A DNA stretch of 50,988 nt, from NCBI GenBank assembly GCA_001899445.1, contig MPOA01000005.1, forward strand, positions 1 through 50,988, given 5' to 3'. Position 1 is the first letter of the stretch; each line of letters opens with the position of its first letter. Shown piece after piece: positions 1 through 50,988 of the stretch. A program made the translations under genes and the position numbers. The notes beneath the pieces were generated by a model. The model saw only the letters and a list, made by a program, of their open reading frames with translations, was not told where the DNA came from and searched no databases. Source of the DNA: Candidatus Desulfopertinax cowenii. GTDB lineage: Bacteria; Bacillota; Desulfotomaculia; Desulfotomaculales; Desulforudaceae.

Positions 1-47
1 GTTTTACCTGCTTTTCCACGTGTTGGTGGACGACTTTTAGTGGCCAT
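1..47 (-). CDS. Start of an unidentified gene running off the left edge
   Basis: An ATG on the minus strand opens a frame of 15 codons (MATKSRPPTRGKAGK) that is still open at the window edge. The ATG lies just before the stop of the upstream open frame (37-222), so the two would overlap by about 11 bases, as in tightly packed phage or operon genes. The N-terminus is rich in Lys, Arg and Pro. Too little is visible to name a product. Confidence 0.25.
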   Translation of the reverse strand, partial: MATKSRPPTRGKAGK

Positions 48-222
48 TTATGCCGATTTTATACTGGCCATTAACAACAATAGCAGTAGCTTCGTTGACA
101 AGTTCATTTTTATTGTAAGATGGAATAAGAGCTTCTGACTTAACAATTGTCTTTCCAAAATTACACGCAGCAAGCAAACTTAATGTAGCAGCGCAAATGC
201 CTTCTTCACCATAATGATAACC
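37..222 (-). pseudogene. AT-rich open frame, probable 3' end of a foreign gene
   Basis: A 61-codon open frame with no start codon runs between two stops on the minus strand. It ends in the peptide NGQYKIGINGH. Its base composition is clearly more AT-rich than the rest of the window, and its codons look coding (Lys, Asn, Ile and Val with A/T third positions). I do not recognise the protein. It may be the tail of a phage or other horizontally acquired gene cut off by the neighbouring transposase remnant. It could also be chance open frame in AT-rich DNA. Confidence 0.3.
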
Positions 223-289
223 TCATAGTGATGCTCACGCCGTCCAGACTGGGGCCGGTAACCGGGCGCGGCAGGGGTCGGTTTGCCTT

Positions 290-640
290 CTTACCCCTTT
301 ATCATCCGGGTTGAACCTTGACCCCTGGTCCGCGAGAGAAAGGCCCCCGGTATCGGCCCCTCGTACGGAGCCTGTTGCCGCCACTCGCCGTGCCTGATCT
401 TGTCCAGCGGAATGTAGGCCTCGATCCCCTTCTTGGCCAGGTACTGGAGGTTGTCCTCGCTGAAGTAGCCGGCATCGGCCAACGCCTTCTCGGGATAGCG
501 CCCGGTGTTCCCTTTGACCTGGTCGATCTGCCCCGGCAGCAGTTCGGCGTCCGAGGCCTGATTGGAAGGTCGGCAGCCACGATGATCTGGGTGCCGACAT
601 CCACGCACGCCTGGCCAGGAGTTTTTATTGAGAAAATCTC
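290..640 (-). pseudogene. IS1182-type transposase remnant, frameshifted
   Basis: Two minus-strand frames carry adjoining pieces of the DDE catalytic region of an IS1182/IS4-like transposase. One frame gives VDVGTQIIVAADLPIRP. After a frameshift near 560, the other gives QASDAELLPGQIDQV and then EKALADAGYFSEDNL and KKGIEAYIPLDKIRHGE. The ADAGY-S-E-NL and KGIEAY blocks are typical of the family. The N-terminal half, the region holding the last catalytic Glu and the C-terminus are absent, so this is a dead fragment of about 110 codons. No terminal inverted repeat was recognised around it. Confidence 0.7.
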
Positions 641-664
641 ACACAAGCTGCTAGGCAAATCCAA

Positions 665-829
665 TTAACTCATTGCTTGCTCTACATTTGTAAATATTTC
701 CACGACACGATCTCCCAGAAGCACAAGAGCTGCTATAACTACCACCGCGATCAAGGCTAGGATCAGACCGTATTCCACCAATCCCTGGCCCTCTTCGTCC
801 TTAAACAGCCTTTTGATGAGGTTCAGCAT
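665..829 (-). CDS. Flp/Fap-type pilin, 54 aa
   Basis: This short gene encodes a class III (Flp/Tad) pilin subunit that would be assembled at the cell surface. The protein starts MLNLIKRLFKDEEGQGLVEY. It has the charged leader, the G-x-x-x-x-E-Y prepilin peptidase motif around residues 14-20 and a single hydrophobic helix (about 21-39). It ends with a short amphipathic tail, and 50-60 residues is usual for Flp pilins. The ATG follows the ribosome binding site AGGGAGGTGAACAGG. No tad/cpa assembly genes lie in the window, so assembly would depend on genes elsewhere. The gene sits directly downstream of two c-di-GMP riboswitches on the same strand, so transcription probably responds to c-di-GMP. 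Confidence 0.85.
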   Translation of the reverse strand: MLNLIKRLFKDEEGQGLVEYGLILALIAVVVIAALVLLGDRVVEIFTNVEQAMS

Positions 830-849
830 TCCTGTTCACCTCCCTTCAA

Positions 850-880
850 AAACAAACTCATCGGCCAGTTGACGGATGAG
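850..880 (-). terminator. Weak hairpin with T-run between riboswitch and pilin
   Basis: On the minus strand CTCATC (880-875) pairs with GATGAG (862-857). The tract TTTGTTTTT follows at once. This sits between the proximal riboswitch and the pilin ribosome binding site, where a transcription-terminating expression platform is expected. The stem is short, so its strength is uncertain. Confidence 0.45.
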
Positions 881-896
881 CATTACTTGGACTGCT

Positions 897-984
897 TACC
901 GGCAACTGGCTGGCGTAGCGGGTCACCCGCCTTAGCCCCTGTAGCTTTGCGCCGCCAGCTTTCGCTGGCTTTGCCTTTGTCGGT
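897..984 (-). promoter_or_regulatory. c-di-GMP-I (GEMM) riboswitch, proximal copy
   Basis: Read on the minus strand, this has the class I c-di-GMP aptamer layout: GGCAAAGCC, a P2 stem closed by a GAAA tetraloop, the conserved GCGCAAAGCTACAGGGGCTA block, a P3 hairpin (GGCGGGTGACCCGC) and a GCC-TTGCC closing strand. The core at 901-979 is identical over 79 bases to the distal copy. The outer P1 strands are TACCG and CGGTA and can pair. A hairpin lies between it and the Flp pilin gene. Confidence 0.85.
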
Positions 985-1015
985 ACACCTTTAATGGTTG
1001 CCGGAAACCCCCGGT

Positions 1016-1052
1016 AACTGAAACGGCCCGCCTTCCACTGCCAGGCGGGCCG
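1016..1052 (-). terminator. Strong hairpin between the two riboswitches
   Basis: On the minus strand CGGCCCGCCT (1052-1043) pairs perfectly with AGGCGGGCCG (1033-1024) around a 9-base loop. The short tract TTTCAGTT follows. It lies downstream of the distal c-di-GMP aptamer and upstream of the proximal one, as expected for that aptamer's own expression platform. The T-run is short, so termination efficiency is uncertain. Confidence 0.6.
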
Positions 1053-1075
1053 CATTCTCAAGAAGTCCTTTAACT

Positions 1076-1164
1076 CCTGGCAACTGGCTGGCGTAGCGGG
1101 TCACCCGCCTTAGCCCCTGTAGCTTTGCGCCGCCAGCTTTCGCTGGCTTTGCCTTTGGCAGGAA
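1076..1164 (-). promoter_or_regulatory. c-di-GMP-I (GEMM) riboswitch, distal copy
   Basis: This is the same aptamer as the proximal copy, with the 79-base core (1079-1157) identical to 901-979. The flanks differ, but P1 pairing is kept: CCTG on the 5' side pairs with CAGG on the 3' side, where the other copy has TACCG/CGGTA. Both copies carry one mismatch at the same place in P1. It lies about 40 bases downstream of a canonical minus-strand promoter. Confidence 0.85.
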
Positions 1165-1211
1165 TACCATATACTATATACTATACTGCCAAATACTTTA
1201 CCTTTCCCTAC

Positions 1212-1240
1212 ATTATACATGGTTGTCCATGCTTTGCCAA
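1212..1240 (-). promoter_or_regulatory. Sigma-A-type promoter for the riboswitch-pilin transcript
   Basis: The minus strand carries TTGGCA (1240-1235), a 17-base spacer and a perfect TATAAT (1217-1212). Transcription would start near 1205. It would read through both c-di-GMP riboswitches (1164-1076 and 984-897) before the pilin gene, giving a leader of about 375 bases. Confidence 0.75.
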
Positions 1241-1338
1241 TAGTTTTAAAAATTTTTCCCGTCCCCCGAAGATGGCAGGGAATGTCAGTTGTACGGGGAA
1301 AACTAGAATCTTAATTTTAATAGTAGTGGGGAGATACC

Positions 1339-2526
1339 TTGGATTTGTCCGTACCAATCCTGACCGTTATGCTAAGCCTGTTTCCACTGATCTGGATACC
1401 CACTTCCGCTTTGGCAACCACCCTGCTCAGGTGGTCGATGCTACTGAGCCTGAGCCTGTTATCAATGTATATCGTTGTGAGACGCCGGGTACTTGAGTGC
1501 CATGCGAGTTTTACCCCTTTGCTTTTGTTCGTCTTCTTTGCCCTGTTATCTTCGATTTTTTCCCCGCATGATTCCATTGTTTGGATCGGGGAAACAACTT
1601 ACAGATTCACCGGTTTTCTTTCCTACCTTTGCTTTGCCTTATTGTTTCTTTTGGCTTTCGCCGCCGGCTCACGCCATTCCCACAAAGTAGACAAGATCAT
1701 CAATGCCGGGCTGCTGTCCGCTTCTTTAGTCGCCTTTTTCGGGTTGTTGCAGTATTTCACTCTGAATCAAAAGAGTTTCGCCACTCTCTTAAACTCGAAC
1801 CATTTTGGCACCTATATGGCAATGGTCTTCCCTTTCGCTGCCCTGCGGTTACTCCAGAATCCCGCCGCCAGGTGGCCGATCGCAGTTTTTGTGCTTGTTT
1901 ATGCCGCCCTGCTTACCAGCCTGTGCCGTGGAGCCTGGGTTGGGCTGGCATTTGGCTTGGTGCTTTTGTTTTATTACTACCCGCAGAAGACAAAAAAGAA
2001 CCTACTAGCCCTGGGCACACTCGTCGTGCTGGTTACGGCAGCAATTCTTCCCTTTAACGATTGGAGGCTGGCCAAACAAACGGCAACTTTCTCCACTGAA
2101 GTTGAAATGGCGTTCAAAGGTGATCAGGATGCCGGAAGCAAAAGGCTGTTGATTTGGCGGGAGGCCATTAAAGCTCTTCCTAAATCACCTTTTTTTGGTA
2201 CTGGTCCGGACACTCTCCTTTACGGGAATGAAAGAATTGAAATAACCCCCACCAAGGCCCACAATATCTATTTAGAAATTGGGGTGACCATGGGAATACC
2301 GGCACTTCTTTCGTACTTGTGGTTTCTAGGCTGCTGTATGGCCAGCATTAACCGCCGTGATCCTGTTCAGTTTGCTTTTTGGCTCATGATTGCCATCTAC
2401 CTGGTTCAGGGCTTTTTCCTGGTTGACGTGCTGTCAGTGTATCCCCTGTTCTGGGTACTCCTCGGATTGGGTGTCGGACTTTCCAGTTCACTCAAGAAGA
2501 GCCGTGCCGCTGATGCTCCCATTTAG
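1339..2526 (+). CDS. O-antigen ligase / polymerase-like membrane protein
   Basis: A 395-aa polytopic membrane protein of the O-antigen ligase (Wzy/WaaL) family, which joins or extends surface glycans on the outer face of the membrane. About ten hydrophobic segments are visible. The family-typical large loop (about residues 255-310) holds the FGTGPDTLLYGNERIE and KAHNIYLEIGVTMG blocks. The His in KAHNIYLE matches the conserved H-N-x-Y/x-L position near the end of the loop. Translation starts at TTG behind GGGGAG. The gene stands alone, divergent from the riboswitch-pilin unit and convergent with mdh. It is more AT-rich than its neighbours, which may reflect transfer. The acceptor glycan cannot be told from sequence. 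Confidence 0.7.
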   Translation: MDLSVPILTVMLSLFPLIWIPTSALATTLLRWSMLLSLSLLSMYIVVRRRVLECHASFTPLLLFVFFALLSSIFSPHDSIVWIGETTYRFTGFLSYLCFALLFLLAFAAGSRHSHKVDKIINAGLLSASLVAFFGLLQYFTLNQKSFATLLNSNHFGTYMAMVFPFAALRLLQNPAARWPIAVFVLVYAALLTSLCRGAWVGLAFGLVLLFYYYPQKTKKNLLALGTLVVLVTAAILPFNDWRLAKQTATFSTEVEMAFKGDQDAGSKRLLIWREAIKALPKSPFFGTGPDTLLYGNERIEITPTKAHNIYLEIGVTMGIPALLSYLWFLGCCMASINRRDPVQFAFWLMIAIYLVQGFFLVDVLSVYPLFWVLLGLGVGLSSSLKKSRAADAPI

Positions 2527-2534
2527 CCCCAGCT

Positions 2535-4278
<1,744 letters not shown>

Positions 4279-4294
4279 CTGGTACGCCTCCAGT

Positions 4295-4343
4295 CAAACA
4301 ACAACCCCCAGCAGGGACCATCGTCCTTAATCCGACGGGGGTT
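4295..4343 (-). other. Inverted repeat in the tatA-tatC gap
   Basis: On the minus strand AACCCCC (4343-4337) and GGGGGTT (4309-4303) can pair across a loop of about 27 bases, and GTTGTTTG follows. It sits in the leader of tatC. It could weaken read-through from tatA or stabilise the transcript. The loop is long and the T-run poor. Confidence 0.3.
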
Positions 4344-4370
4344 GAAGACGGTTGTCAACAGCCAACAAAG

Positions 4371-4622
4371 TTAACTCTGGGCCGACTTAGGCGGCTCTTC
4401 CGCTTTGACGACGTCCAGGGTCTTACGGGCGTCCTGGAAGTCCTGCTTGACCTCCTTGATGGTGTCGGTCACGTCCCCAAAGGTTTCGCGCTGCGCGTTC
4501 CGGAACTCCCGGATCGTCTTGCCCAGCGACTTGCCCACCTCGGGCAGCTTTCCGGGACCGAAAATAATGAGGGCCAGGGCCAGGATGAGCACCAGTTCGG
4601 TCATGCCGATGTTTGGGAACAC
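4371..4622 (-). CDS. tatA: Twin-arginine translocase subunit TatA (copy 1)
   Basis: This 83-aa protein has the TatA layout: one N-terminal membrane helix (MFPNIGMTELVLILALALII), the [15 protein letters not shown] hinge and amphipathic helix, then a charged tail (DVTDTIKEVKQDFQDARKTL). TatA oligomers make the Tat pore. It starts at GTG behind GAGGAGAA. The adjacent copy at 4662-4946 shares the stretch [20 protein letters not shown] exactly, so the two are recent paralogs. Confidence 0.92.
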   Translation of the reverse strand: MFPNIGMTELVLILALALIIFGPGKLPEVGKSLGKTIREFRNAQRETFGDVTDTIKEVKQDFQDARKTLDVVKAEEPPKSAQS

Positions 4623-4661
4623 TTCTCCTCACCCCTTTCCGGAGTTATGAAGTTGACGAAC

Positions 4662-4946
4662 CTAACTCTTACTGGTTTCCTTCTTGGCGGGGCTTGATTC
4701 CGCAATTGCCCCGGCGGCTGGCTTTTCCGCTTCCTTCATTTCGGCGTCCCCGCCCTTGAGTTCCTTCTTCTTATTCACCTCGACCGCATCCCGAACCTCC
4801 GTGGTTTCACTGGAGGACTTGCGGAACTCCCGGATCGTCTTGCCCAGCGACTTGCCCACCTCGGGTAGCTTTCCGGGACCGAAAATGATCAACGCGATCA
4901 CCAGGATCAAAATCAATTCGGGTATGCCGATATTAAATGGTAACAA
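4662..4946 (-). CDS. tatA: Twin-arginine translocase subunit TatA (copy 2)
   Basis: This 94-aa TatA-family protein has a membrane helix (residues 5-20), the [20 protein letters not shown] block and a Lys/Glu-rich tail. It starts at TTG behind AAAGGA. The tail differs fully from copy 1, while the hinge and amphipathic helix are identical. This suggests specialisation in cytoplasmic contacts, but a TatB-like role cannot be assigned from sequence alone. Confidence 0.92.
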
Positions 4947-5047
4947 GCGGCCACCGTCCTTTCCCCCGTAAAATTGGGTAGCTCCTGAGAAATTCGCCGT
5001 TTAGGGTACATTTCCTGCAAACGAGCTTCAATAAGTTGACTGCCTGG

Positions 5048-5401
5048 TTAAGGCAGACGCCGCTTCCAGCGCCAAATTTTAAAGAGGAGCTGGAACACCT
5101 TGAACACGGCGGTAAACAGTCCCCTCCGTCCCGGGTCTTTCACCGCCGGCTCTGCACCCGGCGGCGGAGCCGCACCGGCCGTGGTCTCGGACACCGGATG
5201 CGGCTTGGCCCGCTCCCGTTCCAAACGCCGGCGCTCGCGCCGACTAACCGGCGGCGGCAGGCCGTCATTGGCTTCCTTGCGGTACGCCCGGACCATCTTG
5301 CCGATCGCCTTGCCCAGTTCCGGCAGGCGGCCCGGTCCCAGAATGACGACAATGATCACCAGAATCAGGATCAGTTCCGGGAAACCGATGTTCGGAATCA
5401 A
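5048..5401 (-). CDS. TatA/TatB-like protein (third copy)
   Basis: A 117-aa protein that begins like TatA: IPNIGFPELILIL, a hydrophobic helix, then GPGRLPELGKAIGKMVRAYR. The tail is longer and very basic, including RRERRRLERER and a C-terminal FKIWRWKRRLP. The start is a TTG 10 bases after GGAAGGAG. It begins 20 bases after the pfkA stop, so the two are probably co-transcribed. The basic tail and longer length recall TatB, but firm TatA/TatB discrimination is not possible here. Confidence 0.8.
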   Translation of the reverse strand: MIPNIGFPELILILVIIVVILGPGRLPELGKAIGKMVRAYRKEANDGLPPPVSRRERRRLERERAKPHPVSETTAGAAPPPGAEPAVKDPGRRGLFTAVFKVFQLLFKIWRWKRRLP

Positions 5402-5421
5402 AACCTTAGTACTCCTTCCCG

Positions 5422-6534
5422 TCAATCTCCGAAGGAGATCCCGGCCTGGCGGGCTAACCGGACCAGGTCGCTGCCCAGTGGCACCCGCCGAATCTCCCCT
5501 ACGGCCTCGGCCAGGGGCACCGACGCGATGTGCGGCGTCCGCAGGCAAACCATCTCGCCGTAGCGGCCTTCCATCAGCAGGTTGACGGCGGCCGCGCCCA
5601 GGCGGCTGGCCAGGATCCGATCAAAGGCGGTGGGCGACCCCCCGCGCTGCAGGTGACCGAGCACGGTCACGCGGGTTTCGATGCCGGTGCGCTCCTCGAT
5701 TTGCTCGCCGACCAGGTTGCCGATGCCGCCGAGCCGGATCTGTTCAAAACTGTCCTTGATCACTTTCTTGACCACCATCTCTCCGCCGATCGGCCGGGCG
5801 CCCTCGGCCACCACCACGATGCTGAACTGTTTCCCCGCCGCGCTGCGCTCCCGGATCTTGGCGCAGACCTTGTTGATGTCAAACGGAATCTCGGGGATCA
5901 AAATCACGTCCGCGCCGCCGGCCAACCCGGCCTGCAGGGCGATCCAGCCGGCGTACCGGCCCATGACCTCCAGCACCATAATCCGGTAGTGGGATTCGGC
6001 GGTAGTGTGCAGCTTGTCGATGGCCTCGGTGGCCGTGGTCAGGGCGGTATCGAAACCGAAGGTCTGATCCGTCGCCGACAGGTCGTTGTCGATCGTCTTG
6101 GGAACGCCGACCACCGGGAGGGAGAACCTGTTCCAGAGCTGGGAGGCGATCTTCAGGCTGCCGTCCCCGCCGATTACGATCAGCGCCTCGATCCGGTGCT
6201 TTTGCAGGGTTTCCAGCACCCGGTCCGAAACGTCGCGAAATTCGACGTTCCCGTTTTCCAGCCGCACCGGATAGTGAAAGGGGTTGTCCCGGTTGGTGGT
6301 ACCGAGAATTGTTCCCCCGCGGGGAAGAATCCCCATTACGTCCTTCAGACCAAGTTTCCGGGTCCGGTCCTCAATCAGGCCGCCAAAGCCCTGCTCGATT
6401 CCGGTCACCTTCAGGCCGTAGTGGCGCACGGCTACCTTGACGCTGGCCCGGATCACCGCGTTAATCCCCGGGGCGTCCCCGCCGCCGGAGAGAATACCGA
6501 TGGTCTTGATTCCTTTTCGCTTTCCCCTGGTCAC
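5422..6534 (-). CDS. pfkA: 6-phosphofructokinase
   Basis: This 370-aa enzyme phosphorylates fructose 6-phosphate, the committed glycolytic step. The N-terminal GGGDAPGINAVIR, the catalytic-site PKTIDNDLSATD and MEVMGRYAGW-type (VLEVMGRYAGWIA) motifs are present. The substrate-selecting position reads GGDG, as in ATP enzymes. The later motif, however, is PKTIDND, with Lys as in PPi-dependent and group III enzymes. The phosphoryl donor (ATP, PPi or both) should therefore not be assumed. The start is placed at GTG 6534, since GGAGG lies 7 bases upstream; the ATG at 6540 would be only one base from it. Length (about 370 rather than 320) also fits group III. Confidence 0.9.
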   Translation of the reverse strand: MTRGKRKGIKTIGILSGGGDAPGINAVIRASVKVAVRHYGLKVTGIEQGFGGLIEDRTRKLGLKDVMGILPRGGTILGTTNRDNPFHYPVRLENGNVEFRDVSDRVLETLQKHRIEALIVIGGDGSLKIASQLWNRFSLPVVGVPKTIDNDLSATDQTFGFDTALTTATEAIDKLHTTAESHYRIMVLEVMGRYAGWIALQAGLAGGADVILIPEIPFDINKVCAKIRERSAAGKQFSIVVVAEGARPIGGEMVVKKVIKDSFEQIRLGGIGNLVGEQIEERTGIETRVTVLGHLQRGGSPTAFDRILASRLGAAAVNLLMEGRYGEMVCLRTPHIASVPLAEAVGEIRRVPLGSDLVRLARQAGISFGD

Positions 6535-6566
6535 GGCCATTCCTCCGCTGGCATTTTAAGTTTTTT

Positions 6567-9317
6567 TTAATTACCGGCCTTGCGCGCCAGCTCCTCGAGC
6601 GTCTGGCCCAGGGCTTCGAGCGCTTGGCCGTAGCCGCTCCAGTCGCCCTCCCGTAGTCGCTGCTGCGCCCGTTCATATTCCTGGCGGGCGTCATCAATCA
6701 AATCCGCCAGGGTGCGTTCCCGGGCCGGCGGCGCCTCCGGCAACTCGCCCTCGAATTCCGGGGGCGGCGGCGTGGCCGACATCATCCCGCCCCCGCCGAA
6801 CATGGCTTCCAGCGCCCGCGGCAGGTCCGGCTCGAACACCACCCGGTCGCCGTGCAGCAGGACCACCCGGCGCAGCTCGGGCATCCGGCTGGCCTCGGCC
6901 TGCAGGTAGATCGGCTCCACGTACAGCAGGCTATCCTCGATGGGGATGGCCAGCAGGTTGCCGCGGATCACCGTGGAACCGCGGTTCTCCCAGAGCGTAA
7001 GCTGCTGGGAAATGTACTGGTCCTGGTTGATGCGCGCTTCCACCTGCATCGGACCGTACACCAAGCTCTGCTTCGGCATCTCATACACCAGGAGTTTACC
7101 GTAATTGTCCCCGTCGGAACGGGCCGCCATCCAGCCAATCATATTCTTGCGCCCCTGGGGCGTGAACGGTAGGATCAGCGTAAATTCCGGCTCCTCCTCA
7201 CCCGGCAGCTTGATGATGGTGTAATACGGGTCCATGGGGCGTTTATCCCGGCCGAAGATCTCGGTCGGCAAGTTCCACTTGTCCTCCCGGTTGTAGAACA
7301 CCACCGGGTTCTGCATGTGGTAGGTGGTGTACATCTGGGCCTGGGCCTTGAACAAGTCGACCGGGTAACGAATGTGTTTCCGCAGGCCCTCCGGCATGGC
7401 TTTCAGGTCTTGAAACATACCCGGGAAGATCTGCTGGTACGTCTGGATGAGCGGGTCTTCGGGCTCGGCCACGTAAAAGGCCACTTCACCGGTGTACGCG
7501 TCCACGACCACCTTTACGGCGTTCCGGATGTAATTGTCCCGGCCGCGGAAGGGCTCGGCGTACGGGAACATGTTCGTCGTGGTGTAGGCGTCCCACAGCC
7601 AGAACAGTTTTCCGTCGTGGATCACAATGTAGGGGTCCTGGTCAAACTGCAGAAACGGCGCGATCTTAGGCACCCGGTCCCAGATGTTCCGGTAGTACAG
7701 GATCAGACTGTCCGGGCGCACGTCGTCGGCCAGCAGCAACCGGTAATCGGAGAAGGCGAGGGCGAAGACCGCCCGCTTTAGGTACGAGCCCAGTTCCACC
7801 CCGATGTCCGCCGCGTAGGTAGTGTGCACATTCGCGTCACCCTCCGGATAGTTGAACTCCATCTGCTCCGTCCGGACGATCACGTACTCGTCGGTGGCCT
7901 CGCCAAAGTAAATCTCCGGCCGGTCCAGGACGAGGTCGGTGTCGGTGACCGGCGGAATGTCCTTCAGGAAGAACAGCGGCATGCCCTCAGCGGACACTTC
8001 GTTCACCGGGCTCATGGCCACCCCGTAACCGTGGGTGTACACCAGCCGCTGGTTCACCCAGGTCTTCGCCTGGTCCGGCAGTTGCTTCTGGTCCAGTTCC
8101 CGGGCGGCCAGCATGACCTGGCGGTACTCGCCGTCGATGGTGTACCGGTCGACGTCCACGTCCTTAAACTCGTAATAGGTGCGCATCTGCTGGAGCTGGC
8201 TGTAAGTGGCCTGCAGCGGCTGCCAGTCCCACAGGCGAATATTGGTCACGGTGGCCGCGTTCGCTTCGATGGCGTCTAGCCCCACCGTGCGCCCGGCCGG
8301 GAAAGGCTTCTGCTCTACCCGGTCCAAGTTGTAGGCCATCCGGGAGAACTTGATGCTGTGTTCAATGTAGGGCAGCTCGCGGTTCAGCTCGTTCGGCTCC
8401 ACCAAGAACTTCTGCAGTACCGCCGGGAAGATCGAGCCCAGCACGATCGACGCGATGATCAGGCCGCCCACGGAGTACAGGAGCAGCTGGGGACGGCGCA
8501 TTAAAATATTGGCGATCACCACCGCCGCCGCCAGCACGGCCAAGACCAGCAGCACGCGATAGGCCAGCAGGGTGGCGTTGATGTCCGTATAGCCCGGGCC
8601 GAACACCACGCCCCGCGCCGAGTACAGCAACAGGTACTGCTGGAGCAGGTAACCCCATGCCTTGACCAGCAGGATAAAGGCCAGCAGCCCGGAAAGGTGG
8701 GCCTGCGCGAAGCGGTTCGCGAACACGGCGCCTAAGCCCCGGAAGGGGCTGGAGATGAAGTAGGCCAGGCCCACGAAGAGGATGGTGACGATGCCGGTCC
8801 AGAACAGGATGTTGAACAGGAAAATCTGGAACGGCAGCGTGAACACGTAAAACCCCACGTCTTTCCCGAAGATCGGGTCGGCCACGCCGAAAGCGGACGG
8901 GTTCAGGAATTTCTGCAGGAGCACCCATTCCCCGGCCACCGACAGGGCGAACAGGTAGGCCAGGACCGCGCTCAGCACAAAGAAGGTCAGGGCCAGCACC
9001 TTTTTGCTCAACAGGTCCTGCCAGGGGAGGTCGGGGTTGATCTGGATGACGTTGCCCTCCTGGAGCGTGATCCGGCCCTGTTCCAGGACCACCCGCCGCG
9101 TCAGCAGCAGGTTGGCGAACAGGAACGCAAAAAACGCCAGCCCCACGGCAACCCGCAGGCCGATCTCGGAAAGCAGGATGGTTACAAAAACGTTACTGTA
9201 TCCTAGGGACTCAAACCACAGCCACTCGGTGTATAGCCGGGCCCCGCCACCCAGGAACATTATCATGATCGCTACCGCCGCAAGTGCGGCGTAAAATGAC
9301 CACCGCCGGGCACCCAA
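6567..9317 (-). CDS. UPF0182 family large membrane protein
   Basis: A protein of about 916 aa matching the UPF0182 family, whose function is unknown. The first 300 residues hold about seven membrane helices. The rest is a large, probably extracytoplasmic domain with family motifs such as VEPNELNRELPYIEHSI, DPYIVIHDGKLFWL and AYTTTNMFPYAEP. A Pro-rich linker and an acidic/Arg-rich C-terminal helix (RQEYERAQQRLREGDW) end it. The most upstream TTG at 9335 lies inside the ribosome binding site GAGGAGG, so I favour TTG at 9317. It lies upstream of pfkA on the same strand with a 30-base gap. Confidence 0.9.
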   Translation of the reverse strand: MGARRWSFYAALAAVAIMIMFLGGGARLYTEWLWFESLGYSNVFVTILLSEIGLRVAVGLAFFAFLFANLLLTRRVVLEQGRITLQEGNVIQINPDLPWQDLLSKKVLALTFFVLSAVLAYLFALSVAGEWVLLQKFLNPSAFGVADPIFGKDVGFYVFTLPFQIFLFNILFWTGIVTILFVGLAYFISSPFRGLGAVFANRFAQAHLSGLLAFILLVKAWGYLLQQYLLLYSARGVVFGPGYTDINATLLAYRVLLVLAVLAAAVVIANILMRRPQLLLYSVGGLIIASIVLGSIFPAVLQKFLVEPNELNRELPYIEHSIKFSRMAYNLDRVEQKPFPAGRTVGLDAIEANAATVTNIRLWDWQPLQATYSQLQQMRTYYEFKDVDVDRYTIDGEYRQVMLAARELDQKQLPDQAKTWVNQRLVYTHGYGVAMSPVNEVSAEGMPLFFLKDIPPVTDTDLVLDRPEIYFGEATDEYVIVRTEQMEFNYPEGDANVHTTYAADIGVELGSYLKRAVFALAFSDYRLLLADDVRPDSLILYYRNIWDRVPKIAPFLQFDQDPYIVIHDGKLFWLWDAYTTTNMFPYAEPFRGRDNYIRNAVKVVVDAYTGEVAFYVAEPEDPLIQTYQQIFPGMFQDLKAMPEGLRKHIRYPVDLFKAQAQMYTTYHMQNPVVFYNREDKWNLPTEIFGRDKRPMDPYYTIIKLPGEEEPEFTLILPFTPQGRKNMIGWMAARSDGDNYGKLLVYEMPKQSLVYGPMQVEARINQDQYISQQLTLWENRGSTVIRGNLLAIPIEDSLLYVEPIYLQAEASRMPELRRVVLLHGDRVVFEPDLPRALEAMFGGGGMMSATPPPPEFEGELPEAPPARERTLADLIDDARQEYERAQQRLREGDWSGYGQALEALGQTLEELARKAGN

Positions 9318-9387
9318 AATGAATTGCCTCCTCAATCAATGGCCAATCAATGGCCGGATTTTGCCCAAACAGACTTTACAAATGTGG

Positions 9388-9570
9388 TTAGCCCACCGGT
9401 TTGGTGGGTTTCTGGGATTTGTCGGCTTCGTGTTTCAGTTTCTTCCGGCACAGCTCGCAAACGGACACGGACTTCTTGGGTTCGGTGGTGAAAAGGTCGT
9501 CGTCCGCGCAGGTTTCGCACATGTTTTCAACGACGAACTTCCGGCCGCAAAGGATGCACCGCTTCTCCAC
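9388..9570 (-). CDS. Small zinc-ribbon-like protein, 60 aa
   Basis: The protein begins VEKRCILCGRKFVVENMC and has three CxxC pairs (CILC, CETC, CELC) followed by a Lys-rich tail. This pattern suggests a structural zinc site, probably in a nucleic-acid- or protein-binding small protein. GTG at 9570 is chosen because GAGGAGGG lies 7 bases upstream. A longer in-frame ATG at 9633 would run into the upstream gene. It follows the ComFB-like gene by 28 bases. Specific function is unknown. Confidence 0.6.
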   Translation of the reverse strand: MEKRCILCGRKFVVENMCETCADDDLFTTEPKKSVSVCELCRKKLKHEADKSQKPTKPVG

Positions 9571-9598
9571 GCTCTTTCCCTCCTCACATCTTCGCCGG

Positions 9599-9883
9599 TC
9601 AACCGCCCTGTTGGTGGCGCAAATGTTTGCCAACTAGCTCAAATCCATGAATCAGACTGGCAATGATTTCGGCTTTTCCACCAACCCGGCTGAAGCTGAC
9701 CTTAGTAAGGATTTCCCCCTTATCGGTGACGATATACTTTGGCGGTAACCGGTTTAACGCTACGGCCATCACGTCTTCGCGGCAGCGCTCGCAGTCACAG
9801 ATGTTCGGGTTTTGCTTGCGCAGTTGGGCCAGCACCTCTTCGAACACTTCGGCTACCGCCACCTCGGTGTAGTTTTTTAACAT
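9599..9883 (-). CDS. ComFB-like (late competence development) family protein
   Basis: This 94-aa protein resembles the ComFB family: NYTEVAVAEVFEEVL, then a CDCERCREDVMAVALNRLPP core with paired cysteines, then KYIVTDKGEIL. ComFB-type proteins are small cytoplasmic proteins. Some members bind cyclic dinucleotides, which is established for cyanobacterial homologues; whether this one does is an inference. The ATG follows a GGGGGAGAGGA-type site. It forms a probable pair with the zinc-ribbon gene downstream. Confidence 0.75.
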   Translation of the reverse strand: MLKNYTEVAVAEVFEEVLAQLRKQNPNICDCERCREDVMAVALNRLPPKYIVTDKGEILTKVSFSRVGGKAEIIASLIHGFELVGKHLRHQQGG

Positions 9884-9918
9884 GGGTCCTCTCCCCCATC
9901 ACAATGTTATTGGTCAGC

Positions 9919-10389
9919 CTAACGCCGCAGCGTGGCCACCAGGCGGCCGGGTTTAAGCAGCAAATCCAAACCATTGTTAATGTCCCCCACGACCACGTCG
10001 GCCAGGGTCAGTGTCTCCACCGCCGCACCTTCCCCGCCGATCACCGCCACGCTGAGTCCCGCCGTCGCCAGCATGGGAGCATCGTTGGCGCCGTTGCCGA
10101 AGGCGGCTGTTTCCGCGGCGCCCAGTTTCTCCACCAGCCGCTTTTTTTCGGGGCCGATCGGGTTTTCCGGCAGTACGGTCACCGCGCAGTTCACTTCCCG
10201 ACAGGCCGCTTCCACGGTGCCGAAAGTGTCGGCGGTGAGCACATGCACCCGCACGTGCCGGGCTAGCGCGTTGAGCCGTTCGGCCACTCCCGGCACCAGC
10301 CGCCCGTCAACGGCCAGGGTTCCGTTGAAGTCAAACACCACGTTCTTGATCACCAGGAGGCCCCAGGCGGGAATGTCAAAGGTGAGCAC
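9919..10389 (-). CDS. HAD-superfamily, soluble P-type-ATPase-like protein
   Basis: A 156-aa protein with HAD motif I as FDFNGTLA (about residues 19-26), motif II around VLTADT and motif IV as GNGANDAPML. Asp/Thr of DxxGT are present, but the usual second Asp of DxDGT is Asn, as in P-type-ATPase-like soluble HAD proteins. It is probably a small cytoplasmic phosphohydrolase; the substrate is unknown. It starts at GTG behind AAAGGAG and stands between the phosphorylase and ComFB-like genes. Confidence 0.75.
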   Translation of the reverse strand: MLTFDIPAWGLLVIKNVVFDFNGTLAVDGRLVPGVAERLNALARHVRVHVLTADTFGTVEAACREVNCAVTVLPENPIGPEKKRLVEKLGAAETAAFGNGANDAPMLATAGLSVAVIGGEGAAVETLTLADVVVGDINNGLDLLLKPGRLVATLRR

Positions 10390-10466
10390 CGGTTTAACTC
10401 CTTTCGTCCGGCCGGTGGGCCCGTCACTCCCATTTTAACGGGCGGGAGGGGCAAAGTCAAAAACGT

Positions 10467-11303
10467 TCACTTTAGCAGGGTGGGATAACGCAGCTGGGCA
10501 CATTCGCAGTTCCTCCCCAACGGCAGTTGGCGTAGGGCGGTGAGGATAATCCGTCCTATCCGGCGGGCGTCACCGTAAAAGATCTCCTTCAACTCACCGT
10601 GTTCCCAGTCCCGGACCACGCCCTCGGCATAGTTGACAACTAGGTCCACGCGGGCGTAACAGGCGCCGATCTCACGGGCCAGGTACACCTCGGGGGCGAG
10701 ACTCTGGCCGACCATGTCGGCTCCCAGGCGGGCCAGCACGTTCACCTCGGCCGGGCTCTCAAAATGCCGCCCGTCGGTGACCGCATACACGCCCCGGTCG
10801 AACACCCGGGAATCCGCGCCGCCTTCCCTTTTCGCCGCGGATACTAGCACCCCGCGGATTTCCGGGCAGAGCGGCCGGCGCATAGATAGGAGGTAATCCG
10901 AAGTGAGGCTTACGTCACGGCGGAGCGAGAAGTCGAGGTAGTCGTTGGCGACCAGGAGGTCGCGGAGGGCAAGTAGATGGTTCACTGCCCCAACGCCTCC
11001 TTCGGCCAGCACCCTGGTCACGCCGGCCTCCCGCAACACCCAGAACACCTGTCGGGAGGCTTCCCTCCGGGTGGTACTCGGGCGCCAGCCGTGCATGCGC
11101 ACGGTTAATACTGATACTCCGCCGTTCTCCCCGGACAGCTCGAAGAGCTTGAACGGGGGACTGTCGCCGAACGGGGTTGGGAAAACCAGGTCCCGTTTCC
11201 GGACGCGCACACCCGGTGCGTCAAGCGCCTCCGGAAAATTGATGCTGTAAGTGCTTGAGCCGCCGATGAACGCCAAGCTGGCGTGGGGCACGGGCAATAC
11301 CAT
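10467..11303 (-). CDS. MTAP/PNP-family nucleoside phosphorylase
   Basis: This 278-aa protein is of the methylthioadenosine / purine nucleoside phosphorylase family, which splits nucleosides with phosphate to free base and ribose 1-phosphate. Family features are the phosphate-binding GGSST near residue 14, GGVGAVNHLL, and GRHFESPAEVNVLARLGAD followed by VGQSLAPEVYLARE. Several usually strict positions differ: MHGWRP replaces RHG-x-H and VGQS replaces VGMT/VGMS. Substrate choice (5'-methylthioadenosine, methylthioinosine or another nucleoside) therefore cannot be set. It starts at ATG just behind GGAGG. Confidence 0.75.
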   Translation of the reverse strand: MVLPVPHASLAFIGGSSTYSINFPEALDAPGVRVRKRDLVFPTPFGDSPPFKLFELSGENGGVSVLTVRMHGWRPSTTRREASRQVFWVLREAGVTRVLAEGGVGAVNHLLALRDLLVANDYLDFSLRRDVSLTSDYLLSMRRPLCPEIRGVLVSAAKREGGADSRVFDRGVYAVTDGRHFESPAEVNVLARLGADMVGQSLAPEVYLAREIGACYARVDLVVNYAEGVVRDWEHGELKEIFYGDARRIGRIILTALRQLPLGRNCECAQLRYPTLLK

Positions 11304-11364
11304 GAACCTCCAATCAGTTGGCTTCTTTTGCTAGATTACTTGAATTTAGGCGTTACCCATAAAA

Positions 11365-11400
11365 GTTTTCAACTCCCGGAACACTCCGGGAGCTGAAAAA
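11365..11400 (-). terminator. Terminator downstream of adk (bidirectional form)
   Basis: CTCCCGG (11373-11379) pairs with CCGGGAG (11386-11392) around a 6-base loop. The flanks are TTTTCA and TGAAAA, so the structure can work on both strands. On the minus strand it lies 50-90 bases past the adk stop. Confidence 0.75.
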
Positions 11401-11452
11401 TCTTATGTCCAGGGGCTACCGGCAACTGCAGTTAAACCGACGGGTGCTGATG

Positions 11453-12097
11453 CTACCGCTTCAAGCTAGCCAGAATGTCCCGGGTCACCTTAGCGATTTC
11501 CTGGTCGCCGTCAATGTTCTTAAGCAGGCCCTGCTTGCCGTAGTATTCGATGAGGGGCTGAGTTTGAGCTTCGTAGACATCCAAGCGCTGGTTCACGGTA
11601 GCTTCGGTGTCGTCGCTGCGCTGGTAAAGTTCGCCGCCACACTTGTCACACTTGCCTTCCTCCTTGGGCTTGTTGAACAGCACGTGGTAGGTGGCACCAC
11701 AAGTCCGGCACACCCGGCGGCCGGTCAGCCGTTCGAGCAGTTTTTCCCGGGGCACGGCAATGTTCAGCACGGCGTCCAGTTTAACCCCCATTTCCTTCAG
11801 GGTGGCGTCCAGCGCTTCGGCCTGGGCCACGGTCCGCGGGAAGCCGTCGAGCAGGAAACCGCTGGCGCAGTCGGGCTTGGAGAGCCTGTCCTTCACCATG
11901 GCGACGACGATTTCGTCAGGCACCAGCTGTCCGGCATCCATGTATTCTTTGGCCTTCTTACCGAGTTCGGTCCCGCCCTTGACGTTTTCCCGGAACATGT
12001 CACCGGTGGAGATGTGGGTGATGTTCAGTTCCTTGATCAGCACTTCACACTGCGTCCCCTTGCCGCCTCCGGGCGGACCCATAATCAGAAGATTCAC
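11453..12097 (-). CDS. adk: Adenylate kinase
   Basis: This 214-aa enzyme interconverts ATP + AMP and 2 ADP. The P-loop [10 protein letters not shown] is at residues 7-16, followed by the AMP site STGDMFR and the LLDGFPRT motif. The long LID carries four cysteines (CRTC and CDKC), the zinc-binding type common in Gram-positive bacteria. It starts at GTG behind GGGAGGGG. It lies alone, next to a tRNA-Pro, rather than in the ribosomal protein cluster where Firmicutes usually keep adk. It may thus be a second copy. Confidence 0.95.
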
Positions 12098-12159
12098 GTC
12101 GTGCTACCCCTCCCGCTTTGTTTTTGTGAAAGATGGCACTATCCTAAAGAATTAAAAAA

Positions 12160-12236
12160 TGGTCGGGATGACAGGATTTGAACCTGCGGCCTCACGGTCC
12201 CGAACCGTGCGCTCTACCAAGCTGAGCTACATCCCG
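12160..12236 (-). tRNA. tRNA-Pro (anticodon CGG)
   Basis: The minus strand folds as a full cloverleaf of 77 bases including an encoded CCA. The acceptor is CGGGATG/CATCCCG, the D stem GCTC/GAGC, the anticodon stem CACGG/CCGTG with loop TTCGGGA, and the T arm CAGG-TTCAAAT-CCTG. The anticodon CGG reads proline CCG codons. A consensus promoter lies just upstream. Confidence 0.95.
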
Positions 12237-12250
12237 AGATTGCTTCTCCC

Positions 12251-12279
12251 ATCTTAGCGAAAAACCTTGGCAAAGTCAA
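12251..12279 (-). promoter_or_regulatory. Promoter for tRNA-Pro
   Basis: On the minus strand TTGACT (12279-12274) and TAAGAT (12256-12251) are separated by exactly 17 bases. The start point would fall about 8 bases before the tRNA 5' end. Confidence 0.75.
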
Positions 12280-12377
12280 GCGGGAACAGTAGAATGATCG
12301 GAAAGGTTGATGTCTTCGTCGCCCAAGCCGGGGATGAAAACATAAGGGTTTACTTTATCAGGGGAGGTTGCTGTTTG

Positions 12378-12725
12378 ATGGCCGAAAGCTTTGATCCACT
12401 GCGCCGGGTGCCCCTGTTTGCCCACTTGCCCCGGGATGACCGTGAGCGGATCGGAAACCTGATGTTCGAACGCCGTTACCCCAAGGGCCGAATCGTGTTC
12501 GTAGAAGGCGAACCGGGTGAAGCGCTTTTTTTCCTGAAGGATGGAAAGATTAAGCTCACCCGGCAGGCCGAGGACGGGCGGGAGCACATCCTCCACCTGG
12601 TGCACGCCGGGGAGGTGTTTGCCGAGGTAAAACCATACCCGTTCTGTGGCTTGCATCACAGCCGGTTCCCGCGATTCCGGCTATGCTGGTGGCAACAGCC
12701 TACGGAAGAAGGGGGTAATGAAGAA
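12378..12725 (+). pseudogene. Broken Crp/Fnr-family regulator
   Basis: The first 84 or so codons read as the cyclic-nucleotide-binding-like domain of a Crp/Fnr regulator: FDPLRRVPLFAHLPRDDRER, KGRIVFVEGEPGEALFFLKD, KIKLTRQAEDGRE and HAGEVFAEV. The frame then shifts. PYP continues in one frame and a family-like ASQPVPAIPAMLVATAYG segment lies in another. The second half of the sensor domain, the dimer helix and the helix-turn-helix are missing. Such regulators commonly precede the ferredoxin gene found next here. It cannot bind DNA as it stands. Confidence 0.75.
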
Positions 12726-13573
12726 TGGATAAGCACAAGGTGCGCACCATCATCACTATAGACGAGGAGAAGTGCACCGGCTGCGGTCTGTGCGTCCCCG
12801 GTTGCCCCGAGGGCGCACTGCAGGTCATCGACGGCAAAGCCCGCCTGGTGAGCGAACCCCTTTGCGACGGGCTGGGCGCCTGCCTGGGCCACTGTCCGGA
12901 AGGAGCCATCACCGTAGAGGAAAGGGTTGCCGCGCCATACGATCAAAAGAAGGTCATGGAGAATATCGTCGCCCAGGGTGCAAACGTGCTGCGGGCGCAC
13001 CTGGAGCATCTCCGGGACCACGGGCAGCACGAGTATCTGGCCCAAGCCCTGGAATTTCTGCGGGAAAGGAATCTTTCCGTGCCCCCGGGGTTTACGAAAC
13101 AGCCGGACAACGACGCCAAGGGTTTTGGGGGCTGCCCGGGCGCCCGGGCCGTGGATTTCGCCGGCGGTCCGACCGGCCCCAAGGCCGGCGGGCCACCGTC
13201 CGCCCTGCGGAACTGGCCGGTGCAACTGCACCTGATCCGGCCCGCCGCACCTCAGTTCCGGAATACGGATCTCTTGCTGGCCGCCGACTGTGTCGCCTAC
13301 GCAGCGGGCGATTTCCACGCCGCCTATCTGGCGGGTAAAGCGCTGGCCATCGCCTGCCCCAAGCTGGATCAACGCCAGGATCTCTACCTGGAAAAACTCA
13401 AGGTGTTCATCGACGGCGCCGGGATCAACAGTCTCACGGTGCTGACCATGGAAGTGCCCTGCTGCCGCGGGCTCCTGGCCCTGGCCGAACAGGCCGTACG
13501 CCAAGCCGACCGCAAGGTACCCCTGCGTTCCCTGGTGGTTGGGGTCAGGGGAGAAATCAAGTTCCGGGAATAA
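12725..13573 (+). CDS. Two-cluster 4Fe-4S ferredoxin with extra C-terminal domain
   Basis: A 282-aa iron-sulfur protein. Two CxxCxxCxxxCP-type sites lie in the first 60 residues (CTGCGLCVPGCP and CDGLGACLGHCP), predicting two 4Fe-4S clusters. The rest is a longer domain with a Pro/Gly linker near residues 120-165 and conserved Cys (AADCVAY, ALAIACPKLD, EVPCCRG). It is a clostridial family of unknown partner, probably an electron carrier or sensor. ATG follows GGGGG with 9-base spacing. A strong terminator follows. Confidence 0.85.
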   Translation: MDKHKVRTIITIDEEKCTGCGLCVPGCPEGALQVIDGKARLVSEPLCDGLGACLGHCPEGAITVEERVAAPYDQKKVMENIVAQGANVLRAHLEHLRDHGQHEYLAQALEFLRERNLSVPPGFTKQPDNDAKGFGGCPGARAVDFAGGPTGPKAGGPPSALRNWPVQLHLIRPAAPQFRNTDLLLAADCVAYAAGDFHAAYLAGKALAIACPKLDQRQDLYLEKLKVFIDGAGINSLTVLTMEVPCCRGLLALAEQAVRQADRKVPLRSLVVGVRGEIKFRE

Positions 13574-13590
13574 AAGGTCACCAGAAGCTA

Positions 13591-13624
13591 AACCGGGCCC
13601 CGTTTAATGAGGCCCGGTTTTTTG
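13591..13624 (+). terminator. Rho-independent terminator after the ferredoxin gene
   Basis: AACCGGGCC (13591-13599) pairs with GGCCCGGTT (13611-13619), followed by a run of T. It lies 18 bases past the stop. Confidence 0.9.
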
Positions 13625-13636
13625 TGCCAAGCTTCC

Positions 13637-13669
13637 GGTCGCCGGGAACCAAGTGTTTTCCCGGCGACC
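13637..13669. repeat. Perfect 10-bp inverted repeat
   Basis: GGTCGCCGGG and CCCGGCGACC flank a 13-base loop. It lies 3' of the cooS remnant on the minus strand and could be that gene's old terminator, although no T-run follows on that strand. Confidence 0.55.
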
Positions 13670-13696
13670 GCCGTTTTGTCGTCACCGGCCGCGGAC

Positions 13697-13950
13697 TTAA
13701 AGACCGAGGCCGGCCCGTTTCCGGTCCATGTGCGCCGCAATGTCGGCGGCGATCGCCCCGGCGTCGTCACCCACCGCCAGCTTGCCGCCCAGGAGGTGCA
13801 GCGGCCCGGGCCCGTTCCTGCACTTCCGGCCGGCGGGCGGCCTCGATCAGGGCGGCGCCGACAAAGGGTTCGTGGCCGTTGGGCATGATGTTCACGTAGT
13901 CCGGGGCGATGATCTCCAGGTCAACGTTGGCCGCGTGCGGAGACGGGGTA
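13697..13950 (-). pseudogene. Remnant of anaerobic carbon monoxide dehydrogenase gene (cooS-like)
   Basis: Two in-frame blocks on the minus strand look like parts of a Ni-Fe-S CO dehydrogenase. The first, HAANVDLEIIAPDYVNIMPN followed by GHEPFVGAALIEAARRPEV, matches the H-x-N-x-x-L...YVNI-x-x-x-GHEP region of CooS. After a frame change, LHLLGGKLAVGDDAGAIAAD with AAHMDRKRAGLGL and a TAA stop matches the family's C-terminus. The middle of the protein and the N-terminal cluster region are gone. Only about 80 codons remain of some 630. I recognised this from family memory; an alignment is needed. Confidence 0.6.
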
Positions 13951-14055
13951 CTTTAGAAAAACAGGCGCTTGCAAATCGCCGCTACTTGCAGGATTAGCCA
14001 TAAAAGGCGTCGAAAAAGGCTTCGGGGGTGCATGCCGGAAAAGGAGCGGTGAGAC

Positions 14056-15648
14056 GTGCGGTACGTCGAGAGTCCACAACTGCAGGAAGTGTTCGTTGCG
14101 GGCGCGGCGCGCCTCGCCCGCATGCGTAAGGAGATTGACCGCCTGAACGTGTTCCCGGTACCCGATGGGGACACCGGAACCAATATGTACATGACTTTCA
14201 TGGCCGCTTTGCAGGGGATGAGCGAGGTCAGCGAGGAGTCCATCGGCGCCGTCACCGAGGCGATGGCCCGCGGGGCACTTCGCGGCGCCCGAGGCAATTC
14301 GGGCGTCATTCTGTCCCAGATCCTCCAGGGATTCGCTGCCGCTCTGGCCGGCAAGGACCAGGCCGGCGCGCGGGATATCGCCGCCGCGCTGGAAAAAGGC
14401 GTAGAGTTTGCCTACCGGGCGCTCTCCGAGCCGGTAGAGGGCACCATGCTGACCGTTGCCCGGAGCGCGGCCGAGGCCGCGCGCTACGCGGCGGAGCGCA
14501 GCGCGGACCTGCGCCGCCTAAGCCTGTACACCTACCGCCGGGCCGCCGAAACCCTGGCCCTCACCCCGGAACTCCTGCCGGTGCTGAAAAAGGCAGGCGT
14601 GGTGGACGCCGGGGGACAGGGTTTTCTCGTTATTCTGGAAGGCATGCTGCAGGTGTTCAAGCGTTTCCGGCAGGAAGAACTACTGACCGTGCCGCTGGAA
14701 TTTGACCGGGCCGAAACCGAACCGGTTCCCCGGTTGGAAAACCTGGAGGACATCAAGTTTCTGTACTGTACCGAGTTTCTCCTCCGGGGCCCGGACTTGC
14801 CCGCCGGGGAGGTACGGGAGCGGCTCCACGATCTCGGGGACTGCCTGATGGTGGTCGGCAACGGGGACACGCTCAAGGTACACATCCACTCCAACAATCC
14901 CGGCACCGTCCTGGAAGAATGCCTCCGGTACGGAACCCTCCACGAGATTCACATCAACAACATGCGCGACCAACACGTGGAAATGAAGGGGCCCAACAAG
15001 CCCCTGGGCGTGGTTTCGGTGGTGGCCGGTGAAGGGCTGGCGAAGATCTTTGAGAGCCTGGGAGTGGACAGCATCGTCAACGGGCAGCAGACTATGAACC
15101 CCAGCACCGAGGAGATCCTGAGCGCGGTCGAGAGAACACCCGCCGACCAGGTGATCATTCTACCCAACAACTCGAACATCATCCTGGCCGCCCAGCAGGT
15201 ACAGGCCCTGTCCCGGAAGGAAGTGCGGGTCTTGCCGACGCGCACCATCCCCCAAGGCCTGGCTGCCATGCTGGCCTTTCTGCCCGACGCCGACCTGCAG
15301 ACTAACACGTCCAAAATGGAGGCCGCCCATACGGCGGTCCTCACCGGTGAGGTGACCCGGGCGGTACGCGACGCCGAGATCGACGGCCTCACGGTGGTTG
15401 AAGGCGACTACATCGGCCTGGCCGAGGGCCAACTGGTCAAGAGCGGCACCCTGGTCGAGGTTACCGAAAACGTGATTTCCCGCCTGATCACCGGGGGCGA
15501 ACTGGTCACCCTGTACCACGGCCAAGAAGTAAGTCGGCCTGAGGCCGAGGAAATGTTGGCCCGGTTCCAAAGCGCGTTCCCCGAGGTCGACTTCGAGTTG
15601 TACTACGGCGGACAACCGCTTTACCACTTTATTATTTCTGTGGAGTGA
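14056..15648 (+). CDS. fakA: Fatty acid kinase, ATP-binding subunit FakA
   Basis: A 530-aa protein of the FakA (YloV/DAK2) family. FakA phosphorylates fatty acids bound to FakB, feeding exogenous fatty acids into phospholipid synthesis. The N-terminal DhaL-like kinase domain shows NVFPVPDGDTGTNM (Mg-ATP binding) and ARGARGNSGVILSQ-like residues (RGARGNSGVILSQILQGF). The middle contains HIHSNNPG, and the C-terminal third is the FakB-interacting/EDD-like part. The start is GTG with AAGGAG upstream. The stop lies 8 bases before the DegV-type gene, so the two form an operon. Confidence 0.93.
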   Translation: MRYVESPQLQEVFVAGAARLARMRKEIDRLNVFPVPDGDTGTNMYMTFMAALQGMSEVSEESIGAVTEAMARGALRGARGNSGVILSQILQGFAAALAGKDQAGARDIAAALEKGVEFAYRALSEPVEGTMLTVARSAAEAARYAAERSADLRRLSLYTYRRAAETLALTPELLPVLKKAGVVDAGGQGFLVILEGMLQVFKRFRQEELLTVPLEFDRAETEPVPRLENLEDIKFLYCTEFLLRGPDLPAGEVRERLHDLGDCLMVVGNGDTLKVHIHSNNPGTVLEECLRYGTLHEIHINNMRDQHVEMKGPNKPLGVVSVVAGEGLAKIFESLGVDSIVNGQQTMNPSTEEILSAVERTPADQVIILPNNSNIILAAQQVQALSRKEVRVLPTRTIPQGLAAMLAFLPDADLQTNTSKMEAAHTAVLTGEVTRAVRDAEIDGLTVVEGDYIGLAEGQLVKSGTLVEVTENVISRLITGGELVTLYHGQEVSRPEAEEMLARFQSAFPEVDFELYYGGQPLYHFIISVE

Positions 15649-15656
15649 GGAAGTTT

Positions 15657-16508
15657 ATGGGAAGAATTCGAATTGTGACCGACAGCACTGCCGACCTGCC
15701 GTCCGAACTAGTGGCGCGCTACGACATTACCGTGGTGCCGCTGAAGATCATTTTCAGTGACGACGAGGTCTACCGGGACGGGATCGACCTCACCCTCGAC
15801 CGTTTCTACGCCCGCTTGGCCGAACTGCCCGCCTCCACCTCGCAGCCGTCGCCGGCCGAGTTCCTGGAGGTTTACAAGCCCTGGGCCGAACAGGGCGACC
15901 AGATCATTTCCATCCACATCTCGTCCGCTCTCAGCGGCACCGTGCACTCCGCCCAGGCGGCCCGCTCCCTGCTGCCCGACGCGTCCATCGCCGTGATCGA
16001 CTCCAAGGGAGCCAGCATTCCCCTGGGCCTGGCGGTATTGGCCGCAGCGCGGGCGGCCCGGGCCGGGCGCACCCAGGAAGAGGTCCTGGAAGTGGTGGAC
16101 ACCGTATTAGCCACCACCCGGACCTACTTCATGGTGGACACCCTGGAGTACTTGCAGCGCGGTGGCCGGATCGGCAAGGCCCAGGCGTTCCTGGGTACGC
16201 TGTTGAACATCAAACCCATCCTGACCCTGAATGACGGGCTGGTTTGCCCCTTCGAGAAGGTGCGCGGCCGGGCCAAGGGTTTGGACCGGCTGGCTACGCT
16301 GCTGGCGGAGGCGGTTGGCGACCGGCGGCTGGTATACGGCATTGTACACGGCAACGCGCCCGGGTTGTTCGCGCAGCTGAAAACCAAGCTGACCGCGCGG
16401 GTCGGCTTTGGTCCCAGCCTGGTTTCCCGGGTCGGCGGCGTGGTGGGCACCCACGTCGGTCCTGGGGTGGTTGGTTTTACCTGCCACGCGGCCGTCGGGG
16501 AGGAATGA
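15657..16508 (+). CDS. DegV family fatty-acid-binding protein (FakB type)
   Basis: A 283-aa DegV-fold protein that binds a fatty acid and presents it to FakA. Family marks are RIVTDSTADLPSEL at the N-terminus, TSQPSPAEF, HISSALSGT and DTLEYLQRGGRIG, which line the acyl-carboxylate site. ATG at 15657 has GAGG six bases upstream; a GTG at 15645 would overlap fakA and is less likely. Coupling to fakA supports the role. Confidence 0.9.
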   Translation: MGRIRIVTDSTADLPSELVARYDITVVPLKIIFSDDEVYRDGIDLTLDRFYARLAELPASTSQPSPAEFLEVYKPWAEQGDQIISIHISSALSGTVHSAQAARSLLPDASIAVIDSKGASIPLGLAVLAAARAARAGRTQEEVLEVVDTVLATTRTYFMVDTLEYLQRGGRIGKAQAFLGTLLNIKPILTLNDGLVCPFEKVRGRAKGLDRLATLLAEAVGDRRLVYGIVHGNAPGLFAQLKTKLTARVGFGPSLVSRVGGVVGTHVGPGVVGFTCHAAVGEE

Positions 16509-16526
16509 CGCCCGGGACACCGGGCG
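16509..16526 (+). terminator. Stem-loop directly after the fakA-degV operon
   Basis: CGCCCGG and CCGGGCG flank a GACA tetraloop immediately past the degV stop. No T-run follows, so it may protect the 3' end rather than terminate. Confidence 0.4.
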
Positions 16527-16610
16527 GGTTACCCGTTGATCTTGCCCTTGATGGCGCAAACGGCAAGCCTTGAGGGCGGCCGCATGCCCCCGCGGCTACC
16601 CCCCGTAGGG

Positions 16611-17789
16611 CTAGCCCGGTTGCCGGTTATCCCGCGCCCGGTTCTCGACCAGCACCCGGTAAATGTTCTCCAGCTGTTTCGCCAAGACCCGCGCGGACAG
16701 TTCCCGGGCGTTTTCCCGGGCGGTGTGGACCATGCGCCGGTGCAGCTCTCCGTCGGTCAGCAACAGCCGGATCCTGTCTGCAAAGGCGCTTTCGTCTTCC
16801 GGCGTCAAGAAACCGTCCTCCCCGTGGCTGATCATTTCCCGAACCCCGAAGGCGTTCACCGCGACGGTCGGCACCCCGGCCGCCTTGGCCTCCCCGAGCA
16901 CTAGCCCCTGCGTCTCCATGACCGAGGGAAACGCAAACAGGTAGGCCCCGGCATAACAGTGGACCACGTCCTGTCCCGAAAGCGGACCGGTGAAAAGCAC
17001 GTGATCGGTAAGCCCCAGGGACGCGGCCAAGTTCTGGAACTGGCCGGCCTCGGGACCGCCGCCCACCAGTACCAGGCGCACCGGCGTATCCGATACCGCG
17101 CTCAGTACCCGCCGGTAGGCCCGCAGCAGAAAGTCCACGTTCTTCTCCTGGCCCATGCGGCCCACAAACAGCAACACTTTCTCCTCCGGGCGGAGGCCAA
17201 AGTTTTCCCGCAGCCAGTTCGGGTTACCCTGCTGGAACCGTTCGATTTTGATGCCGGTGGGCAGCTTGGTGATCGACACTTCCGCCCCCAGGTCCCGGAT
17301 GTAATCCCCGATCACCCAGGTGGGCACCAGCACCATGTCGCAGCGGTTACAGAACTGGACACAGAGCTTCTGGGTTACCTTCCGGGTCAGGTTCCGAACC
17401 AGGGGCAGGGGTAGGTAGTGTACGTAGTGGTCGTACAGGGTGTGGTAGGTGAACACCAGCGGCAGCCCCAGGTCTCGGGCGCAGCGGGCGCCCAGGCGGC
17501 CCAGCATGAACGGGGAATGGGCGTGGATGATGTCCACCTTCAGCTTTTTCAGTGTGGCCTTCAACCGCAGCGAAATCGGGATGGCGATGTTGTACTCCGG
17601 GTTGGTCGGCGCGGGCAAGGAATAAAAGCGAAAAATAGATTCCTCCCGGGTGTGTACTCGGCCGTACCGCGGCGCGAAAATGAAAATCTGGTGGCCCAGG
17701 GCGTGGAGTTCCTCGCTGAAGGTTTCAATCGAGCGCACCACCCCGCTGGTGTAAGGACGGTAGCTGTCAGTGAACACGGCAACTCTCAT
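16611..17789 (-). CDS. Glycosyltransferase family 4 (glycolipid-type)
   Basis: A 392-aa GT-B fold enzyme. The N-terminal half begins MRVAVFTDSYRPYTSGVVRS and contains the acceptor-side HAHSPFMLGRLG. The C-terminal half has the donor-binding blocks LLFVGRMGQEKNVDFLL, VGGGPE and EAKAAGVPTVAVNAFG (E-x7-E region). It resembles enzymes that transfer a sugar to diacylglycerol or phosphatidylinositol, but the acceptor is not certain. It is convergent with the fakA-degV operon, which also concerns lipids. Confidence 0.85.
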   Translation of the reverse strand: MRVAVFTDSYRPYTSGVVRSIETFSEELHALGHQIFIFAPRYGRVHTREESIFRFYSLPAPTNPEYNIAIPISLRLKATLKKLKVDIIHAHSPFMLGRLGARCARDLGLPLVFTYHTLYDHYVHYLPLPLVRNLTRKVTQKLCVQFCNRCDMVLVPTWVIGDYIRDLGAEVSITKLPTGIKIERFQQGNPNWLRENFGLRPEEKVLLFVGRMGQEKNVDFLLRAYRRVLSAVSDTPVRLVLVGGGPEAGQFQNLAASLGLTDHVLFTGPLSGQDVVHCYAGAYLFAFPSVMETQGLVLGEAKAAGVPTVAVNAFGVREMISHGEDGFLTPEDESAFADRIRLLLTDGELHRRMVHTARENARELSARVLAKQLENIYRVLVENRARDNRQPG

Positions 17790-17909
17790 CTTGGTTGATT
17801 CTCCCCTTGGCCTCGGGTTTCCCCTTAATGGCCGGTCTTTTCACCACTATTATTCCTGTTCTACCACAGTTTAGCATAGTTTAGCAATGTGGTCCGTCGG
17901 CCCATGCCG

Positions 17910-18716
17910 CTAGAAGCCCCCCGGACCGGCGGGTACTAAGGCCTGCACCAGGGCGAGCAGGAACCACAGGCCCAGGACGGGGACGGCCACCCGGGCAAAC
18001 GGGAGGTTCAGGAGCTTTGCCCCCCCGATCGACGCCAGCACCAGGCCCCAGATGGTGAACGGCTTGATCGCGTTCAGCACAACGAACGCGGCCGTCTCCC
18101 CGGCGCCGGGGACCAAGTGTGCGGCGCTGATGGTCAGGTGCAGGTAATCCAGGCGCTGCGGGTCGGCGAAGAACTTCCAGAGAGATTCCAGGTACAGTCC
18201 CAGCATGTGCGGCGTCATGGCAAAAACCGAAATGTTAAGCAGTACGGGCAAGGGAACCGGTTTTCCCCCGCCGCTGCCCAGCAGCCGGAGCACCAGCCCG
18301 ACCAGGAACCAGGTGATCAGCGGACTGACCAAGGCGCCGGTCAGACTGTACAGGGACGCCATCATCGGCGCCTGCTCCGCGTACAGGGCCAGTTCCTCCG
18401 GAGGCAGGTTGGGCGGTGGTCCGTGTTCCACCAGCCAGACGGCGTGCTCCTGGATCCGATCCAACAGGGCTGCGGTAAGCATCACGTTCACCGCAATAAA
18501 GAAGAGAGCCGCCCCAAAAGCCCCCGGGCGGCGGATCACCTCTTCCAGGGTATGGGCCGGCTTGACCAGCATTCCCACGATCCGCGGGCCGGTGCTCAGG
18601 CGCGCCGACTCTAGGCCGGCCTCCCTCTCGGCGCGCTTGTCCCGCACCTTAGCCGGCGTTCTTCCCTTTCCCTTGTTCTTGCCGCCCCGGGCACCGCTCC
18701 GTTGCGATTTTGGCAT
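17910..18716 (-). CDS. Yip1-domain membrane protein
   Basis: A 268-aa protein with a basic, Lys/Arg/Gly-rich N-terminus (about 35 residues). Five hydrophobic segments follow, in the layout of bacterial Yip1-type proteins: a VKPAHTLEEVIRRPGAFGAA entry, then helices near 65, 115-140, 155, 210 and 240. The role of bacterial members is unknown. It lies 17 bases downstream of the FmdE-like gene on the same strand, so co-transcription is likely. Confidence 0.65.
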   Translation of the reverse strand: MPKSQRSGARGGKNKGKGRTPAKVRDKRAEREAGLESARLSTGPRIVGMLVKPAHTLEEVIRRPGAFGAALFFIAVNVMLTAALLDRIQEHAVWLVEHGPPPNLPPEELALYAEQAPMMASLYSLTGALVSPLITWFLVGLVLRLLGSGGGKPVPLPVLLNISVFAMTPHMLGLYLESLWKFFADPQRLDYLHLTISAAHLVPGAGETAAFVVLNAIKPFTIWGLVLASIGGAKLLNLPFARVAVPVLGLWFLLALVQALVPAGPGGF

Positions 18717-18733
18717 CTACATCTCCCCCGCCT

Positions 18734-19324
18734 TTACTCTCCCGCACATGGCCGGCACAACAGCTTTTCGCCCCGTTCAAGAGCCCGGTCCGCGAAAACG
18801 CCTTCCCCGCAGGCGCCGCAAGCGGTCATGGTTCTCACCCGCTGTTGCGGCGGCAACTCCACCGCCACCGGCCGGACCGTGAAAAGCTCTTCCTCGGGCA
18901 GCTCCAGCAGCCGATCGGAAATTTCCTCCCGCTTGCGGGCAAATGCCCTCCGGCTCCGTTCGTCGCCGGCGCGCAGCGCCTCTTCCTGCAGGGCGCGTAA
19001 CTCCCCGAGTCCGAAGCCCATCGGTTTGAGCGCTACCCGCACGGCCGCTGCGGTGTCGCGCCGGGCAAAGGTGAACACCTGTTTGCCGTGGTCGGCCACC
19101 ACCAGATTGGCCTTGCCCAAAGTGCACCCGGTGACGGCTTGGATGGCGTCCACCGCGCACGCCCGGTTTTCGGCCCAGCAGACCAGGTTGGCGCCGTGCC
19201 CCGGAGACAGTTCCAGACCAAGTTCCCGCAGCCCGATTTCGGCGGCCCGGAAACCCAGCACCAGCCCCGGGCACACGTGCCCGTGGAATTCCAGGGCTTT
19301 CTCCCATGGAGTCTGCAAACACAT
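18734..19324 (-). CDS. FmdE-like protein with C-terminal zinc ribbon
   Basis: A 196-aa protein. The N-terminal domain is FmdE-like: FHGHVCPGLVLGFRAAEIG, then a Cys in VTGCTLGKANL. In the family, the His-Gly-His and Cys residues bind metal near molybdenum/tungsten formylmethanofuran dehydrogenases. The C-terminus has two CxxC pairs (CGAC and CRPC), a zinc ribbon. No methanofuran enzyme is near, and the bacterial function is not established. ATG follows GGGAGAG. It lies downstream of the ech operon but behind a terminator. Confidence 0.8.
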   Translation of the reverse strand: MCLQTPWEKALEFHGHVCPGLVLGFRAAEIGLRELGLELSPGHGANLVCWAENRACAVDAIQAVTGCTLGKANLVVADHGKQVFTFARRDTAAAVRVALKPMGFGLGELRALQEEALRAGDERSRRAFARKREEISDRLLELPEEELFTVRPVAVELPPQQRVRTMTACGACGEGVFADRALERGEKLLCRPCAGE

Positions 19325-19399
19325 TTATCCATCTCTCCCTGCTGGCAAAGCTGGTTGACTAGGGATTATTTCGGCCTCCATCATCCAATATCCTGCCGC

Positions 19400-19424
19400 A
19401 AAAACAAAAGGGCCTTGCAGCCCT
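19400..19424 (-). terminator. Terminator of the ech operon
   Basis: On the minus strand AGGGC (19424-19420) pairs with GCCCT (19413-19409) around a 6-base loop, followed by TTTGTTTT. It lies about 55 bases past the echF stop. Confidence 0.65.
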
Positions 19425-19477
19425 CCCGTTACTCCGAAAATAATTTTTTATTTTTTCCGATCTTGGCCCGCCTTGGC

Positions 19478-19846
19478 TTAGGACAGCTCGCCTTTGCTGA
19501 GCGAGATATCATTCCGCCCGTAGGTGATTTTTCGATCCGCCGGCACCGCGTGGCTCTCATGGATGTAGATGGCGCCCGAAGGGCACTTTTCGGCACACCG
19601 GGCGCAGTAGATACAGGCGAAGGGGTTGTAATCGATAGTCACGTCCGGGTCCTTCTTGTTCCCGTACTGGGTGATCGCCTGGGCGGGGCAGATCCGCTGG
19701 CACAGTCCGCAGAAAACGCACCGCGCCAGGTCGATCTGCAGCTGGCCGCGGGCTCCGGCCCAGTACTGGCGGGTTTCAAACGGATACTTCCGGGTGGCCG
19801 GTGAACTGAAGAGGTTTTTAAGAATGTTGGGCATCATCCAGGGCAC
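19478..19846 (-). CDS. echF: Ech hydrogenase subunit F, 2[4Fe-4S] ferredoxin-like
   Basis: A 122-aa electron-transfer subunit related to NuoI. It carries two cluster motifs, CVFCGLCQRICP and CIYCARCAEKCP. It would pass electrons from ferredoxin to the hydrogenase small subunit on the cytoplasmic side. GTG at 19846 is preferred because GGAGG lies 8 bases upstream; GTG at 19855 overlaps that site. It is the last gene of the six-gene operon. Confidence 0.9.
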   Translation of the reverse strand: MPWMMPNILKNLFSSPATRKYPFETRQYWAGARGQLQIDLARCVFCGLCQRICPAQAITQYGNKKDPDVTIDYNPFACIYCARCAEKCPSGAIYIHESHAVPADRKITYGRNDISLSKGELS

Positions 19847-19873
19847 GCCTATCACCTCCGCAACTCTTGTTGG

Positions 19874-20953
19874 CTAACGCTCCGTGCAGGCGATGCACGG
19901 GTCGATGGAGAGCACGATCACTGGTACGTCGGCGATTTCGCACCCCGGCAGCATGGCCAGGAGCGCCGGCAGGTTCGCAAACGTCGGCGTGCGGATTTTC
20001 AGCCGCTCCAACTGCTGCGTGCCGTTCCCCCGGGCGTATTCGAACAGTTCGCCGCGGGGCTGCTCGGTGCGCATGATGGCCTCACCCGCCGGCGGCGCAC
20101 CTTTCACCTTGACCGCCAGTTCACCCTCCGGCATGCTGTCCAGGGCCCGGAGCACCAGTTCGTAGGACTGCACCAGCTCCCGGGCGCGCACCATGGTCCG
20201 GGCGTAGCTGTCGCCGCCGTTTTCCACCACCGGTTCGAAGCCCAGTTCGCCATAGGCCGCGTAGCCTAGGGAACGGCAGTCCCAGGCCCACCCGCTGGCC
20301 CGCAGCATCGGGCCTACCGCGCCCAGCGTCCACGCCTGGCCCTTGGGCAGCACACCCTTGCCGACCGTACGCGCCTTGATGGTGTAATCTTTCTGGAACA
20401 CCGGCAGCACGGCGTCGATTTCGGTTTTCACCTTGTTGAGCATCTCCCGCACCTGACGCGCCTGGTCGGCGTTGATGTCCCGCCGCACCCCGCCGACGAT
20501 GCAGGAGGACTGGATGACCCGCTGGCCCGTAGTCATCTCCAGGATATCCAGCACCGTTTCGCGGGCGCGCCAGCACTGCATGAACAGGCTTTCAAACCCG
20601 AAAGAATCGGCCAAAAGCCCCAACCAGAGCAAGTGGCTGTGCATCCGGGAAAGTTCACTCCAGACCACCCGCAGGTAGCGCGCGCGGGGCGGTACCTCCA
20701 CTTTCATCAGTTCCTCCACCAGTTGGCAGTAGCTGAGGGCGTGAATAAAGCTGCAGATCCCGCAGATCCGTTCGCACAGAAACACGTTATTGGGGTAAGG
20801 GTTCCGTTCGGCCGCCTTCTCGATGCCCCGGTGCATGTACCCGATTACCGGCCGCACTTCGACCACTTTCTCGTCCTCGCAGGTGAGACTGAGCTGGATC
20901 CCTTCGGGGAGCACGGGATGCTGCGGGCCGAAGGGAAAAGTAATCCTGGACAT
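19874..20953 (-). CDS. echE: Ech hydrogenase large subunit (NiFe site)
   Basis: This 359-aa catalytic subunit of a group 4 membrane-bound [NiFe] hydrogenase is related to NuoD. Both NiFe-ligand motifs are intact: RICGIC near residue 62 and DPCIACTER at the C-terminus. This separates it from complex I NuoD, which lacks these cysteines. It would reduce protons or oxidise H2 with ferredoxin, coupled to ion translocation. The protein ends three residues after the last cysteine pair (CIACTER), so it lacks the C-terminal extension that is cleaved in many other NiFe hydrogenases, as in Ech-type enzymes. Confidence 0.92.
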   Translation of the reverse strand: MSRITFPFGPQHPVLPEGIQLSLTCEDEKVVEVRPVIGYMHRGIEKAAERNPYPNNVFLCERICGICSFIHALSYCQLVEELMKVEVPPRARYLRVVWSELSRMHSHLLWLGLLADSFGFESLFMQCWRARETVLDILEMTTGQRVIQSSCIVGGVRRDINADQARQVREMLNKVKTEIDAVLPVFQKDYTIKARTVGKGVLPKGQAWTLGAVGPMLRASGWAWDCRSLGYAAYGELGFEPVVENGGDSYARTMVRARELVQSYELVLRALDSMPEGELAVKVKGAPPAGEAIMRTEQPRGELFEYARGNGTQQLERLKIRTPTFANLPALLAMLPGCEIADVPVIVLSIDPCIACTER

Positions 20954-20961
20954 GCCTGTAT

Positions 20962-21321
20962 CTATCCCTCCATACGGTTGGCGTTGTTTTTAAGCATCGG
21001 TTTCTGCAGGCTAGCCTCCGTCAGCAGCATCCGGCCCTGGAAATCGATGGCGATGTCGGTGATGTTGATCCCGAAGAACTCCTTCATCTCGTTCTCGATC
21101 AGGGCCGCCGGCAGGTGTAACCCGGAAATGCTCGGCAGTTCCTCGTCTTTCCCAACCTTGACCCGCAGGGTCACCAGGTCCAGGTCCCGGTGGAAATAGT
21201 ACAGAACCTCGAAGTAATCACCCTGGTCCAGGCAGACCGTAGTGGCCAACCGGCAGTTCTCGTCCAGCAGTTGTTGCACCGTCAGGCCCAGGGCGCCCTT
21301 GTCGACCGCAATTTCATTCAT
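20962..21321 (-). CDS. echD: Ech hydrogenase subunit D (NuoC-like)
   Basis: A 119-aa protein related to the 30-kDa complex I subunit. It shows DYFEVLYYFHRDLDLVTLRV, LPSISGLHLPAALIENEMKE and FFGINITDIAIDF, which match the family's E-x-E-x-x-D/FG region. ATG at 21321 follows GGGAG. An upstream GTG at 21339 has no good ribosome binding site of its own. It lies between echC and echE with gaps under 25 bases. Confidence 0.88.
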   Translation of the reverse strand: MNEIAVDKGALGLTVQQLLDENCRLATTVCLDQGDYFEVLYYFHRDLDLVTLRVKVGKDEELPSISGLHLPAALIENEMKEFFGINITDIAIDFQGRMLLTEASLQKPMLKNNANRMEG

Positions 21322-21342
21322 AAAATAAGTCACTCCCACCGC

Positions 21343-21768
21343 CTACTTGATTTTCGAAAGCTTATCCAGGGCCAGCACCACGCCGTCGATGATTGCTTCC
21401 GGGCGGGCGGCGCAGCCCGGAACGTACACGTTTACCGGGATCACCTTGTCAATCCCGCCCAGGATATTATAGCAGTTGTGAAAGACCCCGCCGGTGCACG
21501 CACACGCCCCGACGGCCATAACCAGCTTCGGCGCGGGCATCTGGTTGTAGATGTTCTCCAGCACCCGTACGTTCCGCTTGTTCACCGGCCCGGTGACCAC
21601 CAGGAGGTCGGCGTGCTTGGGATTGCCGATGTTCAGGACCCCAAACCGCTCAACGTCGTACAGCGGCGTGAGACAGGCCAGAATCTCGATGTCGCAGCCG
21701 TTGCAGCTACTACAGCAGTAGTGCACGATCCAGGGCGATTTGACCCGTGCCTTGGCGACTAAGCCCAT
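21343..21768 (-). CDS. echC: Ech hydrogenase small subunit (NuoB-like)
   Basis: This 141-aa subunit carries the proximal 4Fe-4S cluster that wires the NiFe site. Cys ligands are visible in CCSSCNGCDIEIL, in VGACACTGG and in VPGCAARPE. ATG follows GGGGG. The gene order B-C-D-E matches classic echABCDEF operons. Confidence 0.92.
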   Translation of the reverse strand: MGLVAKARVKSPWIVHYCCSSCNGCDIEILACLTPLYDVERFGVLNIGNPKHADLLVVTGPVNKRNVRVLENIYNQMPAPKLVMAVGACACTGGVFHNCYNILGGIDKVIPVNVYVPGCAARPEAIIDGVVLALDKLSKIK

Positions 21769-21785
21769 CGCACAAATTCCCCCTT

Positions 21786-22661
21786 CTAGAGCCTCAGCAC
21801 GTTACCGAAAAACATTTCGATCATGATGATGTTCAACAGGATCAATCCGACCCCGGCCGCCCAGCTGATGGAAAGCATCCAGTTCCACTGCAGGCGCGCC
21901 TCCACGTTGTCCACGATGAGTTCCAGAAAGTACACCGCCAGGGCCAGCAGCACCCCCACCCACAGCGGCTGCGCCCAGAACAGCGCGACGAAGGCCAGGA
22001 TCAGCACCAGTTCGTACCAATGGGTCAGTTCAATCAGCGCCAGAAACCGGCCGGAATACTCGGTGTACACCCCGCGGACCAGTTCCTGGTGCGCGTGCTC
22101 TGAGGCCGAGATGTCGAACGGGGACTTGCGGAGCTTAATGGTCAAAGCGATCAGCACCGCCACGAAGGCTAACGGAAGCGTAAACAGGAGCGGCTGGCCA
22201 TATTCGAAGATCCCCGAAACCTTGAAAGTGCCGGTCTGCAGGAAAATGGCCACCACCGCCAGCAACAGGATCGGTTCGTAGGACAACATTTGCATTATTT
22301 CCCGGTGGGCCCCGATCTGGGAGTAAGGCGACCGGACGCTGAACGCGCCGAAAGCCAGGCAGGCGCCCGCGAACGCGAGAATGAAGAAGATGATCAGCAG
22401 GTCCTGCTGCGCGAACAGCATGAACACCGTCAGCATCGTCAGGAGCAGGTAGCCCCAGATCCACACCAGGCTGCCCTTGGTGGTCGCCGCGCGGGCTTTG
22501 CCGATCAGTTTGAAGAAGTCGTAAAACTGCTGCCAGATGGGCGGCCCGATGCGGCCCTGCATCCGGGCCGTCAGTTTGCGGTCGATACCACGCAAAAGCC
22601 CTCCGACGAACGGTGCCAGCACCAGGGCGGCCAACCCTACCGACCAATCGAACCCGCTCAC
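21786..22661 (-). CDS. echB: Ech hydrogenase subunit B (NuoH-like)
   Basis: A 291-aa membrane subunit with about eight helices. It links the peripheral arm to the ion-pumping subunit. NuoH-like features are RKLTARMQGRIGPPIWQQFY near the N-terminus and an FDISASEHAHQELVRG loop. I place the start at GTG 22661 because it overlaps the echA stop by four bases (GTGA), a sign of translational coupling. A longer GTG at 22718 would overlap echA by 60 bases. Confidence 0.9.
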   Translation of the reverse strand: MSGFDWSVGLAALVLAPFVGGLLRGIDRKLTARMQGRIGPPIWQQFYDFFKLIGKARAATTKGSLVWIWGYLLLTMLTVFMLFAQQDLLIIFFILAFAGACLAFGAFSVRSPYSQIGAHREIMQMLSYEPILLLAVVAIFLQTGTFKVSGIFEYGQPLLFTLPLAFVAVLIALTIKLRKSPFDISASEHAHQELVRGVYTEYSGRFLALIELTHWYELVLILAFVALFWAQPLWVGVLLALAVYFLELIVDNVEARLQWNWMLSISWAAGVGLILLNIIMIEMFFGNVLRL

Positions 22662-24607
22662 ACGATCACCCCCACGATTAAAGCGGCGAGCAGTACAATC
22701 CCCGCCCCGTTCACCCAAGTGTTGAGACTCTGTTCACCGAACGTCCGGGTCCAGTAAATACCCCCCGTCTGCGCGGGCGTCGCCTGATCGGCGATGGAAC
22801 GGAAGGTCGGGCCCGTGGCCGGCTGATTTTCGCCGCAGAGGTAAACAGGCTGCACTTCCTCCGGGCGGATCCGCACCAGCAAGACCGGCAAAAGGAGCGC
22901 CAGGGCAATGATGATAAACAGTACCCAGGGCGAGAAGAAACCGTAAGGCGTCGCCAGGTGCCAGCCCGCCGTATCCAGGGCCGGGCTGTAGCCCATGGCC
23001 GCCACCGTGGGGTTGATTAGGGAGGACACCAGCGGTGCCGCCAGCGCGCTCAGCGCCACCGCGCCCGCCAGCAGCGAGAATACCACTAGGTAGGAAACCG
23101 ACCGCCACGGTTCCGGCCGGGGCTCGGCCGGGGGGGCATCAGCGGCCGAAACGTTGCTGATCAGCCGGCCGATCCAGCGGACCCAGAACACCATCCCCGC
23201 GGCGCTGCCGAGGGCCAGGAACACCACCGCCAGCGGGTACAGGTCCGAGAACGGCGTGGCCGCGGCCTGAATGCTCGCCCACTTCGTGAATAGTACCCCG
23301 AAGGGCACGAACAGCATCACGATCATTCCCAGGATGGCCAGGCCCGAAATCACGGGCAGTCGGGTGATGAGGCCCTCCATATCCTCGATATCCCGGCTGT
23401 GGATACCCTGTTCCATGATCCCCACCACCAAGAACAACAGGCCCTTAGTGACCGCGTGGAAGATGATCAGCGCCACCGCCGCCGCGATCGCCAGGCCGGT
23501 GTTGATCCCGGCCAGACAGACCACCAGGCCCAGGCTGGCGATGGTCGAGTAGGCCAGCACCCGCTTAGAGATCCGTTGGCTAATGGCCAGGAGTGACGCG
23601 ACCATGAACACGAACGCCCCAAATACGGCTAGCAGCGCTGAAAGATAGGTGCCCTCGTAGGCTGGGGCCAGGCGGAGCACCAAGTACACCCCCGCCTTGA
23701 CCATGGTGGCCGAATGCAGCAGTGCCGAGACCGGAGTGGGCGCCACCATTGCGCCGAGGAGCCAGCTCTGGAAGGGCACCTGCGCCGCCTTGGTAAAACC
23801 GGCCACGCAGAACAGCGCCAGCGGCAGCAGCAGCACGGGACCGACCGGGCCAAAACCGGTGAGGTCCAGGAGCGAAAGTGTTCCCGAAACCTGGTAGGTC
23901 AACGTCATCCCGGTCAGCAGGGCCACCCCGCCAAACAGGTTCATCCACAGCGCCCGTAGCGCGGACTGCTCGGCTTCAGCGGTAAGGTCGTGGCGGATCA
24001 GGTGGTAACAGCACAGCGTGGTGATTTCCCAGAAGAAGAACAGCCAGAGCAAACTGTTGGCGAAGACCACCCCGTTCATCGCTCCCAGGAAGCCGACCAG
24101 GAAGAAGAAGAAAATGTGCTGCCTGGTGGCGCTGAGCTTGAGGTGTCGCTCGTGATTGTCCATATAATTAAGGCCGTATATCACGATCAACGCGCCGACC
24201 ACCGAGATCACCAGGCCCAGCACCACGGCCAGCAGGTCCACGTGCAGGGCCGGCTGGGCTTTGAACCCGGAGGGCAGCCAGGCGAACTTGAAGAGGCAGA
24301 ACAAGGCGAACTGCAAACCGCCCAGGCCCAAGACCAGGACGTGTCTGCGCACCACGCCGAGGTAGACGAAGTAAGCGAGTAAGGCCAGTTCCAAAACCAG
24401 GATAACGGAACCCCACGCGGGGGCGGGAGTGAAGGTGAGTGGACCGTGCTCCAGAACCTGAAACAGGAGCATCAGCGAAGCGGCGATCAGGACTGCGGAT
24501 GGGATTATGATCAGCGGTCGCCGCAGTTGATCCTTAACTGCGAGACCCGCGGCGGCCGTAGCCATTGGCAGCAGGATAAGGATGGCGATTAGGGTGTCTC
24601 CAGCCAT
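22658..24607 (-). CDS. echA: Ech hydrogenase subunit A (NuoL-like ion pump)
   Basis: This protein of about 649 aa has some 16 membrane helices and is related to NuoL and Mrp antiporter subunits. It would carry H+ or Na+ translocation. The antiporter core shows WEITTLCCYHLIRHD, FTKAAQVPFQSWLLGAM, PVSALLHSATMVKAGVYLV and a Lys/His-containing IFHAVTKGLLFL helix. ATG at 24607 is preferred (GGGAGG and GAGAG upstream); TTG at 24649 is the alternative. It is the first gene of the operon. Confidence 0.92.
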   Translation of the reverse strand: MAGDTLIAILILLPMATAAAGLAVKDQLRRPLIIIPSAVLIAASLMLLFQVLEHGPLTFTPAPAWGSVILVLELALLAYFVYLGVVRRHVLVLGLGGLQFALFCLFKFAWLPSGFKAQPALHVDLLAVVLGLVISVVGALIVIYGLNYMDNHERHLKLSATRQHIFFFFLVGFLGAMNGVVFANSLLWLFFFWEITTLCCYHLIRHDLTAEAEQSALRALWMNLFGGVALLTGMTLTYQVSGTLSLLDLTGFGPVGPVLLLPLALFCVAGFTKAAQVPFQSWLLGAMVAPTPVSALLHSATMVKAGVYLVLRLAPAYEGTYLSALLAVFGAFVFMVASLLAISQRISKRVLAYSTIASLGLVVCLAGINTGLAIAAAVALIIFHAVTKGLLFLVVGIMEQGIHSRDIEDMEGLITRLPVISGLAILGMIVMLFVPFGVLFTKWASIQAAATPFSDLYPLAVVFLALGSAAGMVFWVRWIGRLISNVSAADAPPAEPRPEPWRSVSYLVVFSLLAGAVALSALAAPLVSSLINPTVAAMGYSPALDTAGWHLATPYGFFSPWVLFIIIALALLLPVLLVRIRPEEVQPVYLCGENQPATGPTFRSIADQATPAQTGGIYWTRTFGEQSLNTWVNGAGIVLLAALIVGVIV

Positions 24608-24632
24608 TATCTCTCTAAACCTCCCATTGTTC

Positions 24633-24689
24633 CTAGCAGAATCGGTCAACAGCCGGCATTTCCCAGGGGGTTGCTAGAGTTGCCAACAT
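24633..24689 (-). CDS. Possible 18-aa leader peptide upstream of echA
   Basis: A small open frame (MLATLATPWEMPAVDRFC) begins at ATG behind GGGAGGAGG, one of the strongest ribosome binding sites in the window. It ends 25 bases before the echA ATG. It could be a regulatory leader peptide or a chance frame. Nothing in it suggests amino-acid attenuation (no codon runs). Confidence 0.35.
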   Translation of the reverse strand: MLATLATPWEMPAVDRFC

Positions 24690-24740
24690 GCACCGCCTCC
24701 TCCCGCCAACCTTAGTGAAAAATTTCAAAATAATCAGCAA

Positions 24741-24768
24741 GCTAATTAGAAAAATAAAAATGCTAATT
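24741..24768. promoter_or_regulatory. Phased heptamer repeats in the ech promoter region
   Basis: GCTAATT occurs at 24741-24747 and 24762-24768, 21 bases apart, which is two helical turns. They lie in a very AT-rich stretch (about 24715-24800) upstream of the ech operon, where its promoter must lie. They may be regulator half-sites. No convincing -35/-10 pair could be fixed. Confidence 0.35.
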
Positions 24769-24829
24769 TTAATGCCAATATTCTATACTTTCCGCTTTTG
24801 GTAAGTCAAGTGCTTTTCCCCCGTCTCCG

Positions 24830-25954
24830 TTATTTGATTTTTACCAGCCGGTAGCGCCGAGTACCCAGCCCTAGTTTCTCTCCGTAGGCCAACTGCCGGC
24901 TCCAATCCACGTTCGGAAACAGTGCCCGGAACTTGTCGGGGCTGTCCTCGTGACCAGCCAGGCGGGAAGCGTTGATCCCCCGCTCACCGTTCACCAGGTC
25001 CACGCAGGCCTGATCCAGGGCGATCGGGTCCAGGGACGCCAGGATACCGATATCCCGGACGATAGGGGCGTCGCTCCAGCCGCAGCAGTCGCAGTCCGGG
25101 GTCACGTTATTCAAGAACGTGATGAAGGCGGCCTTACCTGCCTTGTCCTTCAAAACGCCCCAGGTGTACTCCACGATCTTTTCCTGGATGACGTCGGGCT
25201 CTGTTTTCCAGTTGATGGCGATGGCGCCGTGAGTGCAGGTGACGGTGCATTCGCCGCAGCCCAGGCACTTCGATTCGTCGATCACCGCCCGGCCCGGCCG
25301 GTCGGGCTGCTTCCGGGTCAGGGCAATCGCGTCCGCTGGGCACCAGCGTCGGCACCGGGCGCAACCGCGGCACTTCTCCGCGTCCACGGCGGGCAGGACG
25401 TCCGAGTGCATCATCTGCTTGCCGCTGCGGGCGCCAAGTCCCATCCCCACGTTCTTGAGCACGCCGCCGAAAGCGGTGGCAACGTGGCCTTTGAAGTGCG
25501 ACACTACCAGCAGAGCATCGGCATGGTAGGCGGCGCTAGCAATCTTCACCGTCCGGAAGTGCTTCAGGTTTACCGGCACCTCCACGTAGTCCTTGCCGGT
25601 AAGACCGTCGGCGATCACCACGGGGGCACCGGTGACTACGAAGTCGAAGCCGTGCAGAATCGCCGTTTCCAGGTGGTCGACGGCGTTCGACCTCCCGCCC
25701 ACGTAAAGCGTGTTGGCATCGGTCAGGAAGGGCTTGCCCCCCGCTTTCCGCACCAGGTCCACCAGCCGCCTGACGTACTGGGGCCGCAGGAAAGTGGTGT
25801 TCCCCCGCTCGCCGAAGTGCACCTTCAGCGCCACCAGGTCGCCCTTGGCGACGATGCCGCCGAGACCCGCCCGCCGGTACAACTTAGTGAGCTTGTCCAG
25901 TCGGTTTTGCTTCTTGTTGCTGCGCATATCGGCAAAATATACCGGCGCGGTCAC
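24830..25954 (-). CDS. DUF362 domain 4Fe-4S protein
   Basis: A 374-aa protein. The DUF362 domain spans most of the length, with KVHFGERGNTTFLRPQYVRR, FLTDANTLYVGGR and SHFKGHVATAFGG. Two ferredoxin motifs (CRGCARCRRWCP and CLGCGECTVTCT) sit near residues 190-240. A further CDCCG follows near 300. It is a redox protein of unknown substrate, common in anaerobes. GTG at 25954 follows GGGAGG by 7 bases. It stands alone between ech and the cell-wall hydrolase. Confidence 0.85.
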   Translation of the reverse strand: MTAPVYFADMRSNKKQNRLDKLTKLYRRAGLGGIVAKGDLVALKVHFGERGNTTFLRPQYVRRLVDLVRKAGGKPFLTDANTLYVGGRSNAVDHLETAILHGFDFVVTGAPVVIADGLTGKDYVEVPVNLKHFRTVKIASAAYHADALLVVSHFKGHVATAFGGVLKNVGMGLGARSGKQMMHSDVLPAVDAEKCRGCARCRRWCPADAIALTRKQPDRPGRAVIDESKCLGCGECTVTCTHGAIAINWKTEPDVIQEKIVEYTWGVLKDKAGKAAFITFLNNVTPDCDCCGWSDAPIVRDIGILASLDPIALDQACVDLVNGERGINASRLAGHEDSPDKFRALFPNVDWSRQLAYGEKLGLGTRRYRLVKIK

Positions 25955-26074
25955 ATCCCACCCTCCCGCGCGAAACACCCAGGTGTTCAGGTTTGCTTCA
26001 TAACTTCAGGCTTGCCTCATAGTATAGATTCTTCTCCTCCGCCCGCGAAAAACCTTGTACCTCACAAAAAATAG

Positions 26075-26104
26075 TTGAAAAAAGAAGGGACCCTTGACGG
26101 GTCC
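26075..26104 (-). terminator. Terminator of the LysM-hydrolase gene
   Basis: On the minus strand GGACCC (26104-26099) pairs with GGGTCC (26093-26088) around GTCAA, and CTTCTTTTTTC follows. Confidence 0.8.
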
Positions 26105-26142
26105 GCCGCGATTTGAGGGGGTTAATTTAGCTAGTGAATCAT

Positions 26143-27048
26143 TTAGAAAGCGTAAGCAAACCGGAAGGCGCCCAGGTCCCGGGCCACCGGCAGGCTGTGC
26201 AGGAAGCGGTTGGTCACCCAAGGTTCGAAGAAGAACAATGCTCCCCAGGACGGGTCCTGTCCGTCCAGCGCCGCCCGGGCGGCAAGCACCGATTCGGGGG
26301 AGGCCGGACGGTTGATCCAGCCGTTCAGCACCGGCTCGAACTGGTAGCGGCCGTAGGAGCGGTCGTAAATAACGCCCGCGATGGTGTTCGGGAAGAGCGG
26401 TGACTTGAGCCGGTTGAGGACCACCGCTCCGACCGCCACCTTGACGATGAACGGCTGGCAGTCGGCCTCCGCCGTGATTATCCGGGCCAGCAGGTCCAGG
26501 TCCCGGGCCGATACTGCCCAGCGGCTGGGCGCTGCGCCCGGCGCGCCGACCGGGACGGTCAACACCTGCCCAGGGTAAATCTCGGCTCTGGTCAGGCCGT
26601 TCGCCCGCATCAGGTCCCGGTAGGATACGCCGTAGCGCGCCGCAATCTTGTAGAGGCTGTCGCCGGCGCGAACCACGTAGGTTTGACCCGCGCCGGGAAT
26701 GGCCAGTACCTGCCCGGGGCGGATTTCGGAACTGGTGAGGCCGTTGGCCTCCATGAGTTCGCGGTAGGAGATGCCGTAGCGCTGGGCAATCTTGAACAGG
26801 CTGTCGCCGGCACGCACCGTATAGTTGGCCGCACCCGGAATGACCAGTTGTTGGCCCGGTACGATCATGGTCCGGTTCCCGAGGCCGTTGGCCGACTGAA
26901 GCTCCTGGGTAGAGAGGCCGAAACGTAGCGCAATCTTGAACAGCGAATCCCCCGGTTGTACCGTGTAGGTGGCCGCAAAGGCGGCCGTTGCGGAAAATAT
27001 AAGCAGAACACAGGCGCAAAAAACAGTCTGGAAAACGCGAAAAAACAT
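26143..27048 (-). CDS. Secreted LysM / SleB-type cell wall hydrolase
   Basis: A 301-aa secreted protein: signal peptide (residues 1-25, ending AAFA), three LysM repeats (about 27-70, 74-118, 122-165), then a hydrolase_2 domain (about 180-301). LysM units repeat the YTV-x-x-GDSLFKIA...PGQ pattern and bind peptidoglycan. The catalytic domain begins LARIITAEADCQPF, with the Glu typical of SleB/CwlJ spore-cortex transglycosylases, and contains YGRYQFEPVLNG. It probably acts in spore germination or wall turnover. ATG follows GGAGG. Confidence 0.9.
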   Translation of the reverse strand: MFFRVFQTVFCACVLLIFSATAAFAATYTVQPGDSLFKIALRFGLSTQELQSANGLGNRTMIVPGQQLVIPGAANYTVRAGDSLFKIAQRYGISYRELMEANGLTSSEIRPGQVLAIPGAGQTYVVRAGDSLYKIAARYGVSYRDLMRANGLTRAEIYPGQVLTVPVGAPGAAPSRWAVSARDLDLLARIITAEADCQPFIVKVAVGAVVLNRLKSPLFPNTIAGVIYDRSYGRYQFEPVLNGWINRPASPESVLAARAALDGQDPSWGALFFFEPWVTNRFLHSLPVARDLGAFRFAYAF

Positions 27049-27171
27049 CGTTACCTCCAGAAATCAGCCAATCCTCGTGGTCGATGACGTGGGTTGGGGA
27101 CCAGCGACGGCTGTTTTTCGCCATTATACCTGAATTTCTTTCGTTTTCCAGTCCGTAAATGTTGGAAAAAC

Positions 27172-27576
27172 CTAACCCCCGCTGCCTGTCCTACCAGCTT
27201 TTACCAATACCAGCAAGGCCTCCAGCGCCTGATGGGCGTTCGCCACCAGCCGGTTGATGTCGTCGGGTCCGGCCCGCTCCACGTGCAGCCCCGCCACCAC
27301 CGCCACCGGTTGGTTCAGCTCGCGGGCTGCGCGCGCGGCCGCCGGCCGGGCCACCTCGTCGTCCTTATGCCCCAGCACCGGCAGCACCGCCACGTTGCAA
27401 CTGACCTGCTCCGGGTCCGCCAGGCTCGGGCGCGGCAGGCCTAGCGCGACCGCCCCGACGTGCGGCCGTTCCCCGCCCAGGATCTCCACAATGATCCCGT
27501 TCGGGGTCACGGTGGCCGCCGCCTGGACCAGATGCCGTCCTTCCCCGGCCTCGGCCTTCACCCGCCGGCAGTTCAT
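27172..27576 (-). CDS. LpdD-like protein (possible prenylated-flavin chaperone family)
   Basis: A protein of about 134 aa with a central GGERPHVGAVALGLPRPSL, then LGHKDDEVARPAA and VVAGLHVERA. This resembles the small LpdD family that assists UbiD-type decarboxylases with prenylated FMN; the match is from memory. Several starts are possible; ATG 27576 has a G-rich site upstream. The repeat element A lies directly upstream and may overlap its leader. No UbiD or UbiX is in the window, although the menaquinone pathway nearby needs a UbiD-type decarboxylase. Confidence 0.5.
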   Translation of the reverse strand: MNCRRVKAEAGEGRHLVQAAATVTPNGIIVEILGGERPHVGAVALGLPRPSLADPEQVSCNVAVLPVLGHKDDEVARPAAARAARELNQPVAVVAGLHVERAGPDDINRLVANAHQALEALLVLVKAGRTGSGG

Positions 27577-27592
27577 GGGTAGCATCCCCCCC

Positions 27593-27750
27593 ATGCCGCT
27601 TATCAGTAGCACCACGAAGAATGAAAATCAGGCGCGTAACGTTTCGGCGTCCGCGTGGTGTCCCCGGCCGCAGGTTAAGAGCGGAGCACCAAGCCGCGAA
27701 GGGGACACCACGACTGACGACCGACGACTCTAACGACTATTTTCAGGGCT
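27593..27750. repeat. Structured repeat element A (short copy)
   Basis: An extragenic, palindromic element lies between selB and the LpdD-like gene. The outer arms are TGAAAAT (27622) and ATTTTCA (27739). The inner arms are GGTGTCCCC (27657-27665) and GGGGACACC (27701-27709), a perfect 9-bp stem. It shares GCACCA-CGAAG-ATGAAAATC, GGAGCACC-x-x-GCCGCGAAGG and ATTTTCAGGGC with element B at 31139-31451. It also lies just past the selB stop and could end that transcript. Confidence 0.6.
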
Positions 27751-27760
27751 GCATTTCCCC

Positions 27761-29668
27761 TTATTTCCTCACCAGCACGCGCAGATCGCCCACCCGCCTG
27801 GTGAACCGCACCCGGTCGAAATACTCCAGCAGCGGCAGCGCGTACTTCCGCGACGAGCCCAGCAGGTCCCGCGCCTCGCCTACGGACAGCTCTCCGCGCT
27901 CCCGGAGAAAATCTTCGATCCGCTTCCGGGCCTCCTCCACGGCAACGGCGTGGAAACACCACTCGTCGTCCACCCGGACCAGCGCCCCGCGGCGGATCAG
28001 GTGGTGCAGATACTCCTGGCCCTCTACCTCCCTGAGGCCTAGTTTTTCGAACACCTGCGCTGCGGTGGGCGGTTGCATCCCGCCCCGCTGGTACGCCTCC
28101 TCCATTTGCGCCAGCAACCGCCGCGCCTTTTCCGGCGGTTCTCCGGCGCTGAACTCTTTCAGGGCCAGGCTCTGGGGATACAGGCTGACCAGCCCCTCCG
28201 CGGCCAGGGATTGCAGAAAGTCCTGGAACTTACCCGTGGAGAAGGCTGCAAAGGAACGTGACCGTAGCTCCTCCTTGGGATGGCCCTCACGCAGCGGGTA
28301 GCGGCGGTGATAATCTTGCAGGGCCGCCAGCACCGTCCGCCGCCACCGGGCGTAGTTGTCCGCGTGCGCCAGGTGTTCCCCACCCGCCAGGCGCACCAGC
28401 GCGCCCCGGGTCTCCAGTTCGGTGCAGGCCGCGGCCACCGCACCCCGGTCCAGCCCGGTACTTGTGGCCAGGTCGCCCGCGGTTACCGGCGCAGCGGCAC
28501 CCCGGAGCGCCTGTTCCACCAGTTCGTTCGGGTTGCCCTTCTCCAGGGTGGCTAGCCTCTCCAGCACTTTGGCCTGAAACCGTTTGTGTCGCGGCGGGTT
28601 GGCGTCTACCACCCGCCCGCCGCCGATGGTGTGCATGGGCGAGTAGGATCGGATCACAAACCGGTCCCCCCTGCCGGCGATGGTGTCAGTTTCCAGGAGC
28701 AACTGCGCGAAACACGCGGCGCCGGGCGCCAGTTCCTCCCGGTCCAGCAGCAGCACCCGGCTCAGTATTTCGGCCGCCCCCAGGTGCAGGCGGATCCGCG
28801 TCCGGTTTTTCAAGGCCCGGGGCGCTCCTTCCAACAGGTCGAGCTTCACGTCGAGCCGCCGGGTCGGTTTGAAGCCGCCCGGGGAGGCCAGCACGTCGCC
28901 GCGGTTGACATCTTGGACGTCCAGCCCGGCCAGGTTTACGGCCACCCGCTGTCCCGCGCCGGCCTGCGACACCTTCTGCTTGTGCACCTGGAGCGAACGC
29001 ACCCGGGCCGGCAGCCGCCGGGGCATGATTTCCACCGCGTCCCCGAGTCTCAAGGCGCCGGACGCCAGGGTGCCGGTGACCACCGTACCAAAACCGACCA
29101 CCGAAAACACCCGGTCGATGGGCAGGCGCACCTGGCCCGTCACCGGACGCTCGGGAATATCGGCCGTTTGGGCGGCGATGGTTTTCAATAGCTCCGGCAC
29201 GCCGGCGCCGGTCACCGCCGAGACCTTGCAGACCGGGGCCTCCGCCAGCACCGTGCCGGCCAGGAATTCGTGCAGTTCCTCCTCCACCAGTTCCAGCCAG
29301 TCGGGCTCTACCAGGTCGATCTTGTTCAGCACCACGATCCCGCGTTCAATTCCCAAAAGCTGAATGATATCCACGTGTTCCCGGGTCTGGGGCATCACAC
29401 CTTCGTCGGCGGCGATCACTAGCAGCACCAGGTCGATGCCGCCGATCCCGGCCAGCATGTGTTTCACGAACTTTTCGTGACCAGGAACGTCGATGACGCC
29501 GGCGCGCCGGCCGTCCGGCAGGTCCAGGTAGGCGAAGCCCAGCTCAATGGAAATCCCGCGCTCCTTTTCATCCCGGAGGCGGTCGGTGTCGATGCCGGTG
29601 AGGATCTTGATGAGGCTCGTCTTGCCGTGGTCGACGTGACCCGCCGTCCCGATGACCAGGTATCTCAT
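27761..29668 (-). CDS. selB: Selenocysteine-specific elongation factor SelB
   Basis: A 635-aa GTPase that delivers selenocysteinyl-tRNA to UGA codons marked by a SECIS hairpin. The N-terminus has the G motifs [22 protein letters not shown] and NKIDLV, then EF-Tu-like domains. The last 250 residues are winged-helix repeats that bind the SECIS element. ATG at 29668 overlaps the selA stop by four bases (ATGA), so the pair is translationally coupled. No in-frame UGA gene was recognised in this window, so selenoproteins must lie elsewhere. Confidence 0.95.
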
Positions 29669-31086
29669 CCGCCCACCTCCAGCGCCCGGCGCAGCGCTTC
29701 GGCCAGCGGGGTGTATTCGTCGGCGGCGATGGTCCGCGGGTCCAGGCAGAGCCGGTCGTCCTGCACCCGTCCGACTACGGCCGGCTCCCCGGCGCGCAGG
29801 CGGCATACCAGTTCATTCACCCCCACGCCCGCCGGGCGGACCGTCACCAGAAAGGTCCCGGGCGCCGCGGTGGGCAGCGCGCCCCCGCCCACTTGCGAAA
29901 CACCCGCTTCCACCCCGACCACGGCCAGTCCGTCCAGGGTGCTCCGCAGCACCTCTGCCAGCTGGGCCGCCGCGGTTTCCAGGGTGGCGACGTCCAGCGT
30001 GAGCATCCGCAGGGTCGGGATTTGCTCCAGGACGCGTTCGGGCTCCAGGTACTCGCGCAACGTGGCCTCCAGCGCCGCCAGCGTCATCTTGTCCACCCGC
30101 ACCGCCCGGGTGAGCGGGTTTTTCTTCATCCGGTCCACCAATTCCCGCCGGCCGACGATGATCCCGGCCTGCGGTCCGCCGAGCAGCTTGTCCCCACTGA
30201 ACGTGACTACGTCCACCCCGGCCCCCACCGTTTCCTGCACGGTAGGTTCGTAGGGGTAACCGAACCGGGCCAGTTCCACCAGGAACCCACTGCCCAGGTC
30301 GGACATCACCGGCAGGCCGAACTCCCGGCCTAAAGCCACCAGTTCTTCCAGCCCGACTTCCTTGGTGAACCCTACAATCCGGTAGTTGGAAGCGTGAACG
30401 TGCAGCAAAAGCGCCGTCTCGGAGGTGATTGCTCCCCGGTAGTCCCGGAGGTGGGTCTTGTTGGTCGCCCCCACCTCCACCAGCCGGGCGCCGCTCTGGG
30501 CCATCACTTCGGGGATCCGGAACGAGCCACCGATCTCCACCAGCTGGCCCCGCGAGACGATCACCTCCCGCCCCGCGGCCAGGGTGCCGAGGGCCAGCAG
30601 CACGGCCGCGGCGTTGTTGTTCACCACCAGGGACGCTTCGGCCCCCGTCAGCTGCCGCAGGAGTTCGTCCACCAGTTCGTAACGGGAACCGCGCTTACCG
30701 GTGGCCAGGTTAAATTCCAGGTTGGTATACCTGGCAGCCGCCACTTCCACCGCCCGGCGGGCGCGCTGGGACAGCACCGCCCGCCCCAGGTTGGTGTGCA
30801 ACACCACCCCAGTGGCGTTAATCACGCGCCGCAGCGCCGGACGGGCCCTGGCCTCTACGGCCGCCGTCACCTCGGCCACGATCAGGGGCACCAGCTCTTC
30901 CCGGGCGGCCGGGACACCCTCTGTGCCGGAGGTGATCCGCTCCCGCCACCGGCCCAACACTTCCCGCACCGCGTCCACCACCAGGACGCGTGGGTGCGCC
31001 GCCACCAGCGTCTCCACCGCCGGCTCCCGCAGCAGCTGGTCCACCGGGGGCAGGTTCCGCAGGCGTTTTTCCGCATCCACAGCCAT
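29665..31086 (-). CDS. selA: L-seryl-tRNA(Sec) selenium transferase SelA
   Basis: This enzyme of about 473 aa is PLP-dependent and converts seryl-tRNA(Sec) to selenocysteinyl-tRNA with selenophosphate. PLP-enzyme marks are [37 protein letters not shown] and [13 protein letters not shown], whose Lys binds PLP. ATG 31086 or TTG 31089 may be the start; both follow GGGGAGGG. It is the first gene of the selA-selB operon. No selC (tRNA-Sec) was found nearby. Confidence 0.95.
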
Positions 31087-31138
31087 CAAATACGCATGCC
31101 CTCCCCACTCAAACCATTATCATTTCCGCAGACCCCCC

Positions 31139-31451
31139 GTGCCGCCTTAGTAGGCGGCACCAACGAAGGATGAAAATCGTTCGTTGCAGTGTTTCCGGCC
31201 GCGGCCATTGCGTAGCGCCGGTAACGGTCAGCCGGCGCAAGTGAGGTCGGCGCTGCCGCCGACGAGGACGCGGCCGGATTAACCCCAAAGCATTGCTGAA
31301 AGCTGGTTCAGAAGCATTTGCAACTGCAAGTTGCAAAAGGCGATAAACCGCAATCCGCAGGAGGCGGTGCAGCGCCCCGAACGAGCCGTGCTGCCGTCGG
31401 CGTGGAGCACCGGCCGCGAAGGAAACACGACGATGAACGATCATTTTTCAG
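31139..31451. repeat. Structured repeat element B (long copy)
   Basis: The roughly 400-base gap upstream of selA holds no convincing gene but much base-pairing potential. GTGCCGCC/GGCGGCAC is a perfect 8-bp hairpin (31139-31160). CAACGAA/TTCGTTG follows (31161-31186). GTGTTTCC (31189) pairs with GGAAACAC (31421), TCGTTC (31178) with GAACGA (31435), and TGAAAA (31171) with TTTTCA (31445). It is related to element A but about twice as long. It could be a structured RNA or a small mobile element. Bases 31452-31491 show nothing. Confidence 0.6.
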
Positions 31452-31491
31452 GGCAGACAATCTTTATCTACATCATCATCTATTGCCAAAT

Positions 31492-32172
31492 CTATTGCCA
31501 AGTCAAACCGAACACCGCGTTGGTCACCCGAAAGTTGGCCCCTTCAACCGCCGCCGGCTCCTCGTGCCGCACCAGCAGCAGCCACTCCCCCGGCCGCAGC
31601 CCGAAGTCCGCCTTCCCGTCCGCGCCGGTAACGGCAAACCGCGTCCGGGGCTTGCCTCGGCAGTAGGCGTGCACCTGCGCCCCGGGCAGGGGCCGGCCCC
31701 GGTGCTGGACCAACATCTCCAGTTCGTCCCCGTTAGGCGCCAGGGGCACAATCTCCAGCTCCATGCCGAACGAGCCGGGCCAGGGCCCGTCCGCGTCCAC
31801 GAACACCAGGCGCTTGGCGAAGTAGCCGAGCTGAATGGTGCGCGCGGACTGCCCCTCCCCCGGGTGCTCCGCGGCCGGTCCGGGTAGGTAGCGCCTGTCC
31901 CGCGTCACCGTCCACAGGCCCCGGTCGTACTCGGCCAGGAGCGCGTACACCCCGCGTTCCGCGGGGGTGAACACGGCCGCGAGGCTCTGGTCTCGTTCGG
32001 CCAGCGCCAGCGGCTCTAACTCCCGCCCCGGCGGCGCCGCCCACAGGCGTGCCCGGGCGGCTTGCGCCTTTCCGTCCACCTCCAGGTAGTGGCCGTAGTG
32101 CAGGCGGCATTCCACTTCCTGTCCCTTCCGGGCTGCAGGCGCACACTGAATCCAGATGTTATGCGGTGCCAT
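31492..32172 (-). CDS. DUF4198-domain protein
   Basis: A 226-aa protein beginning MAPHNIWIQCAPAARKGQEV. It has beta-rich halves that fit DUF4198, a domain often tied to nickel or cobalt uptake. The second half carries an Ig-like GADGKADFGLRPGEW motif. Unlike typical members it has no signal peptide, so it appears cytoplasmic. ATG follows GGAGGGAGGA. The neighbouring upstream genes are for menaquinone, and no transporter is present. The assignment is moderate. Confidence 0.6.
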   Translation of the reverse strand: MAPHNIWIQCAPAARKGQEVECRLHYGHYLEVDGKAQAARARLWAAPPGRELEPLALAERDQSLAAVFTPAERGVYALLAEYDRGLWTVTRDRRYLPGPAAEHPGEGQSARTIQLGYFAKRLVFVDADGPWPGSFGMELEIVPLAPNGDELEMLVQHRGRPLPGAQVHAYCRGKPRTRFAVTGADGKADFGLRPGEWLLLVRHEEPAAVEGANFRVTNAVFGLTWQ

Positions 32173-32264
32173 TTTCCAGTCCTCCCTCCGCTTACAGTTT
32201 ACCCTTCGACCCGCGGGTTGTACAACCCATAAGCGTGGCAAACCGGGGTTTCGGGCCCCGGTGC

Positions 32265-33335
32265 TTAAAACTCCCGCAGGATTTGGTAGGTCGTGGAACG
32301 CTGCGCCGGTTTGAAGCCGGCGTCCCGGATCACCCGGACGATCTCGTCTAGCGGCACCCGGTACGACGCCCCGGCCGCCCGTACTACGTTCTCTTCCAGC
32401 ATGGTGCCGCCAAAGTCGTTCGCGCCGAAGGCCAGCGCGATCTGACCCACCTTTGCCCCCTGGGTCACCCAGGAAGCCTGGATGCTGGGGAAGTTGTCCA
32501 GCATCAGCCGGGAAACCGCCACCATCCGCAGATATTCCAGGCTGTCGACCGGGCGCCCGCCGAGGGCGGTGTTGGCGGGCTGGTAGCTCCACGGAATGAA
32601 CGCCGTGAAGCCTCCGGTGCGGTCCTGGGCCTCCCGCAGCCGGACCAGGTGCCGCACCCGTTCGGCCGGCGTCTCCACCGTGCCGAACATCATGGTGGCC
32701 GTAGTCCGCATTCCCAGTTCGTGGGCGACGAACATCACGTCCAGCCACTCCCGCCACCTGATCTTCCGGGGACTGATCAGGCACCGCACCCGGTCCACTA
32801 GGATCTCCGCGCCGCCCCCGGGCAGGGAGTCTAGGCCGGCGCTCTGCAGCGTCGCCAGCAAATCCCGCACCGTGTGCCCCTCCCGCCGGGCCAGGTGGAC
32901 GATCTCCGGCGGCGACAGCGAGTGCACCTGCACCTCGGGGAAGCGGGCTTTGATCGCCCGCAGCATGCCGGTGTAGAAGTCCAGGCCCAAGTCCGGGTGC
33001 AGTCCGCCCTGGATCAGCACCTGGGTGCCGCCGAGCGCTACCAGTTCCTCTATTTTTCGCAGGATCTCATCCCGGGTTAACACGTACGCCTCGGGGGAAT
33101 CCGGCGCCCGGTAAAAGGCGCAGAAGCGGCAGGCCGCAACACAAACGTTGGTGTAATTGATGTTTCGGTCGATCACAAAGGTGACGCGGCCTTCTGGGTG
33201 CCAGCGCCGCCGCACCCGGTCCGCCGCCCGGCCCAGCCGCAACAGATCGGCGGACTTTAGCAGCACTAGGCCCTCGGCTTCCGAAAGCCGTCCGCCGGCC
33301 ACCGCCTTGTCTAGGATTGCCCGCGTCTCAGTCAA
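32265..33335 (-). CDS. mqnC: Cyclic dehypoxanthinyl futalosine synthase MqnC
   Basis: A 356-aa radical SAM enzyme of the futalosine menaquinone pathway that cyclises dehypoxanthine futalosine. The cluster motif is CVAACRFCAF near residue 64, preceded by INYTNV. PGGGAEIL and GTVETPAERVRHLV are conserved. TTG at 33335 lies within the mqnA end (8-base overlap). Its paralog MqnE lies two genes upstream; the FYR residues after the cluster motif fit MqnC. Confidence 0.92.
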   Translation of the reverse strand: MTETRAILDKAVAGGRLSEAEGLVLLKSADLLRLGRAADRVRRRWHPEGRVTFVIDRNINYTNVCVAACRFCAFYRAPDSPEAYVLTRDEILRKIEELVALGGTQVLIQGGLHPDLGLDFYTGMLRAIKARFPEVQVHSLSPPEIVHLARREGHTVRDLLATLQSAGLDSLPGGGAEILVDRVRCLISPRKIRWREWLDVMFVAHELGMRTTATMMFGTVETPAERVRHLVRLREAQDRTGGFTAFIPWSYQPANTALGGRPVDSLEYLRMVAVSRLMLDNFPSIQASWVTQGAKVGQIALAFGANDFGGTMLEENVVRAAGASYRVPLDEIVRVIRDAGFKPAQRSTTYQILREF

Positions 33336-34176
33336 CCTCTTCCCCCCACACCTCCAGCCGCACCCGCTCCTCGATCAGGCCGGTCTTGTAGGCGTAGTCG
33401 TAAAAAGTGAGCAGCCCCTGCCGGTACCCGGGGTCAAAATCGTGCCGGATGAGGGTGAAGTAATCCGTGATGAACTCCCGCGGCAGGCCGGTCTGGCGCC
33501 GGGCCAGGTCCAGCACCGCCGCATGTTCCTCCTGGCCGATCTCCCGCGCCCGGTGCAACGCCGCCGTAAACGCCGTGACCTCCTGCGGGTGCGTCGCGGC
33601 GTAGTCCCGCCGCACTGCCCACACGGCGAAAACCATCCGTTCCCCGGTGAACTTCTTCCAGACCTCCCCGAGATCCACTACCGAAAGCGGGGTTTTCGCG
33701 CTCTGCAGGGCTGCGTAAGCCGCCAAGGCCTCGTCGCCGATCAAAAGACCCGCGTCGGCGCGGGACAGCATCAGGTCGAGGTCCGGCGGCGTGGTCTCGA
33801 ACCGCGCGTTCACGTGGTAGTAGTGCTGGAACAGGATTTTCAACAGCACCGCCGACGTGGCCGAGGTGTCGGGCAGACAGACCTTCCGCGCCTCCAGCTC
33901 GGTCACCGGCACCTTGCTGATCAGGAGGATGCTCCCCACCCGGCCGTCGGAACTGATGGACAGGCCGGGGAGAATCAGGCACCGGTCCGGGTGCCAGGCG
34001 TACTCGATGCTGGAGATCGGGGTGATCTCCAGCTCACCGCGCAGGAAAAGCGCGTTGAGCCGCGTGGGCGGCCCCTTCACCAACTCTACGGGCACGTCCA
34101 GCCGGCCCCGTTCGAAGGCGTAATAAATGGGCAGGCAGTTCAGATAGTCCACCTGCCCCAACCGGATTGGCTTCAA
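33328..34176 (-). CDS. mqnA: Chorismate dehydratase MqnA
   Basis: A 282-aa enzyme with a periplasmic-binding-protein fold that converts chorismate to 3-enolpyruvyl-benzoate, the first pathway step. RLGQVDYLNCLPIYYAF, PISSIEYAW and LIGDEAL are family motifs. Its TTG start overlaps the mqnE stop by four bases (TTGA) and has GGGAGG 10 bases upstream. Confidence 0.92.
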   Translation of the reverse strand: MKPIRLGQVDYLNCLPIYYAFERGRLDVPVELVKGPPTRLNALFLRGELEITPISSIEYAWHPDRCLILPGLSISSDGRVGSILLISKVPVTELEARKVCLPDTSATSAVLLKILFQHYYHVNARFETTPPDLDLMLSRADAGLLIGDEALAAYAALQSAKTPLSVVDLGEVWKKFTGERMVFAVWAVRRDYAATHPQEVTAFTAALHRAREIGQEEHAAVLDLARRQTGLPREFITDYFTLIRHDFDPGYRQGLLTFYDYAYKTGLIEERVRLEVWGEEVD

Positions 34177-35294
34177 TGGCGAAAATCCTCCCTGACGACA
34201 TTGTACAAGGTATCCCGTTCCACCGGCGTTCGTCCGGCCGCTCGGATCAGCCGCAGCAGTTCCGCCCGGTGCAGCACCTGGCCCGTGTCCGCCCCGGCGG
34301 CATGGGTGATCCGTTCCTCCACCACGGTACCATCGAAGTCGTTAACCCCGAAACTCAAAGAAATCTGGGCCAGTTTCGGGCCGATCATGATCCAGAAAGC
34401 CTTGATGTGGTCAAAATTGTCCAGCAGCAGCCGGGCGACGGCCAGCGTCTTCAGATCGTCGTACCCGGTGGTCCGGAACGGCACCTCTGCTTCCAGCCGC
34501 GTGTGCCGCGGGTGGAAGGCCAGCGGGATGAAAGTCTGAAACCCGCCGGTTCGGTCCTGGAGTTCCCGGAGCTGCAGCAGGTGGTGAACCCGCTCCGCCA
34601 GCGTCTCCACGTGCCCGTACAGCATGGTCGCGTTGGTGCAAAGACCCAGCCGGTGCGCCGTTTCGTGCACCGCCAGCCAGCGTTCGCCGCTGATCTTTTT
34701 CGGGCAGATCAGCTCTCGCACCCGGGGCGCGAATACTTCGGCGCCGCCCCCGGGCAACGCGTCCAACCCGGCCGCCCGCAGTTCCACTAGCACCTCCTCC
34801 AGGGAGAGGCCGTGCCGTCGCGCCAGGTAGTCCACCTCCACGGCGGTGAGCGCCTGGACGATCACGCCGGGCACCGCGGCCCGGAGCCGGGTGAGCATCT
34901 CCAGGTAGTAATCCAGGTCCAGCTTCGGGTGCAGCCCCCCGACGATGTGCACCTCGGAAATGCCCAGGCCCCAGGAGTCCCGCGCCCGGGCGACGATTTC
35001 GTCCAAGGACAGCACGTACCCGGCCGGATCGCCTTCCTCCTTGCTGAAGGCGCAAAAAGCGCAGCCGTTCACGCAGATATTGGTGTGGTTGATGTGGCGG
35101 TTCACCACGAAATACACCCGGTCGCCGTGCTTGCGCCGGCGGACGATATCGGCCAGGTACCCCACCCCGAGCAGGTCCGGGGAACGGAACAGCCGCATCC
35201 CATCCTCGAAATCAAGCCGTTCTCCCGCCTGCACTTTCCGGGCGATCTCCAGGAGCGCCGGGTCTGTGCAGAAGTTGGTAAGTATTTCCTCCAC
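34173..35294 (-). CDS. mqnE: Aminofutalosine synthase MqnE
   Basis: A 373-aa radical SAM enzyme that joins enolpyruvyl-benzoate with SAM-derived adenosyl to give aminofutalosine. The cluster motif is CVNGCAFCAFSK, preceded by NRHINHTNI. GGLHPKLDLDYYLEML and PGGGAEVFAPRVRE follow. GTG start behind GGAGG. It lies between the prenyltransferase and mqnA. Confidence 0.93.
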   Translation of the reverse strand: MEEILTNFCTDPALLEIARKVQAGERLDFEDGMRLFRSPDLLGVGYLADIVRRRKHGDRVYFVVNRHINHTNICVNGCAFCAFSKEEGDPAGYVLSLDEIVARARDSWGLGISEVHIVGGLHPKLDLDYYLEMLTRLRAAVPGVIVQALTAVEVDYLARRHGLSLEEVLVELRAAGLDALPGGGAEVFAPRVRELICPKKISGERWLAVHETAHRLGLCTNATMLYGHVETLAERVHHLLQLRELQDRTGGFQTFIPLAFHPRHTRLEAEVPFRTTGYDDLKTLAVARLLLDNFDHIKAFWIMIGPKLAQISLSFGVNDFDGTVVEERITHAAGADTGQVLHRAELLRLIRAAGRTPVERDTLYNVVREDFRH

Positions 35295-35345
35295 CTTGAA
35301 TCCTCCGTCTCCACCCGAACTTTAAAAAGCACACCAACTGCCCGG

Positions 35346-36203
35346 TTATCTGGTTAGCACGTCAGCGAGTACAAAAAACAGCATGCCCAGGCTGAGTGAA
35401 GCGTTGGCGTGGAAAAAGGCCACGTTGATCCGCTCCGGGCTTAGGCGGTTGGAAATGATGGTGTGTTCGTAGGCCAGCAGCGCTACGGCCAGCGCTACCC
35501 CCAGGTAGTAAAAGGTGCCGAGGCCGAGCATAAGCCCGGAAACCAGGAATAGGAGCGGGGCCAGGACGTGAAACCCCAGCGCGATTCGGAGCGCCGCCGG
35601 GATCCCGAACCGGGCCGGGATGGAATAAAGCCCGCGCCGCCGGTCGAAGTCGTAGTCCAGGCAGGCGTAGATAATGTCGAACCCGGCGACCCAGAACAAC
35701 ACCCCCAGGCCGAGCACGATCGGCACCCACGACAGGCTGTCGGAGATCGCGATCCAGCCCGCCAACGGGGTACCGCCGAGCACCGCTCCCAGCCACAGGT
35801 GGCAGGTCCAGGTGAACCGCTTGGTGTACGAATAGAAAACCAGCCCCACCACGGCCAGGGGGAAAAGCTTCACGCACAGCGGCGTAAGCTGGGTGGCGGC
35901 CACGAACAGGAGCGCCAGCGAAAGCCCGGCGTACACCCAGACCTCGCCCACCGACACCAGTCCCCGGGGCAGCGCCCGGTTGGCGGTGCGGGGATTCTCG
36001 GCGTCCAGGTGCCGGTCGATGATCCGGTTCAGCGCCATGGCCGCTGTCCGCGCCCCGAACATGGCCAGGGTAATCCACATCAGGTCGTGAAAGCTCGGGA
36101 TCCGCTGTTCCACCAGCAAGGCACCGATGTACGCGAAAGGAAGCGCAAAAACGGTGTGTTCTAACCGGATCATCTGGGCGACAACCACAACCCGCTGTAG
36201 CAT
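35346..36203 (-). CDS. UbiA-family prenyltransferase (MqnP-type)
   Basis: A 285-aa membrane enzyme, eight or nine helices, that attaches the isoprenoid tail to the aromatic ring. Asp-rich motif 1 is ALNRIIDRHLDAENPRT and motif 2 is ACLDYDFDRRRGLYS. In this operon its substrate is probably 1,4-dihydroxy-6-naphthoate or its precursor. ATG at 36203 has GGGAG 10 bases upstream; ATG at 36224 is also possible. Confidence 0.88.
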   Translation of the reverse strand: MLQRVVVVAQMIRLEHTVFALPFAYIGALLVEQRIPSFHDLMWITLAMFGARTAAMALNRIIDRHLDAENPRTANRALPRGLVSVGEVWVYAGLSLALLFVAATQLTPLCVKLFPLAVVGLVFYSYTKRFTWTCHLWLGAVLGGTPLAGWIAISDSLSWVPIVLGLGVLFWVAGFDIIYACLDYDFDRRRGLYSIPARFGIPAALRIALGFHVLAPLLFLVSGLMLGLGTFYYLGVALAVALLAYEHTIISNRLSPERINVAFFHANASLSLGMLFFVLADVLTR

Positions 36204-36243
36204 GACCGTACCGCTCCCAATCATTATCTCAACTGAAGCTAAT

Positions 36244-36972
36244 CTATGAGGGCCGCGGCCGGGTGCCCACGTGCACGGCAGCGATCCCGCCGGCCAGCTC
36301 GTAGTAGCGTACGTCAGCCAGGCCCAGCCGCACAAACAGGTCCCGGAGCTCAGCCTGGTGCATGCCCTCCCGCACCGAGTGCGCCAGAAACTCATACGGC
36401 CCCGCAAAACCGACGCCCAGCCGGCCCACCAGGGGCACCAGCCGCCGCAGGTACACGGCGTACACCTGCTTGAACACCGGCAAGCCGGGCTTGGCCAGTT
36501 CCAGGTTGACCACCCGGCCGCCCGGCTTCACCACCCGGATCATCTCCGTGAAGGTCCGCTCCGGGTCGGGCACCGCCCGCAGGGCGAAACCCATGGTGAC
36601 ACATTCAAAGGTCTGGTCCGGGAACGGCAGGGCGTCTACCTCCCCCGGCACAAATCGGACCACTTCCCCCCAGGGCATGCGGTGCGCATTCTCCCGCGCC
36701 CGGTCCAACATCTCGGCGCAGAAATCCACCCCAACCACCCGGCCGGCCCGACCGGCCAGCCGGGCCAGCTCCAGGGTTAAAAGCCCGGTGCCGCAGGCCA
36801 CGTCCAGGCCGCATCCGCCCGCTGCCAGCCCCGTCCGGGAGGCGGCGAAGCGCCGCCAGTAATTGGCCTGGTTGAAACTCAAAATGTTGTTCAGCAGGTC
36901 GTACCGGTCGGCGATCGCGGCGTACATGGCGCGTAGCGCGTCCGTCCGGTGCAGCGGGTCGCCGTGCTCCAT
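36244..36972 (-). CDS. ubiE: Demethylmenaquinone methyltransferase (MenG/UbiE)
   Basis: A 242-aa SAM-dependent methyltransferase that completes menaquinone. It contains MYAAIADRYDLLNNILSF, the SAM-binding DVACGTGLL and a VDALPFPDQTFECVTMGFAL block characteristic of UbiE. ATG follows GGGAG. It lies 12 bases after the prenyl-synthase-like gene. Confidence 0.95.
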   Translation of the reverse strand: MEHGDPLHRTDALRAMYAAIADRYDLLNNILSFNQANYWRRFAASRTGLAAGGCGLDVACGTGLLTLELARLAGRAGRVVGVDFCAEMLDRARENAHRMPWGEVVRFVPGEVDALPFPDQTFECVTMGFALRAVPDPERTFTEMIRVVKPGGRVVNLELAKPGLPVFKQVYAVYLRRLVPLVGRLGVGFAGPYEFLAHSVREGMHQAELRDLFVRLGLADVRYYELAGGIAAVHVGTRPRPS

Positions 36973-36984
36973 CCCAACGACTCC

Positions 36985-37797
36985 CTACCCCTGGACTTCG
37001 ACTACGGACTGCCCCGGCCAGTTTAACAGGTAGGCGATCAACCCGTCAAGCGCGTTCCGCGCCGTGCCCGCCGGCAGTTCCGCCAGTTGGCCTCGCGCGG
37101 CCTGGAGGTACCGCCAGCCCTCGGAACGCATACCCCTTTCCATCAGCCCGTAGCCCATCCCCAGGTCGACACCCAGTTGGTATAAAATCTCCCGTTCGTC
37201 GTCCTGCGCCCCGGCTACCTCGCCGGCCATCCGGCAGGCCTCGGCGATCAGCGCCGCTGTTTCCCGGCGCACGCTTTCCCGGACCGTTTCGGGCGTGGCG
37301 GCCGCCGGAGCGCGGGAAACGGTCTTCTCGGTGTAACGGTACACGATCTCGGTCAGCGGGCGCAGGAACCCGGTCATGCCGGCGGACGCCCCCAGCGCGA
37401 AAAACCGGCAGTAATAATAGTCGCCGATCAGTACCGCCAGCCGGTTTCGTTCATCCGGACCCAGTTCGCCTTCGTCCACTTGGCCGTGCACCCGCATTCC
37501 CAGGAACACGAACTGCACCATGGCCGCCAGGACAACCATCCGCTCCTGGAAGCAATTGAACAGTCGGCCCACAAGCAAAACAACCGCCGGTCGGAAGTGG
37601 GTTTCCAACGGCGGAAGTTCCAGCAGGCTGTGCACCTTGTGTTTATCGGCGTTCGGGAAATGGTGAATCATTTCGCTGGCCCGGCGCACCTCGTCCAGCT
37701 CGGACCATACCATACCGAACAGTTTGGCAAGCATTCGCTGGCGAACCTCCTTGCCTATTTTCCCCCGGTTAGAAATAATTCGCGCTTTGGGACCCAT
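36985..37797 (-). CDS. Prenyl-synthase-like protein lacking catalytic Asp motifs
   Basis: A 270-aa all-helical protein. RPAVVLLVGRLF, FLGMRVHGQVDEGEL and VLIGDYYYCRFFALGASAG line up with the K-R-P, DDxxD and GD-x-L-x-A regions of polyprenyl diphosphate synthases. The first Asp-rich motif is absent (VHGQVDE in its place) and no second DDxxD is seen. As first gene of the menaquinone operon it may be the non-catalytic partner of a two-part heptaprenyl diphosphate synthase. It may equally be a regulator. ATG follows AGGAGG. Confidence 0.55.
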   Translation of the reverse strand: MGPKARIISNRGKIGKEVRQRMLAKLFGMVWSELDEVRRASEMIHHFPNADKHKVHSLLELPPLETHFRPAVVLLVGRLFNCFQERMVVLAAMVQFVFLGMRVHGQVDEGELGPDERNRLAVLIGDYYYCRFFALGASAGMTGFLRPLTEIVYRYTEKTVSRAPAAATPETVRESVRRETAALIAEACRMAGEVAGAQDDEREILYQLGVDLGMGYGLMERGMRSEGWRYLQAARGQLAELPAGTARNALDGLIAYLLNWPGQSVVEVQG

Positions 37798-37859
37798 GTC
37801 CTCCTAATAAGTAAACTTGTGCAGGATTCCCGCAAATTAACCCCGTCCGGCCTTGAAAA

Positions 37860-37901
37860 TAAATTGGCCCTGCAATCTTTTCCTTCCAGGATTGCAAGGC
37901 C
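37860..37901 (-). terminator. Terminator downstream of speD
   Basis: On the minus strand GGCC-T-TGCAATC pairs with GATTGCA-G-GGCC across 12 bases with one mismatch (37901-37890 against 37877-37866). AATTTATTTTC follows. Confidence 0.65.
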
Positions 37902-37952
37902 GACATCAAGTCTCTACATCCCTATGCGGCTTGGTACTAATAAATATCCCCC

Positions 37953-38342
37953 CTAATGGTTTACCGCCTTCAATTCGGGCACGTTATCCGGGAAAATTCC
38001 CCTCACGGTTTCCTCTGCCTTGAGTTGCTTCGCGTTGAAGCGGCTGCTGAGGTAGTTGCACGCGTTCCAGGGGTCGACTCGGTCCCCGCAGGTAAACACA
38101 TCCACCGCGGCGTAACCCAGTTCGGGCCAGGTATGAATGGTGAGATGGGATTCCGAGATCACCACTACTCCGCTGACTCCCTGGGGGCTGAACTTGTGAA
38201 ACACACACTCTCGGACTTCGGCACCTGCTTCCAGCGCCGCATTGACCATTATTTCCTCGATCTTTTTGACGTCGTTCAGGATGTCGAAGTCGCAACCGTA
38301 GATTTCAGCCAGAATGTGCCGCCCCATCAGTTTCATTGGCAT
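37953..38342 (-). CDS. speD: S-adenosylmethionine decarboxylase proenzyme SpeD
   Basis: This 129-aa class 1B proenzyme makes decarboxylated SAM for spermidine synthesis. The self-cleavage site is [11 protein letters not shown], whose Ser becomes the pyruvoyl group. Catalytic Cys (FTCGD) and His residues are present. ATG follows AAAGGGGG. It has its own promoter and terminator. Confidence 0.93.
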
Positions 38343-38391
38343 TATCTTCCCCCTTTAAAAAAAGAAATTAGTTAAAATTAACCGCAGACTG

Positions 38392-38406
38392 TTAACCTTT
38401 GGTTAA
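38392..38406. promoter_or_regulatory. Palindrome in the speD leader
   Basis: TTAACC-TTT-GGTTAA is a perfect 6-bp inverted repeat about 10 bases past the predicted speD start point. Further GGTT/AACC repeats flank it on both sides. It could be an operator or an RNA hairpin. Confidence 0.4.
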
Positions 38407-38421
38407 TTTCAACCAAGAACA

Positions 38422-38449
38422 ATTCTAGCATAAAAAGGTGGTTTGTCAA
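38422..38449 (-). promoter_or_regulatory. Promoter of speD
   Basis: The minus strand carries a perfect TTGACA (38449-38444), a 16-base spacer and TAGAAT (38427-38422) with an extended -10 TG. It lies about 80 bases before the speD ATG. Confidence 0.75.
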
Positions 38450-38463
38450 CAAATTTTTAGGTG

Positions 38464-40656
38464 CTACGCCGTTTTCTCAAGGAAGAAGTACAGTAAGGGC
38501 GGTACGCCCAGGATCATCACCGTGGCCGCGGCCACCACCCCGGAGTCGTTGAACACCAGGGCAACCACGCTGGCGACTAAGATTCCCACCATTCCTTTGA
38601 AAAGGTACGGGTATTGCTCCCGGAAAACCTTCATCCGCCCGCTGGGCCGGTAGAAGAGCAGGACTAGACCCCCCAGGCTGGCCAGGAACACCCGGCTCCA
38701 GATGGTGTAACGCAGCAGTTTCAGGTTCACGGATACTTTGCGCTGAATGATGTTGTAAGCTTCGTGGGCCGCGGTTTCCAGGTCGCCGCCGAACACCAGC
38801 CGGGCCGCGCGGCCGATGTGGGACTGCTGCTCCACGCCCCGCGTGAACTCGAACGTGGTGAGCCCGGCCAGGAACACCAGCACCCCGCCGGCGCTGGCCA
38901 GCAACAACCGCCGGGTGAACCGTACCCCCAGGAACAGCAGGATGGTCACCAGGAAGGAGACGACCGCCGTGATAGTGCCGCCCATGTTCGCTCCCAGGTT
39001 GGGATTGGCGATGGCGAACAGCGTGACCAGGAACAGGGCGCCGATCACCCCCAGCGCCGCCCCCCGGAACCGCCGGTCGACCAGGGTCAGGAAGACCGCG
39101 CCGGTCATGATGGTTGCCCCGATCAGCACCCCCATGAACTCGTTCCCGATCCCGTAGAACCGGGCGCCGCCCAACGGGTCGTAACTCAGCAGGGAGTACT
39201 TCTGCAGCGGCACGCCCAGGAACAGGTCGGCCACGATGGCCAGGGCGGTGGTCCCTCCCAGAAAGGCGAAGGCCAGGAGCGGGTTTCGGCGGCTCAAACC
39301 CAAGGCGACCGCCCCGATGGCCAGGGTAAGCAGGGTAATCTCCAGCCCCACCCAGAACGGGCCGGGCTGGGGCAAAAGCGGCAACAGCAAGGCGGCCAGC
39401 GGGAAACTCATGGCCAGCAGCAGCAACGCCTGGAGGTATTCCCGCCGCCCGAGGCGCAGTTGGACAATAATGGACAGCACCACCGCGATCACCAGGGCGA
39501 TCTGGATGGACATGTAGCCCTTGAGGACCGGGACGCGGAGGTTGTGGATGAGCACCAGTTGTTCGTTCAGCGCCTGCAGGGCGGACAGATCGGCCGGGCC
39601 CGGCCGCACAGTCAGCGCCCGCCCGGTCATCTCCGCCGGGGGGGTGATGCCGAAAAATCCCAGCACGGTGGGGGCGAGGTCCATGTTGGTGATGATGCCC
39701 TCCCACCGGGTGGAATAGGAGGTGATGGTTCCGGTCCCGGGCGGGCCGATCATCAATACCGGGCTCAACGTGTTCCCGGCCGAGATGTTGACTGCCGGCG
39801 GGGTGGGCGCCACGACCAGCAGCAAGTCGCGTTCCGGGTCCAGCTCTCGCCGCACCCGTTCCACGAACGCGGCGCACCGGGCGACGGAGAGCGCCCGCAG
39901 TTCCGCCAGCACGTCGGGCAGCACCAGGTGCTGCGCCTCGTCCAGCCGGGAGAGGTCGCCCAGGTCGATCACCAGGAAATCCACGTCCCGGTGTTCCCGG
40001 AACGCCGCGAACAGCCGGTCGTAATTAGTGCGCAGTCCCCCGGGGAACTCTTGGTCGGCGGTCAGCGTTTCGTCCCCGACCAGGCCCCGGTCCACCAGGC
40101 CCCGGTTGTCCATGGCGATGGTTGCGGCTGCTCGGCGGGGCATCCCGTCCCAGTCCGCATTCCCGATAATTCCGGTCACCAGGCCGTTGGCGCGCAGCGC
40201 CGTGCCCAGGGCGCCCACCTCTACCGGGTAGGGCAGGTCCCCGCTGAGACTCCAGATCCGGGCGATGCCCAGGTGCACCACGCTGCCCGCGGGGGCCCGC
40301 ACCCCGGTGCGGCGTTCAAATTCTTGTCCCGCCGGGACGCGGTGCGCCTTCTCCCCCGCCTCGAACGCCAGAAACCCGGCGCTGGTGGCTACAATCCGGC
40401 TCCCCGCCCCGATGGTGGCGTGTGTGTTCTCCGCGTTGCGCATGCCACCGGTGTTGGTGCTCATCAAGCCCAGACTGGAATGGGCGATGGTGTTCGCAAA
40501 CGCGCCCGCCGCCAGGTCGTCCAGCGCCAGGCGGTCGATCACCACCATTACCACCCGGCCCGGCTCCGCGGCCGCCACCGACTGGACCGGCGCCATCACC
40601 GCGAAAAACAATAGGGCCGCGCTGAGCCCCAGCCCCACAAACCTCAAGGAAAACAC
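38464..40656 (-). CDS. Alkaline-phosphatase-like ectodomain fused to polytopic membrane domain
   Basis: A 730-aa protein. A signal-like helix (1-30) precedes a soluble domain (about 33-375) with VVMVVIDRLALDDL near its start, TNTGGMRNAENTHATIGAG, and a late GTGTITSYSTRWEGIITNMDL-like block (WEGIITNMDLAPTVLGFFG). This resembles the alkaline phosphatase / phosphoglycerate mutase fold. About ten membrane helices follow (380-730) with YDPLGGARFYGIGNEFMGVL and NPNLGANMGGTITA between them. It probably acts on a surface glycan or lipid. The strong function call is not possible. It lies downstream of a glycosyltransferase gene. Confidence 0.65.
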   Translation of the reverse strand: MFSLRFVGLGLSAALLFFAVMAPVQSVAAAEPGRVVMVVIDRLALDDLAAGAFANTIAHSSLGLMSTNTGGMRNAENTHATIGAGSRIVATSAGFLAFEAGEKAHRVPAGQEFERRTGVRAPAGSVVHLGIARIWSLSGDLPYPVEVGALGTALRANGLVTGIIGNADWDGMPRRAAATIAMDNRGLVDRGLVGDETLTADQEFPGGLRTNYDRLFAAFREHRDVDFLVIDLGDLSRLDEAQHLVLPDVLAELRALSVARCAAFVERVRRELDPERDLLLVVAPTPPAVNISAGNTLSPVLMIGPPGTGTITSYSTRWEGIITNMDLAPTVLGFFGITPPAEMTGRALTVRPGPADLSALQALNEQLVLIHNLRVPVLKGYMSIQIALVIAVVLSIIVQLRLGRREYLQALLLLAMSFPLAALLLPLLPQPGPFWVGLEITLLTLAIGAVALGLSRRNPLLAFAFLGGTTALAIVADLFLGVPLQKYSLLSYDPLGGARFYGIGNEFMGVLIGATIMTGAVFLTLVDRRFRGAALGVIGALFLVTLFAIANPNLGANMGGTITAVVSFLVTILLFLGVRFTRRLLLASAGGVLVFLAGLTTFEFTRGVEQQSHIGRAARLVFGGDLETAAHEAYNIIQRKVSVNLKLLRYTIWSRVFLASLGGLVLLFYRPSGRMKVFREQYPYLFKGMVGILVASVVALVFNDSGVVAAATVMILGVPPLLYFFLEKTA

Positions 40657-40708
40657 CTCATGTTTAATAACGTTCCGGGCTCTTAGATGATTCTAATGCA
40701 CCGTCCCG

Positions 40709-41890
40709 TCAAAAAACAATCCCTAACTCACCAAATCCGGCCGCCAGCAGCGCTTCCCGGTACACGGCCAGGGTCTTCTCCACCATGCGTTCCGCGGTGA
40801 ACAGGCGGCGCACCCGCTCCCGGCCCGCCGCGGCATAAGCTGCCGCCCGCGCCCGGTCCCCCAGGGCGTGGTGAATCGCCCGGGCGAGGGCGTCCGGATC
40901 GGCGGGGGGCACCAGCCAGCCGGTCTCGCCGTCCCGGACGGCTTCGGGTATTCCGCCCACCCGGGTGGCCACTACCGGGCAGCCGGCGGCCATGGCTTCG
41001 AGCACCACCAGCGGCAGACCCTCGGTGACCGACGGCAGCACGAACACGTCCAGCGCTCCCAGGATCTCCGCCACGTCGCCGCGGTACCCCAGGAACACCG
41101 CCACCACGCCCAGTTCTCGGGCCTCGTTTTCGAGTCGATCCCGCAGGGGGCCGTCGCCTGCGACCAGCAAGGTGGCGCCGCGCCCATCCCTATCCAGCTG
41201 CGCCAGCGCGCGTACCAGGTGCTCCACCCCCTTCTGGGGAGCCAGCCGCGCCACGATGCCGATAACCGGGCGGCCGGGCGGCAGCCCCAGCGCGGCGCGC
41301 AACGCCGCGCCGTCCGCCCGGGCCTCAAACCCCGCGGGTGCGATGCCGTTGTGCACGGTGACCACCCTTTCCGGCTGGGCCAGGCCCAGGGTCAACAATT
41401 CCGCCCGCAGGCAGTCCGCCACGGCGATCACCCGGTCGGCCAGGCGGAGCGCCGCCCGCTGCGCCGCCACCCCGGCGCGCTGCCTCCAGGGTGAGCCGAG
41501 CCGCGGCGAGCCGTGCGCGGTGACAATGGCCACCGGCACCCCCGCCAACCGGGCCGCCGGGCAGGCCACCAGGGCGGCTGCCGCCCCATGGGTGTGCAGC
41601 ACCGCGACCCGGTGTTCCCGCGCCAGGCGTGCCAACCGCCATACTGCCGCCAACTGGCGTTCGACCCGGAACCCCGGTTCGATTTCCACGGCCCGTACCG
41701 CGAAGCCGTCCTCCCGGAGAGCGCTCACCAGCGGTTCCGGACCGGCGGCCAGCACCCGGACGCCCTTGCGCGCCATACCGCGCAACAGAGCGCGCAGGTG
41801 GTTTTTCATGCCCCCCGCCGCCGGCCGGATCACGTGCAACACGTCGAACCGGGCGGCCGCCTGGTTCGGAGCCTCCTTCCCGTTGTTCAT
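40709..41890 (-). CDS. Glycosyltransferase family 4
   Basis: A 393-aa GT-B enzyme. N-terminal DVLHVIRPAAGGMKNHL and VLHTHGAAAALV mark the acceptor domain. C-terminal GIVARLAPQKGVEHLVRAL, VAGDGPLRDRL and PSVTEGLPLVVLEAMAAG (E-x7-E) form the donor site. The sugar and acceptor are unknown. ATG 41890 lacks a close ribosome binding site (AGGG is 14 bases away), so the start is uncertain. It precedes the phosphatase-like membrane gene on the same strand and may act with it. Confidence 0.85.
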   Translation of the reverse strand: MNNGKEAPNQAAARFDVLHVIRPAAGGMKNHLRALLRGMARKGVRVLAAGPEPLVSALREDGFAVRAVEIEPGFRVERQLAAVWRLARLAREHRVAVLHTHGAAAALVACPAARLAGVPVAIVTAHGSPRLGSPWRQRAGVAAQRAALRLADRVIAVADCLRAELLTLGLAQPERVVTVHNGIAPAGFEARADGAALRAALGLPPGRPVIGIVARLAPQKGVEHLVRALAQLDRDGRGATLLVAGDGPLRDRLENEARELGVVAVFLGYRGDVAEILGALDVFVLPSVTEGLPLVVLEAMAAGCPVVATRVGGIPEAVRDGETGWLVPPADPDALARAIHHALGDRARAAAYAAAGRERVRRLFTAERMVEKTLAVYREALLAAGFGELGIVF

Positions 41891-41916
41891 CTTAATTGTT
41901 TGCCCTACCACCGGCC

Positions 41917-42105
41917 CTAGTGCTCCTTGATGGCCTCGGTGGGGCAGGTCTCCACCACTTCGTGGGCGCATTCTTCCAGATCGTCGGGGACGTCTTCCTC
42001 GGTCACCACCGCCTTATCGTCCTCGCCCCAGTCGAAGATTTCTGGACAGGTCTCGATGCAAACTCCGCAGCTGATGCACAGTTCCGGGTCGACCTCTACC
42101 TGCAC
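41917..42105 (-). CDS. Single-cluster ferredoxin, 62 aa
   Basis: An acidic ferredoxin of the single 4Fe-4S type. CISCGVCIETCP holds three ligands and CPTEAI the fourth, with an ECAHEVVE Cys between. It is a low-potential electron carrier. GTG at 42105 follows GGAGGTG; the frame extends further upstream without a good start. Confidence 0.9.
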   Translation of the reverse strand: MQVEVDPELCISCGVCIETCPEIFDWGEDDKAVVTEEDVPDDLEECAHEVVETCPTEAIKEH

Positions 42106-42204
42106 GCTGATCACCTCCCCGTAGGCTTGGGAAAATGTTTTGGCGTAGTCTGGCATTGAACACCGCAAAGTATGCAAAAAATAAAGCGCGTGGGCCGCGC
42201 GCGG

Positions 42205-42233
42205 TTGCCTGCATCCCATCCCCGTATTACAAT
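42205..42233 (+). promoter_or_regulatory. Promoter of the FMN-dependent oxidoreductase gene
   Basis: TTGCCT (42205-42210) and TACAAT (42228-42233) are 17 bases apart. The leader would be about 33 bases. Confidence 0.65.
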
Positions 42234-42272
42234 TAACCATACCATCCAGTACGTACAAAGGGAGATAGCACA

Positions 42273-43295
42273 GTGGACCTGAAAACGATCCGGGAGGAAG
42301 CTCGGAAGAAGCTTGAGGGCTACTGCCGGGTGTGCCCGGTGTGTGACGGGCGGGCCTGTGCCGGGGAAGTGCCGGGCATGGGCGGAATCGGTACCGGCCG
42401 CGGGTTCCGGGCCAACCTGGAAGCACTGGACCGGTACCGCCTGAACCTGCGCACCCTGCACGGAGCGAAGGATCCCGACACCACCTGCCGGCTGTTCGGT
42501 CTGACCCTGAAAACCCCGGTGCTGGCCGCCCCGCTCACCGGCACTCCGTACAACATGGGCGGCGCCCTGTCCGAGCGGGAGTTCATCGGCGCGATCATCT
42601 CCGGCAGTAGGGCCGCCGGTAGCCTGGGCTTTTCCGGGGACGGTGCCGACCCGGCCATGTACGATTCCGGCGTGGCGGCAGTGGCCGCGGAAAACGGCTG
42701 GGGCGTGCCGATCGTCAAGCCCCGGGAGCAGGAGGCGGTGCTCGACCGGCTCCGCCAGGCCGAAGCTGCCGGGGCGGTGGCGGCCGGGATGGACATTGAC
42801 GGTGCTGGCCTGGTGATTATGACCATGCGGGGGCAGCCGGTGGGGCCCAAAACCCCCGCTGAGCTGCGGCGGATCATTTCCGCCACCAGGCTGCCGTTCA
42901 TCGTCAAGGGCGTCATGACCCCCGACGAGGCCCGGCTGGCGGTCGACGCCGGGGCCAAAGCCATCGTCGTTTCCAACCACGGCGGCCGCATCCTGGACCA
43001 CACCCCCGGGGCCGCGGACGTCCTGCCGGACATCGTGGACCGCGTAAAAGGCCAGGTAACCATCCTCGCCGACGGCGGGGTGCGGTCCGGGGTGGATGTC
43101 CTGAAACTGCTGGCCCTGGGGGCGGATGCGGTCCTGGTGGGACGTCCGGTGGTGATCGGCGCCTTCGGCGGCGGCGCCGACGGCGTCCGGCTGATCCTCG
43201 AGAGACTGACCGTTGAGCTGCGCCAGGCCATGCTGTTGACCGGCTGCGCCTCCCTGGCGGGGATTTCGAGGCAGGTACTCTATCAGGTGCGGTAG
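42273..43295 (+). CDS. FMN-dependent alpha-hydroxy-acid oxidizing protein
   Basis: A 340-aa TIM-barrel flavoprotein related to lactate oxidase/dehydrogenase and type 2 IPP isomerase. FIVKGVMTPDEARLAVDAGA, VSNHGGRILDHTP and ILADGGVRSGVDVLKLLALGA hold the FMN- and substrate-binding Lys, His and Arg. The N-terminus is unusual, with CRVCPVCDGRACAGEVPG carrying four Cys, possibly a metal or cluster site. GTG start follows GGGAGA. Substrate not known. Confidence 0.82.
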   Translation: MDLKTIREEARKKLEGYCRVCPVCDGRACAGEVPGMGGIGTGRGFRANLEALDRYRLNLRTLHGAKDPDTTCRLFGLTLKTPVLAAPLTGTPYNMGGALSEREFIGAIISGSRAAGSLGFSGDGADPAMYDSGVAAVAAENGWGVPIVKPREQEAVLDRLRQAEAAGAVAAGMDIDGAGLVIMTMRGQPVGPKTPAELRRIISATRLPFIVKGVMTPDEARLAVDAGAKAIVVSNHGGRILDHTPGAADVLPDIVDRVKGQVTILADGGVRSGVDVLKLLALGADAVLVGRPVVIGAFGGGADGVRLILERLTVELRQAMLLTGCASLAGISRQVLYQVR

Positions 43296-44072
43296 TCAAG
43301 CCTTGATCTGCCTCAATGCTTCCGCCGCCTCCCTTTCCAGGCCGCTGTTTTCCAGGAGGCGGGTCAGCGGCCCGATCGCCCGGGCGTCTCCGATTTCGCC
43401 CAGCGCCAGCGCCGCCCGCCGCCGTACCTGCTGGTGTTCGTCCTGCAGCGCCTCGATGAGCGGCGCAGTCGCCCGGGGATCACCGATCTTTCCCAAAGCC
43501 CACGCGGCCTCGCGGCGCACCGCCGCCACGTCCTGCAGCGCCTCGATGAGCGGCGCAGTCGCCCGGGGATCACCGATCTGGCCCAACGCCCGGGCCGCCT
43601 TCAGGCGTACGTACCACACTTCGTGCCGCAGCGCGTGGAGAAGCGGTTCCACCGCCCGCAGGTCCCCGATCTCCCCCAGCGCGGACACCACGTGCCACCG
43701 GACCTCCCAGTCTCCGTCGCGCAACGCCCGGATCAGCGGTTCCAGGGCCGCCGGCCCCATTTTCCCCAGCGCCTCGGCGGCTGCCCAGCGCACCCGTTCG
43801 TCCTTGTCCCGCAGGGCGCGCAAAAGCGGCGCAGTCGCCTGGGGATCACCGATCTCACCCAGGGCCCAGGCGGCTTCCTTGCGCACCGTTTCGTCCCGGT
43901 CCAGCGCCTGGATCAGCGGCTTCACCGCCGCCACCGCTTTCAAGTCCCCTAGCGCCCAGGCCGCCTGCCAGCGCACCAGCTTGTCTGCTTCATAGTCCAA
44001 GGCCCGAATTAAACCCGGCACATCCCGCTCCGCTTTCAGCTTTTCGATGTTCGGCTTGAACAGTTCAAACAT
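43296..44072 (-). CDS. HEAT-repeat protein (PBS-lyase type)
   Basis: A 258-aa protein built from about seven HEAT repeats of 30-31 residues, each with an ALGEIGDPRA-like signature. It is probably a protein-binding scaffold; no catalytic residues are seen. Two neighbouring units are identical over 49 bases (43441-43489 and 43531-43579), so a unit was recently duplicated. ATG follows GGGAGGG. It is convergent with the FMN enzyme, with no gap between the two stops. Confidence 0.9.
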   Translation of the reverse strand: MFELFKPNIEKLKAERDVPGLIRALDYEADKLVRWQAAWALGDLKAVAAVKPLIQALDRDETVRKEAAWALGEIGDPQATAPLLRALRDKDERVRWAAAEALGKMGPAALEPLIRALRDGDWEVRWHVVSALGEIGDLRAVEPLLHALRHEVWYVRLKAARALGQIGDPRATAPLIEALQDVAAVRREAAWALGKIGDPRATAPLIEALQDEHQQVRRRAALALGEIGDARAIGPLTRLLENSGLEREAAEALRQIKA

Positions 44073-44276
44073 CCGGTTGTCCCTCCCTGACCGTCCTGCC
44101 GTCGTTGTGCTCCCCCAAGTGAAATTACGGTACTGTGTCCCCCGTACCCTTTCTCCCACGCGAAAAACTTGGTTCCAATCTCTTCCAGGCGCCGGCGAAA
44201 GCACGCTCCGGGGGGGCCGGTGCCATGTAAGCCGTCTTTGCTTTTTCTCTCCGGGGAAGCGGTGTCTCAACCAGGT

Positions 44277-45236
44277 CTACACCTTCAGCCGCAGTCCGGC
44301 CCGCTGCGCGAAGGACGCGGCGACGAACACTACCGCCGCCGACACTAGCGCCAGCATTCCGGCCAGCGGCCAATCGAAATAACCGCTTCCCACCGTGTGC
44401 AGTACCGGGCCGTACACCAGCACTTGCAGTATCCAGGCCGTCAGCGGGTACTTACCCGCCTGGCGGAAGAGCACCCCCCAGGCCGGGCGCCGGAACTCGA
44501 ACAAAAGAAAGGCGAGGGCCGCAACCCCGGCTCCAAACACGGTGTACGCGGCACTGACCATAACCCGGTCCAGAGGTGCCAACCCGGTGTGCAGCCACAG
44601 TCCGAAGGCCAGGAACGCCAGGCCGAGACCAAAGCCGCGGGTGAGAAACCGTTCCCGCGGCCCGCGGGAGAGAAACTCGCCGTACACTGTCCCCGCGGCG
44701 ATGATCACCGTCCAGGACAGCACCGCCACCGGGCCGCCCTCCACTAGGGAGCGGACCATTCCGGCCACGGCCGGAATCTCGAGCAGGAACAGCTGGTAGG
44801 CCAGCGCCAGGATCACGGCGAACGCCAAGCGGAATTCCAGGCGCACGTAGCAGAGCAAAAAGGCGAGCGCGTAGGCTAGCGCCCACGTCTCCAGGATGCC
44901 CCAGGTGTTCGCCGCGGTCTGCCAGAAGCCGGCTTCCGCCGTGAACCGGTAGTAAAAGTCGGGCAGGTAACCGATTAGAAAGAGCAACGCCACCCGGCGG
45001 GCCACCCGCGGGAAAACCGGTTTGCCTCCTTCGCGGGCGCGAGCCAGCGTGAGGGGCAGGCACAGGCCGATGGCAAAGCCGAACAGCGGGGCCACCAGGT
45101 CCAGCGGCAGGAACATCCCCACGCGGGCGTGGTCCAGTAATAACGGGGGGTCTTTGGTGAAGAGCACGATGAAATTCGCGGCGAACATGAGGAACACCGC
45201 AAAGCCGCGAAAATCGTCGATACTGGTGTAGCGCAT
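44277..45236 (-). CDS. DUF1624/NagX-like membrane acyltransferase
   Basis: A 319-aa protein with about ten membrane helices. The start SIDDFRGFAVFLMFAANFIV resembles the S-x-D-x-x-RG motif of heparan-glucosaminide acetyltransferase (HGSNAT/NagX) relatives. FFWPLD-like residues (FLPLDLVAPLFGFAIGLCLP) follow. It may acylate a sugar across the membrane. The ribosome binding site is weak (AGGAG 15 bases away). The next minus-strand gene is the HEAT protein, 204 bases on; that gap holds no recognised element. Confidence 0.7.
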   Translation of the reverse strand: MRYTSIDDFRGFAVFLMFAANFIVLFTKDPPLLLDHARVGMFLPLDLVAPLFGFAIGLCLPLTLARAREGGKPVFPRVARRVALLFLIGYLPDFYYRFTAEAGFWQTAANTWGILETWALAYALAFLLCYVRLEFRLAFAVILALAYQLFLLEIPAVAGMVRSLVEGGPVAVLSWTVIIAAGTVYGEFLSRGPRERFLTRGFGLGLAFLAFGLWLHTGLAPLDRVMVSAAYTVFGAGVAALAFLLFEFRRPAWGVLFRQAGKYPLTAWILQVLVYGPVLHTVGSGYFDWPLAGMLALVSAAVVFVAASFAQRAGLRLKV

Positions 45237-45263
45237 GCGTTAGCTGAAATGCTCCTTACCGCC

Positions 45264-45500
45264 CTACGCCGTGGATCCGGAGTCGGCGCCCGGCTTCCAC
45301 TTGAGCTCGATCTCCACCTCGTACTCGACTTCCAGCACGATATTCCCCTGCGGGCGCACCTCCACCTGCCGCCCCCCCTGCGTCAGGGTGACGGCGCCGT
45401 CCTGTTCCAGGCGGTCGGCCACCGTGCGCAGGAAGGCGATCACTTCGGGCAGGCTCCGCCGCTCCTCGCTGGAAAACAATACTTTCTTGGCCGGTTTCAC
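45264..45500 (-). CDS. Amphi-Trp domain protein
   Basis: A 78-aa protein of the amphi-Trp family, recognised from KVLFSSEERRSLPEVIAFLR, the central VTLTQGGRQVEV strand and the ELKWKP end. It is a small cytoplasmic protein of unknown function. GTG follows GGGAGGG. It lies upstream of the acyltransferase on the same strand. Confidence 0.8.
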   Translation of the reverse strand: MKPAKKVLFSSEERRSLPEVIAFLRTVADRLEQDGAVTLTQGGRQVEVRPQGNIVLEVEYEVEIELKWKPGADSGSTA

Positions 45501-45686
45501 TGGGACACCCTCCCCTACTGCTCGTAGATTTTGCCCAGAATGGCCGCCTAGTCTTCCCTAAATAAATACTTCGCCCGGTTCTACCCAAAACCTTCAACCG
45601 GTGCCCGGCAAACTGACCCGGTCACCAATTTTCGTTCCCGCGCGTTTGCCCGACGCTCTTGTCTATACCACTATCCTCCCGTCCAC

Positions 45687-45715
45687 TTGCTCACCCGGCA
45701 CCGTTAATTTACAAT
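45687..45715 (+). promoter_or_regulatory. Promoter of the MNT/HEPN remnant pair
   Basis: TTGCTC (45687-45692) and TACAAT (45710-45715) are 17 bases apart. It lies 57 bases before the GTG start of the nucleotidyltransferase remnant, so the dead pair may still be transcribed. Confidence 0.6.
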
Positions 45716-45771
45716 AACGGTACGACCACCGGTAGAGCACTCCTCCGGTGTTTGCCCGGGAGGTGGACGGT

Positions 45772-46172
45772 GTGGAATTCAGGGCGGTCTTTGAGCGGCT
45801 TTTACCCGAAATCTGCCGCGCTGTACAGCAGGTCTACGGAGAACGCCTGGTCACCCTGGCCGTGTTCGGTTCCGTGGGCCGGGGCACCCCGCGCCCCGAC
45901 TCGGACATCGACCTCCTGGTGATTGCCGACCACCTGCCGCCCGGCCGCCTGCGGCGCGTGGCCGAATTCGAAGCCGTGGAGGCGGCCCTGGCCCCTAACC
46001 TGGCGGCTGCAGCCGCTAGGGGCGTGCGCACCGCGGCGGTTTCTTCGCCGGTTTCCTGGACCGGTTCCGGAAACGGCTCGCCCGGCTCGGCGCCCGGAGA
46101 ATCCGGCGGGGAAACGCCTGGTACTGGGTACTGAAAGCGGACTACCAGATCGGGGAGACCTTCGAAATATGA
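45772..46172 (+). pseudogene. MNT-type nucleotidyltransferase (antitoxin) with internal deletion
   Basis: The first 75 codons read as a minimal nucleotidyltransferase: VTLAVFGSVGRGTPRPDSDI, with GS-x-G-R-G and the DSDIDLL metal Asp pair. After about codon 85 the frame breaks. The expected C-terminus, GFFAGFLDRFRKRLARLG with NAWYWVLKADYQIGETFEI, lies in another frame and ends with a TGA. The middle stretch, about 40 residues in relatives, is missing. GTG start follows GGGAGGTG. In intact MNT/HEPN pairs this protein AMPylates and silences the HEPN toxin. Confidence 0.7.
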
Positions 46173-46351
46173 CCAACACCACCCTGGCCCAGATCTCCAA
46201 GTGGCTTCGGAAGGAGCGCGAGTTCTCGTTTTACGGGGATGTCGACTTCATTCCCACCGAGGAGTACACGGTGCAGGACGCCGCCCGGGCTATCCGGGAC
46301 GCCAACTTTGTGGTGGAAATGGCGCGCCTGGTGATTCCTGCCCGCGACTAG
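46169..46351 (+). pseudogene. HEPN toxin remnant with internal deletion
   Basis: This starts at ATG overlapping the MNT stop by four bases (ATGA). After MTNTTLAQ it jumps to the C-terminal part of a HEPN protein (KWLRKEREFSFYGD, EEYTVQDAARAIRDANFVVE). The helix bundle core with the R-x4-6-H ribonuclease motif is absent, leaving 60 codons of the usual 130-140. The toxin must be inactive. The 3' end overlaps larB on the other strand. Confidence 0.65.
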
Positions 46352-47180
46352 CCGCTAGGACCGCGGCCCCGCCTTTGTGGCTTGGGGAGCGAAAACTGGC
46401 AACCCGGTTGGCAATCAAGGCGGCCGTTGCCGCGGCCCCCAAACCGTTATCAATATTCACCACCGCCAGGCCCGGAGCACAGGACTGGAGCATGGTCAAA
46501 AGCGGAGCCAGGCCCTTAGCTCCCATCCCATAGCCGACGGAGGTGGGCACTCCGATGACCGGCAGGTTAACCAGTCCTTTCACTGTGATGGGCAGGACCG
46601 CGTCCATCCCCGCCACCACAATGATCACGTCAACCTCGGCGCGCAACATCTCCTCCAGCGGATCCAGCACCCGGTGGACTCCCGCTATCCCCACATCATA
46701 GGCGTGGATTACTGTGCAGCCCATCTCCTGGGCAAAAACCCTGGCTTCTTCGGCTACCGGAAGGTCAGCGGTGCCGGCGGCAATGAGCCCGATTTTGCCA
46801 CCTTTTTCTATCCTATACCCTTCCCTTTTTAATACAGCGATCCGGGCCTCAGCATGTACCTCCACCGTAAAGCCCGGGGGGGTGGCGTTTTTCAATTCCT
46901 TTACCAGGGATGAATTTATGCGGCTGGCAATAGCCCTGCCCCGTTCCCGGGCCATTTCCACGAGGAGACTGATTGCCCAGGAGACTTTTTTGCCTTCCGT
47001 AAGAATAACTTCGGGAATGCCGGTTCTTGCCTCCCGGTATACGTCCAGTCTGGCCAGTTTTTCAACCAGCCTGAGCTTCATTTTCGCGAAGGCCTCTTTT
47101 TCTAATAATTCTTTGGCCTCCCCCAGGGTAATTTCCCCGATCTTAAAGCGCTGCAATATTTCTTCCACCCGGAAATGCAC
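46290..47180 (-). CDS. larB: Pyridinium-3,5-biscarboxylic acid mononucleotide synthase LarB
   Basis: A 296-aa AIR-carboxylase-like enzyme that carboxylates nicotinic acid adenine dinucleotide, the first step toward the nickel-pincer cofactor. GLIAAGTADLPVAEEARVFA, IIVVAGMDAVLPITVKGLV and PTSVGYGMGAKGLAPLL mark the family. The last 30 residues, which run antisense to the HEPN remnant, look like an added tail compared with the usual length of about 250. Start is GTG behind GGGAGAGGG. No larC, larE or lactate racemase is adjacent. Confidence 0.9.
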   Translation of the reverse strand: MHFRVEEILQRFKIGEITLGEAKELLEKEAFAKMKLRLVEKLARLDVYREARTGIPEVILTEGKKVSWAISLLVEMARERGRAIASRINSSLVKELKNATPPGFTVEVHAEARIAVLKREGYRIEKGGKIGLIAAGTADLPVAEEARVFAQEMGCTVIHAYDVGIAGVHRVLDPLEEMLRAEVDVIIVVAGMDAVLPITVKGLVNLPVIGVPTSVGYGMGAKGLAPLLTMLQSCAPGLAVVNIDNGLGAAATAALIANRVASFRSPSHKGGAAVLAASRGQESPGAPFPPQSWRPG

Positions 47181-47474
47181 CTTTACCCTCTCCCCTACTC
47201 AGGAAAACGGCCTTATAGCCGGTCCATCAACCCGGCAGACAAAAAAACCAACTTTTGTCCTTTTATCGTCCGAAATTTCGATCGTCGTCCGTATCCTTAT
47301 CACCTCTCTACATCATAGCATAATCGTACGTATGCATAACATACTACAATAACTCAAATGCCTTAACTTACCCTATCCGGGACTTACCCCGGCTTGAAGG
47401 AGTTTGACGACCCTGATCGAATGGTCGAATGAATACACGGTTTCAGTTTCCATCGTTCGGGAGGTAAATAACTT
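47181..47474. other. Intergenic region, divergent larB/mscS promoters
   Basis: This AT-rich gap of 294 bases separates divergent genes. It contains a GTACGTATGC-like alternating stretch near 47325. No clear promoter pair, terminator or RNA could be fixed. Confidence 0.3.
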
Positions 47475-48617
47475 ATGGGGGAAACGGTAGCACTATGGGT
47501 AACCAGCGCAGTAACCACCCTTGAAGCCTTGGGGCGGGATATTGCCGTAGCGGCAATAATCTTTCTGGCCTTTTTGCTGTTGAGGAGGTTGTTCACCAGG
47601 TTTGTTTTTAAAATAATCTTAAGCCTTTCCAGTAAAACCAAGACCGAAGTTGATGACAATATTTTGCTGGCCTTCGAGAATCCTTTTCGGGCCCTGATCG
47701 TGATTATTGGTATTTACGCCTCCCTAGCCTATTTGCCGTTAACCGACTACCAAAACCTTTTGCTGGCAAAATTTTTCCGTTCAGCGTTGATCGTGCTCAT
47801 CGCCTGGGGGGTTTATAATCTGGCCGATAATTATTCTTTCAAAACAATCGGCAAGAAATTTACCCTTGACCAGACCCTGACCTCCTTCCTGTCGAGAGTA
47901 TTGAAGTTTGTAATCATCGTCTTGGCGGTCAGTGTAATCGTTCAAGAGTGGGGTTACGACATTGACGGATTAATCGCGGGATTAGGTTTGGGGGGGCTGG
48001 CCGTTGCCCTGGCCGCGCGAGACACTCTCGCCAATATTTTTGGCGGCGTAGTCATCATCGCGGACAAGCCTTTTGCGGTGGGCGATTGGATCTACACCCC
48101 GAGCGTTGAAGGAACGGTGGAAGAGGTTTCGTTCAGAAGCACAAAGGTGCGCACCTTCGCCAACGCCCTGGTTACCGTGCCCAATTCGGACCTGGTCAAC
48201 CAGCCGATCACCAACTGGTCCCGGATGAAAAAGCGGCGGATCACTTTCCACTTGGGGGTAACCTATTCCACCCCGCAGGACAAACTGAAAAAGTGCGTCC
48301 AAACGATCCGGTCCATGCTAGAAACTCACCCCGCTATTCACCAGGAAACCATTTTCGTCCGGTTCGACCGCTTCGGTGACAGCAGCCTGGACATCTTCCT
48401 TTATTTTTTCACCAATACCACGGTATGGTCGGAATACCTGGCCGTCAAGGAAGAAATCAACTTTAAAATCCTGGAAATCCTGGAGCAGGAGGGCGTGTCC
48501 GTGGCTTTCCCCAGCAGAAGCATTTACTTTGAAACCCCGCTTCAATACGACTCCGACCGCCAGAATAGCGCCTCGACGGGGCAAGGCGACGGTGAACCAG
48601 CTTCTCCAGTTCGCTAA
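47475..48617 (+). CDS. MscS-family mechanosensitive channel
   Basis: A 380-aa channel protein that releases solutes on osmotic downshock. Helices lie near residues 20-40, 75-95, 105-120 and 150-175. The pore helix reads AGLGLGGLAVALAARDTLAN, followed by the FGGVVIIADKPFAVGDWI beta domain. The ~100-residue C-terminal cytoplasmic vestibule ends about residue 360, followed by a short polar tail. ATG follows GGGAGG. Base composition is lower in GC than the neighbours. Confidence 0.92.
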   Translation: MGETVALWVTSAVTTLEALGRDIAVAAIIFLAFLLLRRLFTRFVFKIILSLSSKTKTEVDDNILLAFENPFRALIVIIGIYASLAYLPLTDYQNLLLAKFFRSALIVLIAWGVYNLADNYSFKTIGKKFTLDQTLTSFLSRVLKFVIIVLAVSVIVQEWGYDIDGLIAGLGLGGLAVALAARDTLANIFGGVVIIADKPFAVGDWIYTPSVEGTVEEVSFRSTKVRTFANALVTVPNSDLVNQPITNWSRMKKRRITFHLGVTYSTPQDKLKKCVQTIRSMLETHPAIHQETIFVRFDRFGDSSLDIFLYFFTNTTVWSEYLAVKEEINFKILEILEQEGVSVAFPSRSIYFETPLQYDSDRQNSASTGQGDGEPASPVR

Positions 48618-48711
48618 TTCAATAAACCAAAGCCTGTATTTTGGCAAAACCCCGCCGCTATTACTGGGCCATGCCCGCCTGGTTCTCGGCGACGCTTACG
48701 CATTTTTCCTA

Positions 48712-50292
48712 TCAGGTTCTTTTCCGAAGCAGCCTGACAAAAATCTCCACTAAGTGCGGGTCGAACTGGGTTCCCGCGCTTCGCTTCAGCTCCTCCAAGG
48801 CTTCCGCGGGCGACCGGGCCGAGCGGTAAGGCCGCTTCGACGTCATCGCGTCGTAGGCGTCGGCGATGGCCAGGATGCGGCTCAGAATGTGGGTCTCCTC
48901 GCCGCGCAGCCCCCGGGGATATCCCTGCCCGTTCCACCGTTCGTGGTGCTGCCGGATGAGTTCCGCCACCGGGGCCAGCTCGGCGGAAGAGAGCGCGATC
49001 CGGTATCCCACCTCGGGGTGGCGCCTTATTTCCTCCCACTCTGTTTCGGTGAGTGCCGCAGGCTTGAAAAGGATATACTCCGGCACCCCCAGCTTGCCGA
49101 TGTCGTGCATGTCTGCCAGCAGGCAAAGGGTGTCCAGGTCGTTTCGGGAGAGCTCCACCGCTTCGCCCAGCATGCAGGCCAGCTTTTTCACCCGCTCCGT
49201 GTGGCCCCCGGCCACGAAATCTTTCTCCGCCAGGGCCACCTTGAGCACGCGGACAACTGCGCGGTGCGGCTCCGTCCCCCTGGCGAGCTTGTCCCGGTAC
49301 ATGGCGTCGTCGGCTTCGGTGTACACTTTTTGCAGTGGGCGCGAGGCATCCTCTGCCGTTGCTATTCCCAGGGAGATGCTCAGGGGGAGATCCGGGTGCT
49401 GCGCGTTGTTCCGCTCTACCGCCTCGATTATGCGCTTGACCACCTCTTCCGCCGCCTTCCGGTCCGTTTGCGGCAAGACCACGGCGAACTCGTCCCCGCC
49501 AACTCGGGCTACCACGTCGGCCCCGCGGACGCAACCCGCGAGCACCTTCGCTGTCCGGCGCAGGAGTTCGTCGCCCCGCTCGTGGCCCAGGGCATCGTTA
49601 ACCACCTTCAGGCCGTTGAGGTCGCAGAGGATGAGGCTCACGGGAAAAGAGCGACCTTTCTCCAGCCGCCGCAGTTCCTCCTCGAAGAACGCCCGGTTGT
49701 AAAGCCCGCTGAGCGCGTCGTGCGTGCTCTGGTGCCTCAGCTCGTCCTCCATCTTCTTGCGCTCGCCAATGTCGCGGGTACACTGGACCGCTCCGAGCAG
49801 GTTCCCTTTCTCATCGTAGATCGGGGCCGCGAGGGTCCAGAAATGAAGCCCCCGGCCGCCGTAAGCGCAAGGCGCAAAACCTTCACCGATAAGAACTTGG
49901 CCCTTCTGCTTGATTTTCTCGTATCTTTGTGCCCACTCCTGGCCGTTGCCGAGCAGGATGTTCACGAGGATGGGCCTGCGTTCTCCGTAAAACGGGACGG
50001 CGTAGGCGTATTCGCCCTTGCCCAGCACCTTTTCCTTCCTGATGCCTGTCATTTCTTCCACGGCTCGGTTCCACAAGACCACCTTGCCTTCACGGTCGAC
50101 GGCAAGGACGCCGTCCGGCAGGAGATCGACAATCCGCTCGATAAGGCTAAGCCTTTCTACCAAGTCTTCCGGCAGCGGGGCGTCGCTTTCAACGAGCAGG
50201 TTAGCCAGCAATCTCCTGGCCGCTTCCGTTTTGCCTTCCGGTAGAGCATCCACCAGCCGGTGGAGATCGCGTCTTCGCTGGTCCGCGCGCAT
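48712..50292 (-). CDS. PAS-GGDEF-HD-GYP c-di-GMP synthase/hydrolase
   Basis: A protein of about 526 aa. A PAS domain (about 40-165; LLPDGVLAVDREGKVVLWN) is followed by a GGDEF domain with intact GGDEF and an RGAD inhibition site five residues before it. The HD-GYP domain has DMHDIGK and HHERWNGQGYPRGLRGEE. Both the diguanylate cyclase and the c-di-GMP phosphodiesterase sites look intact, so direction probably depends on the PAS signal. ATG 50292 is favoured but GTG 50301 and TTG 50385 are possible. No signal peptide or membrane helix is seen, so it is cytoplasmic. Confidence 0.9.
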   Translation of the reverse strand: MRADQRRRDLHRLVDALPEGKTEAARRLLANLLVESDAPLPEDLVERLSLIERIVDLLPDGVLAVDREGKVVLWNRAVEEMTGIRKEKVLGKGEYAYAVPFYGERRPILVNILLGNGQEWAQRYEKIKQKGQVLIGEGFAPCAYGGRGLHFWTLAAPIYDEKGNLLGAVQCTRDIGERKKMEDELRHQSTHDALSGLYNRAFFEEELRRLEKGRSFPVSLILCDLNGLKVVNDALGHERGDELLRRTAKVLAGCVRGADVVARVGGDEFAVVLPQTDRKAAEEVVKRIIEAVERNNAQHPDLPLSISLGIATAEDASRPLQKVYTEADDAMYRDKLARGTEPHRAVVRVLKVALAEKDFVAGGHTERVKKLACMLGEAVELSRNDLDTLCLLADMHDIGKLGVPEYILFKPAALTETEWEEIRRHPEVGYRIALSSAELAPVAELIRQHHERWNGQGYPRGLRGEETHILSRILAIADAYDAMTSKRPYRSARSPAEALEELKRSAGTQFDPHLVEIFVRLLRKRT

Positions 50293-50385
50293 GCTCTTCA
50301 CCGCCCCGCCGTTACTGGATTTTTGGTTTTCCTTGCCCGGCTCTTGCCGGTTAACCCGGACTTGATTCTTCCCCCTAGGCCGCAA

Positions 50386-50713
50386 GCCTTAAACGGTAAA
50401 TCTAAACCCTTTCTTTGCCCAGCCAGAAGCCGCTTGGCGATGGGCACATTTGAAGAGGACGGATATAATGGAAATAGCTACCGTCTAGACTTTGATTCGC
50501 CCGCCGACCGCCAAATTCCTTCCCCACCAGACACAATCTTTCCGGAATACCAAAGCCCCGGCGTTCGACAGCACCTGAATACACGAGCGCCGCGAGAGGG
50601 CTTCCCAAGGGATGGCGGGATAGATAAATCCTGGGCGTGCATCTAGGAGCCTGTGTGGGTAATCGCCAAAATCCCGAAAAAAGTTTCCATCCGAAGCATG
50701 ATTTTGGGCTTCG
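50386..50713. other. Intergenic region with an IS-edge-like palindrome
   Basis: No gene is seen in these 328 bases. CCAAAATC (50666-50673) and GATTTTGG (50700-50707) form an 8-bp inverted repeat just before the transposase stub. The left end of that IS element may begin around 50648-50660. Confidence 0.35.
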
Positions 50714-50731
50714 ATGTCGAATGGTTCATTT

Positions 50732-50923
50732 ATGAAGAAATTCAAAGACTATCAACCCAACCAGATGCTGTTGTTTCCACCTTCACCACGGGATTGGTTG
50801 CCCGAAGATCACCTGGTCCATTTCATTAGCGAGGTGGTGGAGTCATTAGACCTGAGGGCCGTCTATGATAGTTACAGTGAGCCTAAGGGACAGCCGCCCT
50901 ATGGAAGTTTGATGGAAGTTTGA
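50732..50923 (+). pseudogene. IS1182-type transposase, N-terminal stub
   Basis: The frame MKKFKDYQPNQMLLFPPSPR with WLPEDHLVHFISEVVESLDL matches the N-terminal DUF772 region of IS1182-family transposases. It fails at the GQPPY block, where ATGGAAGTTTG is duplicated in tandem (50899-50920) and a TGA follows. Only about 63 of some 450 codons remain. Bases 50924-50988 carry nothing recognisable. Confidence 0.75.
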
Positions 50924-50988
50924 CAGCAAAACGCCCTTTCGCTTCCACAAACCCAGTAAAATCAAGAGTTGTTCTTTGAAAAATGCGC

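Follow-up and report, generated by a model that had tools for sequence, protein, structure and literature searches.

Introduction

Tandem c-di-GMP-I riboswitches are a known type of gene switch and the most numerous tandem class surveyed, with 347 doublets and 12 triplets on record (PMC9481103). Cd1 of Clostridioides difficile is a single OFF switch of flagellar genes, in which a transiently stable antiterminator uses the aptamer 3' strand while terminator and aptamer can coexist, whereas the pilM riboswitch of Geobacter metallireducens senses cGAMP, acts as an ON switch and carries an aptamer strand within its terminator (PMC9262584).

Here, we describe a tandem (pseudo-cooperative) c-di-GMP-I pair which is predicted to lie in the 5' leader of a Flp (Tad) pilin gene of Candidatus Desulfopertinax cowenii, with a putative intrinsic terminator for each aptamer. 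It was found in a window, i.e., the whole stretch of DNA that was analysed, of 50,988 nucleotides. Like published tandems, of which the B. thuringiensis triplet is an example, it places two aptamers of the same class in a shared leader, each followed by a candidate platform; unlike these, it precedes a Flp/Tad pilin gene, has identical 79-nt cores and probably works in the OFF direction. With Cd1 it shares the predicted coexistence of aptamer and terminator, a proposed, transiently stable antiterminator drawn from the aptamer 3' strand and, as we infer, a transcriptional OFF logic, but it is a tandem before a pilin gene rather than a single switch of flagellar genes. As in pilM, a GEMM-I fold is tied to pili; in contrast to pilM, the present aptamers retain G20, and the aptamer strand is no part of the terminator. 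No new kind of system is revealed, and what is noteworthy is the Flp target and the homogenised cores set against position-specific P1 arms and platforms. We place the probability of the account as a whole, viz., tandem OFF switches with kinetic antitermination in an old array whose cores were homogenised by gene conversion, at roughly 65%.

Two complete aptamers with identical cores precede a Flp pilin gene

The original prediction of tandem c-di-GMP-I riboswitches was borne out by cmscan, in which the minus strand of 897-1165 gave two strong RF01051 matches, both spanning model positions 1-87 of 87 and far above the gathering cut-off of 35 bits: 1076-1163 (E 1.3e-13; upstream copy, aptamer 1) and 898-985 (E 3e-14; downstream copy, aptamer 2). 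The elements of the locus are as follows, in the order of transcription.

1212-1240, minus strand: sigma-A-like promoter TTGGCA-17-TATAAT (11/12 consensus matches; a consensus match only)
1154-1193, minus strand: leader hairpin UUUGGCAG/CUGCCAAA, which captures the 5' P1 strand of aptamer 1 (anti-P1; -13.9 kcal/mol)
1073-1165, minus strand: c-di-GMP-I aptamer 1 (upstream) with its P1 (RF01051, 77.5 bits; P1 read from the sequence)
1079-1157, minus strand: 79-nt core, copy 1 (same letters as 901-979)
1039-1082, minus strand: proposed antiterminator 1, UGCCAGG (1082-1076) with CCUGGCA (1045-1039), from folding of partial transcripts
1024-1052, minus strand: terminator-like hairpin 1, CGGCCCGCC/GGCGGGCCG (-22.0 kcal/mol; alignment with the G007 array)
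997-1018, minus strand: linker hairpin (-7.3 kcal/mol)
897-985, minus strand: c-di-GMP-I aptamer 2 (downstream) with its P1 (RF01051, 80.1 bits)
901-979, minus strand: 79-nt core, copy 2 (same letters as 1079-1157)
864-910, minus strand: proposed antiterminator 2, GCCAGUUG (910-903) with CAACUGGC (871-864), from energies and shuffles
848-880, minus strand: terminator hairpin 2 (880-857, -9.5 kcal/mol) with its tail UUUGUUUUU
665-829, minus strand: Flp/Fap pilin gene, 54 aa, preceded by GGGAGGUG (PF04964, E 5.7e-10, 39.3 bits against a cut-off of 32.2 bits)

Both RF01051 matches lie downstream of one promoter-like site, as befits same-ligand aptamers in one leader. The core identity noted earlier is exact and extends no further on either side. 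It corresponds approximately to residues 16 to 93 in the numbering of Vibrio cholerae Vc2 (PMC3764141) and spans J1-2, P2, P3, J3-1, the ligand-contacting C92 and the C93 of the first P1 pair. Likewise, the GEMM-I sequence features that had been pointed out, GCAAAG and CGAAAG with its GAAA tetraloop, are present in both copies.

A hairpin follows each aptamer, as had also been proposed. Hairpin 2 has the arms CUCAUC..GUC/GGC..GAUGAG followed by UUUGUUUUU. Hairpin 1 has a tail with few U residues, UUUCAGUU, and alignment shows this hairpin to be homologous to terminator 1 of a related array (G007), which has two strong terminators and in which this tail is TTTTT. Upstream, the 8-bp leader complement to the 5' P1 strand of aptamer 1 is reached by 0.06% of shuffles. 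Between the two switches, the 3' arm of the linker hairpin, CCGGCAAC (1004-997), could base-pair with GUUGCCGG in the 3' strand of aptamer 2, a complement matched by 0.64% of shuffles. The linker also contains, at 1011-1020 on the minus strand, CAGTTACCGG, which agrees with the aptamer end CAGTTGCCGG at nine of ten positions, possibly as the remnant of a lost third copy or else by chance. On the plus strand, a second promoter-like sequence, TTGGCA-16-TATACT (1155-1184), overlaps the 5' edge of aptamer 1 and faces a Wzy_C (O-antigen ligase) gene at 1339-2526; given this overlap, the flp and Wzy_C genes may share a divergent promoter region.

Helix P1 is kept in pairing rather than in sequence

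The core identity stops at P1, whose arms differ between the copies and nevertheless pair in each. The downstream copy forms five pairs (U985-A-C-C-G981 / C901-G-G-U-A897), and the upstream copy six Watson-Crick pairs and one G-U (A1165-U-U-C-C-U-G1159 / C1079-A-G-G-A-G-U1073), the G14-C93 pair being common to both. In both aptamers, therefore, the closing helix is kept in pairing rather than in sequence. The original prediction read this covariation as direct evidence of structural selection; its pairing stands, but the two copies alone supply just two compensatory changes among five comparable pairs (C-G to U-A and A-U to C-G). Across 19 related aptamers, 60% of the P1 cells are paired, against 24-56% after sliding by 1-3 columns, and the covariation score is equalled in one of 500 shuffles, which suggests moderate support for P1 at the family level. 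The simple P1 register is not kept in every relative because the length of J1-2 varies.

Predicted switch logic

In both switches the aptamer and the terminator can coexist in the energy model, and neither terminator includes the aptamer 3' strand. In the same model, the layout is that of Cd1: a terminator compatible with the aptamer has its rival in an antiterminator built from the aptamer 3' strand. At switch 2, the antiterminator complement is matched by only 0.08% of shuffles, the antiterminator is the minimum-energy fold from position 864 onward (with folding begun at aptamer 2), and it leads at equilibrium by 4.5 kcal/mol (-62.8 versus -58.3 kcal/mol for P1 plus terminator). At switch 1, the 7-bp antiterminator complement is equalled in 3% of shuffles, and the antiterminator is the minimum-energy fold, or at most 1 kcal/mol from it, when the transcript 3' end lies at 1036-1028 and the terminator arm is still incomplete; for ends at 1032-1028 it is the minimum outright. 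The model puts terminator 1 ahead of antiterminator 1 by about 8.5 kcal/mol at equilibrium; OFF control at switch 1 must therefore be kinetic.

Hence, we propose that without c-di-GMP the aptamer 3' strand (GCCAGUUGCC plus the variable P1 arm) would pair with the incoming terminator sequence and keep the terminator open until the polymerase has passed. With c-di-GMP, this strand would be locked in P1 and the P3 junction, such that the terminator could form and transcription would stop. Two such gates in series would make the shut-off of the pilin steeper as c-di-GMP rises. The dose-sharpening that was originally suggested would fit the published behaviour of tandem c-di-GMP-I switches (PMC9481103).

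The steepness depends on hairpin 1, whose weak U tail (UUUCAGUU) means that termination there may be inefficient. Switch 2 might then work alone, with hairpin 1 decayed or merely insulating and no two-gate device at all. The contrast between this tail and the TTTTT of the homologous terminator speaks for such a decay, but nothing is missing from aptamer 1, its P1, the leader hairpin or the antiterminator complement, the core is unchanged, and we regard a lone working switch as rather unlikely.

The direction of control might also be reversed, with c-di-GMP causing read-through and the adhesive pilin being made when c-di-GMP is high. Since c-di-GMP usually favours adhesive structures, this ON logic is what would be expected for pili and biofilms, against the OFF reading, and some tandem c-di-GMP-I switches, such as the B. 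thuringiensis triplet, are indeed ON. Moreover, a locus of the same order (L113) has the aptamer 3' strand inside its terminator (GCCGGGTTGC/GCAACCCGGC-TGTTTTTT), i.e., an ON layout. In contrast, neither terminator of the present array contains that strand, and aptamer and terminator can form together. The one hairpin here that does use the aptamer 3' strand, GCCAGUUG/CAACUGGC, stops 7 nt short of the U tract and is disfavoured as a terminator by this gap at its base. ON control is accordingly unlikely. OFF control, with c-di-GMP terminating transcription, is the better and, on folding models and analogy, a probable reading because the layout matches that of the OFF switch Cd1, unlike that of the ON switch pilM (PMC9262584).

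Origin of the identical cores

Comparison of the tandem pairs of the order, with each platform ranked against 86 platforms, separates the history of the cores from that of their surroundings. The best match of platform 1 is position 1 of the G007 array (Z 4.3) and that of platform 2 is position 2 of the same array (Z 4.6), followed by position 2 of G063:C44; this position-wise homology comes mainly from one 73%-complete genome (G007), with weaker matches in G063 and G019. The two platforms of the present array have no detectable similarity to each other (Z 0.3-0.4). The P1 types agree with G007 by position as well, UUCCUG/CAGG being followed by ACCG/CGGU. Since the platforms match by position, the array either is older than the divergence of these genomes or passed between them as one piece. 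The G007 tandem (G007:C39:1543-1796, from the same family) has cores 83-86% identical to those described here; unlike them, its two cores differ from each other, and it precedes a secreted surface-protein-like ORF. The G063 array also precedes a gene other than flp. A search of this genome for a homologue of the G007 surface protein, run without a positive control, found none.

The cores behave in the opposite manner: they are 100% identical within this array as against 82-92% between genomes, with a maximum of 92% to any other aptamer. More generally, in seven of 11 tandem pairs the partner cores resemble each other more than they resemble any further aptamer of the sample. Homologous tandems occur in G007, G063 and G019, most with well-formed terminators. 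Further tandems of the exact subtype were sought in 113 genomes of the order, which yielded none beyond the same four, and in 398 genomes across the phylum, which yielded this array only; plasmid records contained no match.

The array thus appears to be old, with cores that would have been homogenised afterwards within this genome while P1 and the platforms stayed distinct. From these comparisons, the identity is explained most simply, and most likely, by gene conversion that did not reach beyond the common core. P1 might escape conversion either through flanks devoid of homology or through the need of each P1 arm to fit its own terminator. A broader form of this proposal is concerted evolution, wherein conversion would repeatedly homogenise the cores within a genome and stop at P1 because its 3' arm doubles as the antiterminator strand of its own terminator, leaving cores that cluster by genome and platforms that cluster by position; we give it even odds. 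In the open-access literature (subscription papers lay outside this scope) no work joining tandem riboswitches with gene conversion was found, the sole co-mention concerning introns.

Unusually strong constraint on the core may also underlie the identity, and at this one strain it is inseparable from conversion. The original prediction had offered recent duplication or gene conversion. A recent tandem duplication of the aptamer without conversion would directly yield 100% core identity, and three tandems of the order (G019:C64, G019:C1 and G095) do look recently duplicated, platform sequence included. Here, the flanks of the two copies show no kinship, each instead resembling its positional counterpart in the array of another genome, and a duplication ending precisely at the two P1 borders would require fresh P1 arms and terminators to arise around an unchanged core. 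Recent duplication is disfavoured by the platform comparison and appears improbable, and conversion is the part of the prediction that gains from it.

If this account is true, the array offers a clean natural case for testing whether gene conversion keeps twin riboswitches identical, and a case for how one aptamer helix serves both ligand sensing and terminator choice.

Ligand

In the numbering of ligand contacts G20, A47 and C92 taken from PMC3764141, the G20 equivalent is G (975, 1153) and the C92 equivalent is C (902, 1080) in both copies, as in all 50 aligned aptamers, these two included. As these residues are kept, both aptamers are predicted from their sequence to bind c-di-GMP rather than cGAMP. 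With the same contacts and identical cores, a two-input gate, the other mode of control that had been suggested, is not expected. RF01051 probably takes in G20A variants that sense cGAMP too, and membership in it would in itself be compatible with cGAMP or another dinucleotide as the ligand, but with G20 and C92 retained, cGAMP specificity is rejected and this alternative is exceedingly improbable.

Genomic surroundings

Downstream of flp, the minus strand of 1-660 holds a transposase remnant and then the contig ends. The same genome has a full Tad operon (C6:391-7269), which starts 391 bases into contig C6 and comprises TadE, a TadE/G-like protein, CpaB, a CpaE-like ATPase, a CpaF-type ATPase and two T2SSF proteins. 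An inverted 24-nt match (20/24) links the left end of contig C5 (23-46) with that of C6 (42-65), as expected if each of these ends is one side of a single insertion element. Plausibly, then, flp formerly headed the Tad operon of contig C6, and an insertion element now lies between them.

The genome also has a third c-di-GMP-I aptamer, which comes shortly after a PilT-like ATPase gene and about 170 bp ahead of prepilin-like genes, names that were read from the sequence rather than from a profile search. The genome encodes six GGDEF proteins, one of them within the window, and c-di-GMP signalling is thus likely present. An ORF at 48712-50385 on the minus strand of the window has a GGDEF domain and, judged by its sequence, an HD-GYP-like part (HDIGK), pointing to possible synthesis and breakdown of c-di-GMP on the same contig.

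Related Flp loci

Within the same genus (G001 and G002), no syntenic orthologue was found: G001 has no Flp match, and G002 has a Flp gene of 70% identity whose 2.4-kb locus is without a c-di-GMP-I aptamer. Likewise, 29 Flp loci from related genomes contained none within about 1.5 kb to either side. In contrast, a set of 80 Flp loci from named genomes includes six (L128, L159, L139, L143, L135 and L124), from Thermincola-like or unclassified Firmicutes, with one c-di-GMP-I aptamer 65-126 nt upstream of flp and a clear terminator between the two. Riboswitch control of Flp pilins by c-di-GMP therefore recurs. The likeness to the present locus lies in the order of aptamer, terminator and pilin gene; these loci differ in having a single aptamer at the start of flp, and one of a different sequence subtype. 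If our account holds, c-di-GMP would be tied to the Flp/Tad pilin through RNA, a tie that recurs in the Thermincola-like genomes.

Two further arrangements were seen. L111 combines both aptamer classes on the minus strand of 157-493, where one of c-di-GMP-I (406-493) and one of c-di-GMP-II (157-240) point the same way and are separated by about 165 nt, i.e., a mixed-class tandem for one ligand. In L135 (2764-4070, from the MAG HGW-Firmicutes-14), three c-di-GMP-I aptamers lie within 1.3 kb around the flp gene.
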